A stretch of DNA of 32,888 nucleotides from positions 1-32,888 of the forward strand of contig JAJCZP010000021.1 of NCBI GenBank assembly GCA_029262315.1, read 5' to 3'. Both the position numbers and the translations under genes were made by a program. Below are positions 1 through 32,888 of the stretch, one piece after another (position 1 is the stretch's first letter; each line of letters opens with the position of its first letter). The notes beneath the pieces are model-generated. The model was not told where the DNA came from. It saw nothing but the letters and a program-made list of their open reading frames with translations, and made no database searches. Source of the stretch: Deltaproteobacteria bacterium. Lineage in GTDB: Bacteria > Desulfobacterota > Binatia > UTPRO1.

Positions 1-770
1 ATCCGACCCGCCCCAATCGAGCTGCGCACGGGGACTACGCGCCGCCGGAATTCAAGACGGCGACGGGAGTCAGGCACGCCGTGCAGGGGCGGCGGCTGAA
101 CGGTCCCGAGGGGATCGTCGTCCACTTCGACGCCTTTCGCATCAGGCGGGCGGGGAACGGGAGCGAAAACTCGGACCGGCGCTCGGTCGAAATGCTCAGA
201 TCCGCTCAGGACAACGGCTACCACTACGCCGAGATCAGTCGGACCGGTCGTATCCTGATTCCCGAGGGCTTCGACTGGAACGATTGGGGCTATCACGCGG
301 GGCGTAGCGTTTGTCCGCGGACGTCGCGTACCGGTGTTTCCAGGTACTATGTCGGCTTCGAGATGAACAATCCCGGCGTCCTCTACCCGACACAGGATCC
401 GGATGTCTTCTGCCCTTGGTTCAACGCCAAGCGTGACCGTCAGCAGAACGTGATTCTCGACGCCTCCCGTAAGTGCACGCGCATCTCCGAGCACGACGAA
501 TGGTATTCAGGGAGAGAGGCTCGTTTCGCGCAGGGGGAGAACATCGATCCACATTGGTACCTTCCCTACAGCTTCGATCAATTCGAGGCGCTGACGAACG
601 TAGCCGTCTATCTCGCCAGACGTTTTCCGGCCTCGTTTCGCATGGACCAAGTCTTCGGTCACGACGAGGTCGCGCCTCACCGGAAGAGCGATCCCGGAGG
701 TGCCCTCGCGAACCCCGACTTGGTGATGACGATGAGCCAGTTCCGGACGTATCTGCGCGAGCGTGTCTGA
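1..770 (+). CDS. N-acetylmuramoyl-L-alanine amidase (AmpD/PGRP fold), 5'-truncated by window edge
   Basis: Zinc amidase of the Amidase_2/PGRP family, expected to cut the bond between MurNAc and L-Ala in peptidoglycan. The frame is open from base 3 through the GTG at 81. The residues before that GTG continue the normal amidase N-terminus, so the true start lies outside the window and GTG 81 is internal. Numbering from codon 81, the zinc-ligand candidates are H15 (in VVHFDA), H194 and D204 (in GHDEVAPHRKSDPG). The 10-residue H-to-D spacing equals that of AmpD H154/D164. A YHAG motif and a YYVGFEMNNPG strand are also typical. The next gene, a secreted protease candidate, starts 62 bases downstream on the same strand. 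Whether this protein is exported cannot be seen because its N-terminus is missing. It could also be a phage- or toxin-type amidase. Family assignment is firm; biological role is not. Confidence 0.85.
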   Translation, partial: PTRPNRAAHGDYAPPEFKTATGVRHAVQGRRLNGPEGIVVHFDAFRIRRAGNGSENSDRRSVEMLRSAQDNGYHYAEISRTGRILIPEGFDWNDWGYHAGRSVCPRTSRTGVSRYYVGFEMNNPGVLYPTQDPDVFCPWFNAKRDRQQNVILDASRKCTRISEHDEWYSGREARFAQGENIDPHWYLPYSFDQFEALTNVAVYLARRFPASFRMDQVFGHDEVAPHRKSDPGGALANPDLVMTMSQFRTYLRERV

Positions 771-832
771 TGCTTCGCTCATCCGTCCTTCTTGACGAGC
801 GGCGGCACTGCTGCAAGGAGGGCGGTGAGCGT

Positions 833-1699
833 ATGAGACTCTTCGGACGACAGCATGCCGCCAGGGCCTCGCTCCTGCTGCTCATTGCCGCCACGCCAAC
901 GCAGGGCTTCGGGCAGATGACCTACGACGGTTGCCGAGACGTGCGCGGGATCCCCGTCGTGTCCACGCCGGGGCCGATAAACGACGTCGCGGTGGCTCGA
1001 CTCGGTCCACGCGGCGAGCCGGTGATCATCTACAATCCGAATGTACTCCGGTGGATGGCGCCGCAGACGCGCCTCTTCTGGTACGCGCATGAATGCGCGC
1101 ACCATGCGCTCGGGCATGCGTTCGGGGCGGCTCACCCTTTAGAAGTTGAACAGCAAGCGGACTGCTGGGGAATCCGGACGCTCATGGAGCGAGGCACGCT
1201 CAGCCAGCGAGATCTGCCGATCATTCAGCGAGACATCTCCCGTTCGACGGGAGACTGGACACATCTTCCGGGTCCACGGCGCGCCTTGAATCTGAGCGCA
1301 TGCTTGGAAAGTAGTCGCCGGTCACGAGGCCGGAAGGATAGCTGTGAGTTCGCACGCGATGGGGAATGCGACGAGCCCGACGTTTGCGATCCGGGGACCG
1401 ATACTGCCGACTGCGCGGACGGACGGAAGACGTCGCGACGTCGTGGGCCGAACTCTTGCGAGTTCGCGCGCGATGGCGAATGCGACGAGCCGGACCCCTG
1501 CGCACCCGGAACCGATACCAGGGACTGCCGTGCCGCTCGCGGCGGTTCGGGACGCTCGACCCGGAGGGTGCCGATGCCACCACCAGCGACCGTGTGCATG
1601 ACGAACTTCGGCCCATGCCCGATGGCCATGGCTGTGCCTATCGGATCGCCGTGTCTATGCCCGGGCCCGTACGGGGCCGTTCCGGGAATCGCCAACTAG
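833..1699 (+). CDS. Secreted M48-like metalloprotease candidate with tandem Cys-rich repeats
   Basis: Protein of 288 aa. I chose ATG 833 because it follows an AAGGAG (815-820) and begins a clear Sec signal peptide (residues 1-28, MRLFGRQ then a Leu-rich core). The same frame is open further upstream over the amidase gene but has no coding look there. HECAH (86-90) plus ExxAD (E106-D110) match the zinc site of M48-like gluzincins; this is family knowledge applied to visible motifs. After the protease-like part come two near-identical Cys-rich units (C171-C194 and C209-C232), then a tail with paired cysteines (CMTNFGPC, CLCPGPYG). It probably acts in the periplasm or outside the cell. The amidase upstream suggests a cell-envelope or secretion role, but that is inference. 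It is not a full-length M48 protease such as HtpX, and activity is unproven. Confidence 0.7.
   Translation: MRLFGRQHAARASLLLLIAATPTQGFGQMTYDGCRDVRGIPVVSTPGPINDVAVARLGPRGEPVIIYNPNVLRWMAPQTRLFWYAHECAHHALGHAFGAAHPLEVEQQADCWGIRTLMERGTLSQRDLPIIQRDISRSTGDWTHLPGPRRALNLSACLESSRRSRGRKDSCEFARDGECDEPDVCDPGTDTADCADGRKTSRRRGPNSCEFARDGECDEPDPCAPGTDTRDCRAARGGSGRSTRRVPMPPPATVCMTNFGPCPMAMAVPIGSPCLCPGPYGAVPGIAN
1343..1528 (+). repeat. Tandem Cys-rich repeat, two units with 38-residue period
   Basis: Two in-frame copies of the pattern CEFARDGECDEP-x-x-C-x-PGTDT-x-DC, spanning 1343-1414 and 1457-1528 in the protease-like gene. Each has four cysteines and an acidic DG-x-CDE core resembling calcium-binding or LNR-like modules. 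The nucleotide copies are similar but differ at many third positions, so this is a conserved protein module rather than a recent duplication. Confidence 0.75.
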
Positions 1700-1711
1700 G
1701 GCTGCCGCGCG

Positions 1712-2566
1712 ATGTCCGACCAGATCGATCATGGTGCGCTCGACGACCTGCGTAGCGAGGTCGTCGAGCTGCGAGGCCGCATCGAGGCCATCCGGAGGAA
1801 GCCCTGGTATCGAGAAGGGGGCGTCATCATCGCCGCACTGGCGTTGTTCGTCTCGGTGTTCGCGTTGGTCCTAAAGGAGCGCCAAGTAGGGCAAGAGTCG
1901 GAGCAGCGCGTCAGGGAGGACCTCCGGAGCGTGCTCAGCGAAGTGCAGGCGCTCCGGTCCGAGTTTCACGTGAAGGTCGACGCCGTCGCCGATCCGAGCA
2001 AGAGAGAGCGGGTTGCGTCCGCAATCAACGGACGAGCGTTCGTTCTCTTGGAGAAGGCGACGGCGCTGGTCGACGAGGTCCCAGAGAGCGAGATCACGAC
2101 CGCGGAATACTCCGCGCTGGGGAACCTGCTTCTTGATTTCGGGCGCTTCGACGATGCGCATCGGTATCTCAAGGAGGCGGCCGAACAAGCAGTTGGTCCG
2201 TTGGAACACGCGGGAACTCGGAAGGACGTGGCCCGGGTCCTGTACGCGAAAGGGAGCCCCGAAAAAGGGCGAGAGGAGTTCGCTGCGGCGATCAACTTCG
2301 TTGCAGACTCCACCGATCCACTGTCGCGTTTCCAAGTGCCGTTCATCCACGAAGTCTGGGGTGAGATGGAGCTGCTGACTGGCGGCAAGCAGCTGGCTGC
2401 GCAGCATTTCGTCAAGGCGAAGGAGGGCTATCACGCGTTAGAGCCCGTCTACGCGGAGCAAGCGAGGGCGGGGCTCGAACGAGTGACGACCAGACTTCGG
2501 AAGCTCGAGTCGGACGCAAAGCCGGTGCCGGCGCAGCCCGAAGCACCAGCTGCCTCCGGATATTGA
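1712..2566 (+). CDS. One-pass membrane protein with TPR-like helical domain
   Basis: Protein of 284 aa that I do not recognise as a named family. An N-terminal coiled coil (about residues 8-30) precedes one membrane segment (about 37-54), then a charged coiled coil (57-95). The C-terminal region (about 100-260) has the alternating helix pattern of TPR-like repeats, for example LGNLLLDFGRFDDAHRYLK and AKGSPEKGREEF. The last 20 residues are Pro/Ala-rich. It starts 12 bases after the stop of the protease-like gene, so the two are probably co-transcribed. No catalytic motif is visible. A scaffold or partner role for the neighbouring secreted protein is possible but is inference only. Confidence 0.7.
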   Translation: MSDQIDHGALDDLRSEVVELRGRIEAIRRKPWYREGGVIIAALALFVSVFALVLKERQVGQESEQRVREDLRSVLSEVQALRSEFHVKVDAVADPSKRERVASAINGRAFVLLEKATALVDEVPESEITTAEYSALGNLLLDFGRFDDAHRYLKEAAEQAVGPLEHAGTRKDVARVLYAKGSPEKGREEFAAAINFVADSTDPLSRFQVPFIHEVWGEMELLTGGKQLAAQHFVKAKEGYHALEPVYAEQARAGLERVTTRLRKLESDAKPVPAQPEAPAASGY

Positions 2567-2570
2567 GGGG

Positions 2571-2681
2571 CGAACACGGACGGCGCTGATCTTGCGTATG
2601 GCAAAGGGCGAGACGTCGGTGGCTGAGGCGGCCCGGAAACAAGGGTCGAAAGTCACGGAGGTCGAAAACTGGAAGGACCGG
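2571..2681 (+). pseudogene. Relic of an IS-type transposase helix-turn-helix
   Basis: Thirty-odd residues in one frame, including LRMAKGETSVAEAARKQG and VTEVENWKDR, look like the N-terminal HTH of IS3-type OrfA or orphan transposases (pattern KGE-S-VAE-AARK-G--V-EVE-WK-R). The similarity ends abruptly after KDR and the rest of the open frame (to 3032) has no transposase character. There is no plausible start codon with a ribosome site and no terminal repeats that I can see. Recognition is from memory of the family, so this is moderately uncertain. Confidence 0.45.
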
Positions 2682-3295
2682 CACACGCGGACGCAGCGTC
2701 ACGTGCCGCTGATGGACCGAGTAGAAGAGTATCCAGTAATTCTCTCCCCTTTCGCGATGCGCATCGGTAGTGCACTAAGGCGGACTCGGAACCATCGCGG
2801 CAAGGACATCTCCTCTGACGCACGATTCCGACCGGGACGGTCCGCAGTTTCGAGTTCGAAAATGCAGATTTCTACAACTTCCACCGCCGCCCGGATCGGC
2901 CGGTGTGGGGCCAATGCTCGGGAATCCCTGCGAAGGATAGGATTCGAGAGCCGCCCCCAATGGCACCCCCGGTCGGTTCGCGTCCCCCTGGGACCATTTG
3001 CAGTTGCTCAATCTTTCGATGTTTTCAGCTGACCGAGTACGCCTTTCACAAGGGTCCCGGTAAAGGTCCCGGTCTGGGCCGACCACGAAGATCCTCAGCC
3101 GGCAGGCGCCGCCAAGCCCGACGCATGGAACGCTACCGCGACCGAGCCGCCACGCGTGTCAGAACGGCGCAACTTCGAATCTGATCCATCGGTAAAATGT
3201 TGACAGCTTCCCAGACGCCATCGTAGGGGTTTCGACGCGCACCGGTAATCAGCGGGATGTGAGGTCACCTCGCCGAATAGGCCACGGGAGTTCGA
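2682..3295 (+). other. Gene-free stretch upstream of the triple-repeat membrane protein
   Basis: No frame here has a ribosome site plus recognisable protein content. A short direct repeat GTCCCGGT occurs at about 3054-3072. A TTGACA at 3200-3205 could be a -35 box for the gene at 3296, but no good -10 follows. The rest looks like decayed sequence. Confidence 0.4.
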
Positions 3296-4831
3296 GTGGA
3301 CAGCCCTTGGGAGTTGAAGCTCGAAGTAGGCTCGCATCTCCGACGAGTCCACTTCTTTCTGGTAGCTGCAAGTGTGGTCTGCGTTGCCGTCACGTTCGGC
3401 TATCGTGATCTGCGTATCTCGGCCGCAGAGGAGGAATTGGAGCGCCTTGCAGCCTTCGCGGACTACGCCGGGGCATTGGAGGCCAACGCAGGGCGGATCA
3501 AGAGGCGTCTCATCGGGTTCCGACTAGTCGTGGATCCGTCGAAGGCCGTGCTCGTCGGGCGCGAGGGTGTCGAGAAGCGACCAGCGCCGATACTCCCCGA
3601 CCTTGAGGAAGCCGAGTTGGAAGCCGACGGCGCCGATGGCATCCGCGATTGCGCCGAGTGGGGGAGTATCGCTCGCTCGGAGACTGCCGATTTCGACGAG
3701 GTTCTGGGGGGCGCGTCCAGAACCATTCGCTGTCGTTGGCTCGGTGAGAATACCCTCTTGTATCTCGAGGGTCCGGGTCCGCAGCCCGCCGCTACGGACC
3801 TACGCGTGGCAATTCCAAGCGGTGTCAGCCTAGCAAGGCCGGAGCAAGTCGAAAATGTCGGAGGTCAAGGCGTTCGCGATCTCGCGCTCGATGACTGCGC
3901 TGAATGGAGCGACATCAAGAGAACAGAGTTTCAGGACATTGCCGCTGCGATCAAGGCTTCGGGCGAGCAGGTAGACGGGACGATGCCGTGCCGATGGATC
4001 GGCGAGGACAGTTTGCTGTTCGCAATCAAGTCGCCGCGCGAAGAAGAAGACCCAAAGGACGTTTGGATCGCGACCCCACTCGCCACGGAGCTTCGCCCGT
4101 TCTCGGAGCTCAACACATTCGGGTTGCGGCGAATCGACGGCCGTGCGCTGGATCAATGCGCCGGGTCGCAAGACTCGAGCGACTACGATGATACGGCACT
4201 GGTCGCACTGCTGGATCAACGATTCGAGCAAGGCGAGTCCATCCTCTGCAAGTGGATAGCTCCCGCGAGACTGTTGGCCTATCCGGTGGAATGGGGCATC
4301 AAGGCCAACCAGAGCGTTCCTGAACGACTGCGCGAGGTCGTCGCCAAAGCCTACAGCGCTGCGTTCCCCAATCTCTGGGCGATAGAGGAGGAGATCTGGC
4401 AGGAGTCAGAGGACTTCGGCGAAGAGAGACCGTGGGATGACAAGCCACTCGTGTACATAGAGTCATACCTACAAACGAGGTTGCTGGCCCTCGATAAGCT
4501 CGACGTGTTCGGGTTCCCTCTCAATCGGACTCTTCTGTTCTATGGCGGGACCGGCTTCATCGTTCTCATCCAAACCTATTTTCTTCTGCACTTCCGTCAG
4601 CTCACGAAGATCGACTGTTCTCTCTTCCCATGGGTCGGGCTCTACGAAGATCGGCTGTCGAGAACCATCTTCTTCCTTTCGGTCGTGATGCTCCCGCCGG
4701 TCGCCCTCTGGATGTTCGCACTACAAGGACTCGCGCCGGCAGCGTGGGCCGTGTTTGCATCGGCCATTCTCAGCACTCTCATCGCGGCGGGGCAGGCGTG
4801 GGATCTGCGTGGACGGTGGACTGGTGGGTGA
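3296..4831 (+). CDS. Membrane protein with three periplasmic Cys-pair repeats
   Basis: Protein of 511 aa with no family I can name. It has an N-terminal membrane segment (about 19-36), a large probably periplasmic domain (40-405), and three C-terminal membrane segments (about 412-432, 456-474, 480-500). The domain holds three diverged repeats, each opening with a cysteine in a D/Q-C-A context and closing with C-R/K-W followed by I/L: C119/C146, C201/C232 and C288/C318. Repeat period is about 82-87 residues and each pair is 27-31 apart, which suits a disulfide per repeat. GTG 3296 is the furthest plausible start; no strong ribosome site precedes it. It stands alone between two gene-poor gaps. 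A sensor or envelope role is possible but unsupported. Confidence 0.65.
   Translation: MDSPWELKLEVGSHLRRVHFFLVAASVVCVAVTFGYRDLRISAAEEELERLAAFADYAGALEANAGRIKRRLIGFRLVVDPSKAVLVGREGVEKRPAPILPDLEEAELEADGADGIRDCAEWGSIARSETADFDEVLGGASRTIRCRWLGENTLLYLEGPGPQPAATDLRVAIPSGVSLARPEQVENVGGQGVRDLALDDCAEWSDIKRTEFQDIAAAIKASGEQVDGTMPCRWIGEDSLLFAIKSPREEEDPKDVWIATPLATELRPFSELNTFGLRRIDGRALDQCAGSQDSSDYDDTALVALLDQRFEQGESILCKWIAPARLLAYPVEWGIKANQSVPERLREVVAKAYSAAFPNLWAIEEEIWQESEDFGEERPWDDKPLVYIESYLQTRLLALDKLDVFGFPLNRTLLFYGGTGFIVLIQTYFLLHFRQLTKIDCSLFPWVGLYEDRLSRTIFFLSVVMLPPVALWMFALQGLAPAAWAVFASAILSTLIAAGQAWDLRGRWTGG
3647..4255 (+). repeat. Three internal protein repeats with paired cysteines
   Basis: Unit 1 starts DCAEWGSI and ends CRWLGENTLLY; unit 2 starts DCAEWSDI and ends CRWIGEDSLLF; unit 3 starts QCAGSQDS and ends CKWIAPARLLAY. 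Units 1 and 2 are clearly related, and unit 3 is more diverged. Confidence 0.65.
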
Positions 4832-5637
4832 CCGTCGGCTCTGATCAGGTCCGTAGCACGTCGAAGCTGCGTCCCACGACATCAGAACGGGCGCACCAAG
4901 TGCCACGATTTTGGGCAGCGCCGGGGAAGTGATTGGGCGCCGTGCTCACGAACCGTATCATGCACGAGATTGGTGCGAATGGGTGTCTGTACGCTGCACA
5001 GCAAAGACAACGACGGCTTTCCTTGACCGGCGCGGTTATGGGTGTCTCTTAGATCAGTGCCCTATTGTGTCCAGATTGGTCTGACGCCGAACACTTGACC
5101 ATCAAGCGCTCACCCGTCCACGCGAGCGGGGTTACTCCACTTCCATCCCGAGGTGGGACACCGTGTCGCGTTCTGAATCCGTAGCGTTCCTGAGTGCGTA
5201 GCGGCGCGACCGGTGGATTGAGAAAGTTTGTCCGAATCCCTGGGTGATTGAGACATCGCAGCCCCAAGACGCCCGCGCAGGTACCCACAAAGTGTAGGGC
5301 GCGTCCGCTACAGTGACGCGGGGAGGCGGACGCAGCTACGCATGACACCCTCTGGCGGATCAGCCGGATGAGCGAGGCGGGAACGCCGTAGCGCCGTCCG
5401 AGCGTGGGACTTGGCAGCTCGCTGGCTCGGATCGTCGAGCGACTAGTCGCGCTGATCGGAGCTCTCGGATGCGCGGGCGAGAGTCGGCGCGGGGGCCACG
5501 GTATCCAGGCGAACCCACGCTTGAGCCGTGCATTCTGAGTCGTGCGACGGCTGACAACAGAGTTAGGAGAGCAAATCCGGGCCAGCGTCCGACTTCGGAA
5601 CGCTACGTCAACCCAAACCGGGCGTTCACGCCGTCTA
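4832..5637. other. Gene-free stretch of about 800 bases
   Basis: No convincing gene in any frame. A long minus-strand open frame (5049-5933) overlaps the CBS gene in another frame and is rich in Arg/Ser, typical of a shadow. The decamer ATGGGTGTCT occurs twice (near 4978 and 5038). The stretch may be decayed mobile DNA, but I found no transposase remnant or matching terminal repeats. Confidence 0.4.
5301..5333. repeat. Inverted repeat GCGTCCGC/GCGGACGC
   Basis: Perfect 8-bp arms at 5301-5308 and 5326-5333 with a 17-base loop, inside the gene-free stretch. There is no T-run, so it is not a classic terminator. Function unknown; chance occurrence in GC-rich DNA is possible. Confidence 0.35.
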
Positions 5638-6036
5638 TCACGGTCCGCTCGACGCTTCCGCGAGAAGGCGGAGCGCGTCGGTGCTCGTGAAGATGCCGAC
5701 GAGAACGGCACCGTCGACGACCAGCGCACTCGCAACCCCGCGCTCGACCATCGCGTTGGCGACGTCCCGGAGCGGCGTGAGCGGGCCCACGGTGAGCGGT
5801 TGCGTGGTGCAGACTTCGCCAACCGTGCGTTTCGCGGCCGCCGCGCCGTCGCGCAGCCATGCCTCGTGCGCGTCGTCCCGAGACAGGATGCCGACGAGCG
5901 CGGGTCCGTCCAGGACCGGCACGTGATGTACACGCTCGGCGCGCATGCGGTCGAGGGCGGCGCCCAGTGTCTCCCGCCGGTCCACCTCGGCCGGCAGGTG
6001 GCTCATGAACTCACGAATGGGACGCGTCGTACGCAT
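5638..6036 (-). CDS. Two-CBS-domain protein
   Basis: Protein of 132 aa made of a CBS pair and little else. The first CBS runs from about 10 to 60 (HHVPVLDGPALVGILSRDD) and the second from about 70 to 128 (ASALVVDGAVLVGIFTSTDA). CBS pairs usually bind adenine nucleotides and act as energy sensors; no output domain is attached here. ATG 6036 is preceded by a GGTAAGGA ribosome site. It lies alone on the minus strand, downstream of the nos locus and not obviously part of it. The ligand cannot be predicted. Confidence 0.85.
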   Translation of the reverse strand: MRTTRPIREFMSHLPAEVDRRETLGAALDRMRAERVHHVPVLDGPALVGILSRDDAHEAWLRDGAAAAKRTVGEVCTTQPLTVGPLTPLRDVANAMVERGVASALVVDGAVLVGIFTSTDALRLLAEASSGP

Positions 6037-6057
6037 CCATCGTCCTTACCAGAGAAT

Positions 6058-6238
6058 GCCGCTCGCGCTCTACCGGGAGCGGTGCGGCGGCGACGTCATC
6101 CCGGTCACCGCCCGCACCGGCACGGCCGCCGACAAGGCGCGCGTGTGGCCGACCATGGTGGCGCAGTGGCCGGACTACGACGCGTACCAAGCGAGCTGTC
6201 CGCGGGAGATCCCGGTAGTGCTGCTGCGTCCTCGCTGA
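6058..6238 (+). pseudogene. C-terminal fragment of a deazaflavin (F420)-dependent nitroreductase-like gene
   Basis: Sixty residues ending in IPVVLLRPR-stop, with TARTGTAADKARVWP then WPDYDAYQ, resemble the C-terminal third of DDN-type deazaflavin-dependent oxidoreductases (pattern V-AR---ERARLWP-MV---PDY--YQ----REIPVV-L-P). Normal members are about 130-160 aa. The upstream part of this frame runs antisense over the CBS gene and has no family resemblance, so the N-terminal domain is missing. This is probably a truncated relic. Recognition is from memory of the family. Confidence 0.5.
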
Positions 6239-6265
6239 ACGAACTGCGAACGCTGGCCCCGCAGC

Positions 6266-6649
6266 TCACGGCCCGGTGGCCGGCTCGTACTGGCATTGGC
6301 AGAAGTCGCGGATATGGGCGACCAGCGCCTTGATCTTCGCGTCACCGAGATAGTCGAACGATTGCATCATGGGACTCTTGCCGACGCCCAGGCCGCCCTT
6401 CTTGATCATGTCGAAGATCTGCTGGTCGGAGATCGGACTCATGATCGCAGCGCTCGAGAACTTACGCGGCGTGGGTTTCAGCACGGCCGAGCCGGGCCCG
6501 TCGGCGTTGCCCGTAGCGCCGTGGCACACCGCGCACAGCTCGCCGTAGACCTGCGCTCCCTCACTTCCGGCGATCGCATCCGCGCGCAACGCGATCAGGC
6601 CCAGCCCGACCACGAGGACCGCGATGACGACCCCTCGAACATTGCTCAC
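6266..6649 (-). CDS. Monoheme c-type cytochrome of the nos cluster
   Basis: Protein of 127 aa with an N-terminal signal sequence (about residues 5-27) and one heme-binding site CAVCH (C39, C42, H43). A Met-rich PMMQSF motif offers the distal heme ligand. It is a periplasmic class I cytochrome likely to pass electrons to or from the Nos system. Its GTG start overlaps the nosL stop by four bases (GTGA), so it is translationally coupled to nosL and is the last gene of the operon. Small cytochromes of this kind (NosC-like) are known in clade II nos clusters. The exact electron partner is inference. Confidence 0.88.
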   Translation of the reverse strand: MSNVRGVVIAVLVVGLGLIALRADAIAGSEGAQVYGELCAVCHGATGNADGPGSAVLKPTPRKFSSAAIMSPISDQQIFDMIKKGGLGVGKSPMMQSFDYLGDAKIKALVAHIRDFCQCQYEPATGP

Positions 6650-7167
6650 TCCCCTGCCCTCCTGACCAGCTCGTACAACGGTGCAGGCTTCGCGTCCCTG
6701 CGGCCGGCAACGGCAATCAGCTCGTCAAGCGTCCGCACCGTCCCGTCGTTCTCCATCGCCACCTCCTGGGCGCGCGCCTCCGCGGCGAACGCGGCGGCGC
6801 CATGGCCCATCGGGCTACTGAGGTCCTTGCTGACGGCGAAGAAGGCCGTATCGGCGGGGATCCAGTCTTCGGTGTCGTGATCGTGAACCCAGAACTTCGC
6901 CACGACGTTTGGATGGCGTCCATGGAACAACACCATGTCGCCGATGTCGTCGAATCGATGTGTTTCCCCTTGCCGTGTGATCGTCGCCGCGGCGAAACGT
7001 GGGGCCTCGATGCGCATGCGGCAATGATCGCAGCTGTCCTCCCCAGCGCGAATCTCGGGTGGAACCTCGAGATTCGGCGCGGGGTCACACCCGGCCCCCA
7101 GAAGGCCCGCCACGAGCAGAAGACAGACGACACGCCTCACGGCGCGACGACCTGACCGTGCGCGCAC
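6646..7167 (-). CDS. nosL: NosL copper chaperone lipoprotein
   Basis: Protein of 173 aa from GTG 7167; GTG 7140 is an alternative with a shorter signal. Neither has a strong ribosome site, and longer reads overlap the upstream gene. The signal peptide ends at an atypical lipobox LGAGC (C27), suggesting lipid anchoring on the periplasmic face. The NosL copper site C46-x-x-C49-x-M51 (CDHCRM) is present; most NosL have CxxCM or CGM-type variants. NosL delivers Cu(I) to apo-NosZ. The MVLFHGRHPNVVAKFWVHD stretch and the C-terminal helix fit the family. It lies 10 bases after the cupredoxin-like gene and overlaps the terminal cytochrome gene. Confidence 0.9.
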   Translation of the reverse strand: MRARSGRRAVRRVVCLLLVAGLLGAGCDPAPNLEVPPEIRAGEDSCDHCRMRIEAPRFAAATITRQGETHRFDDIGDMVLFHGRHPNVVAKFWVHDHDTEDWIPADTAFFAVSKDLSSPMGHGAAAFAAEARAQEVAMENDGTVRTLDELIAVAGRRDAKPAPLYELVRRAGE

Positions 7168-7177
7168 GAACCCGTCG

Positions 7178-7858
7178 TCACGGTTTGTCCGCTGACTCGG
7201 GCGCGGGCGCGAGCTCGACCTCCAGCTCGACGGCGTCCGCATCGCCGACCTCGACGCCGCTCCGCTTGGTGATCACGCCTTCGTGCCAGATGCGGACCTC
7301 ATGCGTGCCCGCCGGCACGTTCGGGATCGAGAAGCGCCCGGTCCCGTCCGTCACCGCCGCGTACGGATGGTCGAACACCAGCACATACGCGTGCTCTCCT
7401 GGATGAGGATTGCACACTACCTGGATGAATCCGGTGTCCTCGCGATAGCGATGGTAGGCGGTGATCGGCTTCTTCACCTCCATACCGGCCTCTGGAAGCG
7501 CGACGTTGTAGAGCGTCGCGCCGTAGTGCAATGGGCGCTGCGACTTTTCCTTCTGGTATGCGAGGCCCATGTACAGGTGGGTGTTGTGCAGCGTATCGTC
7601 GTCGTTCCGGAACACGAACGAGTTGCCGACGAAACCGATACTGACGTGCGGCTCGAAGCGACCGGAAACATGGCTGATGGTCGTATCGCGATCGGGCACC
7701 GTGCCGGCCAGCCCCTCGATCCACACCACCGCGGGCTTGCCGGCAGCGACACCCGCAATGTTGCCCTGCAACTCCGCCGCTTGCCCGATGTCGGCTCCGC
7801 AGACGAGTAGCAATCCCGATGCGACCAGGCTGGCACAAAAGACGTTCCGCAATCTCAT
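7178..7858 (-). CDS. Periplasmic cupredoxin-like protein with carboxypeptidase-regulatory-like tail
   Basis: Protein of 226 aa. ATG 7858 has a clear AGGAG ribosome site, and the longer open frame upstream overlaps nosY antifunctionally. Signal peptide about 1-28. The first domain has a plastocyanin-like layout: FVFRNDDDTLHNTHLY (H91/H94) and VVCNPHPGEHAYV (C149, H152, H156), which can provide a His-Cys-His copper site. The end (about 160-215) is a beta-sandwich of carboxypeptidase regulatory type (GRFSIPNVPAGTHEVRIWHEG). Similar proteins are annotated as methylamine-utilisation-type or plastocyanin-like. Its place between nosY and nosL suggests copper handling or electron transfer to NosZ; that is inference. 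Confidence 0.75.
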   Translation of the reverse strand: MRLRNVFCASLVASGLLLVCGADIGQAAELQGNIAGVAAGKPAVVWIEGLAGTVPDRDTTISHVSGRFEPHVSIGFVGNSFVFRNDDDTLHNTHLYMGLAYQKEKSQRPLHYGATLYNVALPEAGMEVKKPITAYHRYREDTGFIQVVCNPHPGEHAYVLVFDHPYAAVTDGTGRFSIPNVPAGTHEVRIWHEGVITKRSGVEVGDADAVELEVELAPAPESADKP

Positions 7859-7875
7859 ATCTGCTCTCCTGAGAC

Positions 7876-8709
7876 TCATGTGAGCGTGTCGTTGGCGACG
7901 CGGCGTTGAAAGAGGGCGTAACTGAGGCAGAGCGGCACGACGACCCACGCGACCAATACTCCCGCCAGGAGCGCGGTCGACGGCACGAATTCCGTCAAGG
8001 TCGACAGACCAAGGGATGAGGCCGAGCTGCCAATCCATTTGAAGCAGAGAATTCGGAACACGTCGGTCGGGTTCAGCAACAGGAGCGCGCGAAAGAGGCC
8101 CGAAGGCAGCTCGCCCCCGGTCGCAATGAGCACGCCTACCAATACCAGATCGAAGACGAACACGGAGCCGATCCAGACGAACAGCGAGGCAACGACGGCC
8201 CGCGTACGGTCCCGCGAGAGCAGCGAGAGCAAGAACGAGAGCCCGAGAAAGACGACGCCGAGCACGAGCGCCAGCCCGCACAGCAGAACGTACGCGCCGA
8301 CCTCGACCCCAGACCAGAGCGTGAGCACGACGCCAGCGACGCCGAACCCCGACACGATGGCAACCGCGAGCGCCAACGCAAAGCCGAGGAACGTGCCGGC
8401 AAAGTACTCCCCGGTCGAGATCGGATAGACGAGGATGAGATCGAGCACGCCACGCTGCTTCTCGTCGATGATCGCGCCGCATCCCATGATCAGCGCCAGC
8501 AGCGGCACGAGGTACACCGCGAGATTCATCAGGCTTGCGATCAGCGCCCCGCCACCGCGCACCCCCTGCACGCCCACCGTCGCCGTACCGAAGAACGCGA
8601 TCACCAGCACCGACGTCGCCAGGAGCATGGATACGATCCAGACCCAGCGGTTGCGGAGGCCGTCCGTCAGCTCCTTGCGGGCGACAGTCGCGATCGCACT
8701 ACTCGGCAT
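7876..8709 (-). CDS. nosY: NosY ABC transporter permease
   Basis: Protein of 277 aa with six predicted membrane helices, including VWIVSMLLATSVLVIAFFG near the N-terminus. The EKQRGVLDLILVYPIS loop is characteristic of ABC-2/NosY permeases. It forms the membrane part of the NosDFY complex, which with NosF ATPase and periplasmic NosD prepares the CuZ centre of NosZ. ATG 8709 overlaps the end of nosF by 11 bases and starts MPSSAIATVARKEL, the usual NosY N-terminus. Eighteen bases separate it from the cupredoxin-like gene. Confidence 0.92.
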   Translation of the reverse strand: MPSSAIATVARKELTDGLRNRWVWIVSMLLATSVLVIAFFGTATVGVQGVRGGGALIASLMNLAVYLVPLLALIMGCGAIIDEKQRGVLDLILVYPISTGEYFAGTFLGFALALAVAIVSGFGVAGVVLTLWSGVEVGAYVLLCGLALVLGVVFLGLSFLLSLLSRDRTRAVVASLFVWIGSVFVFDLVLVGVLIATGGELPSGLFRALLLLNPTDVFRILCFKWIGSSASSLGLSTLTEFVPSTALLAGVLVAWVVVPLCLSYALFQRRVANDTLT

Positions 8710-9595
8710 CGAAGTACGCCCCTTCGAGGGTGGGCTCCTCGACGTGCAGATGCTGGATCGTCTCTCCACAGTCACGGAGCCCCAGCAGAAACGCGGTCTT
8801 CTTCACTTGCGACACCTCCGCCACCAACGCCTCGCCGCGCCGCGCGACGGCCGCTGCGCCCAGCGCCGCAAGCGCGGCATGGAACGTCCCGTTCATCGCG
8901 CCCGTCCCATAGATGTGGACCTTTACCGGGAGGTCGAGATCCTCGTAGAGTTCCGGCAGCGTACCAAGCGCTCGCACCGCACCGTCAACGAGAATGCAAA
9001 TACGATCCACCTGACGACAGACCTCCGAGAGCCGGTGCGAGGAGATCACCACCGTCCGCGGCCCCCCCTCGCGCAGCAGCGCGAAGAAGTCGCGCACGCC
9101 TCGCGGATCGAGTCCCTCGATCGGCTCGTCCAGCACGAGCACCTCTGGGCTGCCGAGAAGGGCCTGCGCGAGGTTCAGTCGTTGCCGCATGCCCTTCGAG
9201 TACTCGCGCACCTTCCGCCGCGCCGCCGCACCGAGCCCGACGCGCTCGAGCAACGGCCCTACGGTTTTCGTATCCACGCCCCGTAGTCCGGCAAAGTACC
9301 GCAAGGTCTCCTCGCCGCTCAGATCGCCATGGAACTCGATCCGCTCGGGCATGAAGCCGAGCGTACGACGCAGCTCACGCCACGCCTCCCGATCCATGGG
9401 ATCTCCGTCGAGGAGGAGCTGCCCACTCGAGGGCTGGGACAGTCCCACCAGCATGCGGATGAGCGTCGTCTTCCCCGAGCCGTTGTGGCCGAACAGACCC
9501 ATCCATTCGTCCCTGCGGATCTCGAGGTCGAGGGGACGCACCGCCTCGATCGCGCCGAACCGCTTGGAGACCTGGTCGAGCCGGATACCCATCAT
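8699..9595 (-). CDS. nosF: NosF ABC transporter ATPase
   Basis: Protein of 298 aa. Walker A GHNGSGKTT is near residue 37, the signature is YSKGMRQRL (in place of LSGGQ, common in this family), Walker B is VLVLDEP, and the switch His is in VISSH. The C-terminal 90 residues are the usual NosF extension. It powers the NosDFY complex needed for CuZ maturation. ATG 9595 overlaps the TGA of the nosR-nosD gene by four bases (ATGA), implying coupled translation. A second ATG follows immediately at 9592. Confidence 0.93.
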   Translation of the reverse strand: MMGIRLDQVSKRFGAIEAVRPLDLEIRRDEWMGLFGHNGSGKTTLIRMLVGLSQPSSGQLLLDGDPMDREAWRELRRTLGFMPERIEFHGDLSGEETLRYFAGLRGVDTKTVGPLLERVGLGAAARRKVREYSKGMRQRLNLAQALLGSPEVLVLDEPIEGLDPRGVRDFFALLREGGPRTVVISSHRLSEVCRQVDRICILVDGAVRALGTLPELYEDLDLPVKVHIYGTGAMNGTFHAALAALGAAAVARRGEALVAEVSQVKKTAFLLGLRDCGETIQHLHVEEPTLEGAYFDAE

Positions 9596-12500
9596 CCGCC
9601 TGGAATGTGTGGCAGCTTCGCCAGCGATCCGTAGTACCGCTGGTGCGTCTCCGGATACTGCTCGAGGATGGATTCCCACTCGGGGTTCAGCGGCACCATC
9701 CGGGGTGCGGCATCGACGCCCTTCGGGACGGTGATCACCGGAAACTCGCGTTCAGCCAGCGCCAGCACCTGAAAGGCCGGACTGGCGAACAGCAGCTTTG
9801 CCATCGGATACTGCCACAGCAGCGAATCCACGAGCGTGTTCGAGTGATACGCCACGTCACCGCTGCCGTTGCCGTCGACGTCCCAGCCGACGTAGTCGCT
9901 CCAGAAGTTGCCATCCCACTCCTGATCGCGCGCGGCGACGAACTTCACTTGAATCTCGTTGGCCATGAATGAGTTGCCTTCGATCTCGTTCTCCTCCGAC
10001 CCCCCCCAGTAGTGCAAGCCCAGGTTGTTCCGTGCGATGAAGTTGCCGCGTATCGTATTGTAGAGCGAATTGTACACGAAGATGCCTTTGGAGTTGCCGA
10101 TGACGAGATTGTCGACCGCCTCGCTCCGGATCACCTGCGTCAGCAGGATGCCGTGCGTCGTGTTGTCGTACAGGACGTTGCCGCGGGCCTCGATCTTCTT
10201 GGAGAACATCAACGCCAGACCGACCATGTTTCCGGTGACGACGTTGTCGTTGTAGACGCTGCGGTCGCACCACATCGTGTGGACCGAGTAGCGTGAGTCC
10301 CGGATCGTGTTGCCGATCACCCGACAGTCAGTGCTGAGTTCCATGTAGACACCGTCGCGGCAGTCGGCCAGGGCGTTGTCCCTGATCTCCGCGCCGCGCG
10401 TATTCCACAGATGGACGCAATCGCCGCGCGCGTTCCGGTCCAGCGCACGGATGCCGCGGACCTCGTTGCCGACGATACTCACCCCGGGGCTGCCGTGCAC
10501 CCAGATCCCGAACCGACACTGCTCGATCAGGTTGCCGACAATCCGCACCCCGGTGGCTTCTTGCTCGACGCGGACACCGGCCTCCGAGAGCTCGAAGTCA
10601 TCGCCGCAACCACGAAGCGTGAGTCCCTCCACGTGCACGTCGGACGCAGCAACGACCAGGACATCCCCCGTGCCACCCGCGTCGATGATGGCGCCCGGAT
10701 CGCCGCGAATCGTCAGACGTTTCGTGACCACGACGCGCTCCGCGTAGACCCCGGGGCGCACGCGGATCGTATCACCGGCTCGACTGGCTGCGATCGCCGC
10801 GCCGATGGTCGAGAGGATCGGCGCCTCCGTCGGGTCGGTCGTCGCGCCCGAGCCCAGGGCCACCGTCCAGGTTCTCGCCACGGACGGCGCCGGGGCGAGA
10901 AGCCCGGCGAGCAGGAGCGCCCCCACCACCAGTCGCGGTGCCCGGTCTTCGCGCTTCGCGATGATCAGCTCGGGGCAAATGGCCTCGTCTTGACCCGTGG
11001 CCTGGCAGTCCCAGCACTGCAAGCACTCCCGGTAGTCGATGCGTCCCGTCGCATGAGAGATCGCCTTGGGCTCGCAGCCCTTGTAGCAGATCTTGCAACT
11101 CGAGCACTGCTCGTAGCGCTGGAGTGGCAACAGCGGTTTTCGGCCCGGCAAAGCCAGCGCGCCACCAAGCGGGCAGAGAAACCGGCAGAAGAACCGGTAC
11201 GAGACGGTCGACAGCAAGGTGATGGCGACAAAGTAGACGATGAACGCCGAGGGCCGTACCAGCCGGAGGATGAACGTCTTGAACGGCTCGACCTCGTTCA
11301 GCACCTCGGCTGCCGGCAGGTTGATGAACGAGACCGCCAGGATGCCGAGAAACGTGACATACTTGCCGCTGCGCCACACCGGCCCTGGATCCCAGGCGTC
11401 GATACGGTGCCGGATGCGCTCGGGACACAGCCGCTGCCAGATCGGAATCATCATCTCCAGCAGCGCGCCGTAGGGACAGAGCCACCCACAGAAGAAACCG
11501 CGCGCCCAGAAGATCATCGAGAGCGCGATCGCGATCCAGAACAGGAAGATCAGCGGCTCGGCCAGGAATATCTCGATCGGGAATGCAAAGTGCACGGCCG
11601 AAGTGAACAGCGTGAGAAGCTGCGTATTGCTCGGCTGCGCCTTCAGGATGATACCGACCCAGACGATGGCGATGACCGCGATCGTCCGATGCATCACCTT
11701 GCGGTAGGCAACCAAGCGTTTCCGGAAGCTGAACACGAGCGCCACGGCGGAGAGGAAGAGCCCGAACGCGACGATCGTCCCCGCGCGCTCCTGCCAGCGC
11801 GTCACCCAGAACGGCACATCCTCGACCACCAGCTCGCTGGGCAGGCGGTACTCCATCAGGAATGTGCGGTAGGCCCGCTCATCCCCCGCCCGATAGGGCA
11901 GCGTCAGGTGAAACGTGAACGGCTCGGCAGGATCGAAGGTGGGATCGGTCACGAAGAAGATGCCGCCCTCCCGGAGCGCCGGGGCGCCTTCGATCGGGAG
12001 CTGCGGGAAATTGATCGAGTCGACGTCCTTGAAGACGAACAGGCCAGCGCCCTGCTCCACGGAGAAGCGGTCGAAGATTCCGCCACGGGCGAACCCGGCA
12101 CCTTTGAACGAAAGCTCGCCCTGCGCACCGATGAAGAGCGCGCTCCCCCCGTCCTTCTCGAGGCGCTCCTTGACGATGGCGTAGTACCGCTCGCCGAGCA
12201 GGTTCTTGCCGATCGTGGGAGCATCGAGCACCGCGAACCGGAGGTCGAGGATCGGCGCTGAGCCCTGGCTCTGCACCTGGTCGGGCTGCACCACGAGGCG
12301 CCCGATGGCCCCCTGGGCGTCGAGGGCATCCCACGTCGCCGGCTCGAATCGCTCCGCCACCCGCCGGGTCCGGACCTCGAATGCCTGGACGATACCCACG
12401 GCCCGACCGACCCGCCGCCCTGCCTCCAAAATCGTGGCGTTCTCGGCCACCGCGGTGACCGTCGCGCCGCTGATGGCGTCCACGGCGACATGGCCCGGAC

Positions 12501-12939
12501 GCGGCTTGTCGCTGATGATGATGCGATCGCGAATATCCTTGCCGACGTACTGGGCGACGAACTCGTGAATCACCTTCTCGCTGAGCCCGATCAGCACAAT
12601 GGGCTCGGCGTGATGGACGATCTTGATACCGGTGATCGTGCCCTTGGTGTCCAGGCCGACCAGCGTGTTGAGCGTGTGGCCGGAGTAGCCGGGGATGTCG
12701 ACCAAGTCGTCCGTCAGCAGGACGTAGCCCAGAAGGCTACGGGTGTCCTTCTCGCCCGGACCGTACCCCGTCCAGTACGTGTCCGCGCGCTCGAACTGCA
12801 CCGCCCCTGGCAGGACGTCTCCCGGCTCGTACTCGTACTTCTGCTCACCGAACGAAACATTGGCGAGCCCGACGCCCGGCGTTCCCGCGCACAGGCCGAG
12901 CAGGATCAGGAGAAGGGCGAGCCCCGTCCCTCTCCTCAC
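9592..12939 (-). CDS. nosR-nosD: NosR-NosD fusion: membrane flavo-iron-sulfur protein joined to periplasmic Cu-maturation protein
   Basis: Single frame of 1115 aa from GTG 12939, which has GAGGG upstream and begins a signal peptide; TTG 12972 is an in-frame alternative. Residues 1-660 are NosR: periplasmic FMN-binding domain with the flavinylation motif SGAT (T160), membrane helices, two CxxxCP motifs (C484/C488, C585/C589), and two 4Fe-4S sites (C612/C615/C618/C622 and C639/C642/C645/C655). Residues 670-688 are a hydrophobic stretch ending APSVA that looks like a former NosD signal peptide. Residues 690-1115 are NosD: right-handed beta-helix with CASH-type repeats. The linker would carry NosD from the cytoplasmic Fe-S end back to the periplasm, so the topology works. 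NosR feeds electrons to NosZ and sustains it; NosD works with NosF/NosY. Normally they are separate genes of about 700 and 430 aa. GTG codons at 10929 and 10926 could allow separate NosD translation, but no ribosome site precedes them. Confidence 0.92.
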   Translation of the reverse strand: MRRGTGLALLLILLGLCAGTPGVGLANVSFGEQKYEYEPGDVLPGAVQFERADTYWTGYGPGEKDTRSLLGYVLLTDDLVDIPGYSGHTLNTLVGLDTKGTITGIKIVHHAEPIVLIGLSEKVIHEFVAQYVGKDIRDRIIISDKPRPGHVAVDAISGATVTAVAENATILEAGRRVGRAVGIVQAFEVRTRRVAERFEPATWDALDAQGAIGRLVVQPDQVQSQGSAPILDLRFAVLDAPTIGKNLLGERYYAIVKERLEKDGGSALFIGAQGELSFKGAGFARGGIFDRFSVEQGAGLFVFKDVDSINFPQLPIEGAPALREGGIFFVTDPTFDPAEPFTFHLTLPYRAGDERAYRTFLMEYRLPSELVVEDVPFWVTRWQERAGTIVAFGLFLSAVALVFSFRKRLVAYRKVMHRTIAVIAIVWVGIILKAQPSNTQLLTLFTSAVHFAFPIEIFLAEPLIFLFWIAIALSMIFWARGFFCGWLCPYGALLEMMIPIWQRLCPERIRHRIDAWDPGPVWRSGKYVTFLGILAVSFINLPAAEVLNEVEPFKTFILRLVRPSAFIVYFVAITLLSTVSYRFFCRFLCPLGGALALPGRKPLLPLQRYEQCSSCKICYKGCEPKAISHATGRIDYRECLQCWDCQATGQDEAICPELIIAKREDRAPRLVVGALLLAGLLAPAPSVARTWTVALGSGATTDPTEAPILSTIGAAIAASRAGDTIRVRPGVYAERVVVTKRLTIRGDPGAIIDAGGTGDVLVVAASDVHVEGLTLRGCGDDFELSEAGVRVEQEATGVRIVGNLIEQCRFGIWVHGSPGVSIVGNEVRGIRALDRNARGDCVHLWNTRGAEIRDNALADCRDGVYMELSTDCRVIGNTIRDSRYSVHTMWCDRSVYNDNVVTGNMVGLALMFSKKIEARGNVLYDNTTHGILLTQVIRSEAVDNLVIGNSKGIFVYNSLYNTIRGNFIARNNLGLHYWGGSEENEIEGNSFMANEIQVKFVAARDQEWDGNFWSDYVGWDVDGNGSGDVAYHSNTLVDSLLWQYPMAKLLFASPAFQVLALAEREFPVITVPKGVDAAPRMVPLNPEWESILEQYPETHQRYYGSLAKLPHIPGG

Positions 12940-12986
12940 GGAGCGCGATCCCTCTCGGCCGCCGTTGTCCAAATCAGGTCGTGCGG

Positions 12987-13018
12987 GGGACGGCGGCGTT
13001 CAGTGCCGCCGCCGTCCC
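12987..13018 (-). terminator. Strong 12-bp hairpin between nosZ and the nosR-nosD gene
   Basis: Perfect arms GGGACGGCGGCG (12987-12998) and CGCCGCCGTCCC (13007-13018) around an 8-base loop, 18 bases after the nosZ stop. No T-run follows, so complete Rho-independent termination is unlikely. It may attenuate transcription or protect the 3' end of nosZ mRNA, giving more NosZ than downstream products. Structure is seen; function is inference. Confidence 0.55.
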
Positions 13019-13035
13019 GATTCCTCTCACGAGCG

Positions 13036-14862
13036 TCAAGCCTTGGCCTTCACGATGAGCCGCATCCGCATTTCGAGATGCAGAGCATGGCAGAAGTTGG
13101 TGCAGTAGATCCAGTGCATGCCGGGCTTGTCGGCGGTGAAAGTGACCGATTTGGTTTGGAAAGGGCCGACGGCGAAGTTGATGTTGTAGTTCGAGATGGC
13201 GAACCCGTGCGCCAGATCGGGAATCTCGTCGTTGTTCGTCACGATGAAGGTCACTTCATCGCCCTCGTTCACCTCCACGCGCTGCAGTCCGTAGACGGGC
13301 GCGCTGGCCGTCACCCTGACGGTGACCTTCTTCCCATCCCGCTCGATCCCGCTCTCCGTGACCGCCAGGGGATGCTCATCCATCCGCGGGCGATGCTTGA
13401 CGATGGGCTCGATGATGTCGCGACGCACGATGATGCAATCATGCGGCTCGATGTAGGCAGGCTCGTCCTTGACCAGGACCATTTTCTCGTTGGAGATGTC
13501 GACGAGCTGGTCGTTCTCCGGCTTGATGGGCCCGACATTCAGGAACCGATCCTTCGAGATCTTATTGAGGGCGACGAGGAAGTTCCCGTCCGCCTCTTTC
13601 GTCTCGGCCATGGACGCCATCGTGTGACCGATCTGGTAGTGGACGTCGAGACGATCGACGACGGCGGTGTCGCCCGGCTTCGTGTTCCCGTAGATGTCGA
13701 TCGCCTTCTGGATGTTCCACTTGACGACCTGGCTGTCGATGAAGAGCGAGGTGTAGGCGTTCCCTCTGCCGTCGTAGGTCGTGTGCAATGGGCCGAGGCC
13801 GATCTCCGGCTCCGCGACGATCGTATCCTTCGGCTCGATCTTGCCGTCGAACGCGTCCGCCAGCTTCTCGATCGAGATGACACTCGCGGTTGGCGAGACC
13901 TTGCCGGACGCGATCGCGTACTTGCCATCCGGACTGACGTTGACCCCATGCGGGTTCTTCGGCACCGGAATATAGAGCGTCAAGCCGGAGTCCAGCCCCC
14001 CGTCGAGCATCTTGATCCCGTCCACGACATTGAACTTCCCGCTCGCGAGCGCCTCCTTGATGCGGTCCCAATCGAACACGACCAGATAGTCGCGATCCTT
14101 GGCGAGCATCTCCGAGATCGTCGCGCCGCCCTCGGAGTTGTAGGACGTCGCGAAGGAATACCGACCGCTGTAGTCGGTGGCGGCCAGATCGAGGTTCGTC
14201 GGCACCATGACCTGGGCGATGATCTCCATCTTCTCCGCGTCGATGATCGTGTGCACGCCCGTATAGGTCGAAGCGTCCACGGGGTCGCCGCGCCCATCGT
14301 TCTTGAGTGGCGCCCGGAACTCGCTGTTGAGAATGACCCACTCGGTGTGGGGAGCACGCTGCGGGAAGATGCCGTGCGATCCCTGGGTGTGGGGAATCGG
14401 CAGAATCGTATCGACCTCGAGCAGATCGACGCGGATGCGGGCGACGCGGTTGTTGGCCTTGTCGTTCACCCACAAGTACTTCCCGTTGTACGTGCCGTCC
14501 GTGTACGAGCCGTGGACGTGGTGGGTGTCCCCCACATACGTGTCCCCGAGCATGGCCCGGCTCTCATTCGTAATGCCCCACCCGCTGCCCGAGTCGATGT
14601 TGAAGACGGGAATACGCTTGAAGACGCGCATGGAGGGGAGGCCGAGCACGCGCACCTCACCCGAATGCCCCCCGCTGAAGAATCCGTAGTAATCATCGAG
14701 CTCGCCGGGACGCACTTCGGTTCGCAACGTCGTCTTGGCCGCCTGCACCGGAGGCGGTGCCCATCCGTTCGCGAGCACCAGCGAACCGACGACGCCGGCA
14801 ACGACACCGATCAGCAGTGCCACACCGACGGGACGCATGACCTTCTCTCTGTTGTTGCTCAT
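13036..14862 (-). CDS. nosZ: Nitrous oxide reductase NosZ, Sec-type (clade II-like)
   Basis: Protein of 608 aa reducing N2O to N2 in the periplasm. ATG 14862 has AAGGAGA eight bases upstream. The N-terminus (MSNNREKVMRPVGVAL, then a hydrophobic core) lacks a twin-arginine motif, so export should be Sec-dependent, as in clade II. Seven CuZ histidines are visible in THHVHG (two), GSHGIF, NPHGVNV, PLHTTYD, IGHTM and EPHDC. The CuA site is H552, C587, C591, H595 and M598; the 35-residue spacing from H552 to C587 equals that in Pseudomonas stutzeri NosZ. The residue two after the first CuA Cys is Asn rather than the usual Trp; that ligand is a backbone carbonyl, so function should hold. It lies between a diheme cytochrome gene and nosR-nosD, with a hairpin after its stop. 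Confidence 0.97.
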   Translation of the reverse strand: MSNNREKVMRPVGVALLIGVVAGVVGSLVLANGWAPPPVQAAKTTLRTEVRPGELDDYYGFFSGGHSGEVRVLGLPSMRVFKRIPVFNIDSGSGWGITNESRAMLGDTYVGDTHHVHGSYTDGTYNGKYLWVNDKANNRVARIRVDLLEVDTILPIPHTQGSHGIFPQRAPHTEWVILNSEFRAPLKNDGRGDPVDASTYTGVHTIIDAEKMEIIAQVMVPTNLDLAATDYSGRYSFATSYNSEGGATISEMLAKDRDYLVVFDWDRIKEALASGKFNVVDGIKMLDGGLDSGLTLYIPVPKNPHGVNVSPDGKYAIASGKVSPTASVISIEKLADAFDGKIEPKDTIVAEPEIGLGPLHTTYDGRGNAYTSLFIDSQVVKWNIQKAIDIYGNTKPGDTAVVDRLDVHYQIGHTMASMAETKEADGNFLVALNKISKDRFLNVGPIKPENDQLVDISNEKMVLVKDEPAYIEPHDCIIVRRDIIEPIVKHRPRMDEHPLAVTESGIERDGKKVTVRVTASAPVYGLQRVEVNEGDEVTFIVTNNDEIPDLAHGFAISNYNINFAVGPFQTKSVTFTADKPGMHWIYCTNFCHALHLEMRMRLIVKAKA

Positions 14863-14945
14863 CGCGAATCTCCTTCTCTCGATCAGTTGACCTGCACTCG
14901 CGGCTCCGCCCTCGCGTTCCGCCTCCGGGTGTCGCGAACGAAGCA

Positions 14946-15812
14946 CTAGCGTTGCGCCACCTGGGCGCCGGCCATCAGCTCCAGGCAGTACGACACGATG
15001 TCCCAGCCCTGCTGCGGCTCGAGCACTCCCTCGTAGGAGGGCATCGGCGTCCCGTCGAGGCCGGTCGCGAACGTACGATAGATGTCGGTGGGGCTGGTCC
15101 CGCCCTTCAAGCCACCGGAGGTGAAGTCGAACGGAAGGATCTTGTCGCCCCAGTTGTCCTTCAGCTCTGGGGACGATGGCCCATCCCCTTGCCCGCTGGC
15201 ACCGTGACACTCCACACAGCCCGCATCGTCGTAGAGCTGCTTGCCGCGCGCGATCGACTCGCTACTTCCGACGTAGTCGGGCACGGCACCGATCGCGATT
15301 GGCGCCATCACCTCCTGCTCGGTCCACCGCTTCGAGAACGTCTTGATGTAGGCGATGACGGCCTCCCGCTCCTCGACTGACAGGTCCTTGTGCGAGGGCA
15401 TCGCCGAGCGCGGAATGCCGTTCGTGATCGTCCGCATGAGATCGGCATCGGTCGGGAGTGAGCCCGTCGGCGTCGTGCGAAACTTGTACATGCCCGCCGT
15501 GAAGTCGCGGGGATACGTGTAGACGACGATGCCGCTCTGCTGGGCTCGATGGATGACGCCCATCAGCCCCTTCCCGTCGCCGTTCACCCCATGACACACG
15601 ACGCAATAGGTGTCGTAGACCTTTTTCCCCGCCGCGACCTGCGCGGCGTCGTCCGCCTGCGACGGTGCGGGCGCCAGGCCCACCAGGCACACGAGCGCCA
15701 AGGCCGCGAAGCACCCCCGCCCACGTGCCGTGGCGACTCCGAGCGTCGAAGCGCCCTGACTCTCACGTCGTTGTACAGCGCTCGAATCGAAACTGCGGGT
15801 CGGTTCTGTCAT
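14946..15812 (-). CDS. Diheme c-type cytochrome of the nos cluster
   Basis: Protein of 288 aa. ATG 15812 has GGGAGGG upstream and is followed by a long n-region and signal core (about 34-53, ending PAPSQA). Two cytochrome c domains each have a heme site: CVVCH (C70, C73, H74) and CVECH (C199, C202, H203). AMPSHKDL and PMPSYEG provide distal Met candidates. It is first in line before nosZ, 83 bases upstream, so it is a likely direct electron donor to the CuA site. Clade II nos clusters often carry such cytochromes (NosC-type). Calling it specifically NosC1 or NosC2 is not justified from sequence alone. Confidence 0.9.
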   Translation of the reverse strand: MTEPTRSFDSSAVQRRESQGASTLGVATARGRGCFAALALVCLVGLAPAPSQADDAAQVAAGKKVYDTYCVVCHGVNGDGKGLMGVIHRAQQSGIVVYTYPRDFTAGMYKFRTTPTGSLPTDADLMRTITNGIPRSAMPSHKDLSVEEREAVIAYIKTFSKRWTEQEVMAPIAIGAVPDYVGSSESIARGKQLYDDAGCVECHGASGQGDGPSSPELKDNWGDKILPFDFTSGGLKGGTSPTDIYRTFATGLDGTPMPSYEGVLEPQQGWDIVSYCLELMAGAQVAQR

Positions 15813-15873
15813 CGTGCGTACCCTCCCGTCGGCATGGTCAACCTGTCTGCGAATCGCCTCACGATTGCGTCTC

Positions 15874-16389
15874 TCACTTCCGCCCCAGGGGCTTGAGCCT
15901 GCGGCGTGCGGGCTTCCGAACGTTCGGTCTCCCGGCATCGCGCGCACCTGGCCCCCGGCCGAGGACGGATCTCCCGCCCTTCGTCAGCTGCGCGACGTCG
16001 TCGATGCTTTGCGCGCTCAGCATGTCGAGCATTTGCGTACGAATCCCCCGCCATTGCTCATGGAGAGGGCAGTGTTTTCCTCGCTCCGAGCACCCCGGAA
16101 CGCCGATGATGCATCGCTGCATCAGATCGTAGCCTTCCACCGCCTCGATCACCTCGAAGAGCGTCAGCTCCGTGGCAGGTCGCGCCAGGGTAACACCGCC
16201 GCGAGGTCCCTTGTGCGACGTCAAGAAGCCCATGCGCCTGAGGTTCTGAACGATCTTCGCGAGGGATGGCCCGGGAACGTGGAGCGCCTCTGCGATCTCC
16301 TGCACGCGGACCGGTTGTGCGTCACGCCCCGCGCTCGCGATGTGGATGATGGCACGAACCGCGTACTCCGACGCTCGAGAGAAGAGCAT
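15874..16389 (-). CDS. Rrf2-family regulator with three-cysteine cluster site
   Basis: Protein of 171 aa. ATG 16389 follows GGAGGG; a TTG one codon earlier is less likely. The N-terminal winged helix (about 1-70; SRASEYAVRAI, then GPRGGVTLAR) is typical of Rrf2. Cysteines C93, C100 and C107 match the Fe-S-binding positions of IscR and NsrR, but the spacing here is C-x6-C-x6-C, longer than in either. This fits an Fe-S sensor responding to NO or redox state. As the first gene before the cytochrome-nosZ operon, it probably controls nos expression. The C-terminal 35 residues are basic and low-complexity, unlike short NsrR. A general IscR-like role is the alternative. Confidence 0.88.
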   Translation of the reverse strand: MLFSRASEYAVRAIIHIASAGRDAQPVRVQEIAEALHVPGPSLAKIVQNLRRMGFLTSHKGPRGGVTLARPATELTLFEVIEAVEGYDLMQRCIIGVPGCSERGKHCPLHEQWRGIRTQMLDMLSAQSIDDVAQLTKGGRSVLGRGPGARDAGRPNVRKPARRRLKPLGRK

Positions 16390-16478
16390 CAAGCATCCCT
16401 CCGGAGTTGCGCGGCCACCAGGTCTGCTCCCTTCCCTCGCTTGCGGGCGATGATACCATAAAAGTGGAATACTGGACC

Positions 16479-16507
16479 CGAATATCCTCTATTGGGCTCT
16501 GGTTCAA
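16479..16507 (-). promoter_or_regulatory. Candidate promoter for the rrf2-nos operon
   Basis: On the minus strand, TTGAAC (16502-16507) and TATTCG (16479-16484) with a 17-base spacer lie about 90 bases before the rrf2 start. The adjoining stretch (16449-16485) is the most AT-rich part of the locus and would suit operator binding. No perfect NsrR-type palindrome is visible. Confidence 0.35.
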
Positions 16508-16556
16508 GACGGAAGATGAGGCCGCCGGCCGGCGCGCGGCACCCCGCCAAGGCCTC

Positions 16557-17624
16557 CTACCGAACCGGGACGGGCGGCGCGGCAGGCACCGGCCAGCCGC
16601 TCGAGACGAGACGGTCCTGGTCCTCGTCGATCAGCAAAGCCTCGACACCGGCGGTACGCTCGACGAAAGCCAGCCCATCGACGGCACCCATCACGACGAC
16701 CGCCGTGGCAAGGGCGTCGGCTTCGATCGCGCGGCGAGCCAGGACCGTCACGCTGATCAGCCCGCGTGTCGGCTGCAGCGTCCGCGGATCGAGAATATGA
16801 TGGTAGCGAATCCCATCGACCTCGAAGAACCTCTCGTAGTCTCCGGATGTCGATACCGCACCGTCACCGACCTCCACGGCCATCAGCGGGACGTCGTCCC
16901 CCCTCGGATCCTGCACGCCGACGCGCCAGGGACGCCGACCCGGGCCACGGCCGAACGCTCGCACATCTCCGCTGATCTCGACGACACCGCCGCGTATCCC
17001 TTCGGCGCGGAGTACCTCGACGACGCGATCAGCCGTGTAGCCTTTGGCGATGCCCCCGAGGCCGAGGGCCATACCGGACCGGGCAAGCGTGATCGTCCCC
17101 TGCGCCCGCTGAACCGAAAGTCCGCTCAGCTCGATCAAGGGGTAGAGCGTCTGTAGCTCCTCGGAAGACGGCACACGCGGATTCTGGGGGATCCCCCACA
17201 GCTTGATGGCGGGCCCCATCAGGGGATTGAACGCGCCGCCGGTCTGCGCCGCGACCGCCGCCGCGGCATGCGCGAGGTCTGCGAGGTCCCGGGGGACACG
17301 CACCGGGCCCGTGCCGGCCTGAGCGTTCAAGCGACTCAGGTCGCTGTCGCGGCGATACGAGCTGAGCAACTGCTCCAGACGGGCCACCTCGGCAAAGCCG
17401 CGCTCGATCGCGCGCACCCCCGAACGCTCATCGCTGGCCGCCACAGTGAGCGTGACGACGGTGCCCATGTGATGGGCCGAGCGGGTGACGATCTCCTCGT
17501 CGCGGGCGGCGCAGGACGATGCGACACCGAAAAGCGCCAGGGCCATGACAACGCGAAGGAGCGATTGCGGTGGGCGGCCGATCCGCTCGCTGTCAGCCGC
17601 GCACACACCAGAAACGTGGAGCAT
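16557..17624 (-). CDS. apbE: ApbE-family FAD:protein FMN transferase (NosX-like lipoprotein)
   Basis: Protein of 355 aa that covalently attaches FMN to threonine in target proteins. The signal region ends in a lipobox-like VASSC, so it is probably a periplasmic lipoprotein. Family motifs include HHMGTVVTLTV, the GGIAKGYTADR loop, ISGDVRAFG, HHILDPRT and the late EADALATA metal site. The neighbouring NosR half carries the matching flavinylation threonine (SGAT), so NosR is the likely substrate, as NosX/ApbE serves NosR elsewhere. It lies upstream of rrf2 with a promoter-like gap between them, so it may be separately transcribed. The start at ATG 17624 lacks a strong ribosome site; an internal start closer to the signal core is possible. 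Confidence 0.9.
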   Translation of the reverse strand: MLHVSGVCAADSERIGRPPQSLLRVVMALALFGVASSCAARDEEIVTRSAHHMGTVVTLTVAASDERSGVRAIERGFAEVARLEQLLSSYRRDSDLSRLNAQAGTGPVRVPRDLADLAHAAAAVAAQTGGAFNPLMGPAIKLWGIPQNPRVPSSEELQTLYPLIELSGLSVQRAQGTITLARSGMALGLGGIAKGYTADRVVEVLRAEGIRGGVVEISGDVRAFGRGPGRRPWRVGVQDPRGDDVPLMAVEVGDGAVSTSGDYERFFEVDGIRYHHILDPRTLQPTRGLISVTVLARRAIEADALATAVVVMGAVDGLAFVERTAGVEALLIDEDQDRLVSSGWPVPAAPPVPVR

Positions 17625-17750
17625 CCCCCAGGAGAAGTCCAGGCTGACTGCGGGTGGCGTGTCGCTCAGCCCGAGGTCGTCGTATGTTCTTCAGGCGCTC
17701 GCTCGTTGCGAATGCATCACAGCCGGCTGGTCCAGCGCAGGGCACGCACG

Positions 17751-18899
17751 CTAGAGCCCGATCTCGCGTGCGATCATCTCGCGCTGCAGCTCGCTCGAGC
17801 CCTCACCGAACTCGAACACCTTGCAGTCGCGGTACCAGCGTTGGACCGGCGAGTCGGCCATGAAGCCGGTGGCGCCATGGTAGTGCAGCGCACGCTCGGT
17901 GATGCGCGTGCACGCCTCGGTGGCGAAGAGCTTGGCCATGGAGGCCTCGCGTCCGTGGGGAAGGTTGCGGTCGGCGGCCATCGCCGCGCGGTGGCAGAGC
18001 AGACGCGCGGCCTCGATCTGCATCGCCATATCGACGATCCCGAAGCGCACGGCCTGGAAGGAGCCGATCGGCTGGCCGAACTGGACGCGCGTGCGGGCGT
18101 GTTCGACGGTCGCGTCGAGTGCAGCGCGCGCGATCCCAGTCGCGAACGCCGCCGAGGCGATGCGGCCCAGAGTCAGCGTGCGGAGCGCATCGAGAAAGCC
18201 GCGGTGCTCGCGGCCGAGCAGGTACTCCCGCGGCACCCGGCAATCCTCGAACACCAGCTCGGCCATTTCGGAGGCCCGCACACCGAGCTTCGAGAGCGTG
18301 GCGCCGACGCGAAAACCCGGTGTGTCTCGGGGAACGAGAAACAGCGACAGGCCCTTTAGTCCCTGATCGGGTGCTGTGGATGCCACGACGACCAGGAAAT
18401 CGGCGATGGGAGCGTTGGTGATGAAGAGCTTGGTACCGTTTAGGACGTACCCGTCGCCGCTCATGACGGCCCGGGTGGCGATCGAGGCCGCGTCCGAGCC
18501 CGCGCCGGCCTCGGCAAACCCCCAGGCGCCGATTTTGTCGCCACGCAGCGCCGGGACCAGCCACTCCTGTTTGAGCGCATCGGATCCGAACGCGAGGAGC
18601 GCCGAGCATGCCAGCGCCATGTGCACGTAGATACCAAGTGCGATGCCGCCAGACCCATAGGCGAGTTCCTCGCACAGCAGCGCATAGTCGAGGTTGCTAC
18701 CGCCGGCGCCACCGTATTCCTCGGGAAATCGAAGGCCAAGGTAGCCGAGAGCGCCGAGCCTGGGAAAGAGCTCGACGGGAAAGTGCTCCGTGGCGTCGCT
18801 CGCCGCGGCGAGCGGCGTGATCTCGCGTGCAACAAAATCGCGGAGCGCCTGCTGCAACGCGCGTTGCCGATCGCTCAGGTAGAAATCCGGCGCGGCCAT
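17751..18899 (-). CDS. Acyl-CoA dehydrogenase
   Basis: Protein of 382 aa, the normal length for the family. It inserts a 2,3-double bond into an acyl-CoA using FAD. FAD-binding motifs GFAEAGAGSDAA and LFITNAPIADFLVV, and the C-terminal HGATGFM-x-DSPVQRWYRDCK are present. The catalytic base is the Glu in FGEGSSELQ, matching MCAD/SCAD E376-type positions. ATG 18899 follows the crotonase TGA by one base and has GAGGA upstream, so the two are coupled. It ends a three-gene minus-strand operon with crotonase and amidohydrolase. Chain-length preference cannot be told. Confidence 0.93.
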   Translation of the reverse strand: MAAPDFYLSDRQRALQQALRDFVAREITPLAAASDATEHFPVELFPRLGALGYLGLRFPEEYGGAGGSNLDYALLCEELAYGSGGIALGIYVHMALACSALLAFGSDALKQEWLVPALRGDKIGAWGFAEAGAGSDAASIATRAVMSGDGYVLNGTKLFITNAPIADFLVVVASTAPDQGLKGLSLFLVPRDTPGFRVGATLSKLGVRASEMAELVFEDCRVPREYLLGREHRGFLDALRTLTLGRIASAAFATGIARAALDATVEHARTRVQFGQPIGSFQAVRFGIVDMAMQIEAARLLCHRAAMAADRNLPHGREASMAKLFATEACTRITERALHYHGATGFMADSPVQRWYRDCKVFEFGEGSSELQREMIAREIGL

Positions 18900-18900
18900 C

Positions 18901-19677
18901 TCAGCGTCCTCGGAAGACCGGAGCGCGCTTCTCGTCGAAGAACGCCTTGACGCCCTCGCGGTGGTCCTCGGTCTGGATGCACTGCACCTGGGCAAAAACC
19001 TCGTAGTCGAACTCGCTGTCGCGGTCGCGGTCGAGCGAGCGGCGAATGGCGCGCTTCGTGAACGCGAGCGCGATCGGCGGCCCGGCGCGGAGCCGTCCGG
19101 CGAGGTCGGCCACCGCTGCGTCGAGCTCCTCGGCGGGCACGACCCGGTGCACGAGTCCGAGGTCGAGTGCCTCGTCCGTACGGACGAGCCTTCCCGTCAG
19201 CATCATCTCGGTGGCAGCCCCGAGGCCGATCAGGCGCGGCAGGTAATAGCCGGCCGACATGTCGCACCCCGCGAGGCCGATGCGCACGAACGGCGCGCCA
19301 AGGCGAATGCCCGCCGCCGCGATCCGAAAGTCGCTGGCGAGGGCCAACCCGAATCCGCCGCCGACGGTATCGCCGTGCAACCGCGCGATCACCGGGATGT
19401 CGAGGTCGGCGATGCGCCGGACCGGATCGAGGTAGCGTTCCACGATCGGCTCCCACTCGCGCGGCGTACGCTCGATCATCTCGGCGCGGTCGGCACCGGC
19501 CGAAAACACCGGGCCCTCGGCGGCGAGCACCAATACCCGGTCGTCACCCCCCCGCACGGTATCGAGCGCCTCGATCAGAGCCTCCAGCAGTTCGAAGCTG
19601 AGCGCGTTCATCTGCTCCGGTCGGGCGAGGGTGATCGTCGCGACCCCGTCATGGCTCTCAAGTCGAATCGGTGTCAC
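18901..19677 (-). CDS. Crotonase-fold enoyl-CoA hydratase/isomerase family protein lacking both hydratase glutamates
   Basis: Protein of 258 aa. GTG 19677 has a strong GGAGGA ribosome site. The fold is clear: LARPEQMNALS, oxyanion-hole FSAGAD, and GDTVGGGFGLALASDFRIA. In rat mitochondrial enoyl-CoA hydratase E144 and E164 are catalytic; here the matching positions appear to be Gly (in GGFGLA) and Phe (in GAPFVRIG). An Asp in GLAGCD aligns with the Asp of dienoyl-CoA isomerases. It is therefore unlikely to be a simple hydratase; isomerase, lyase or hydrolase chemistry is possible. It lies between the amidohydrolase and acyl-CoA dehydrogenase genes in one operon. Confidence 0.88.
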   Translation of the reverse strand: MTPIRLESHDGVATITLARPEQMNALSFELLEALIEALDTVRGGDDRVLVLAAEGPVFSAGADRAEMIERTPREWEPIVERYLDPVRRIADLDIPVIARLHGDTVGGGFGLALASDFRIAAAGIRLGAPFVRIGLAGCDMSAGYYLPRLIGLGAATEMMLTGRLVRTDEALDLGLVHRVVPAEELDAAVADLAGRLRAGPPIALAFTKRAIRRSLDRDRDSEFDYEVFAQVQCIQTEDHREGVKAFFDEKRAPVFRGR

Positions 19678-19755
19678 GGCTGTCCTCCGATCGGTCGAAA
19701 TGCGTAGTCGACTTTCATCGCTGCCAGGATCGCGCCCTCGGGGCGGCATCCATGC

Positions 19756-20610
19756 TCATCCCTCGAGCCGGAACGCCCGGATCGTGTTGTCGCGTACGAT
19801 CTTGCGATAGACGGTGTCGTCGAGGCCCAGGTCCCGAAGCTCCTGCAGAGTGCGGTCGAAGGTGAGCAACGGATAGTCCGTCGCCCATAGCACCTTGTCC
19901 TGACCGTAAGAGCTGGCGAACTTGACGAACGACTCGGGCCAGTGCTTCGGCGCACGCGCACTCGTTTCGACGTACACGTTGGGGTGCTTCCATGCGAGAA
20001 CCATCATCTCCTCGTGCCACGGCTGACCGAGATGGCAGCCGATGATCACGAGTTCCGGGAACGCGAGCGCAATCTCGTCGAGGTAAATCGGTCGGCCCGC
20101 CTCGGAGGGCAGGAGCGGGCCCGTGTGTCCCACCTGCATGCACACCGGGAGCGCAAGCTCGACGCACTTCGCATACACGGGCCAGTACATCTTTTCGTTC
20201 GGCGGCGCGCCCACCATACCGTTGCCGTAGGCGTACGGCTCGAGGCGTAAACCGCGGAGACCGAGATCCGTTGCCATGTGCTCGATCTTGCGGAGTACGT
20301 CCATCGGCTTGCCGCGCGGATCCACCGTCCCGACCCCAGTAAAACGCGCCGGGTACTTGTCGACGACCGCTGCCACCTCCTCGTTGCTGATGATCTCGAA
20401 GTCGCCGTACCCGAACGCCGACAGCATCACCCTATCGACGCCGGCCTCATCCATGTGCGCAATCATCTGTTCCGGCGTCATGCCGCGTTCGAAGATGTCC
20501 ATCGAGGCGTAGCGCCGGAAGATGTGCTTGAACTCGTCCGGCCAGCGATCGAAGGTCCCCGGTGGCACCAGCGTGCCCCACGCGTCGATTGCTCCGACTT
20601 GCTTGCTCAT
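19756..20610 (-). CDS. Amidohydrolase-2 (ACMSD-like) family protein without the N-terminal HxH
   Basis: Protein of 284 aa with AAGGAG before ATG 20610. It has the TIM-barrel pattern of Amidohydro_2 proteins (ACMSD, resorcylate decarboxylase relatives): ERGMTPEQMIAHMDEAGVD, GLRGLRLEPY, VGHTGPL, GCHLGQPW and WATDYPLLTF near the C-terminus. The usual DxHxH metal motif at the N-terminus is replaced by AIDAWGTL (D9). The other His and Asp positions remain, so the metal site is incomplete or differently built. It could be a decarboxylase, a lactone or CoA-linked hydrolase, or an enzyme with altered metal use. It heads the minus-strand operon and is divergent from the fatty acid hydroxylase gene. 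Confidence 0.85.
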   Translation of the reverse strand: MSKQVGAIDAWGTLVPPGTFDRWPDEFKHIFRRYASMDIFERGMTPEQMIAHMDEAGVDRVMLSAFGYGDFEIISNEEVAAVVDKYPARFTGVGTVDPRGKPMDVLRKIEHMATDLGLRGLRLEPYAYGNGMVGAPPNEKMYWPVYAKCVELALPVCMQVGHTGPLLPSEAGRPIYLDEIALAFPELVIIGCHLGQPWHEEMMVLAWKHPNVYVETSARAPKHWPESFVKFASSYGQDKVLWATDYPLLTFDRTLQELRDLGLDDTVYRKIVRDNTIRAFRLEG

Positions 20611-20663
20611 TGCGCGCTCTCCTTTCGGCCGGGTTTGCCCCGTGGGCATCCGCCCTCACTCGC

Positions 20664-20692
20664 TTTAGATCAGATTGACAAAACTACGTCAA
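20664..20692 (-). promoter_or_regulatory. Promoter of the amidohydrolase-crotonase-ACAD operon
   Basis: Minus-strand TTGACG (20687-20692) and TCTAAA (20664-20669) separated by 17 bases, about 50 bases before ATG 20610. It overlaps the opposing promoter. Confidence 0.5.
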
Positions 20693-20703
20693 ATGTCTAA
20701 TCG
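20675..20703 (+). promoter_or_regulatory. Promoter of the fatty acid hydroxylase-SDR operon, leaderless geometry
   Basis: Plus-strand TTGACA (20675-20680) and TAATCG (20698-20703), spacer 17. Seven bases separate the -10 box from ATG 20711, so transcription would begin at or next to the start codon. The two facing -35 boxes form the inverted repeat TTGAC-N8-GTCAA. Confidence 0.5.
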
Positions 20704-20710
20704 TCAGGCC

Positions 20711-21439
20711 ATGCAGAACCCATCTCCGACCGAGGTCGCCGGGCACCCAGGGGAGGCGCTGGGGGAGGCGCTGGCCTCGAAATCGCTGGCGGAACGCCGG
20801 GCGGTGCTCTTCGCCACCATCCCGCGGTGGTACTCAGGCTACGCGCATTTGATCTTCATCAACGTGCTGGCCGGCCTCGGCGTCTACATGCTCGTCGGCA
20901 GGCTGGCGCAGCCGACGCCTTGGGAATGGCTCTTGGTCCCGGCGCTCTTCGTGTTTGCGAACTGGTTCGAGTGGATGGTTCACCGGGGGCCGATGCATCA
21001 TCCCACCCGCGGCCTCCGCATCCTCTATCGGCGGCACACCCTGGAGCACCACGCCATCTTCACCGAGGATGACATGGCCATCCGCAACCACCGTGAGTTC
21101 TACCTCATCCTCTTTCCCTGGTGGGCATTGCCGTCGTTGCTGGTGCTGAACCTACCGATTCCGCTCGTCCTGAGTGTCATGGTGTCCCCGAATCTGGGCT
21201 ACCTCTTCTACGCCAGCACGCTGGTCTACTACCTGGTGTACGAGTGGTTCCACACAGTGCACCACTTGCCGCCGGAGTCGTGGATCGGCCGACGGTCGCT
21301 TGTGCGGTGGGTGCGCACACACCATGCCCGGCACCACGACTTGGCGCGGATGACGGACGGAAACTTCAACGTGTCCTTTCCGCTCTGGGACTACATCCTA
21401 GGATCGTGTCTCGCGCCGCGGCCTGAAGTGGACGCGTAG
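20711..21439 (+). CDS. Fatty acid hydroxylase / sterol desaturase family membrane protein
   Basis: Protein of 242 aa from ATG 20711; ATG 20693 is the alternative, and neither has a ribosome site. It has four or so membrane helices and the diiron histidine boxes HRGPMHH, HTLEHH, HTVHH and HHARHH. This superfamily hydroxylates or desaturates sterols, carotenoids and fatty acids with O2 at a nonheme diiron site in the membrane. The SDR gene follows by 23 bases and could oxidise the alcohol formed. It is first in the plus-strand side of the divergent island. Substrate is unknown. Confidence 0.88.
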   Translation: MQNPSPTEVAGHPGEALGEALASKSLAERRAVLFATIPRWYSGYAHLIFINVLAGLGVYMLVGRLAQPTPWEWLLVPALFVFANWFEWMVHRGPMHHPTRGLRILYRRHTLEHHAIFTEDDMAIRNHREFYLILFPWWALPSLLVLNLPIPLVLSVMVSPNLGYLFYASTLVYYLVYEWFHTVHHLPPESWIGRRSLVRWVRTHHARHHDLARMTDGNFNVSFPLWDYILGSCLAPRPEVDA

Positions 21440-21462
21440 AAATCGTTGACGAGGGAGGAACG

Positions 21463-22269
21463 ATGAAATCGAACTTGGTCTTCTTCGTCACTGGCGCAGC
21501 CAACGGCGTCGGCGCCGCGACGTGCGAGCTGGTCGTAAAACGCGGCCATCGGGCGGTGGTGTGCGACCTCGATGGCGCTGCGGCCGCGGCACTGGCGACC
21601 TTCTTTGGAGAGCGCGCGCACGCGATCACGCTCGACGTACGTGATCCCGCAGCATGGGAACATGCCCTGGATGAGGCGTGGACACATTTCGGAGCCGTAG
21701 ACGTGCTGGTGAACAACGCCGGCCTCATGCACTCGGGCTACGTGCGTGATCAGACACTCGAGCAGATCGAGCACATGGTCGCCGTCAACTTCCTCGGGTT
21801 GGTGAACGGAGTGCGAGCCATCGTACCCCGTCTCCTCGCGCAGGAGCGGGGGCACGTCATCAACATGGGCAGTCTCGTCGCGTTCTTTCCGATCAAGGGG
21901 CAGACGGTCTACTCGGCGACCAAGCATGCCGTGCGCGCCTTTCACCACGGGTGCGCACTCGAGTACGCAGACTCGCCGATCGCCTTCTCGCTCGTTTGCC
22001 CGGGAGCGATCGACACTGAGATGCTGCGTCGGCAGATTGCCGACGATTCGAACGCGGCAGCGTTCGCCGATCCAGCGCTCACGGCCAGGCAGGTGGCGGA
22101 GGGAGTGTACCGAGCTGCCGAGTCACGGCCGAGCGAGGTGCTGATACCGCGTTGGCGCGGCGAGGGGGTTCGTCTTGCAGGCGCCTACCCTGCGGCAGTG
22201 CGGCTCATCAACAGAGAGGCTGAGCGCCGTGGACGCGCGCGACTGCGTACTCTCAGGGGGCGTTCTTGA
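21463..22269 (+). CDS. Short-chain dehydrogenase/reductase (classical SDR)
   Basis: Protein of 268 aa. Cofactor motif TGAANGVG (10-17), NNAG (84-87), and the catalytic set S137, Y150 and K154 (YSATK) are all present. After the second strand the acidic residue in VCDLDG suggests NAD(H) preference. Substrate-side sequence ends CPGAIDTEM, typical of the family. GGGAGGAA precedes ATG 21463. It lies directly behind the fatty acid hydroxylase gene, so oxidation of its alcohol product is a sensible guess. The C-terminus is Arg-rich. Confidence 0.92.
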   Translation: MKSNLVFFVTGAANGVGAATCELVVKRGHRAVVCDLDGAAAAALATFFGERAHAITLDVRDPAAWEHALDEAWTHFGAVDVLVNNAGLMHSGYVRDQTLEQIEHMVAVNFLGLVNGVRAIVPRLLAQERGHVINMGSLVAFFPIKGQTVYSATKHAVRAFHHGCALEYADSPIAFSLVCPGAIDTEMLRRQIADDSNAAAFADPALTARQVAEGVYRAAESRPSEVLIPRWRGEGVRLAGAYPAAVRLINREAERRGRARLRTLRGRS

Positions 22270-22382
22270 GCAACAACACGCCCATGCCGTCCGTGGGAAC
22301 GCGATCTGCTCCTGAGCTCTCTCGTGAACACCGGGCGTGGCCTCCCCCGTTCGCACGGTCGGCAGGTTTCGAGAGCCACAAC

Positions 22383-22411
22383 TTGACATATAGACGCTGA
22401 ACGTCTACCTA
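22383..22411 (+). promoter_or_regulatory. Promoter of the tetR-led catabolic operon, leaderless geometry
   Basis: TTGACA (22383-22388) and TACCTA (22406-22411), spacer 17. Only eight bases lie between the -10 box and ATG 22420, and no ribosome site is present, so a leaderless transcript is likely. Confidence 0.55.
22391..22407. promoter_or_regulatory. Probable TetR operator TAGACG-CTGAA-CGTCTA
   Basis: Perfect 6-bp inverted repeat with a 5-base centre, sitting exactly in the spacer between the -35 and -10 boxes of the regulator's own promoter. This is the usual place for a TetR-type autorepression site. Confidence 0.6.
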
Positions 22412-22419
22412 CGGACATC

Positions 22420-23043
22420 ATGGCTGGTCGAGCCCTGAAGAGCGCACAAACGGACGGCGATCTGCGCCGCACGATCCTCGAAGCGGCACGACGACGGTTC
22501 GTCCGCTTCGGTCCGCGGAAAACCACGATGGACGAAATCGCCCGCGAGGCCGGGTGCTCGCGCGCGACAGTCTACGCGCACTTCCGCGACAAGGAAGATC
22601 TCTACGCCAGCCTGCTGCAGGCGGACGCGGTGGTCTTCATCGGTGAGGCAGAGGCCATCCTCGGATCGAAGGACGGGGCGCGCACGAAGATCCGGCGCAT
22701 CGTCGAAATCACCCGCGCTACCTACGCCCGCAATCGCGTCCTCGGGCTCGCCGTTTCCCGCAACGACGAGATGACACTCGATGGTGTCGCCCATGCGTTC
22801 ACGCGCGAGCAGGAGTGGCGCGTCATCGATCTCCTCAAGCGCGTGCTCGAGGAGGGCGTTGCGGAGGGAACGCTCCGGAAGATCGACCCCGAGCGCATCG
22901 CCTACCTCATGTTCCATCTCGGGAGCGTGCTGGTCGAGCGGGAGACGGCGGGAGTCGGCGACTATCCCTTCGACGAGATCGTGGACTTGATGGACGACCT
23001 GTTCGCACGCGGGATTCGAAAGCCGACCTCGCGGCGCAAGTAG
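22420..23043 (+). CDS. TetR-family transcriptional regulator
   Basis: Protein of 207 aa. The N-terminal HTH (about 15-60) reads TILEAARRRF, TTMDEIAREAG and SRATVYAHFRDKEDLY, typical of TetR. The rest is a helical ligand-binding domain with no diagnostic motif. It is the first gene of a run that continues 11 bases later with an acyl-CoA dehydrogenase, so it probably represses this catabolic operon and is relieved by a CoA ester or its free acid, as FadR-like TetR proteins are. A palindrome in its own promoter supports autoregulation. Confidence 0.92.
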   Translation: MAGRALKSAQTDGDLRRTILEAARRRFVRFGPRKTTMDEIAREAGCSRATVYAHFRDKEDLYASLLQADAVVFIGEAEAILGSKDGARTKIRRIVEITRATYARNRVLGLAVSRNDEMTLDGVAHAFTREQEWRVIDLLKRVLEEGVAEGTLRKIDPERIAYLMFHLGSVLVERETAGVGDYPFDEIVDLMDDLFARGIRKPTSRRK

Positions 23044-23054
23044 GAGGTGCCCCG

Positions 23055-24212
23055 GTGGCGTTTCCAGATTGGACGGAGGAGCACGCGGCGTTCCGCGACG
23101 CTGTCCGGCGTTTCGTAGCCAAGGAAATTCGGCCGAACGCCGAGCGATGGCAGGCCGAGGGGTACTTTCCCGATGATCTCTTCCCCAAGGCCGGTGCGCT
23201 CGGCCTGCTCGGCATCCGGTTCGATCCGAAGTGGGGCGGCGGCGGACTCGACTTCTGGTACACCGTCATTCTCGTTGATGAGTTGGCCAAGGGGCGGGAT
23301 ATCGGCTGCGTGGTCGGGCTGCTCGTTCAGTGCGAGATGGCGACCTCGGTCATCCATGCGCACGGGACAGACGAACTACGGTCGGAGTGGCTGGTGCCAG
23401 CGATCCGGGGTGAGCGGATCGCGGCCCTCGGCGTCACTGAGCCGAGCGGTGGATCAGACGTTGCGGCCATCCGGACGTCTGCCAAGGTTGAGGGCGACGA
23501 CTACGTCATCCGCGGCTCAAAGATCTTCATCTCGAACGGCGTCCGGGCCGATTTCGTAACGCTCGCCGTCCGTACCGGTGGCCCAGGAGCCGACGGCGTG
23601 AGCTTGATCGTGTGCCCCACCGACGCCAAGGGCTTCTCGGTTGGGAGGCGGCTCAAGAAGGTCGATCTGCACTCGAGCGACACCGCGGAACTGTTTTTCG
23701 ACGACGTGCGTGTTCCCCGCCGCTATCTCGTCGGCGAGGAAGGGCGGGGCTTTCGTTACATCGCGCGCGCGTTCCAGGGCGAGCGTCTCGTGCTGGCGAC
23801 GATGATCAATTCTGTCTGCCGCGACGTCCTGGATGAGACGTTGGCCTACCTGGTCGAGCGCAAGGCCTTCGGGCGCTCGATCGCGTCAATGCAAGTGTGG
23901 CGCCATCGCATGGCGGATCTCATGACCGAACTCGAGGCCTCGGAGCTGCTCACGTACAAGGCGGCGGACGATCTGTGCGCGCAGGCGCCGGGCGCGGAGG
24001 TGAGCGTGAGCATGGCGAAGCTCTATGCGGCGGAGTTGATCCGGCGCCTGGTCCTCGATTGCGCCCAGGCGCACGGCGGCTACGGGTTCATGGAAGAGTA
24101 CTACGTCGCCAGGTGCGCACGCGGCGTGCAGAACTGGGGCGTCGGTGCGGGAACCACCGAGATCATGCGCGAGATCATCGCCGGGCGTCGGATGACCGCC
24201 GCGGGCACGTGA
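23055..24212 (+). CDS. Acyl-CoA dehydrogenase (long-chain/isovaleryl type)
   Basis: Protein of 385 aa from GTG 23055, preceded by a perfect AGGAGG at 7 bases. FAD motifs include ALGVTEPSGGSDVA and KIFISNGVRADFV. The C-terminal loop is VGAGTTEIM, with Ala where MCAD has its Glu. Instead, Glu in the helix motif AFQGERLVLA matches the catalytic position of long-chain and isovaleryl-CoA dehydrogenases. It is thus a different subfamily from the minus-strand enzyme. It overlaps the next gene by four bases (GTGA). It should start beta-oxidation of the substrate activated by the downstream ligase. Confidence 0.93.
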   Translation: MAFPDWTEEHAAFRDAVRRFVAKEIRPNAERWQAEGYFPDDLFPKAGALGLLGIRFDPKWGGGGLDFWYTVILVDELAKGRDIGCVVGLLVQCEMATSVIHAHGTDELRSEWLVPAIRGERIAALGVTEPSGGSDVAAIRTSAKVEGDDYVIRGSKIFISNGVRADFVTLAVRTGGPGADGVSLIVCPTDAKGFSVGRRLKKVDLHSSDTAELFFDDVRVPRRYLVGEEGRGFRYIARAFQGERLVLATMINSVCRDVLDETLAYLVERKAFGRSIASMQVWRHRMADLMTELEASELLTYKAADDLCAQAPGAEVSVSMAKLYAAELIRRLVLDCAQAHGGYGFMEEYYVARCARGVQNWGVGAGTTEIMREIIAGRRMTAAGT

Positions 24213-25339
24213 GTCGACGCGCGGTCATCGCGGGGATCGGCCACACCGCCTTCGGGCGCTTTCCCGAGCGCAGTGCGTGGGATCTCGAGATGGAGGCCGC
24301 CGTCGCGGCGGTGAGCGACGCCGGGATCGAGCCGACCGATGTGGACGGCCTGCTCACCGATCCCGGGGCCGTGCAGGGTGTCCTCGATGGAATCACGCCC
24401 CACTTCTTGCGTCTCGGAGCGCTGCTCGGGCTCGACCCCGCCTACACCGGCACGGAGATCCTCGGCGGTGCCGGCAGCGTGGCGATCGTCGAGCGGGCGG
24501 CGCTCGCCGTCGAAGCGGGGCTCTGCGATACGTGCCTCTGCGTGTATGGCGACAGTGCGCTTTCGAGCGCCGGGTCGTACGCCTACGGTCGTGGGGACGA
24601 GGCGGCGTTCGGTTTCTTCGGAGCCGTCGGCCTGCACGCTCTGGCGGCGCAGCGGCACATGCATCTCTATGGTACGCGCCCGGAGCACCTTGGTGAGGTG
24701 GCCACGGCCGCGCGCGCGGGCGCGCTGCGGACCGCCCACGCTCAGAATCGACATGCGATCAGCATGGACGACTACTTCGACTCCGAGCCGGTGGTCGAGC
24801 CGCTGCGGCGACTGGACTGCTGCCTGGTCTCGGACGGCGCCGCCGCCGTGGTAGTGACGACTGAGGAACGCGCGCGGGATCTACCACGGCCACCTGCCCG
24901 CATCCTGGGTCACGCGCAGGCGCACAGCCTCTCCACCTATGCATCGCCGGAGCATTTCGAGCGGCTGCCCGCCGCGCGTTGCGGACCGGCCGCGCTCGGC
25001 CGTGCCGGGGTGACCCCGGCCGACGTCGACGTCGCGTTGCTCTACGACTGCTTCACCATCGTCGTCCTGCTGCAACTCGAGGACTACGGATTCTGCAAGA
25101 AGGGCGAGGCCGGGCCCTTCGTCGAGGACGGCCGCATTGCGCGCGGCGGAGCGCTGCCCGTGAATCCTTCCGGTGGGCTACTCGCCGAGGGCTACGGCGG
25201 TGGAATGTTGCACGTGATCGAGGCCGTGCGCCAACTACGCGGGGAAGCCGCCGAGCGGCAGGTCGCGGGGGCGGAGATCGCACTGGTCTCGGGGCACGGG
25301 CTCGGGATGAACACGCACGCCACGTTGGTGCTCGGATGA
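24209..25339 (+). CDS. Thiolase-fold protein, probable Ltp2-like retro-aldolase
   Basis: Protein of 376 aa of the SCP-x/lipid-transfer thiolase group. The segment that carries the nucleophilic Cys in true thiolases reads GGAGSVA (86-92), with no Cys. Two conserved tyrosines, Y279 (in YDCFTI) and Y329 (in LLAEGYGGG), resemble the positions used by the steroid aldolase Ltp2, a thiolase-fold enzyme that cleaves side-chain beta-hydroxyacyl-CoA by retro-aldol. That match is from memory of the family. The next gene, overlapping by four bases, encodes a DUF35 protein, the obligate partner type of Ltp2. Releasing a ketone or aldehyde plus a short acyl-CoA is the likely reaction. Confidence 0.85.
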   Translation: MSRRAVIAGIGHTAFGRFPERSAWDLEMEAAVAAVSDAGIEPTDVDGLLTDPGAVQGVLDGITPHFLRLGALLGLDPAYTGTEILGGAGSVAIVERAALAVEAGLCDTCLCVYGDSALSSAGSYAYGRGDEAAFGFFGAVGLHALAAQRHMHLYGTRPEHLGEVATAARAGALRTAHAQNRHAISMDDYFDSEPVVEPLRRLDCCLVSDGAAAVVVTTEERARDLPRPPARILGHAQAHSLSTYASPEHFERLPAARCGPAALGRAGVTPADVDVALLYDCFTIVVLLQLEDYGFCKKGEAGPFVEDGRIARGGALPVNPSGGLLAEGYGGGMLHVIEAVRQLRGEAAERQVAGAEIALVSGHGLGMNTHATLVLG

Positions 25340-25749
25340 GTACGCGCACGACCGACGCGACGGCGCCGCCACTCCCGCAGCCAGACTCGCTGACGCGCCC
25401 GTTCTGGGAGGCGTGCCGGCGCCGTGCCCTCGAGGTCCAGGCGTGCGAGGCCTGCGATCACCTGTTTCTTCCGTTCGGCCCGCGTTGCCCGCGCTGCTGG
25501 TCGAGCCGGTTGGCGGTGCGGAGCGCGTCTGGGGAGGGACGCGTGTACACATTCGGCATCTATCGGCGCACGTATCACCCGGCCATCCCCGCGCCATATG
25601 TGGTGGCGTTGGTCGAGTTGTCCGAGGGGCCGCGACTCATCTCCAACATAGTTGGCTGCGCTCCCGAGAATGTTCAGATCGGCATGGCGGTGCGCGTTCG
25701 ATTCACGGACGTGGGGGAGAGCACCTTGCCACGCTTCGAGCCGGCGTAG
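25336..25749 (+). CDS. DUF35 OB-fold Zn-ribbon protein, partner of thiolase-fold enzyme
   Basis: Protein of 137 aa. A rubredoxin-like zinc ribbon has C37, C40, C51 and C54 (CEAC, CPRC), followed by an OB-fold (about 60-130: GRVYTFGIYRRTYHP, YVVALVELSEGPRLISNIVG). DUF35 proteins form complexes with thiolase-fold enzymes and help bind acyl-CoA; in steroid catabolism the domain is fused in ChsH2, while here it stands alone. Its ATG overlaps the stop of the thiolase-like gene (ATGA), so equimolar expression is likely. A 130-base gap follows. Confidence 0.92.
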   Translation: MSTRTTDATAPPLPQPDSLTRPFWEACRRRALEVQACEACDHLFLPFGPRCPRCWSSRLAVRSASGEGRVYTFGIYRRTYHPAIPAPYVVALVELSEGPRLISNIVGCAPENVQIGMAVRVRFTDVGESTLPRFEPA

Positions 25750-25879
25750 CCCAAACGAGCGATGGAGAAGCGATGAAGCAGAGATGGTGCAAGCACCGAG
25801 CGGGCATGATCGCGGTCGCCATGACGCTTGCGACACAACCGCCGGCAATTCGGCGAGCCCGAGAGGGGAGATCATCGAG

Positions 25880-26668
25880 ATGATCGGTTTCGAGCGCGAC
25901 GGGCCAGTAGCGAGGCTCACCATCGACCGGCCCCAGGTTAGAAACGCCCTCGACTTCGACGCCAGCGACGAACTCACGCGAGCGTGGATCGAGTTCCGCG
26001 ACGACGACGCGCTGCGGGTAGCCGTGGTCACCGGTGCCGGCGACAAGGCGTTTTGCGCGGGGGCAGATCTAAAGGGTGTGGCCGAGTTCTACCGTAGCCT
26101 CACATCGACCGAGCGTCTGCGGCGTGCCGAGCACCGCCCCGGGCTCGGTGGCATCACCCGGAATCTCAGGATCGACAAGCCGATCGTCGCGGCGATCAAC
26201 GGCCATTGCCTTGCCGGTGGACTCGAGATCGCGCTGGCGTGCGACCTCCGAATCGCCGCCGAGCACGCGACCTTCGGCCTGCCCGAGGTGACGCGCGGCA
26301 TCCTCCCCGGTGCGGGTGGCACGCAACGACTCGCACGGCTCGTCGGACCCGAGCACGCGCTCGACCTGATCCTGACCGGACGAAGGATCGACGCGCACGC
26401 GGCCGAGCGGATCGGACTCGTGGGGCGGGTCGTTCCGCTGACCGAGCTCCGCGACGCCGCGCTCGAGGTGGCCCACGCCATCGCCGCGAACGCGCCGCTG
26501 GCGGTGCGCGCCGCCAAGGCGGCGGTGTGGCAGGGCATGGATCTGTCGCTCGAGGACGGCTTACGGCTCGAGCAGCTCCTCGCGGAGCCCGTACGGCAAA
26601 GTGAGGACGCGCGCGAGGGGCCGAGGGCATTTCTCGAGAAGCGCGCGCCCCGCTTCGAGGGGAGGTAG
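25880..26668 (+). CDS. Enoyl-CoA hydratase
   Basis: Protein of 262 aa with GGGGAG nine bases before ATG 25880. The frame is open further upstream but without a good start. Crotonase motifs: IDRPQVRNALDF, oxyanion loop FCAGADLKG, then GHCLAGGLEIALACD and GLPEVTRGILPGAGGTQRL. Both glutamates of the hydratase site are present (in LEIALACD and LPEVTRG), unlike the two other crotonases nearby. It is therefore the best candidate for true hydration of the 2-enoyl-CoA made by the acyl-CoA dehydrogenases. Five bases separate it from the citryl-CoA-lyase-like gene. Confidence 0.94.
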   Translation: MIGFERDGPVARLTIDRPQVRNALDFDASDELTRAWIEFRDDDALRVAVVTGAGDKAFCAGADLKGVAEFYRSLTSTERLRRAEHRPGLGGITRNLRIDKPIVAAINGHCLAGGLEIALACDLRIAAEHATFGLPEVTRGILPGAGGTQRLARLVGPEHALDLILTGRRIDAHAAERIGLVGRVVPLTELRDAALEVAHAIAANAPLAVRAAKAAVWQGMDLSLEDGLRLEQLLAEPVRQSEDAREGPRAFLEKRAPRFEGR

Positions 26669-26673
26669 GGTCA

Positions 26674-27531
26674 GTGAGCGCGGCGGGTAAGGAGCGCAGG
26701 CGACACGTAGGTGAGTACGTCGCCTCGGGAGACTGGAGCGACTACTGGACGACGCGCATCAGTCGCGCGGAGCAAGGCAAGATCTTGGTCCGCGGCTATC
26801 CGGTGGAAGAGTTGATCGAGCATCTCTCGTACGTCGAGTCAGCATTCCTCCTGTTGCGCGGCGAGCTGCCGGACGAGCACGAGACGGCACTGTTCGATCT
26901 CGTGCTCCGGAGCAGCATGGACCAGCAGTTGATCAGCGCCGCCGCATGCGCGGCGCGCTTCACCGCCTCCGCGTTTCCCGACTCGCCGATTCCCGCGCTG
27001 GCTAGTGGCATCCTCGCCAGCGGATCGGTAACCGGATCTCCACAGGAGCCGGCGGAAATGCTCGACAATGCCGTGGGCTGGCAGCTCACCGAAGAGGAAG
27101 CGGCGCACCGCGCGGTCGACAGCTGGCTCGACCGCCGCGGATGGGTGCCGGGTCTCGGCCATCCGCTGCACAAACAGGCCGAGCCGCGTGCCGTCATACT
27201 CCGCCGCGTTGCGGGCGAGCTGGACGGCTGGCACGCACACGGAAGGATGCTCGATGCGATCGAGGCGGAGGTGGAGCGCCGCAAGGGAAAGCGCATTCCG
27301 ATCAACCTCGCAGGTGCCCTCGCAGCGGTGCTTACGGATCTGGGCTTCGATCCACTCACCATCGGAGGCCTCGGTGGGCTCGGGTACGGGATGGCGCTTC
27401 TGGCGCACGTCGTCGAGGAAGTGCACGAGGGAGTGCCGCTCAGGATCATTCCCCCAGAGCTCGGCGCGCGCTACGCCGGACACGAGGAGCGCCACCTCCC
27501 GCCGGAGCGCCGTCGACGGGCACGACGATGA
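26674..27531 (+). CDS. Citrate synthase / citryl-CoA lyase-like protein with altered active site
   Basis: Protein of 285 aa, much shorter than citrate synthase (about 430) but normal for the citryl-CoA lyase group. It begins GDWSDYWTTRIS and GKILVRGYPVEELI as in that group. His163 in GLGHPLHK matches the conserved GxGH. The position of the other catalytic His (HGGA in relatives) reads VTGSP (T120), and the catalytic Asp (N-V/I-D-G) reads NLAG (A213). It therefore keeps one of three key residues. It may bind an acyl-CoA and catalyse a different C-C reaction, or be structural. GTG 26674 follows GGGAGG. It is in the middle of the catabolic operon. Confidence 0.82.
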   Translation: MSAAGKERRRHVGEYVASGDWSDYWTTRISRAEQGKILVRGYPVEELIEHLSYVESAFLLLRGELPDEHETALFDLVLRSSMDQQLISAAACAARFTASAFPDSPIPALASGILASGSVTGSPQEPAEMLDNAVGWQLTEEEAAHRAVDSWLDRRGWVPGLGHPLHKQAEPRAVILRRVAGELDGWHAHGRMLDAIEAEVERRKGKRIPINLAGALAAVLTDLGFDPLTIGGLGGLGYGMALLAHVVEEVHEGVPLRIIPPELGARYAGHEERHLPPERRRRARR

Positions 27532-27604
27532 TGCGAGGGCCAGCGGGGCTGTCCGCCACCCGTGTCGTGACCGATCGCGGCCCGCGTTCGCGGCGGCGGT
27601 TGTC

Positions 27605-29167
27605 GTGATTCATCCCTACGCCCACTACCCGGAACGCGCCGCGCGCCGCTGGCCCGGCCGTCTGGCGCTCGTCGACGGTGAGCGTACGCGGACGTATCAC
27701 GCGCTTCACGAACGCACCGCACGCCTGGCCGGTGCACTCGCCGAACTCGGTCTCGAGCCGGGCGAACGCGTGGCGGTCGTGCAAGAGAACCGGCTCGAGT
27801 ACGTCGAGATCGTGATCGCGATCGCGCGCGCCGGGGGCGTGCTCGTGCCGTTGCTGGGGGCCCTCACCGAGCGCGAACACGCGTTCATGGTGGCCAACGC
27901 CGAGGGCCGCTTCGTGATCGCGCTCGGACCAAAGACGGCGCCGCGGGCGCACGCCGCTGCGGCGGCGTGTCAAGCACGCGTGTTAGCCTTCGGGACAGCC
28001 GAGGGTACGGTCGATCTCGCCGCACTCGCCGAGCGACAGCCGGCCGACTTCGTCGCGGTCGACCGTGCCCCGTCATCGCTCGCCCAGATTCTCTATACCT
28101 CGGGAACGACCGGCCAACCCAAGGGGGTCACGCACAGCTACGCCACGGTGGCGGCCGCGATGGGTGCCTGGGCGACGACCTTCGGTGTCCGTGCGGACGA
28201 TCGCTTGCTCGGGCAACTTGCGCTCAGCCACTTCGGTGGACGGGCCATGGACACCTCGTGGGTCGTGGGCGCGACCCTGGTGATCCTCGCCCGGCCGGAC
28301 CCGCGAGCGATCCTCGCTGCGATCGAGCAGCACCGCATTACGATGGTGCTCCTGATCCCGACGCTGCTGCGCTCATTGCTCGACCATCCCGATGCTGGGG
28401 GCGCCGACCTGTCCAGCCTACGCATAGTCCTCTACGCCGCGGCACCAGCGGCGCCGTCCCTTGTGCGCCGCGCGCTCGAGCGGTTGGGTCCGGTGCTCTA
28501 CACCGGGTTCGGGCAGACCGAGGCGTACGGACTAGCGACCTGGCTCTCGCCCGACGACCACGTCGCCGCGCTCGCGGCAGCCGGGACCCGCCTCACCTCG
28601 ATCGGCTGTGAGTGCACGGCCTTTGCGCAGGTGCGTGTTCGCACCGCGGAGGGACACGACACGACGCCCGGGGAAGTGGGAGAGATCTGCCTGGCCGCGC
28701 CTTGGACGACCCCGGGCTTCTGGAAACGGCCGGACCTCGACCGCGAACGGTTGCGCGACGGCTGGCTCCATACCGGCGACCTCGGACGGATGGACGAGGA
28801 CGGCTACTTCTACTTGGCCGACCGGATGGAGGACAAGATCATCAGCGGCGGCTTCAACGTGTACCCCGCCGAGGTCGAGGGAGCGCTCGTCGAGCATCCC
28901 GCAGTCGCGGAATGTGCGGTCTTCGCGGTGCCGGACCCCAAGTGGGGTGAGGCGATCCGTGCGGCGGTGGCGCTACGATCCGGATACGAGACGACCGCCG
29001 AGGAGTTGATCGCCTTCTGTAAGGGGCGCTTGGCACGCTTCAAGGTTCCAAAGGCGGTCGACATCGTCGCGGAACTCCCGAAGACCGCCGTCGGGAAGAT
29101 CCTGCGCCGCGCGCTGCGTGAGCCACACTGGAAGCATCACGATCGGGAGGTGCACGGTGCAGAGTGA
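27605..29167 (+). CDS. Acyl-CoA synthetase (AMP-forming, class I adenylate-forming)
   Basis: Protein of 520 aa from GTG 27605 (MIHPYAHYPERAARRW), the usual N-terminus for the family; no strong ribosome site. ATP motif LYTSGTTGQPKGVTHSY, GFGQTEAYG, the hinge GWLHTGDLG-x-MDEDGYFYLADR, and the C-terminal Lys in PKTAVGKILRR are intact. It activates a carboxylic acid to its acyl-CoA through an acyl-AMP. It probably supplies the substrate for the dehydrogenase, hydratase and aldolase encoded beside it. The acid cannot be identified from sequence; fatty, aromatic and steroid acids all use this fold. Confidence 0.93.
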   Translation: MIHPYAHYPERAARRWPGRLALVDGERTRTYHALHERTARLAGALAELGLEPGERVAVVQENRLEYVEIVIAIARAGGVLVPLLGALTEREHAFMVANAEGRFVIALGPKTAPRAHAAAAACQARVLAFGTAEGTVDLAALAERQPADFVAVDRAPSSLAQILYTSGTTGQPKGVTHSYATVAAAMGAWATTFGVRADDRLLGQLALSHFGGRAMDTSWVVGATLVILARPDPRAILAAIEQHRITMVLLIPTLLRSLLDHPDAGGADLSSLRIVLYAAAPAAPSLVRRALERLGPVLYTGFGQTEAYGLATWLSPDDHVAALAAAGTRLTSIGCECTAFAQVRVRTAEGHDTTPGEVGEICLAAPWTTPGFWKRPDLDRERLRDGWLHTGDLGRMDEDGYFYLADRMEDKIISGGFNVYPAEVEGALVEHPAVAECAVFAVPDPKWGEAIRAAVALRSGYETTAEELIAFCKGRLARFKVPKAVDIVAELPKTAVGKILRRALREPHWKHHDREVHGAE

Positions 29168-29191
29168 AGCGTCGATCGGAGGGGTGCGGCT

Positions 29192-30229
29192 ATGAAAGCT
29201 GTGCGACTGCATCCGGGGCCGCGGGTCCTGGTCGAAGACGTCCCGGAGCCCGTTGCGGACTCCGGACAGGTACGTGTCGCCGTGCGGGCGGCGGGGCTCT
29301 GCGGGACCGACCTGCACGCCGCACATGGCCGACTCCCGGTGCCGAACCTGCCGGTCGTCATGGGTCACGAGGGGGCGGGCGTCGTCGAGGCGGTCGGCGA
29401 CGGCGTCAAAGCGGTTGCGGCCGGAGACCGTGTCCTGCTTCTGCCGAGCGAGACGTGCGGTCGGTGCAGGGCGTGCGAAACCGGCCACCTCGGCCTATGC
29501 CCGGAGGCTCGCATCCTCGGCATGGCACGCGACGGGACGTTCGCGGAGCAGATCGTCGTTCCCGCCTCGTGTGTCGTCCGTCTACCGGATGACGTGCCCT
29601 TCGAACACGGGGCGATTCTCGCCGACGCCGTGGCCACGGCGTACCATGCCGTCGCGACACGGGGTGCCGTCTCGGGCGGGGAGCGGATCGCGGTCGTCGG
29701 CTGCGGGGGCGTCGGCTTTCACGCGATCCTGATCGCGCGTCTGCTCGGCGCCCGAACCATAGTTGCCGTCGACACCAGCGAGGGGGCGCTCCGCCGAGCG
29801 ATCACCGCGGGTGCGGACGCGGTGGTCGACGCCGGACAGCAGGACGCGCGGCGCGCGATCCGCCGGAGCGCAGGCGGCGACGGACCGGAGATCGTCGTGG
29901 AGTACGCGGGACGCAAGGCGTCGGTCGAGCTCGCCGTGAGCTCGGTTGCCCGCGGCGGACGCGTGGTGCTCGGCGGCGTGAGTGGGGACGTACCCACGCT
30001 GCCGCCCCTCATCTCGTTCGTCGGCCGCGAGCTCGCGGTGCTCGGCTCCATGGGGTACACGCGCGCCGAGTTGGACCGAGTCGTCACGCTAACCGCGGCC
30101 GGCGATCTGGACCTCTCCCACTCGATCACGCAGCGCTACCCGCTCGCGCGTGCCACCGATGCCCTCGACGATCTACAGCACCGCCGCGGTGATCCCGTGC
30201 GCCTGGCGCTCATGCCGCCACTGTCGTGA
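29192..30229 (+). CDS. Zinc-dependent alcohol dehydrogenase (MDR superfamily)
   Basis: Protein of 345 aa; ATG 29192 follows GGAGGGG. Catalytic zinc ligands C37, H59 and E60 and four structural-zinc cysteines C89, C92, C95 and C103 are present. The nucleotide-binding motif is VVGCGGVG, with Asp in VAVDTSE pointing to NAD(H). It interconverts an alcohol and an aldehyde or ketone. As the last plus-strand gene of the run, 24 bases after the ligase, it may handle the carbonyl product of the aldolase or feed an alcohol into the pathway. It converges on the next gene. Confidence 0.93.
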   Translation: MKAVRLHPGPRVLVEDVPEPVADSGQVRVAVRAAGLCGTDLHAAHGRLPVPNLPVVMGHEGAGVVEAVGDGVKAVAAGDRVLLLPSETCGRCRACETGHLGLCPEARILGMARDGTFAEQIVVPASCVVRLPDDVPFEHGAILADAVATAYHAVATRGAVSGGERIAVVGCGGVGFHAILIARLLGARTIVAVDTSEGALRRAITAGADAVVDAGQQDARRAIRRSAGGDGPEIVVEYAGRKASVELAVSSVARGGRVVLGGVSGDVPTLPPLISFVGRELAVLGSMGYTRAELDRVVTLTAAGDLDLSHSITQRYPLARATDALDDLQHRRGDPVRLALMPPLS

Positions 30230-30305
30230 TGGCAGCGGTCATGGCCCGAGCGGCCGGCGCCCAACTGGGGCGTCTGCGCTCTCGACTGAGTTCCCCCCGA
30301 ACGCG

Positions 30306-31118
30306 TTAGCGCCGCCGCGCGATACCACCGAGCACGGCTGCCGCCGCGCCAGCGGCCTCGTCACCGAACCAGTGCTCGAGCATCGGGTCGCTGCCTGCGG
30401 CCTCCAACTCCTCGAGACGAGCGATGCCCTCGGCACGCACCTGCCGCTTGATCCGAGAAAACGCATCGCTCGGAATCGTGGCCATGTCGCGCGCGACCTC
30501 GCACGCGCGAGCCAGGACCTCGCCCGGTGGCCGCAGCTCATCGAACACGCCCCGGGCGAGCGCGTCGCTGGCGCCGAAGGTCCGCGCCTGCAGTGTTACG
30601 AGGCGAACGTGGGCCGGTGCCAGCTCGGCTTGCAGCACGATCATGGGCGCTGCCGGGAACGGAATGCCAACGCGCGCCTCCGTCAGGCCGAAGAGCGCGT
30701 CTCCCTGTGGCCCCACACGATAATCGGGCGTCAAGGCGAGAATGAACCCGCCGGCGATCGCATGACCATTGATTGCCCCCACCAGAGGAGTCGGGCACGC
30801 GTACAGCCGGGTGATCATGCGGTTCAGCAAGGTGATGAGGGTCTGCTGCTGCTCGCGCGTGTAGCGCGGCACCGTCTTCAGATCGAGTCCGGCAGAAAAA
30901 CACCGATCCGTCCCGGTCAGCACGATCGCCGCGGGCGACGTCGCCATGAGATCGTCGAGTACGGTACTCACGGCTCTCGTCATCGCCAGATCGATGGCGT
31001 TGGCTGGCGGCCGGTTCAACCGCACGATCGCGACTTCCTGGTCGCGCTCGATCGTCACTAGCGCGGCCGGATCTGCACGCTCGGCGTCTCGGTCGTTCTC
31101 CGGTGGTGTTCGAGTCAC
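30306..31118 (-). CDS. Crotonase-fold enoyl-CoA hydratase/isomerase family protein
   Basis: Protein of 270 aa from GTG 31118, which has GGGAGGGCAGGGG upstream; GTG 31136 is an in-frame alternative. Motifs: LNRPPANAIDL, oxyanion loop FSAGLDLK, GHAIAGGFILALTPDYRV and GLTEARVGIPFPAAPM. The first hydratase Glu is replaced by Ile (in GGFILA) and the second is kept (in LTEARVG). One remaining Glu suits isomerase-type chemistry. It has its own promoter and points toward the end of the plus-strand operon, so it is a separate unit. Confidence 0.88.
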   Translation of the reverse strand: MTRTPPENDRDAERADPAALVTIERDQEVAIVRLNRPPANAIDLAMTRAVSTVLDDLMATSPAAIVLTGTDRCFSAGLDLKTVPRYTREQQQTLITLLNRMITRLYACPTPLVGAINGHAIAGGFILALTPDYRVGPQGDALFGLTEARVGIPFPAAPMIVLQAELAPAHVRLVTLQARTFGASDALARGVFDELRPPGEVLARACEVARDMATIPSDAFSRIKRQVRAEGIARLEELEAAGSDPMLEHWFGDEAAGAAAAVLGGIARRR

Positions 31119-31160
31119 GCGCCCCTGCCCTCCCACGGATCGGCGTCGGCTTCTGGCACT

Positions 31161-31190
31161 ATACTAGCGACGGCACCTGGGCGTTGCCAA
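31161..31190 (-). promoter_or_regulatory. Candidate promoter of the crotonase gene
   Basis: Minus-strand TTGGCA (31185-31190) and TAGTAT (31161-31166), spacer 18, about 43 bases before GTG 31118, leaving room for the observed ribosome site. Confidence 0.4.
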
Positions 31191-31387
31191 CGAACCGCCG
31201 GATGCGCCCTCGGGCTGGCACGACCCCCGGTCGCTGACCTTCGTCGCCGTCCCAGATGACACCGATCATGCCCAGGAACTGGCATGCTCCGGATCGTCCG
31301 GGGACATGTGCGTTTGATTTGTTCTGCCGCATCTTTCGTCGTACGTCGTTTCTACGCTCGAATCCAAGATGGCCCCGGAGGCTATTC

Positions 31388-32356
31388 ATGAACCTCACGA
31401 GAGAGCAGCTCCTCGTCTCCTATCGAACGATGCGCATGATTCGCTCGTTCGAGGAGAAGCTGGACGAGCTCGTCACCGCGGGCAAGCTCGGCGGCTTCCT
31501 GCACCTGTACGCGGGCCAGGAAGCTGTGGCCGCCGGTGTCTGCCGGCAGCTGGACGAGCGTGACTACGTCTCGACGACGCACCGTGGTCACGGCCACTGC
31601 ATCGCCAAAGGGGTGCGAGTCAAAGCGATGATGGCCGAACTGTTCGGACGACAGACGGGCGTGTGCAAAGGCAAGGGTGGCTCGATGCACATCGCCGACC
31701 TCGATGCCGGGATGCTCGGCGCCAACGGCATCGTCGGCGCCGGCATTCCACTCGCCACCGGGGCCGCCCTTACCTGCAAGACGAAGCGAACGGGTGGCGT
31801 CGCGATCGCGTTCTTCGGCGACGGGGCGAGCAATCAAGGCCAGTTCCACGAATCGCTGAACATGGCATCGAACTGGAAACTGCCTGCGGTCTACGTCGTC
31901 GAGAACAACGGCTGGGGTGAATTCACCCCAACCGCCTTCGTCGTGCCGGTTGCCGACATCGCCGTCCGCGCGACCAGCTACGGTATGCGAAGCGACATTG
32001 CCGACGGCAACGACTTCTTCGACGTCTACGAGAAGGCGGGCCAGGCTATCGAAGCGGCGCGAAGCGGCCAGGGTCCGACGCTCCTCGAGTGCAAGACCTA
32101 TCGCTACTATGGCCACTACGTCGGCGACCCCCTCAACTACCGATCGCGGGCCGAGGCCGACGAGTGGAAGACCGAGCGTGACGCGCTTGTCCGCTTCGAA
32201 ACCCGCACCGTCGGCGACGGGCACGTCGAGAGCAGCGAACTCAGACGGATCGATACCGAGGTCACCGACGAACTCGAGGCGGCCGTGAGCGAGGCCGAGC
32301 GAGATCCCCTCCCGGATCCCGCGGCGGTACTCGAAGACGTGTACGGTCAGGAGTAA
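31388..32356 (+). CDS. 2-oxoacid/acetoin dehydrogenase E1 component, alpha subunit
   Basis: Protein of 322 aa; ATG 31388 has GGAGG at about 7 bases, and the upstream extension of the frame lacks coding character. The thiamine diphosphate site is GDGASNQGQ (144-152) through ENN (172-174). THRGHGH and GKGGSMH are hallmark E1-alpha motifs. It decarboxylates a 2-oxoacid or acetoin and passes the acyl group to an E2 lipoyl enzyme, which must lie beyond the window. Length and motifs fit the AcoA/PdhA group; the substrate is not decidable. The beta gene follows by four bases. Confidence 0.93.
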   Translation: MNLTREQLLVSYRTMRMIRSFEEKLDELVTAGKLGGFLHLYAGQEAVAAGVCRQLDERDYVSTTHRGHGHCIAKGVRVKAMMAELFGRQTGVCKGKGGSMHIADLDAGMLGANGIVGAGIPLATGAALTCKTKRTGGVAIAFFGDGASNQGQFHESLNMASNWKLPAVYVVENNGWGEFTPTAFVVPVADIAVRATSYGMRSDIADGNDFFDVYEKAGQAIEAARSGQGPTLLECKTYRYYGHYVGDPLNYRSRAEADEWKTERDALVRFETRTVGDGHVESSELRRIDTEVTDELEAAVSEAERDPLPDPAAVLEDVYGQE

Positions 32357-32360
32357 CGCC

Positions 32361-32888
32361 ATGGCGCGAGAGATTCCGACAGCAGTGGCCATCAACGAAG
32401 CTATTCGCATCGCGATGGAAACCGATCCCGACGTCATTCTCATGGGTGAGGACGTGGCGGGTGGCGGCACGCGTGAGGCCGAGGGCACGACCGAGATCGG
32501 CGGCATCATGGGCGTCACCCGGGGGCTGAACACCCAGTTCGGCAACGATCGCGTCCTCGACACACCGATCAGCGAGATGGGCATCCTCGGCACCGCCGTC
32601 GGCGCGGCAATGACGGGACTCCGCCCCATCGTCGAGCTGATGTTCATCGACTTTCTCGGGGTGTGTCTCGATCCGCTGCTGAATCAAGCCGCCAAGATGC
32701 GCTACATGCTCGGGGGGAAGGCCCGGGTACCGCTTACGGTACGTACCGTGACGGGCGCCGGCATGCAGTCCGCTGCCCAGCACTCGCAGTCCCTGTATTG
32801 GATAACGGCCGGCATTCCCGGTTTGAAGACCGTAATCCCCTCCAACGCTTACGACGCGAAGGGCCTGCTACTCGCCGCCATTCGCGAC
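32361..32888 (+). CDS. 2-oxoacid/acetoin dehydrogenase E1 component, beta subunit (3' end outside window)
   Basis: The first 176 codons are open to the window end, with no stop. ATG 32361 has CAGGAG upstream and starts MAREIPTAVAINEAIRIAM. VILMGEDVAGGG, VLDTPISEMGILGTAVGAA and VPLTVRTVTGAG are standard E1-beta motifs, including the TPISE glutamate that activates thiamine diphosphate. It pairs with the alpha subunit as a heterotetramer. About half of the usual 330 aa is present. Confidence 0.93.
   Translation, partial: MAREIPTAVAINEAIRIAMETDPDVILMGEDVAGGGTREAEGTTEIGGIMGVTRGLNTQFGNDRVLDTPISEMGILGTAVGAAMTGLRPIVELMFIDFLGVCLDPLLNQAAKMRYMLGGKARVPLTVRTVTGAGMQSAAQHSQSLYWITAGIPGLKTVIPSNAYDAKGLLLAAIRD

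Follow-up and report, generated by a model that had tools for sequence, protein, structure and literature searches.

Introduction

NosR and NosD serve as helpers of the bacterial enzyme for the removal of nitrous oxide, a greenhouse gas, and they are usually encoded by separate genes. On plasmid pHG1 of Cupriavidus necator H16 the nos genes follow the same order as the one described here (nosZ, a NosR/NirI family protein, NosD, an ABC ATPase, a permease and NosL), and there too genes for an FMN transferase and a cytochrome c are close by. The nosR and nosD of pHG1 are two genes 56 bp apart, whereas at our locus they form one frame. NosD is a chain of its own in the NosDFY maturation complex (PDB 7o0y, 7osf), which the NosD part of our protein matches. 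In FbcH, the cytochrome b/c1 precursor of Bradyrhizobium, the frame of a membrane protein runs on into a periplasmic protein that has a signal peptide of its own, and this precursor is reported to be cut by signal peptidase.

For P. stutzeri NosR the accessible text of PMC7660919 places the flavin domain in the periplasm and the Fe-S domain in the cytoplasm. The same text cites NosR as seemingly uninvolved in the assembly of the copper centres and as a possible donor of electrons to NosZ. Within the nos clusters of clade II a NosB-NosL fusion has been described in Dyadobacter and proposed for Flavobacterium, according to the available part of PMC9697520.

Here we analyze a nosR-nosD fusion gene in the window, i.e., the whole stretch of 32,888 nucleotides that was studied. 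A first-pass annotation made from the letters of the window had proposed that the fusion holds NosR and NosD together for good. The reading we prefer, with a probability of roughly 0.6, is that a conserved gene fusion makes a precursor which would be inserted as one chain and then be cut into NosR and NosD.

The fusion gene

The gene lies at 9592..12939 on the minus strand, as do all features given below, and codes for 1115 amino acids from a GTG start to a TGA stop at 9592-9594; an upstream TTG at 12972 is an alternative start. No stop interrupts the 1115 codons, which bears out the earlier claim of one continuous NosR-NosD frame. The full chain has a computed mass of 122.6 kDa, and the gene itself is the single match to the protein in its genome at E <= 0.001.

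The NosR half starts with a hydrophobic segment (residues 7-25, 12865..12921, hydropathy scan) which is a NosR signal peptide or anchor. It is followed by an FMN-binding domain (PF04205, 33.5 bits against a cut-off of 22; residues 84-165, 12445..12690), within which a motif scan finds SGAT at residues 157-160 (12460-12471); we take this to be the motif of NosR in which a threonine, here Thr160, is flavinylated. The membrane block covers residues 387-575 (11215..11781, hydropathy scan). One CxxxCP motif is found at residues 484-489 (CGWLCP, 11473..11490) and another at 585-590 (CRFLCP, 11170..11187), and two [4Fe-4S] cysteine sets follow, CSSCKICYKGC at 612-622 and CLQCWDC at 639-645 (11005..11106). 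The features of the NosR/NirI family (two CxxxCP, two [4Fe-4S] cysteine sets and membrane helices) are thus all present, and the flavin threonine, helices and cysteine motifs were found where the first reading had put them. The Fer4_5 match (41 bits) is above the Pfam cut-off of 22. Against NF046105 the half scores 440 bits over profile positions 47-679 of 680, short of the cut-off of 1000, and it is 'NosR-like' by sequence rather than a certified equivalog of that family.

The putative mature NosD part, a right-handed beta-helix, comprises residues 689-1115 (9595..10875). The NosD half passes TIGR04247 with 398 bits (cut-off 300, profile 2-376 of 377) and PF05048 with 161 bits (cut-off 23.6). 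By sequence the NosD part matches 7o0y_A with an E value of 5e-75, and a fold search with the predicted structure ranked 7osf_A and 7o0y_A at the top, which confirms the NosD part only. The fold prediction of the whole chain was poor (mean pLDDT 64, pTM 0.40, nine rows), with the beta-helix modelled best, and it therefore says nothing about the join, the packing of domains or the topology.

The neighbouring nos genes

The same strand carries genes for an ApbE-type protein, a cytochrome c and NosZ upstream of the fusion and for NosF, NosY and NosL downstream. The ApbE-type flavin transferase (NosX-like; 16557..17624, PF02424 2e-86) is the likely donor of the NosR flavin, a role taken from the accessible text of PMC7660919. 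The cytochrome c ORF (14946..15947) has two matched stretches and a provisional start. Downstream, nosF (8699..9595) codes for the ABC ATPase; its first ATG at 9595 overlaps the stop of the fusion gene as ATGA, and a second ATG is located at 9592. The nosY gene for the ABC-2 membrane protein is given by its ORF limits, 7876..8775, with a provisional start, and nosL (6646..7242, PF05573 2.4e-14) codes for the copper chaperone. Between nosY and nosL there is an ORF with a CarboxypepD_reg match at its end (7178-8482, 3' part). As to these genes in relatives, NosF and NosY appear as a single ORF of 584 amino acids in G531 (L152:11499-13253), and in G1136 (L145:6800-7644) NosF falls into two ORFs that overlap, perhaps because of a fault in the assembly.

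The immediate upstream neighbour, nosZ (13036..14862, start assumed at MSNNREK), scores as the Tat-dependent type, with 827 bits against TIGR04244 (cut-off 625); the score against TIGR04246, the Sec type, is 513 and below 625. No RR follows the assumed start, and RRRF is found in frame just upstream of this provisional start. None of the nine NosZ copies read from the clade of full fusions (the window, L129-L134, L031 and L032) has RRxFL after the likely start, and seven of seven copies read outside it do. An RR pair is present in the NosZ of G464, in a different setting. All six Acidobacteriota copies read have a cysteine beyond a hydrophobic stretch, in the manner of a lipoprotein. Judged from these signals, the NosZ of the full-fusion clade may be attached to the membrane, its export signal seemingly having been changed in one event at most.

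Distribution of the fusion

A search for the NosR-NosD architecture elsewhere, as the first-pass annotation had suggested, found it in nine other genomes with 54-67% identity to the window protein, all in the window's class or in Acidobacteriota. In the window's class, where at most five candidates were scored for each genome, it was found in 3 of 148 genomes, and with two candidates scored per genome it was found in 2 of 395 genomes drawn from the window's phylum (window included in both counts) and in 4 of 396 drawn from Acidobacteriota, the genome taken as centre included. The class of that centre genome gave 7 of 193 genomes at E <= 1e-200, one of the matches being cut at a contig end. The named records of the fusions outside the window are Acidobacteria MAGs and one 'Deltaproteobacteria' MAG; the match in the latter agrees with the G379 match in both contig number and coordinates. 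Both ends are complete in eight of the ten fusions. In G527 the last residues are missing at a contig end, and in G529 the first third is missing at a contig end, with the flavin part on another contig.

The window genome is a draft of 298 contigs, and it has to be considered whether two separate genes were joined by a missed stop or a frame shift in assembly or sequencing, as a single wrong base count could do where there is a candidate overlap of 4 bp between the genes, as in some split relatives. Against this, the join recurs with a homologous linker and signal peptide in the nine other genomes at 54-67% identity, it is shared by eight more divergent Nitrospirota loci, and the third-position GC and the changes by codon position look coding across it. 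We rejected an assembly error on the ground of the nine other genomes, which also count against the missed frameshift or stop that the first reading had named as a danger, and consider an artefact extremely improbable. The junction is open in all ten full fusions, and for this reason the fusion is judged to be beyond chance.

The junction

The hydrophobic segment at the join, LVVGALLLAGLLAPAPSVA, spans residues 670-688 and reads from 10932 to 10876. The coordinates agree exactly with the earlier description of a hydrophobic join ending APSVA, and in the alignment the junction also coincides with the signal peptide of most NosDs that have a gene of their own, in accordance with the suggestion that it is a retained NosD signal peptide, here a putative added membrane helix (10876..10932). 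The order at the join is the CPxL of NosR, a positive linker (KREDRAPR in the window), the hydrophobic stretch and the first beta-strand of NosD. Over residues 651-695 the third codon positions have a GC of 0.87, and in all four pairs compared (window against G464, G379, G528 and G532; 35-37 junction codons) it is the third positions that change most. The junction is the least conserved stretch in the same comparisons, with 46-57% identity. The linker of the G531 fusion (L152, ORF 8994-11456) is far longer than in the other fusions and gives the impression of an inserted repeat element.

The hydropathy scan of the window protein gave the N-terminal segment, six partly overlapping segments within 387-575 and one at 670-688, and the NosR helix count is a reading of these overlapping segments. 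If the Fe-S domain is cytoplasmic, the last of these segments has to run from the inside to the outside, and NosD would then be periplasmic, as is proper to it. The junction helix is thus expected, from hydropathy and a cytoplasmic Fe-S domain, to return the NosD part to the periplasm, and the earlier claim to this effect agrees with the expected topology. A signal-peptide-like stretch, the predicted export signal of NosD, is present, internal instead of N-terminal.

Signal peptidase sites follow the (-3,-1) rule. A putative signal peptidase I site is Ala688/Arg689 (10875..10878), with Ser at -3 and Ala at -1. Position -1 is Ala in all ten full fusions; the neighbouring positions vary, with eight kinds of residue at -2 and six at +1. 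Position -3 is Ala or Ser in 7/10, Ile in 2/10 and Pro in 1/10, and position -6 is Pro in 7/10. The eight Nitrospirota fusions all have Ala, Gly or Ser at -1; it should be noted that the junction anchors were set by eye and that G1164 and G1170 had more than one option, so that the Nitrospirota counts lean in favour of the reading. Of 18 fusions, 15 have a strict -3/-1 site at the marked point, the misses being G802 and G527 with Ile and G528 with Pro at -3. A different strict site occurs slightly further upstream, by a few residues, in G527 and G528, and G802 has none in the scanned stretch. A hydropathy segment is found at 17 of the 18 junctions, that of G528 being below the threshold. As a control we looked at the exits of TM2 and TM4, which also have invariant Ala columns (in nine of ten sequences for TM2, G802 being without the motif, and in ten for TM4). 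These columns sit in stretches which barely vary. Invariance alone is therefore weak proof, and the argument lies in the contrast between the kept Ala and its variable neighbours.

An internal start just before the NosD signal peptide could yield a separate NosD besides the full-length chain. Start codons are indeed at hand: the window has GTG GTG at 10929/10926, an ATG is nearby in four of the ten full fusions (G574, G610, G802 and G529), G944 and G934 have an ATG with AGGAGG 12 nt upstream, and G532 has a GTG with the 4-nt match TAAG 9 nt upstream. Their position is not conserved, however, with none in the scanned stretch of G528 and G1083, and G532 with its 4 nt is the only one of the ten to match a ribosome-binding sequence at a spacing of 5-9 nt. 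With neither a ribosome-binding-like sequence at usable spacing nor a conserved start, initiation at GTG 10929/10926, which the first reading had held against a single product, is not favoured, and we find the production of two proteins in this way improbable.

Split and partly fused relatives

In Nitrospirota 17 of 295 drawn genomes match at E <= 1e-30, and 16 were examined (G1178 left out). The membrane/Fe-S half is in frame with NosD at eight loci and separate from it at seven; in each of the 15 loci where both parts of NosR were seen (L137-L150 and L152), the flavin part has an ORF of its own, apart from that of the membrane/Fe-S part. These two ORFs lie end to end with one in-frame stop between them in G531, G944, G934, G1083, G989 and G1192. 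About 8 kb separates the flavin-domain ORF from the fused membrane-half/NosD ORF in G1170 (L144:1443-2654 and 10588-12930). In G1061 the tail of NosR is joined to NosD, and the 14,000 bases inspected did not yield the remainder. In four of the seven separate pairs there is a 4-bp overlap between the NosR stop and a candidate start of nosD, and from such an overlap a small change of frame can fuse the genes.

Adjacent and separate nosR and nosD genes are found in G462 of the window's class and in G924 of Acidobacteriota. In Pseudomonadota 54 of 299 drawn genomes match at E <= 1e-40; among the matches listed none covers both halves, and the inspected loci of G1245, G1520, G1308, G1333 and G1397 show no NosR-NosD fusion. 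Among the 15 plasmid records listed of 242 no NosR-NosD is annotated as a single gene; NosR and NosD are separate in eleven of them, and in four there is no gene there. The length of an open frame was rejected as proof of fusion, as the one in G462 (1431) proved to be two ORFs, and likewise those in G1245 and G1520. G1333, G077 and G1397, which had odd match ranges or stops, are not NosR-NosD fusions upon inspection of their sequences.

Evolution of the link

A tree of 31 rows was made by a quick method from three domains, leaving out the junction columns; it was rooted with five rows with separate nosR and nosD, which have long branches, and one row of the tree covers less than half of the columns. 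The ten full fusions form one clade (SH-aLRT 100) in which the link was never lost. On the tree, the membrane half and NosD have changed between fused and separate at least four times, G1061 not counted, as estimated from metagenome assemblies and one quick tree; the fused G1043 and the separate G1192 are sisters with support 100. Repeated changes of the link are as expected if the finished proteins are identical whether made fused or separate. On the other hand, the unbroken fusion across the whole clade may mean, as far as a pattern in sequences tells, that the join itself matters.

An alternative is a tether, in which the junction helix is left uncut and NosD hangs from NosR by this extra transmembrane helix; the NosDFY assembly machinery would then be kept next to NosR, and perhaps next to a NosZ attached to the membrane. 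It would account for the fusion being kept in 10/10 members of one clade, which come from two groups and are 54-67% identical to the window protein, it does not need the strict site which is absent from the marked point in 3/10, and it fits with the lack of RRxFL in the nine NosZ copies of the clade, which are perhaps attached to the membrane. The NosB-NosL fusion, in which an assumed electron-transport membrane protein is joined to a copper protein, is a precedent in the part of PMC9697520 available. It is less easily reconciled with the -1 Ala and the signal-peptide pattern, which are kept amid changing neighbours, with relatives which encode NosR and NosD separately, and with the accessible text of PMC7660919, in which NosR is cited as uninvolved in copper-centre assembly. 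We regard a permanent tether as possible, though rather unlikely. A more speculative version, doubtful in our opinion, combines the uncut NosR-NosD with a NosZ that would be attached to the membrane and have lost its Tat signal. Together they would form a fixed unit for respiratory assembly, where the copper-sulphur centre would be built, and perhaps reductively activated, beside its electron donor.

The first-pass interpretation had likewise been that of a lasting join. Its fusion gene stands, as do the signal-peptide-like look of the junction and the expected topology; the lasting join and the coupling to CuZ assembly are conjectural. The join as a permanent one is disfavoured by the conserved site resembling that of signal peptidase I and by close relatives with the same gene order, some of which have the link and some of which do not, and the statement that the fusion physically couples electron supply to CuZ assembly is weakened by the available text of PMC7660919.

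A precursor model

The cleaved precursor, which we favour, proposes that the ribosome makes a single NosR-NosD chain. NosR would insert with its Fe-S domain in the cytoplasm, and the internal signal peptide would act as an extra inside-to-outside helix by which NosD is passed to the periplasm. A cut by signal peptidase I after Ala688 would then give a NosR of ~76 kDa, which would retain the signal helix at its new C-terminus, and a NosD of ~47 kDa, and the released NosD could join NosF and NosY. The gain would be that the two proteins are made 1:1 and inserted at one place, the supply of reductant and the maturation of the copper site being built together.

The model is favoured because of the signal-peptide-like junction, the kept -1 Ala and the switching of the link among relatives. 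Inheritance from an ancestral signal peptide could account for part of the junction pattern. It counts against cleavage that three of the ten full fusions have no strict site where it is marked; one of these, G528, is below the hydropathy threshold as well.

Comparison with known systems

In the open-access nos literature, as judged from titles and the starts of abstracts, a NosR-NosD fusion is not named. The difference from FbcH is that cleavage was shown there and is a prediction for the window protein. The occurrence of such a fusion in nature gives evolutionary support to the view that NosR and NosD belong together both temporally and spatially, and the fusion offers a ready construct for structural work on the entire machine. 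The NosB-NosL fusion resembles that of NosR and NosD in joining a membrane protein with an assumed role in electron transport to a Nos protein that binds copper (PMC9697520, available part). It is formed from other proteins in another clade, without NosR and NosD, and it is a precedent in nos clusters for the fusing of an assumed electron-transport protein to a copper protein.
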